Shown here: piece after piece, positions 1-6,389 of the stretch
Position numbering within the stretch: the first letter of the stretch is position 1
Layout of the letters: each line of letters starts with the position of its first letter
Assembly: GCA_017964055.1 (NCBI GenBank)
Contig: JAGCSS010000169.1
Location: 1 to 6,389, forward strand
From: Lachnospiraceae bacterium
GTDB taxonomy: Bacteria; Bacillota; Clostridia; Lachnospirales; Lachnospiraceae
Reading direction: 5' to 3'
DNA length: 6,389 nucleotides
Program-made: the position numbers and the translations under genes
The notes under the pieces: model-generated
Told to the model about the DNA's origin: nothing
Databases searched by the model: none
The model's input: the letters and a program-made list of their open reading frames with translations, nothing else

Positions 1-201
1 AAACGCGCCGGGGAAGAGGTTAAGGCCCGCCGCACGCATGGTATCGACGCTTTCGTTTGCGAGCAGGCTGATCTGCCTGTGCCAGTTGCCTGCGTGCGCG
101 TCGCCGATGATGCCGTGTTCGAGCTTAACGTCGATATACGGTACCTCGTGCTTCTGAGTTCCCTTTTTTTCACTGATGCATACTGCGATAACTGTGGCCA
201 T
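1..201 (-). CDS. MOSC domain-containing protein, N-terminal part (runs off left edge)
   Basis: Reading the minus strand from 201 gives 67 open codons beginning MATVIAVCISEKKGTQKHEV, with a later HGIIGDAHAGNWHRQISLL segment (residues about 29-47). This is the pattern I recognise from short clostridial MOSC proteins. MOSC domains (named after the Moco sulfurase C-terminus) are linked to molybdenum-cofactor and sulfur-carrier chemistry, and small stand-alone forms often sit near moa/mog genes. The part of the domain that would carry the conserved cysteine is not in the window, so activity cannot be judged. Two in-frame ATGs exist, at 207 and 201. I chose 201 because the AGGAAGG at 216-210 is then 8 nt away, against 2 nt for the first. 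The gene is divergent from the plus-strand genes and incomplete at position 1. Family is fairly sure; exact role unknown. Confidence 0.85.
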   Translation of the reverse strand, partial: MATVIAVCISEKKGTQKHEVPYIDVKLEHGIIGDAHAGNWHRQISLLANESVDTMRAAGLNLFPGAF

Positions 202-209
202 GGTCATAT

Positions 210-216
210 CCTTCCT
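210..216 (-). promoter_or_regulatory. Ribosome binding site of the MOSC gene (decides its start)
   Basis: The minus strand reads AGGAAGG here. It is 8 nt before the ATG at 201 but only 2 nt before the in-frame ATG at 207, which favours 201 as the translation start. Confidence 0.7.
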
Positions 217-222
217 GCGCTG

Positions 223-251
223 ACGGCTCTTGCCGTTCTTGCGCTGCCGTT
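223..251. repeat. Short repeats and small hairpin in the divergent spacer
   Basis: TGCCGTT occurs at 231-237 and again at 245-251, a 14-nt period. ACGGC at 223-227 can pair with GCCGT at 232-236 (5-bp stem, 4-nt loop) or with the second GCCGT copy at 246-250. In the MOSC transcript these would lie in the leader just upstream of the ribosome binding site. They could be an operator or a small RNA fold, or chance. Confidence 0.4.
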
Positions 252-260
252 AAGTATAGT
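230..260 (+). promoter_or_regulatory. Candidate promoter for the 83-aa gene and surE
   Basis: TATAGT at 255-260 could serve as a -10, with TTGCCG at 230-235 as a -35. The 19-nt spacing is longer than ideal, so this is a weak call. The -10 overlaps those of the divergent MOSC promoter, so the two directions could compete. Confidence 0.3.
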
Positions 261-285
261 GTACCATAAAATTTGAGAAAGACAA
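253..285 (-). promoter_or_regulatory. Candidate promoter for the MOSC gene
   Basis: On the minus strand a -35-like TTGTCT (285-280) is followed after 16 nt by TACACT (263-258), and immediately after that by TATACT (258-253), either of which could be the -10. Transcription would begin around 245-250 and give a leader of about 45-50 nt. This is pattern matching only; the sequence also overlaps the candidate promoter of the divergent plus-strand genes. Confidence 0.4.
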
Positions 286-295
286 AATATTTTTT

Positions 296-301
296 AGGAG
301 G
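296..301 (+). promoter_or_regulatory. Ribosome binding site of the 83-aa gene (decides its start)
   Basis: A perfect AGGAGG lies 7 nt before the ATG at 309. This rules in favour of 309 over the in-frame TTG at 273, which would place the SD sequence inside the coding region. Confidence 0.85.
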
Positions 302-308
302 ACAACGT

Positions 309-560
309 ATGGAAGAACTGACGATGAGTGTATCGGGCATATGCAGGAAAGACGGCAAAAAGCTGGCATACGTGACCTTCTCGGATGACCGGCGCAGAGC
401 CGAAGGCGTGATACCCGACTGCAGGATCATAAGCAGCAGCGGTTTTACCGAAGAGGAGACCGGTCAGCTCGAACTGTACATGAAGATGAATCTGCAGGAG
501 CTGAAGCAGCGGTCGGCCGCGATCAGTCCCTTAAGAGCCATGATGAATGAAAAGGAATGA
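309..560 (+). CDS. Small conserved-looking protein of unknown function (83 aa)
   Basis: The reading frame encodes 83 residues starting MEELTMSVSGICRKDGKK. I do not recognise a named family, although the style resembles short uncharacterised Lachnospiraceae proteins. The N-terminal part (residues about 5-45) alternates hydrophobic and polar residues, as in a small beta-rich fold, and contains a YVTFSDD segment followed by a charged RRR stretch and IPDC. The C-terminal part (about 48-83) is likely helical (EEETGQLELYMKMNLQELKQ). There is no signal peptide or membrane segment, so it is probably cytosolic. It has a strong AGGAGG site and ends 6 nt before surE, so the two are almost certainly co-transcribed. 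That is the only hint to its role. Confidence 0.82.
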   Translation: MEELTMSVSGICRKDGKKLAYVTFSDDRRRAEGVIPDCRIISSSGFTEEETGQLELYMKMNLQELKQRSAAISPLRAMMNEKE

Positions 561-566
561 GAAATA

Positions 567-1277
567 ATGAGAAAGATACTTATCACAAACGATGACGGAA
601 TATATGCCGACGGGATCGTAAGACTCGCGCGGGCGGCGGTGAAATTCGGAGAGGTGTGGGTCATCGCACCCGACGGACAGAGGAGCGCGATGTCGCATTA
701 CATTACGCTGCATACGCATATCGACGCACACAAGGTACATGATTTTCCCGTTGAGGGCGTGCATGCTTATAAATCCACCGGCACACCTGCAGACTGCGTG
801 CGTTTCGGACTGCTGAACTTTGTGCAGGCGGACGCGGTGCTCACGGGCATCAATTTCGGCTACAACTGCGGGACCGACCTGCAGTATTCCGGCACGGCGG
901 GTGCGGCGTTCGAGGCAGCCGTCGAGGGCGTTCACGCGATCGCTTTTTCGGAAGGGGCGCACGGAGTGCACGAGGTCAGCGACAGATATCTGGAGCAGCT
1001 GCTCGGCGAATATCTTGAAAAGCCTCTCGAAAGGAATACGATCTGGAACATCAATTTCCCCGAATGCGCACTGGAGGATTTCAAAGGGATACTTACCGGC
1101 AGGACCGTTGCGCACGGCGGATATTACAGGGATTCGTACCCCTATGAGACACTTCCGGACGGCGGCATCCGCATGACCATACACGGCGAAAAGGAAGTAC
1201 GGGCGCAGGAGGGCTCCGACTATCGGGCATGCGTCGAGAATTATATTTCCGTAGGTGTTGTGAGGAATCTCGGATAA
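567..1277 (+). CDS. surE: 5'/3'-nucleotidase SurE
   Basis: The 236-residue product opens with the SurE signature ITNDDG (residues 6-11). D9 and D10, S40 in the APDGQRSAMSH loop and N96 in TGIN match the positions that bind the divalent metal in known SurE structures. GTPADC (72-77) and YSGTAGAA (107-114) are further family blocks. The C-terminus carries DYRACVENYISVGVV, typical of the family. Its length is near the usual 240-260 residues. SurE enzymes are cytosolic metal-dependent phosphatases that remove phosphate from 5'- and 3'-nucleoside monophosphates; some also attack short polyphosphate. An AAAGGA site (551-556) inside the end of the upstream gene precedes the ATG by about 10 nt. The gene is followed by an AT-rich gap, so it probably closes a two-gene operon. 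All key residues are present. Confidence 0.97.
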   Translation: MRKILITNDDGIYADGIVRLARAAVKFGEVWVIAPDGQRSAMSHYITLHTHIDAHKVHDFPVEGVHAYKSTGTPADCVRFGLLNFVQADAVLTGINFGYNCGTDLQYSGTAGAAFEAAVEGVHAIAFSEGAHGVHEVSDRYLEQLLGEYLEKPLERNTIWNINFPECALEDFKGILTGRTVAHGGYYRDSYPYETLPDGGIRMTIHGEKEVRAQEGSDYRACVENYISVGVVRNLG

Positions 1278-1308
1278 TGCATAAAAATGCATAATAATTT
1301 ATATTATT
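1277..1308. repeat. AT-rich repeats downstream of surE (possible weak terminator or operator)
   Basis: ATGCATAA occurs twice, at 1277-1284 and 1287-1294, each containing the palindrome ATGCAT, so the pair can also fold as a hairpin with an AAAA loop. It is followed by AATAAT-TTAT-ATTATT (1293-1308), an all-AT inverted repeat. There is no GC-rich stem with a U tract, so I cannot call a normal intrinsic terminator. Confidence 0.35.
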
Positions 1309-1333
1309 TCTACTACACAAAAGCCGCTTTTTA

Positions 1334-1342
1334 TGATACAAT
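1334..1342 (+). promoter_or_regulatory. Candidate extended -10 promoter for the nucleotidase-fusion operon
   Basis: TGATACAAT fits the extended -10 pattern TGnTAnAAT, with no good -35 upstream, as is common for extended -10 promoters. Transcription would start near 1349 and leave a leader of roughly 55 nt before the ATG at 1403. It lies in the only AT-rich gap upstream of the long run of plus-strand genes. Confidence 0.5.
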
Positions 1343-1402
1343 TTTCTTTCCCGAGGATAACAATTTTTTGGGCGTATTTTACATGGAAGGTTATGTGGAA
1401 AG

Positions 1403-2530
1403 ATGAGGAAGTACAGACTAAGAGTCGGTCTTGATGTGGATGATGTCCTCTACGAGTGTAATTCCTATGCGCTGCAGATACTCAGCGAAAGGTACCCGGA
1501 TGAGGAACCCATGAGCATAAACGAGATAAAGGGATGGGGAGAGTTCGGACGCCATCCGAAGGAGAGGATAGCGCTGTTCTCGGATCCCGAGTTCGTGCGC
1601 ACGCAGCCGATAGTGCAGGGAGCGCAGCGCTTTGTGAGCGAGCTCTCGAAGATCGCGGACGTGTTCTTTGTTACGGCGGTGCCCGTTGTGTGCATGAGCG
1701 CGAGAGGCGAGCGCCTGCTGCAGGATTTCCCTGAGATCCCCGCGCAGAACATCATCATAGGCACGAGAAAGGACGTTATGTCCCTCGATATCCTGCTCGA
1801 TGACGGAGCGCACAACATATCGAGCTCGAAGGCCACATATCCGGTGCTGATGCGCAAGCCCTGGAACATGGATATGACAGGCATTTTGGCGGTCAACACA
1901 TACAGCGATTTCCTTCAGCTGTGCAAGATGATCAGGAACTCTTTCAACGAAAAGATAAACGATGTGAGCAGCGGCGGAGTGATCTGTCTCGTCGGACCTT
2001 CTGGTTCACTGAAGAATGAGATCGCGAACGAACTCTCGAAGAACTATAAGAAATACGAAAAACCCATTACCTCGACTACGCGTCCGAGGCGCGGCAACGA
2101 GTCCGACAATGCCTACAGGTTCATTTCCGAGGACCAGTTCGTCGAGGAAAAGGACGCGGGCAAATACATCGAGAGCACGGTTTATTCCCGCTATCATTTC
2201 GGCACCTCGATCGAGGAGATCGAGCCCATCACCGCGAGAGGGAATTACGCGATAATACCCATCGACGTGTGCGGCGCGCTCACGATCAAGAACCAGTTCA
2301 GGAAAAACTCACTGCTCGTCTTCGTTAACAGGGACAAGAAAGCAGTGGTAAAGGATATCGTGGAACGCGACATAGACGCGGACGACAAGGTTCGCCGCAT
2401 AATGTCCCTCGATTTCGAGTACAGGAACGCCGAGGTCTGTGATATAGAGCTAAAAGTGGGCGATGACGCGAAGGAAGCCGCGAAACAGCTCGCACAGATG
2501 ATAGAGACGAAATACACTCACACCAAATAA
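1403..2530 (+). CDS. Fusion: NT5C-type 5'(3')-nucleotidase (HAD) + guanylate-kinase-like domain with degenerate P-loop
   Basis: This 375-residue protein has two domains. Residues about 5-178 are a HAD hydrolase of the NT5C 5'(3')-deoxyribonucleotidase type: nucleophile motif GLDVDDVL (D11 nucleophile, D13 acid), motif II FVTA (T91), a basic residue near K123, motif IV LLDDGAHN (D133/D134), then PVLMRKPWN. Residues about 192-368 resemble guanylate kinase: STTRPRRGNE (224-233), YRF (238-240), E257, YHFGTS (264-269) and IDVCGA (287-292) correspond to GMP-binding blocks. However, the Walker A loop reads GPSGSLKN (198-205), with Leu replacing Gly before the Lys and Asn replacing the Ser/Thr, so ATP binding and kinase activity are doubtful. 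Family knowledge says the first domain dephosphorylates (d)NMPs; a GMP-sensing role for the second is inference. GGAAGG at 1385-1390 is 12 nt before the ATG. It leads the tightly packed nucleotide-related genes. Confidence 0.9.
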   Translation: MRKYRLRVGLDVDDVLYECNSYALQILSERYPDEEPMSINEIKGWGEFGRHPKERIALFSDPEFVRTQPIVQGAQRFVSELSKIADVFFVTAVPVVCMSARGERLLQDFPEIPAQNIIIGTRKDVMSLDILLDDGAHNISSSKATYPVLMRKPWNMDMTGILAVNTYSDFLQLCKMIRNSFNEKINDVSSGGVICLVGPSGSLKNEIANELSKNYKKYEKPITSTTRPRRGNESDNAYRFISEDQFVEEKDAGKYIESTVYSRYHFGTSIEEIEPITARGNYAIIPIDVCGALTIKNQFRKNSLLVFVNRDKKAVVKDIVERDIDADDKVRRIMSLDFEYRNAEVCDIELKVGDDAKEAAKQLAQMIETKYTHTK

Positions 2531-2539
2531 TTACGCCAT

Positions 2540-3472
2540 ATGTTTGAAAAACTTCTTGAAGATATCAGAAAATACGACAGGATCGTGATCCACCGCCATA
2601 AAAACCCGGACGGAGACGCTCTCGGCAGCCAGATAGGCCTGAAAAACCTGATCCTTGACAATTTCCCCGGGAAAACGGTCATGACGGTCGGGGATGAGGC
2701 CGGACGCTACGCGTTCATGGAGCAGTCCGCGATGGATACAGTCCCGGATGAGTTTTACGAGGGTGCGCTGGCCATCGTGCTCGATACATCGGGAGCGGAA
2801 CTCATCAGCGACGACAGGTACAAAACGGCGGCAAAGTCTTTCAGGGTGGATCACCATCTGTTCCTTGAGAAAATCTGTGATGACGAGATCCAGGACTCTT
2901 CATTTGAGAGCTGCTGCGGCATGATAGCGCTCTTTGCAAAGGAGTCGGGGCTCGCTCTCTCAAAGCTTTCCGCGACTTCGCTCTATACAGGCATGGTCAC
3001 GGATTCGGGCCGTTTCAGATATGATTCGACAAATTCCCGTACGTTTGAGACCGCGTCATTCCTGCTTTCGGCAGGGATCGATACGAATAAGCTTTTCGGC
3101 GATCTGTATGCCGAGGACTTCGAAGCGGTAAAGCGCAGGGCGCTCTTTGTGATGAAGATCCGCTTCACCGAACACAATTGTGCATATATATACAATACCG
3201 CAGCGGAGGTAGCTGAGCTCGGCATGAGCACCTTCAGCGTGTCGCGCGGTATGGTCGGAGTGATGGGAGACATAAAGGGAGTCGACATCTGGGTCAACTT
3301 CACCGAAGCGCCCGAGGGCGTGCTCTGTGAGATCCGGTCCTCGAAGTACAACATCAATCCGATCGCGGTAAAATACGGCGGAGGCGGCCACGAAAAGGCC
3401 AGCGGAGCCACGGTGGCAGACAAAGAGACCGCGATGCTGATGCTGAAGGACCTGGACGCGATGCTTGCATGA
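2540..3472 (+). CDS. DHH/DHHA1 phosphoesterase, NrnA-like (first of tandem pair)
   Basis: The 310-residue product matches bifunctional oligoribonuclease/pAp phosphatase NrnA in length and motifs. The DHH domain (about 1-190) has HKNPDGDALGS (H20, D24, D26), VLDTS (D82), VDHH (D104-H106) and TGMVTDSGRFRY (D155), the residues that hold two catalytic metals. The DHHA1 domain (about 225-305) ends with GGGGHEKASGA (280-290), the substrate-binding loop. NrnA enzymes are cytosolic; they clear 2-5-nt RNA fragments and convert pAp to AMP, and some relatives cleave linear or cyclic dinucleotides. The start follows the upstream stop by 9 nt, in the same frame, and has no recognisable SD sequence, suggesting translational coupling. 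Its residues after DHH (LFLE) differ from the downstream paralogue, so the substrates may differ. Family certain; precise substrate not. Confidence 0.95.
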   Translation: MFEKLLEDIRKYDRIVIHRHKNPDGDALGSQIGLKNLILDNFPGKTVMTVGDEAGRYAFMEQSAMDTVPDEFYEGALAIVLDTSGAELISDDRYKTAAKSFRVDHHLFLEKICDDEIQDSSFESCCGMIALFAKESGLALSKLSATSLYTGMVTDSGRFRYDSTNSRTFETASFLLSAGIDTNKLFGDLYAEDFEAVKRRALFVMKIRFTEHNCAYIYNTAAEVAELGMSTFSVSRGMVGVMGDIKGVDIWVNFTEAPEGVLCEIRSSKYNINPIAVKYGGGGHEKASGATVADKETAMLMLKDLDAMLA

Positions 3473-3528
3473 TGACGGGCCGGGACTGGATCTGCGGATA
3501 CGGAAGGAATTATTTACGAACTGTATGA
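3469..3528 (+). CDS. Possible 19-codon coupling mini-ORF between the nrnA-like genes
   Basis: An ATG at 3469 overlaps the stop of the upstream gene as ATGA (3469-3472). The frame stays open for 19 codons (starting MMTGRDWICGYGRN) and stops with TGA at 3526-3528, overlapping the downstream ATG at 3525 as a second ATGA. It has no SD of its own. It may act as a stop-start relay carrying ribosomes across the gap rather than encoding a functional peptide. Chance cannot be excluded. Confidence 0.3.
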   Translation: MMTGRDWICGYGRNYLRTV

Positions 3529-4499
3529 ATGAAGAGACAAAACAGCTTATTTTTGATAAAATAAAAGCATATGACAGGGTGATCGTTTCGAGACATATCC
3601 GTCCGGACGGCGACGCTGTCGGTTCGACCATGGGTTTTGCGCATATTATCAGGGATTCTTTCCCCGGTAAAGAGGTGCTTGTCGCCTGCGAGGATTATAC
3701 GGATTACGTTTCGTTCCTCGGCAGGGAGGACGGCGCGGTCCCCGAGGACAAATACAAGGACGCGCTGCTCGTGGTGCTCGATACCGCGGTGCTCGACCGC
3801 ATCTCGAACAACAACGCCTCACTCGCGAAGGAGATCATAAAGATCGACCATCATGTGGACATCGCTCCCTACGGCGATATCTCGTGGGTGGAGGATTTCA
3901 GGTCGTCCGTATGCGAGATGGTCGTTGATTTCTACCTGACATTTAAGGATGAGCTGACGCTCTCGAAGGATGCGGCGCTCTGCCTGTTCACCGGCATGGT
4001 GACGGACTCCGGGCGTTTCCGCTATGTCGAGACTACCGGCGATACCTTAAGGCTCGCGGCGGTACTGCTCGATGCCGGCATCGATACCGAGACGCTCTAT
4101 GCGAGACTATATCTCGAGGAGTTCGACGAGATCAGGTTCAGATCGTACGTCTACGACAATATGAAGACCACCGAGAACGGCGTTGCCTACATCTATGTTG
4201 ACGAGGCGATGCAGCAGAGGTTCTCGCTCACGCGTGAGCAGGCGAGCAATACCGTGGGACTGCTCGGCGAGATCAAGGGCAGCATCATCTGGCTCGCGTT
4301 CATCGACTACGAGGGCACGATCAGGGTCAGACTGCGCAGCAGATTCGTTGAGATCAACAAGCTCGCGGAGAAGTATCACGGCGGCGGACATGTCTGCGCG
4401 AGCGGCGCTACGGTTTACAGCCGTGAGGAGATGGAGGCGCTCTTAAAGGACGCCGACGACCTGATCAAAGATTACAAGGCAAATCATTTTTACCTATAG
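3525..4499 (+). CDS. DHH/DHHA1 phosphoesterase, NrnA-like (second of tandem pair)
   Basis: This 324-residue paralogue of the preceding gene keeps every catalytic motif: SRHIRPDGDAVGS (H24, D28, D30), VLDTA (D86), IDHH (D108-H110), TGMVTDSGRFRY (D161) and the C-terminal GGGHVCASGA (286-295). It should therefore be an active two-metal phosphoesterase on short oligonucleotides, pAp or linear dinucleotides. It differs in HGGGHVC against GGGGHEK in the substrate loop and in a longer C-terminal tail (DYKANHFYL). The ATG at 3525 lines the protein up with its paralogue and with NrnA proteins. A GGAAGGA at 3502-3508 is 16 nt upstream, unusually far. An in-frame TTG at 3465 would add 20 residues without homology and lacks an SD, so I rejected it. 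The stop overlaps the ribosome binding site of the next gene. Confidence 0.94.
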   Translation: MNEETKQLIFDKIKAYDRVIVSRHIRPDGDAVGSTMGFAHIIRDSFPGKEVLVACEDYTDYVSFLGREDGAVPEDKYKDALLVVLDTAVLDRISNNNASLAKEIIKIDHHVDIAPYGDISWVEDFRSSVCEMVVDFYLTFKDELTLSKDAALCLFTGMVTDSGRFRYVETTGDTLRLAAVLLDAGIDTETLYARLYLEEFDEIRFRSYVYDNMKTTENGVAYIYVDEAMQQRFSLTREQASNTVGLLGEIKGSIIWLAFIDYEGTIRVRLRSRFVEINKLAEKYHGGGHVCASGATVYSREEMEALLKDADDLIKDYKANHFYL

Positions 4500-4507
4500 A
4501 GGGGTTT

Positions 4508-5251
4508 ATGTTTTTTGATACGCAAAAGGCGGGCATGGCCAAACGCATTTCAGCGTGGCTGCTCGATATCATACTGCTCGCGGTCGCGGCGACCGGCTTC
4601 GCCGTAGTAGTTTCGATGGCTGTCGGATTCGATAAGACTTCGGACAGACTTGAAGCCTATTACGACTATTATGAGAGCGAATACGGGATCAATCTCGGCA
4701 TAACGGAGGAGGAGAGCGCGGCGCTCACGCCCGAGGAGGAGGCAAAGTATTACAAAGCCTTCGAGGTGATGGACGCAGACGAGGGCCTTATAAAGACCTA
4801 CAGGCTGACGGTCAATCTGTCGCTCGTGATCCTCTCCCTGGCCATCTTGCTGGCATATTTACTGACGGAGTTCGCGGTCCCGCTGTTTTTCGGAAACGGC
4901 CAGACGATCGGTAAAAAGATATTCGGCCTGTGCCTGATGCAGAAGGACCAGACGAAGCTCAAACCGCTGGCGCTCGCTGTCAGGACCCTGCTCGGCAAAT
5001 ATGCGGTCGAGACCATGATACCGGCGCTGATGATGGTCATGCTGCTCGGCGGCATGATTGGGAGCACGGCGACGATGGCCATAGGACTGCTGCTGGCGAT
5101 CCAGATACTGGTCATGTACAGATCGCCCGTGAACGCGGCCATACATGATGTGTTTGCGGCCACTGTGGTCGTGGATATGAAGAGCCAGAAGATATTTGAT
5201 GATCTGAAAGCAAAAGAGGAATACAAAATAAGAATGGAGAAGGGCTTATGA
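4508..5251 (+). CDS. RDD family integral membrane protein
   Basis: The 247-residue protein fits the RDD family. The first helix carries the namesake Arg and Asp in AKRISAWLLDIILLAV (R13, D20), followed by a hydrophobic run to about 39. Residues 40-98 form an acidic, Tyr-rich loop (DRLEAYYDYYESEYG, EEESAALTPEEEAKYY). A second helix lies at about 102-123. The conserved GNGQTIGKKIFGL (129-141) follows, then hydrophobic stretches at about 171-202, and finally NAAIHDVFAATVVVD, the family's late His-Asp segment. A charged tail ends the protein. RDD proteins have no single agreed function; some have been proposed as ion antiporters or transport partners. AGAGGGG (4498-4504) overlaps the upstream stop and sits close to the ATG. 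The gene overlaps the ABC ATPase gene by 4 nt, so the two are translationally coupled, hinting at a shared role. Confidence 0.9.
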   Translation: MFFDTQKAGMAKRISAWLLDIILLAVAATGFAVVVSMAVGFDKTSDRLEAYYDYYESEYGINLGITEEESAALTPEEEAKYYKAFEVMDADEGLIKTYRLTVNLSLVILSLAILLAYLLTEFAVPLFFGNGQTIGKKIFGLCLMQKDQTKLKPLALAVRTLLGKYAVETMIPALMMVMLLGGMIGSTATMAIGLLLAIQILVMYRSPVNAAIHDVFAATVVVDMKSQKIFDDLKAKEEYKIRMEKGL

Positions 5252-6342
5252 AAGTAGTACTCGAACATGTCACAAAACGTTTCCCGAACAGGGACAAGAA
5301 GATCAAGACCGAAGTGACCGCCGTAAACGATATCTCGTTTGAGATACCGGACGGAAAACTGATCGGTCTGCTCGGACCTTCCGGCTGCGGAAAGAGCACT
5401 ACGCTCTATATGATCTGCGGTCTGCAGAAGCTCACCGAGGGCAGGATCTATTTCGGAGAAGAGGACGTATCCGATCTTTCTCCCGAGAACAGAGGCGTAG
5501 GCCTGGTATTCCAGAACTACGCGCTTTATCCGCATATGACGGTAAAGCAGAACATCATGTTCCCTCTCGAGAACCTTAAAGGGGATGACAAACTCACAAA
5601 GGACGAGATGCTCGAGCGCACCTATAAGGTAGCGAAGCTCGTGCAGATAGACGAGCTCCTTGAGAGAAAACCCAGCGAGCTTTCGGGCGGACAGCAGCAG
5701 CGTGTGGCTATCGCGCGCGCTCTGGTCAAGATGCCGAGAGTCCTCCTGCTCGACGAGCCTTTATCGAACCTCGATGCGAGACTCCGCCTGCAGACACGTG
5801 AGGAGATCCGCCGCATTCAGCGCGAAACCAACATCACGACCGTATTCGTAACCCACGACCAGGAAGAGGCGATGAGCATCTCCGACCAGATCGTAGTTAT
5901 GAAGCTCGGCGTTGTGCAGCAGATGGGCGTTCCGCAGGAGGTATACAATAACCCCGCAAACCTCTTTGTCGCCAAGTTCCTCGGCACACCTCCCGTTAAC
6001 GTATTCAGGGGCGAGGTTAAAGGCGGCGCGCTCTATATCGCGGACGAGAGGATCTGCGATACACCCGGTATTTCCGACAGGGCCGTTTACGTGGGCATCC
6101 GTCCGGAGGGCTTTATCTACAGCCCGAACGGCGTGCTTACCTGCGACTTCCAGAACGTTGAAGTCATGGGAGGCGCGATCAGCATCGTTTCCTCGCATAA
6201 GGAATCGGAAAATGCGATCATCCGCGCGACCGTGATGGATGATGTTAAGATACCCGAAGGTGCCGCAACGGTTAAGTTCGATATCAAGCCCAACAAGCTT
6301 TACGTATTTGACCGTGAAACGGAAGAGAGACTTTATTTCTGA
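5248..6342 (+). CDS. ABC transporter ATP-binding protein, MsmX/UgpC/MalK type
   Basis: The 364-residue protein has a complete ABC ATPase core: Walker [10 protein letters not shown] (43-51), Q-loop [13 protein letters not shown] (Q89), signature [15 protein letters not shown] (145-159), Walker B VLLLDEP (165-171), D-loop SNLD (173-176) and switch His in [11 protein letters not shown] (H203). A C-terminal extension (about 240-364) with VGIRPEG (282-288) corresponds to the OB/TOBE regulatory domain of carbohydrate importers such as MalK, UgpC and MsmX. It would power uptake of sugars or glycerol phosphates with two permeases and a lipoprotein binder. The specific substrate cannot be read from an ATPase, and MsmX types can serve several importers. 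GAGAAGGG lies just upstream, and the ATG overlaps the RDD stop as ATGA. Another gene begins 12 nt after its stop. Confidence 0.96.
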
Positions 6343-6354
6343 GGATAAAAGACT

Positions 6355-6389
6355 ATGGTAGATAGCAAACAACAATGGAAAGCGTGGAT
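6355..6389 (+). CDS. Start of a further gene, possibly an ABC permease (runs off right edge)
   Basis: ATG at 6355 opens a frame reading MVDSKQQWKAW to the window end without a stop. GAGGA at 6341-6345, overlapping the stop of the ATPase gene, is 9 nt upstream. A short polar, basic N-terminus with WKAW directly before where a membrane helix would start is how many MalF/UgpA-type sugar permeases begin, and the position after an ATPase gene fits. With only 11 residues this is a guess about function; that a gene starts here is fairly likely. Confidence 0.55.
   Translation, partial: MVDSKQQWKAW

What the first reader, a model, noticed from the sequence alone, without database searches (positions are those of the whole stretch)
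1403..2530. NT5C-type nucleotidase fused to a guanylate-kinase-like domain with a broken P-loop
One ORF joins an apparently intact HAD 5'(3')-nucleotidase (D11, D13, T91, D133/D134) to a GK-like domain. The GK half keeps GMP-pocket blocks (STTRxxRxxE, E257, YHFGTS, IDVCGA), but its Walker A reads GPSGSLKN instead of a GxGK[ST] ending. A phosphatase and a kinase on the same substrate would be a futile pair. A GK domain that binds GMP without ATP could instead be an allosteric sensor or substrate-presenting module, as with MAGUK GK domains, which lost kinase activity and became binding modules. I do not recall this architecture as a described system.
Basis: partly seen in the sequence, partly recalled or inferred. 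Interest (0 to 1): 0.72.

Follow-up and report, generated by a model that had tools for sequence, protein, structure and literature searches.

The report
Nucleotidase fused to retired guanylate kinase
A gut-bacterial protein joins a predicted nucleotide-dephosphorylating half to a guanylate-kinase-like half that has likely lost its kinase activity and would instead sense GMP, and its gene family sits beside genes for a predicted secreted nuclease-type protein, an importer and likely RNA-fragment-degrading enzymes, so it would help these bacteria feed on nucleic acids.

Summary
The ORF, both domains and the odd P-loop are real. NT5C followed by Guanylate_kin in one chain is a clostridial family, not a local accident: the best 120 of 1005 hits all have both domains, and a second branch exists. 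"Broken P-loop" needs correction: the catalytic lysine is kept in 210 of 210 relatives; the preceding glycine in only 13, and sister lineages keep GTGKT. The kinase half is still eroded family-wide: the Walker-B-like acid is Pro in 210 of 210 (E/D in 42 of 42 Gmk-type rows) and R131 is Asp/Ser/Asn in 207. The second branch shows reverse damage: GxGK intact, GMP-phosphate loop deleted. Phosphatase residues stay intact. So the nucleotidase is likely the working enzyme and the GK half a non-catalytic nucleotide-binding module. New context: two extra NrnA-like genes (33 of 35 well-flanked loci), SurE (28 of 35), a SNase-type gene within 10 kb in 21 of 28 SNase-bearing fusion genomes, and an ABC importer: likely a nucleic-acid-scavenging locus, though most SNase copies carry Asn at a presumed metal-ligand Asp. 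GMP sensing and all activities are untested.

The parts
1403..2530 (+). NT5C-GK fusion gene (375 aa)
1424..1924 (+). NT5C / HAD 5'(3')-nucleotidase domain, residues 8-174, with D11, D13, T91, K123, D133, D134
1982..2509 (+). Guanylate-kinase-like domain, residues 194-369
1994..2017 (+). Altered Walker A GPSGSLKN (residues 198-205): Lys kept, preceding Gly replaced
2258..2260 (+). P286 codon: Pro where Gmk-type proteins have the Walker-B-like Glu/Asp
   Evidence: 210 of 210 fusions Pro, 42 of 42 Gmk-type rows E/D
567..1277 (+). SurE-type 5'/3'-nucleotidase gene
   Evidence: Pfam PF01975 170 bits; TIGR00087 148.8 bits, cut-off 135.1; near the fusion in 28 of 35 well-flanked loci
2540..3472 (+). 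NrnA-like DHH/DHHA1 phosphoesterase 1, 9 nt after the fusion
   Evidence: 224.3 bits to the NrnA model, under its cut-off of 350; PDGDA, DHH and GGGH in 41 of 41 loci; extra to the housekeeping NrnA in G395 and G399
3525..4499 (+). NrnA-like DHH/DHHA1 phosphoesterase 2 (ORF listed from TTG 3465; ATG at 3525 likelier)
   Evidence: 230.7 bits to the NrnA model, cut-off 350; motifs in 41 of 41 loci
4508..5251 (+). RDD-family membrane protein gene, first gene of the importer part in this clade
   Evidence: order RDD-ABC-permease-permease-SBP-SNase type in L005 and L154
5248..6342 (+). ABC importer ATPase gene; permeases, solute-binding protein and SNase-type gene follow in relatives, beyond this contig's end
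   Evidence: L003, L005, L008; contig C12 ends at 6389

Best explanation
The gene encodes an NT5C-type HAD domain, predicted to be an active 5'(3')-nucleotidase, fused to a guanylate-kinase-like domain that has likely lost GMP-kinase activity and is predicted to bind GMP and tune the phosphatase, and its neighbours likely form a nucleic-acid-scavenging locus. Shown by sequence: the one-chain architecture in many relatives; intact HAD residues; a GMP pocket kept in this branch; the GK Walker-B-like acid replaced by Pro and R131 lost; the P-loop glycine lost in this clade while the lysine stays; the GMP-phosphate loop deleted in the sampled sister branch; recurrent linkage to SurE, two extra NrnA-like phosphoesterases, a SNase-type gene and a binding-protein-dependent ABC importer. 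Inferred pathway: a lipoprotein-like SNase-type protein, perhaps with other surface proteins, cuts extracellular DNA/RNA; the importer takes up the products; NrnA1/NrnA2 cut oligonucleotides (or remove phosphates) to mononucleotides; SurE and the NT5C half dephosphorylate them to nucleosides and phosphate. Inferred control: GMP from breakdown, or the cell's own GMP pool, closes the GK half and changes NT5C activity, so that degradation follows purine-nucleotide supply. Neither the ligand nor the direction of control was tested.
Against: K204 and the R146 equivalent are near-invariant in both branches, so nucleotide-phosphate binding and even kinase activity are not excluded; 10 of 210 relatives have a textbook GxGKT loop. 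R41 is kept in only 180 of 210, and is lost mostly among rows with intact loops (4 of 11 keep it, against 52 of 58). Branch-B relatives L156, L164, L165 and L166 keep the loop's length; L166 is close to a full kinase site apart from the acid, R131 and R41. SNase-type neighbours have Asn, not Asp, before TPES in 14 of 20 readable copies, a presumed metal-ligand position (recalled), so nuclease activity is uncertain. Both NrnA-like proteins score under the curated NrnA cut-off. Branch-B-type genes seen in context are not in such loci (L139, L149, L161). G128, G256 and G361 have NrnA1-NrnA2-SurE and no fusion, so the fusion is dispensable to the locus; L033 and L081, 2 of 35, have the fusion without NrnA1/2. 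The importer's ligand is unknown; its binding protein's best PDB relatives bind sugars. No ligand, activity or regulation was measured.
Confidence: 0.47

Rival explanations
1. Both halves are enzymes: a bifunctional kinase/phosphatase (compare PFK-2/FBPase-2 or T4 Pnkp, recalled) that phosphorylates GMP to GDP while dephosphorylating other nucleotides, or swings between the two activities.
For: P-loop Lys 210 of 210, R135 200 of 210, R146 209 of 210, GMP pocket kept; a GTGKT loop in sister lineages; the model resembles closed, ligand-bound Gmks; branch-B relative L166 keeps most kinase residues.
Against: Walker-B-like acid is Pro in 210 of 210 and R131 is D/S/N in 207 of 210; Gly13 absent in 197 of 210; the sampled branch B lost the GMP-phosphate loop while keeping the phosphatase; a canonical Gmk is also present in 25 of 36 fusion-bearing entries.
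Confidence: 0.19
2. The GK half is a vestige kept only for structure: it stabilises or dimerises the nucleotidase and binds no ligand of importance.
For: Different pocket parts eroded in different lineages while HAD residues stay; L090/L167 lost the GMP loop residues and E69.
Against: In branch A, 46 GK-half positions are at least 97% conserved over 69 representatives, including GMP-pocket and phosphate-binding residues; a pure scaffold would not be expected to keep K204, R227, E257, D288 and R332.
Confidence: 0.18
3. The GK half binds another guanine- or phosphate-bearing ligand ((p)ppGpp, a 3'-nucleotide, an oligonucleotide end) and presents it to, or uses it to control, the phosphatase.
For: Gmk is a known (p)ppGpp target (title of PDB entry 4qrh; PMC5845004 seen only in a listing); SNase-type and NrnA-like neighbours suggest 3'-phosphorylated and oligomeric substrates.
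Against: No sequence feature found that favours one of these ligands over GMP.
Confidence: 0.14
4. Sequencing or assembly joined two genes.
For: None found.
Against: All 120 listed best homologues have both domains in one chain; the same ORF is in other assemblies.
Confidence: 0.01

Closest known systems
5'(3')-deoxyribonucleotidase family NT5C (human mdN/cdN; S. epidermidis 3bwv)
   Different: Carries a C-terminal GK-like half; only 21% identity to these structures; substrate untested
Bacterial guanylate kinase Gmk (TIGR03263)
   Different: 84.2 bits against a cut-off of 160.45; Walker-B-like acid is Pro, R131 and the P-loop Gly lost; fused to a nucleotidase; canonical Gmk also present in 25 of 36 carrier entries
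MAGUK GK domains (animal scaffold proteins)
   Same: A GK fold whose catalysis is thought lost and which serves as a binding module inside a larger protein (recalled)
   Different: No SH3/PDZ neighbours; hinge Ser/Thr not Pro (Ser35 to Pro change: PMC4325336, passages); D100 and the P-loop Lys kept
Nucleic-acid degradation loci of Izemoplasmatales and Hujiaoplasma nucleasis (PMC8289736, PMC10470597; passages read)
   Same: Clusters with extracellular nucleases and ABC transporters (Izemoplasmatales) or an extracellular ribonuclease, NrnA and ABC transporters (H. nucleasis, where many of the genes rise with DNA/RNA)
   Different: Here in gut Clostridia MAGs, with two paired NrnA-like paralogues, SurE, a SNase-type gene and the NT5C-GK fusion; 'guanylate kinase' does not occur in the main text of PMC10470597
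Kinase-phosphatase fusions: PFK-2/FBPase-2, T4 Pnkp (recalled)
   Same: A P-loop kinase fold and a phosphatase in one chain
   Different: Different families; here the kinase half lacks conserved catalytic residues

Membership tests
NT5C 5'(3')-nucleotidase | PF06941 match over curated cut-off | tested here: met
   62.5 bits, cut-off 24.8
NT5C 5'(3')-nucleotidase | HAD catalytic set DxD, T, K, DD | tested here: met
   present in the window protein; 209-210 of 210 relatives
NT5C 5'(3')-nucleotidase | Fold of 5'(3')-deoxyribonucleotidases | tested here: met
NT5C 5'(3')-nucleotidase | Dephosphorylates (d)NMPs | not testable with these tools
   needs an assay
Guanylate kinase (Gmk enzyme) | TIGR03263 score over curated cut-off | tested here: not met
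   84.2 bits, cut-off 160.45
Guanylate kinase (Gmk enzyme) | Walker A GxxGxGK | tested here: not met
   GPSGSLKN; Gly13 in 13 of 210, Lys in 210 of 210
Guanylate kinase (Gmk enzyme) | Acid at the D98 position and Arg at R131 | tested here: not met
   P286 in 210 of 210, Arg131 in 1 of 210; Gmk-type rows E/D in 42 of 42 and Arg in 41 of 42, one gap
Guanylate kinase (Gmk enzyme) | GMP-pocket residues R38, R41, Y50, E69, S/T80, D100 | tested here: met
   all six present in the window protein; 208, 180, 209, 209, 202, 210 of 210
Guanylate kinase (Gmk enzyme) | ATP-dependent GMP phosphorylation | not testable with these tools
   needs an assay
MAGUK GK domain | Ser35 to Pro hinge change | tested here: not met
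   position 224 is S in 178 and T in 29 of 210
MAGUK GK domain | SH3/PDZ context | tested here: not met
   only NT5C and Guanylate_kin pass their Pfam cut-offs
NrnA (neighbour genes 2540-3472, 3525-4499) | NF053633 score over curated cut-off | tested here: not met
   224.3 and 230.7 bits, cut-off 350; DHH and DHHA1 domains pass Pfam's
Nucleic-acid degradation/foraging locus | Secreted nuclease gene near intracellular nucleotide-degrading genes | tested here: inconclusive
   SNase domain (PF00565) within 10 kb of the fusion in 21 of the 28 SNase-bearing genomes of 33 searched, outside this window's contig; but Asn for Asp before TPES in 14 of 20 readable copies, and secretion judged by eye from the N-termini
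Nucleic-acid degradation/foraging locus | Importer genes in the cluster | tested here: met
   ABC ATPase in the window; permeases and SBP follow in L003, L005, L008
Nucleic-acid degradation/foraging locus | Induction by, or growth on, DNA/RNA | not testable with these tools
   needs cultures

The most novel reading that the evidence does not exclude
A bacterial pseudo-guanylate-kinase acts as a built-in GMP gauge on a nucleotidase: the cell eats nucleic acids, and the retired kinase half reads guanine-nucleotide level to set how fast nucleotides are stripped to nucleosides. In the sister branch of Lachnospiraceae (some proteins named 'guanylate kinase' by their sources), the same module has been re-tuned by losing the GMP-phosphate loop and keeping the P-loop, so that it reads a different ligand.
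Probability: 0.33. Interest if true: 0.78.

Novelty: new variant of a known kind. Interest (0 to 1): 0.6.

Why it matters
Bacterial pseudokinases of the nucleotide-kinase fold are little known (my recall, not searched exhaustively); a family in which two branches lost opposite halves of the same active site while the fused phosphatase stayed intact would be a clean natural experiment on how enzymes become sensors. It also puts a regulator candidate into a clostridial locus that likely serves to eat nucleic acids, an overlooked nutrient in rumen and gut, and suggests that some proteins named 'guanylate kinase' in Lachnospiraceae (a Blautia protein among them) are nucleotidases.

Tried and rejected
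Assembly join or frameshift: rejected. Replacement of housekeeping Gmk by the fusion: rejected as a general role, since 25 of 36 fusion-bearing entries have a Gmk over the cut-off (two duplicate pairs, G399/G448 and G395/G449, so 25 of 34 distinct); in the window's genus, where no canonical Gmk passed the cut-off, only 4 of 24 genomes carry the fusion. Anti-phage system: PADLOC gave nothing at E 0.01 for four cassette proteins. Phage gene: viral contigs gave 3 loci that match only the NT5C half; the phage collection gave 22 records, one covering over 80% of the query, an unverified 4.2 kb 'Bacteriophage sp.' scaffold that also holds a GntR-type regulator and an L-arabinose isomerase gene, so probably bacterial DNA; a viral-contig scan with a branch-B protein found none. 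Plasmids: no record covered 80% of the query. Riboswitch: Rfam at gathering threshold on the window and 7 loci gave only an OLE RNA piece and a tRNA. Promoter/terminator scan: numbers as in shuffles. Fusion overlooked in G128, G256, G361: searched again, none; only GK-type matches of 32-37 bits in two of them. My second SurE pattern matched in 31 of 41 loci only. Literature: 10 searches gave no description of an NT5C-GK protein in the listings; the library holds open-licence PMC papers only, and three papers were read in passages.

Limits of the counts. Residue roles in yeast numbering (K14, R38, R41, Y50, E69, S80, D98, D100, R131, R135, R146) are recalled; positions follow the 1gky alignment and the alignments. 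One search's 210 rows are a non-identical set from the best-listed homologues and fetched loci, not all 1005; L090 (branch-B-like) is among them; its 42 Gmk-type rows come, not de-duplicated. Six of 120 listed branch-B proteins of 330 aa or less were dropped. One search's 33 genomes (G313 among them) were chosen because the fusion lay on long contigs or came from the class sample. The neighbour counts are for the best 80 of 187 stretches.

Full report

THE FAMILY. A protein search returned 1005 hits at E 1e-3 or better; all 120 listed have both domains in one chain. A scan of genome contigs (84,980 species genomes) gave 187 coding stretches, of which the best 80 were kept, titled Lachnospiraceae, Clostridia, Clostridiales, Eubacteriales or Ruminococcus, many from rumen, rabbit, horse and other animal guts. 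In an even sample of 391 genomes of the class, 4 (own genome included) had a close full-length match and one more (G313) a distant full-length match; the other 32 genomes matched over the GK part only. A search with a distant relative (L139) gave 489 hits; 116 of the 120 listed have both domains by the precomputed column, and one is a Blautia protein that its source names 'guanylate kinase'. The 489 may include proteins of the window's branch. I call the window's branch A and the listed L139 relatives B.

THE ACTIVE SITES. In 210 non-identical rows, nearly all branch A, the HAD residues D11, D13, T91, K123, D133, D134 are kept in 209-210. In the GK half the GMP-pocket equivalents are kept (R38 208, R41 180, Y50 209, E69 209, T80 202, D100 210 of 210), and so are the P-loop Lys (210), R135 (200) and R146 (209). 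Three kinase features are lost: the P-loop Gly before the Lys (kept in 13), the Walker-B-like acid (Pro in 210; Glu/Asp in 42 of 42 Gmk-type rows), and R131 (Asp/Ser/Asn in 207; Arg in 41 of the 42 Gmk-type rows, one gap). The roles of these residues are recalled from Gmk enzymology; the positions come from alignments. In a tree of the GK half rooted on Gmks, with the varying P-loop columns masked, the fusions form one group (SH-aLRT 99). Ten rows with a GxGK loop (eight of them GTGKT) lie outside a clade of 58 representatives (SH-aLRT 99) in which all but one lack the Gly, and the window lies inside that clade; the deepest forks among fusions are unresolved. So the odd P-loop is an old, clade-wide state, not a local mutation, and an intact loop is the likely ancestor.

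RECIPROCAL EROSION. In 115 branch-B-type rows (114 of 120 listed proteins, the short six dropped, plus L090) the P-loop keeps GxGK in 114 and Lys in 115, but the loop that carries R41 and E44 is absent in all 115, R38 is Lys or Glu in 109 and Y50 is His in all; the acid is again gone (Pro 108, Ala 4, Ser 3), and HAD residues are kept in 114-115. Ten representatives spanning both branches all have the HAD set, the P-loop Lys and R146, and none has the acid, while the GMP loop, E69 and the P-loop Gly vary from lineage to lineage. L156, L164, L165 and L166 keep the loop's length; L166 is the most kinase-like, lacking mainly the acid, R131 and R41. Opposite damage on the two sides of one active site, with the phosphatase untouched, is what I would expect if GMP-to-GDP catalysis is no longer selected while some nucleotide binding is. 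This is inference: no activity was measured, and the near-invariant Lys and Arg mean that phosphate binding, and even a changed kinase activity, remain possible.

NOT THE CELL'S GMK. Of 36 fusion-bearing genome entries (two duplicate pairs among them), 25 also have a Gmk over the curated cut-off.

THE NEIGHBOURHOOD. In the window the order is SurE, fusion, NrnA1, NrnA2, RDD, ABC ATPase, all on +, with gaps of 9, 52 and 8 nt and a 4-nt overlap after the fusion (with NrnA2 taken from ATG 3525). The two NrnA-like proteins have DHH and DHHA1 domains but score under the curated NrnA cut-off. Among 35 fetched loci with at least 5 kb on both sides, both NrnA-like genes are present in 33, SurE in 28 and a SNase-type gene in 19; over all 80 loci, many cut short by contig ends, the counts are 73 (NrnA1), 69 (NrnA2), 58 and 25. 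The genes occur in at least three arrangements: SurE-fusion-NrnA1-NrnA2, fusion-NrnA1-NrnA2-SurE, and SurE-NrnA2-NrnA1 facing away from the fusion; linkage kept through rearrangement argues for shared function. Pairwise distances of the four proteins over 41 loci correlate at 0.92-0.96, which shared descent alone could also give. In G395 and G399 the two NrnA-like genes are extra to a distant housekeeping-type NrnA, while genus members without the fusion have at most one distant NrnA-type match, at 24-29% identity. In L005 the row continues ABC ATPase, two permeases (PF00528), a solute-binding protein (PF13416) and a SNase-type gene; the matching gene in L019 scores as PF00565. In L154 the RDD-ATPase-permease-permease-SBP-SNase row stands on another contig than the fusion. 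Of 33 fusion-bearing genomes searched, 28 have a SNase-domain gene, 27 of them exactly one; in 21 it lies within 10 kb of the fusion, in one at about 13 kb (G455), and in six on another contig. For 20 kb in genomes of 1.4-3.4 Mb, chance proximity would be about 1% per gene. Against a simple reading: the residue before TPES, Asp in classical SNases and a presumed metal ligand (recalled), is Asn in 14 of 20 readable copies, the window's close relatives L003 and L005 included. The N-termini look like lipoprotein signals by eye; no predictor was run.

WORKING MODEL. SNase-type enzymes leave 3'-phosphorylated products, SurE and NT5C enzymes can remove 3'- and 5'-phosphates, and NrnA cuts short RNAs and removes the phosphate of pAp (recalled; that NrnA processes short RNAs is in the title and abstract start of PMC9757072, listing only). 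The set thus reads as import and stepwise breakdown of nucleic acids to nucleosides and phosphate. Comparable loci are described for Izemoplasmatales (PMC8289736, passages) and Hujiaoplasma nucleasis, where many genes of a locus with an extracellular ribonuclease, NrnA and ABC transporters rise with DNA/RNA (PMC10470597, passages). The fusion is not essential to the locus: G128, G256 and G361 have NrnA1-NrnA2-SurE and no fusion anywhere in the genome as held (MAGs of 93-97% completeness). Branch-B-type genes in L139, L149 and L161 lie among unrelated genes. This fits a regulatory or accessory nucleotidase better than a core step.

VERDICT. Observation confirmed; interpretation partly supported. 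Best reading: nucleotidase with an appended pseudo-guanylate-kinase, in branch A likely a GMP-binding control module of a nucleic-acid-scavenging pathway (confidence 0.47). New variant of a known kind: both folds and the locus type are known; the fusion family, its reciprocal erosion and its place in this clostridial locus I did not find described in the searches made.

Noticed in passing
window's genus g1, 24 genomes: No genome of the genus has a canonical Gmk over the TIGR03263 cut-off, though 13 of 13 sampled genomes of other genera in the family do; best GK matches are the fusion, smaller GK-type matches, or (G397) a 154.7-bit match with a stop inside. An essential enzyme may have been replaced here; many of these are incomplete MAGs.
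   Followed up: partly
L002:1504-2097 (G000:C406): A 197-aa guanylate-kinase-like protein with P-loop GPSASGKD and TTRPKRGNE is present in the own genome and is a candidate replacement Gmk; GK-type matches of about 47-76 bits in most genomes of the genus may be the same kind (not checked). G404, G406 and G409 show no PF00625 match at E 1e-5.
   Followed up: partly
P0200, P0220, P0242, P0247, P0250, P0261, P0266: Branch-B fusions are named 'guanylate kinase' by their sources (Lachnospiraceae, Blautia) although the GMP-phosphate loop is missing and an NT5C half is present: probable misannotation.
   Followed up: yes
L013:12684-15059, L020:2963-5176, L078:12216-13805, L154:9080-11137: Large lipoprotein-like or secreted-looking proteins recur beside the SNase-type gene; those of L013 and L078 match an OB-fold nucleic-acid-binding family (PF01336). 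Possible surface nucleic-acid-binding proteins.
   Followed up: partly
SNase-type genes of L003, L005, L008, L013 and others: Asn instead of Asp before TPES in 14 of 20 readable copies, Asp in 6: either weakened nucleases or a changed metal site.
   Followed up: partly
L017:16989-17107: Start of an OLE RNA (RF01071, 81.5 bits) at the locus edge in a gut clostridial MAG.
   Followed up: no
L149:5480-7105: A dCache-HAMP-GGDEF protein lies near the distant fusion L090, with two ORFs between.
   Followed up: no
L150:10972-12129: An AAA_14/DUF4143 gene sits between NrnA2 and SurE in G128.
   Followed up: no
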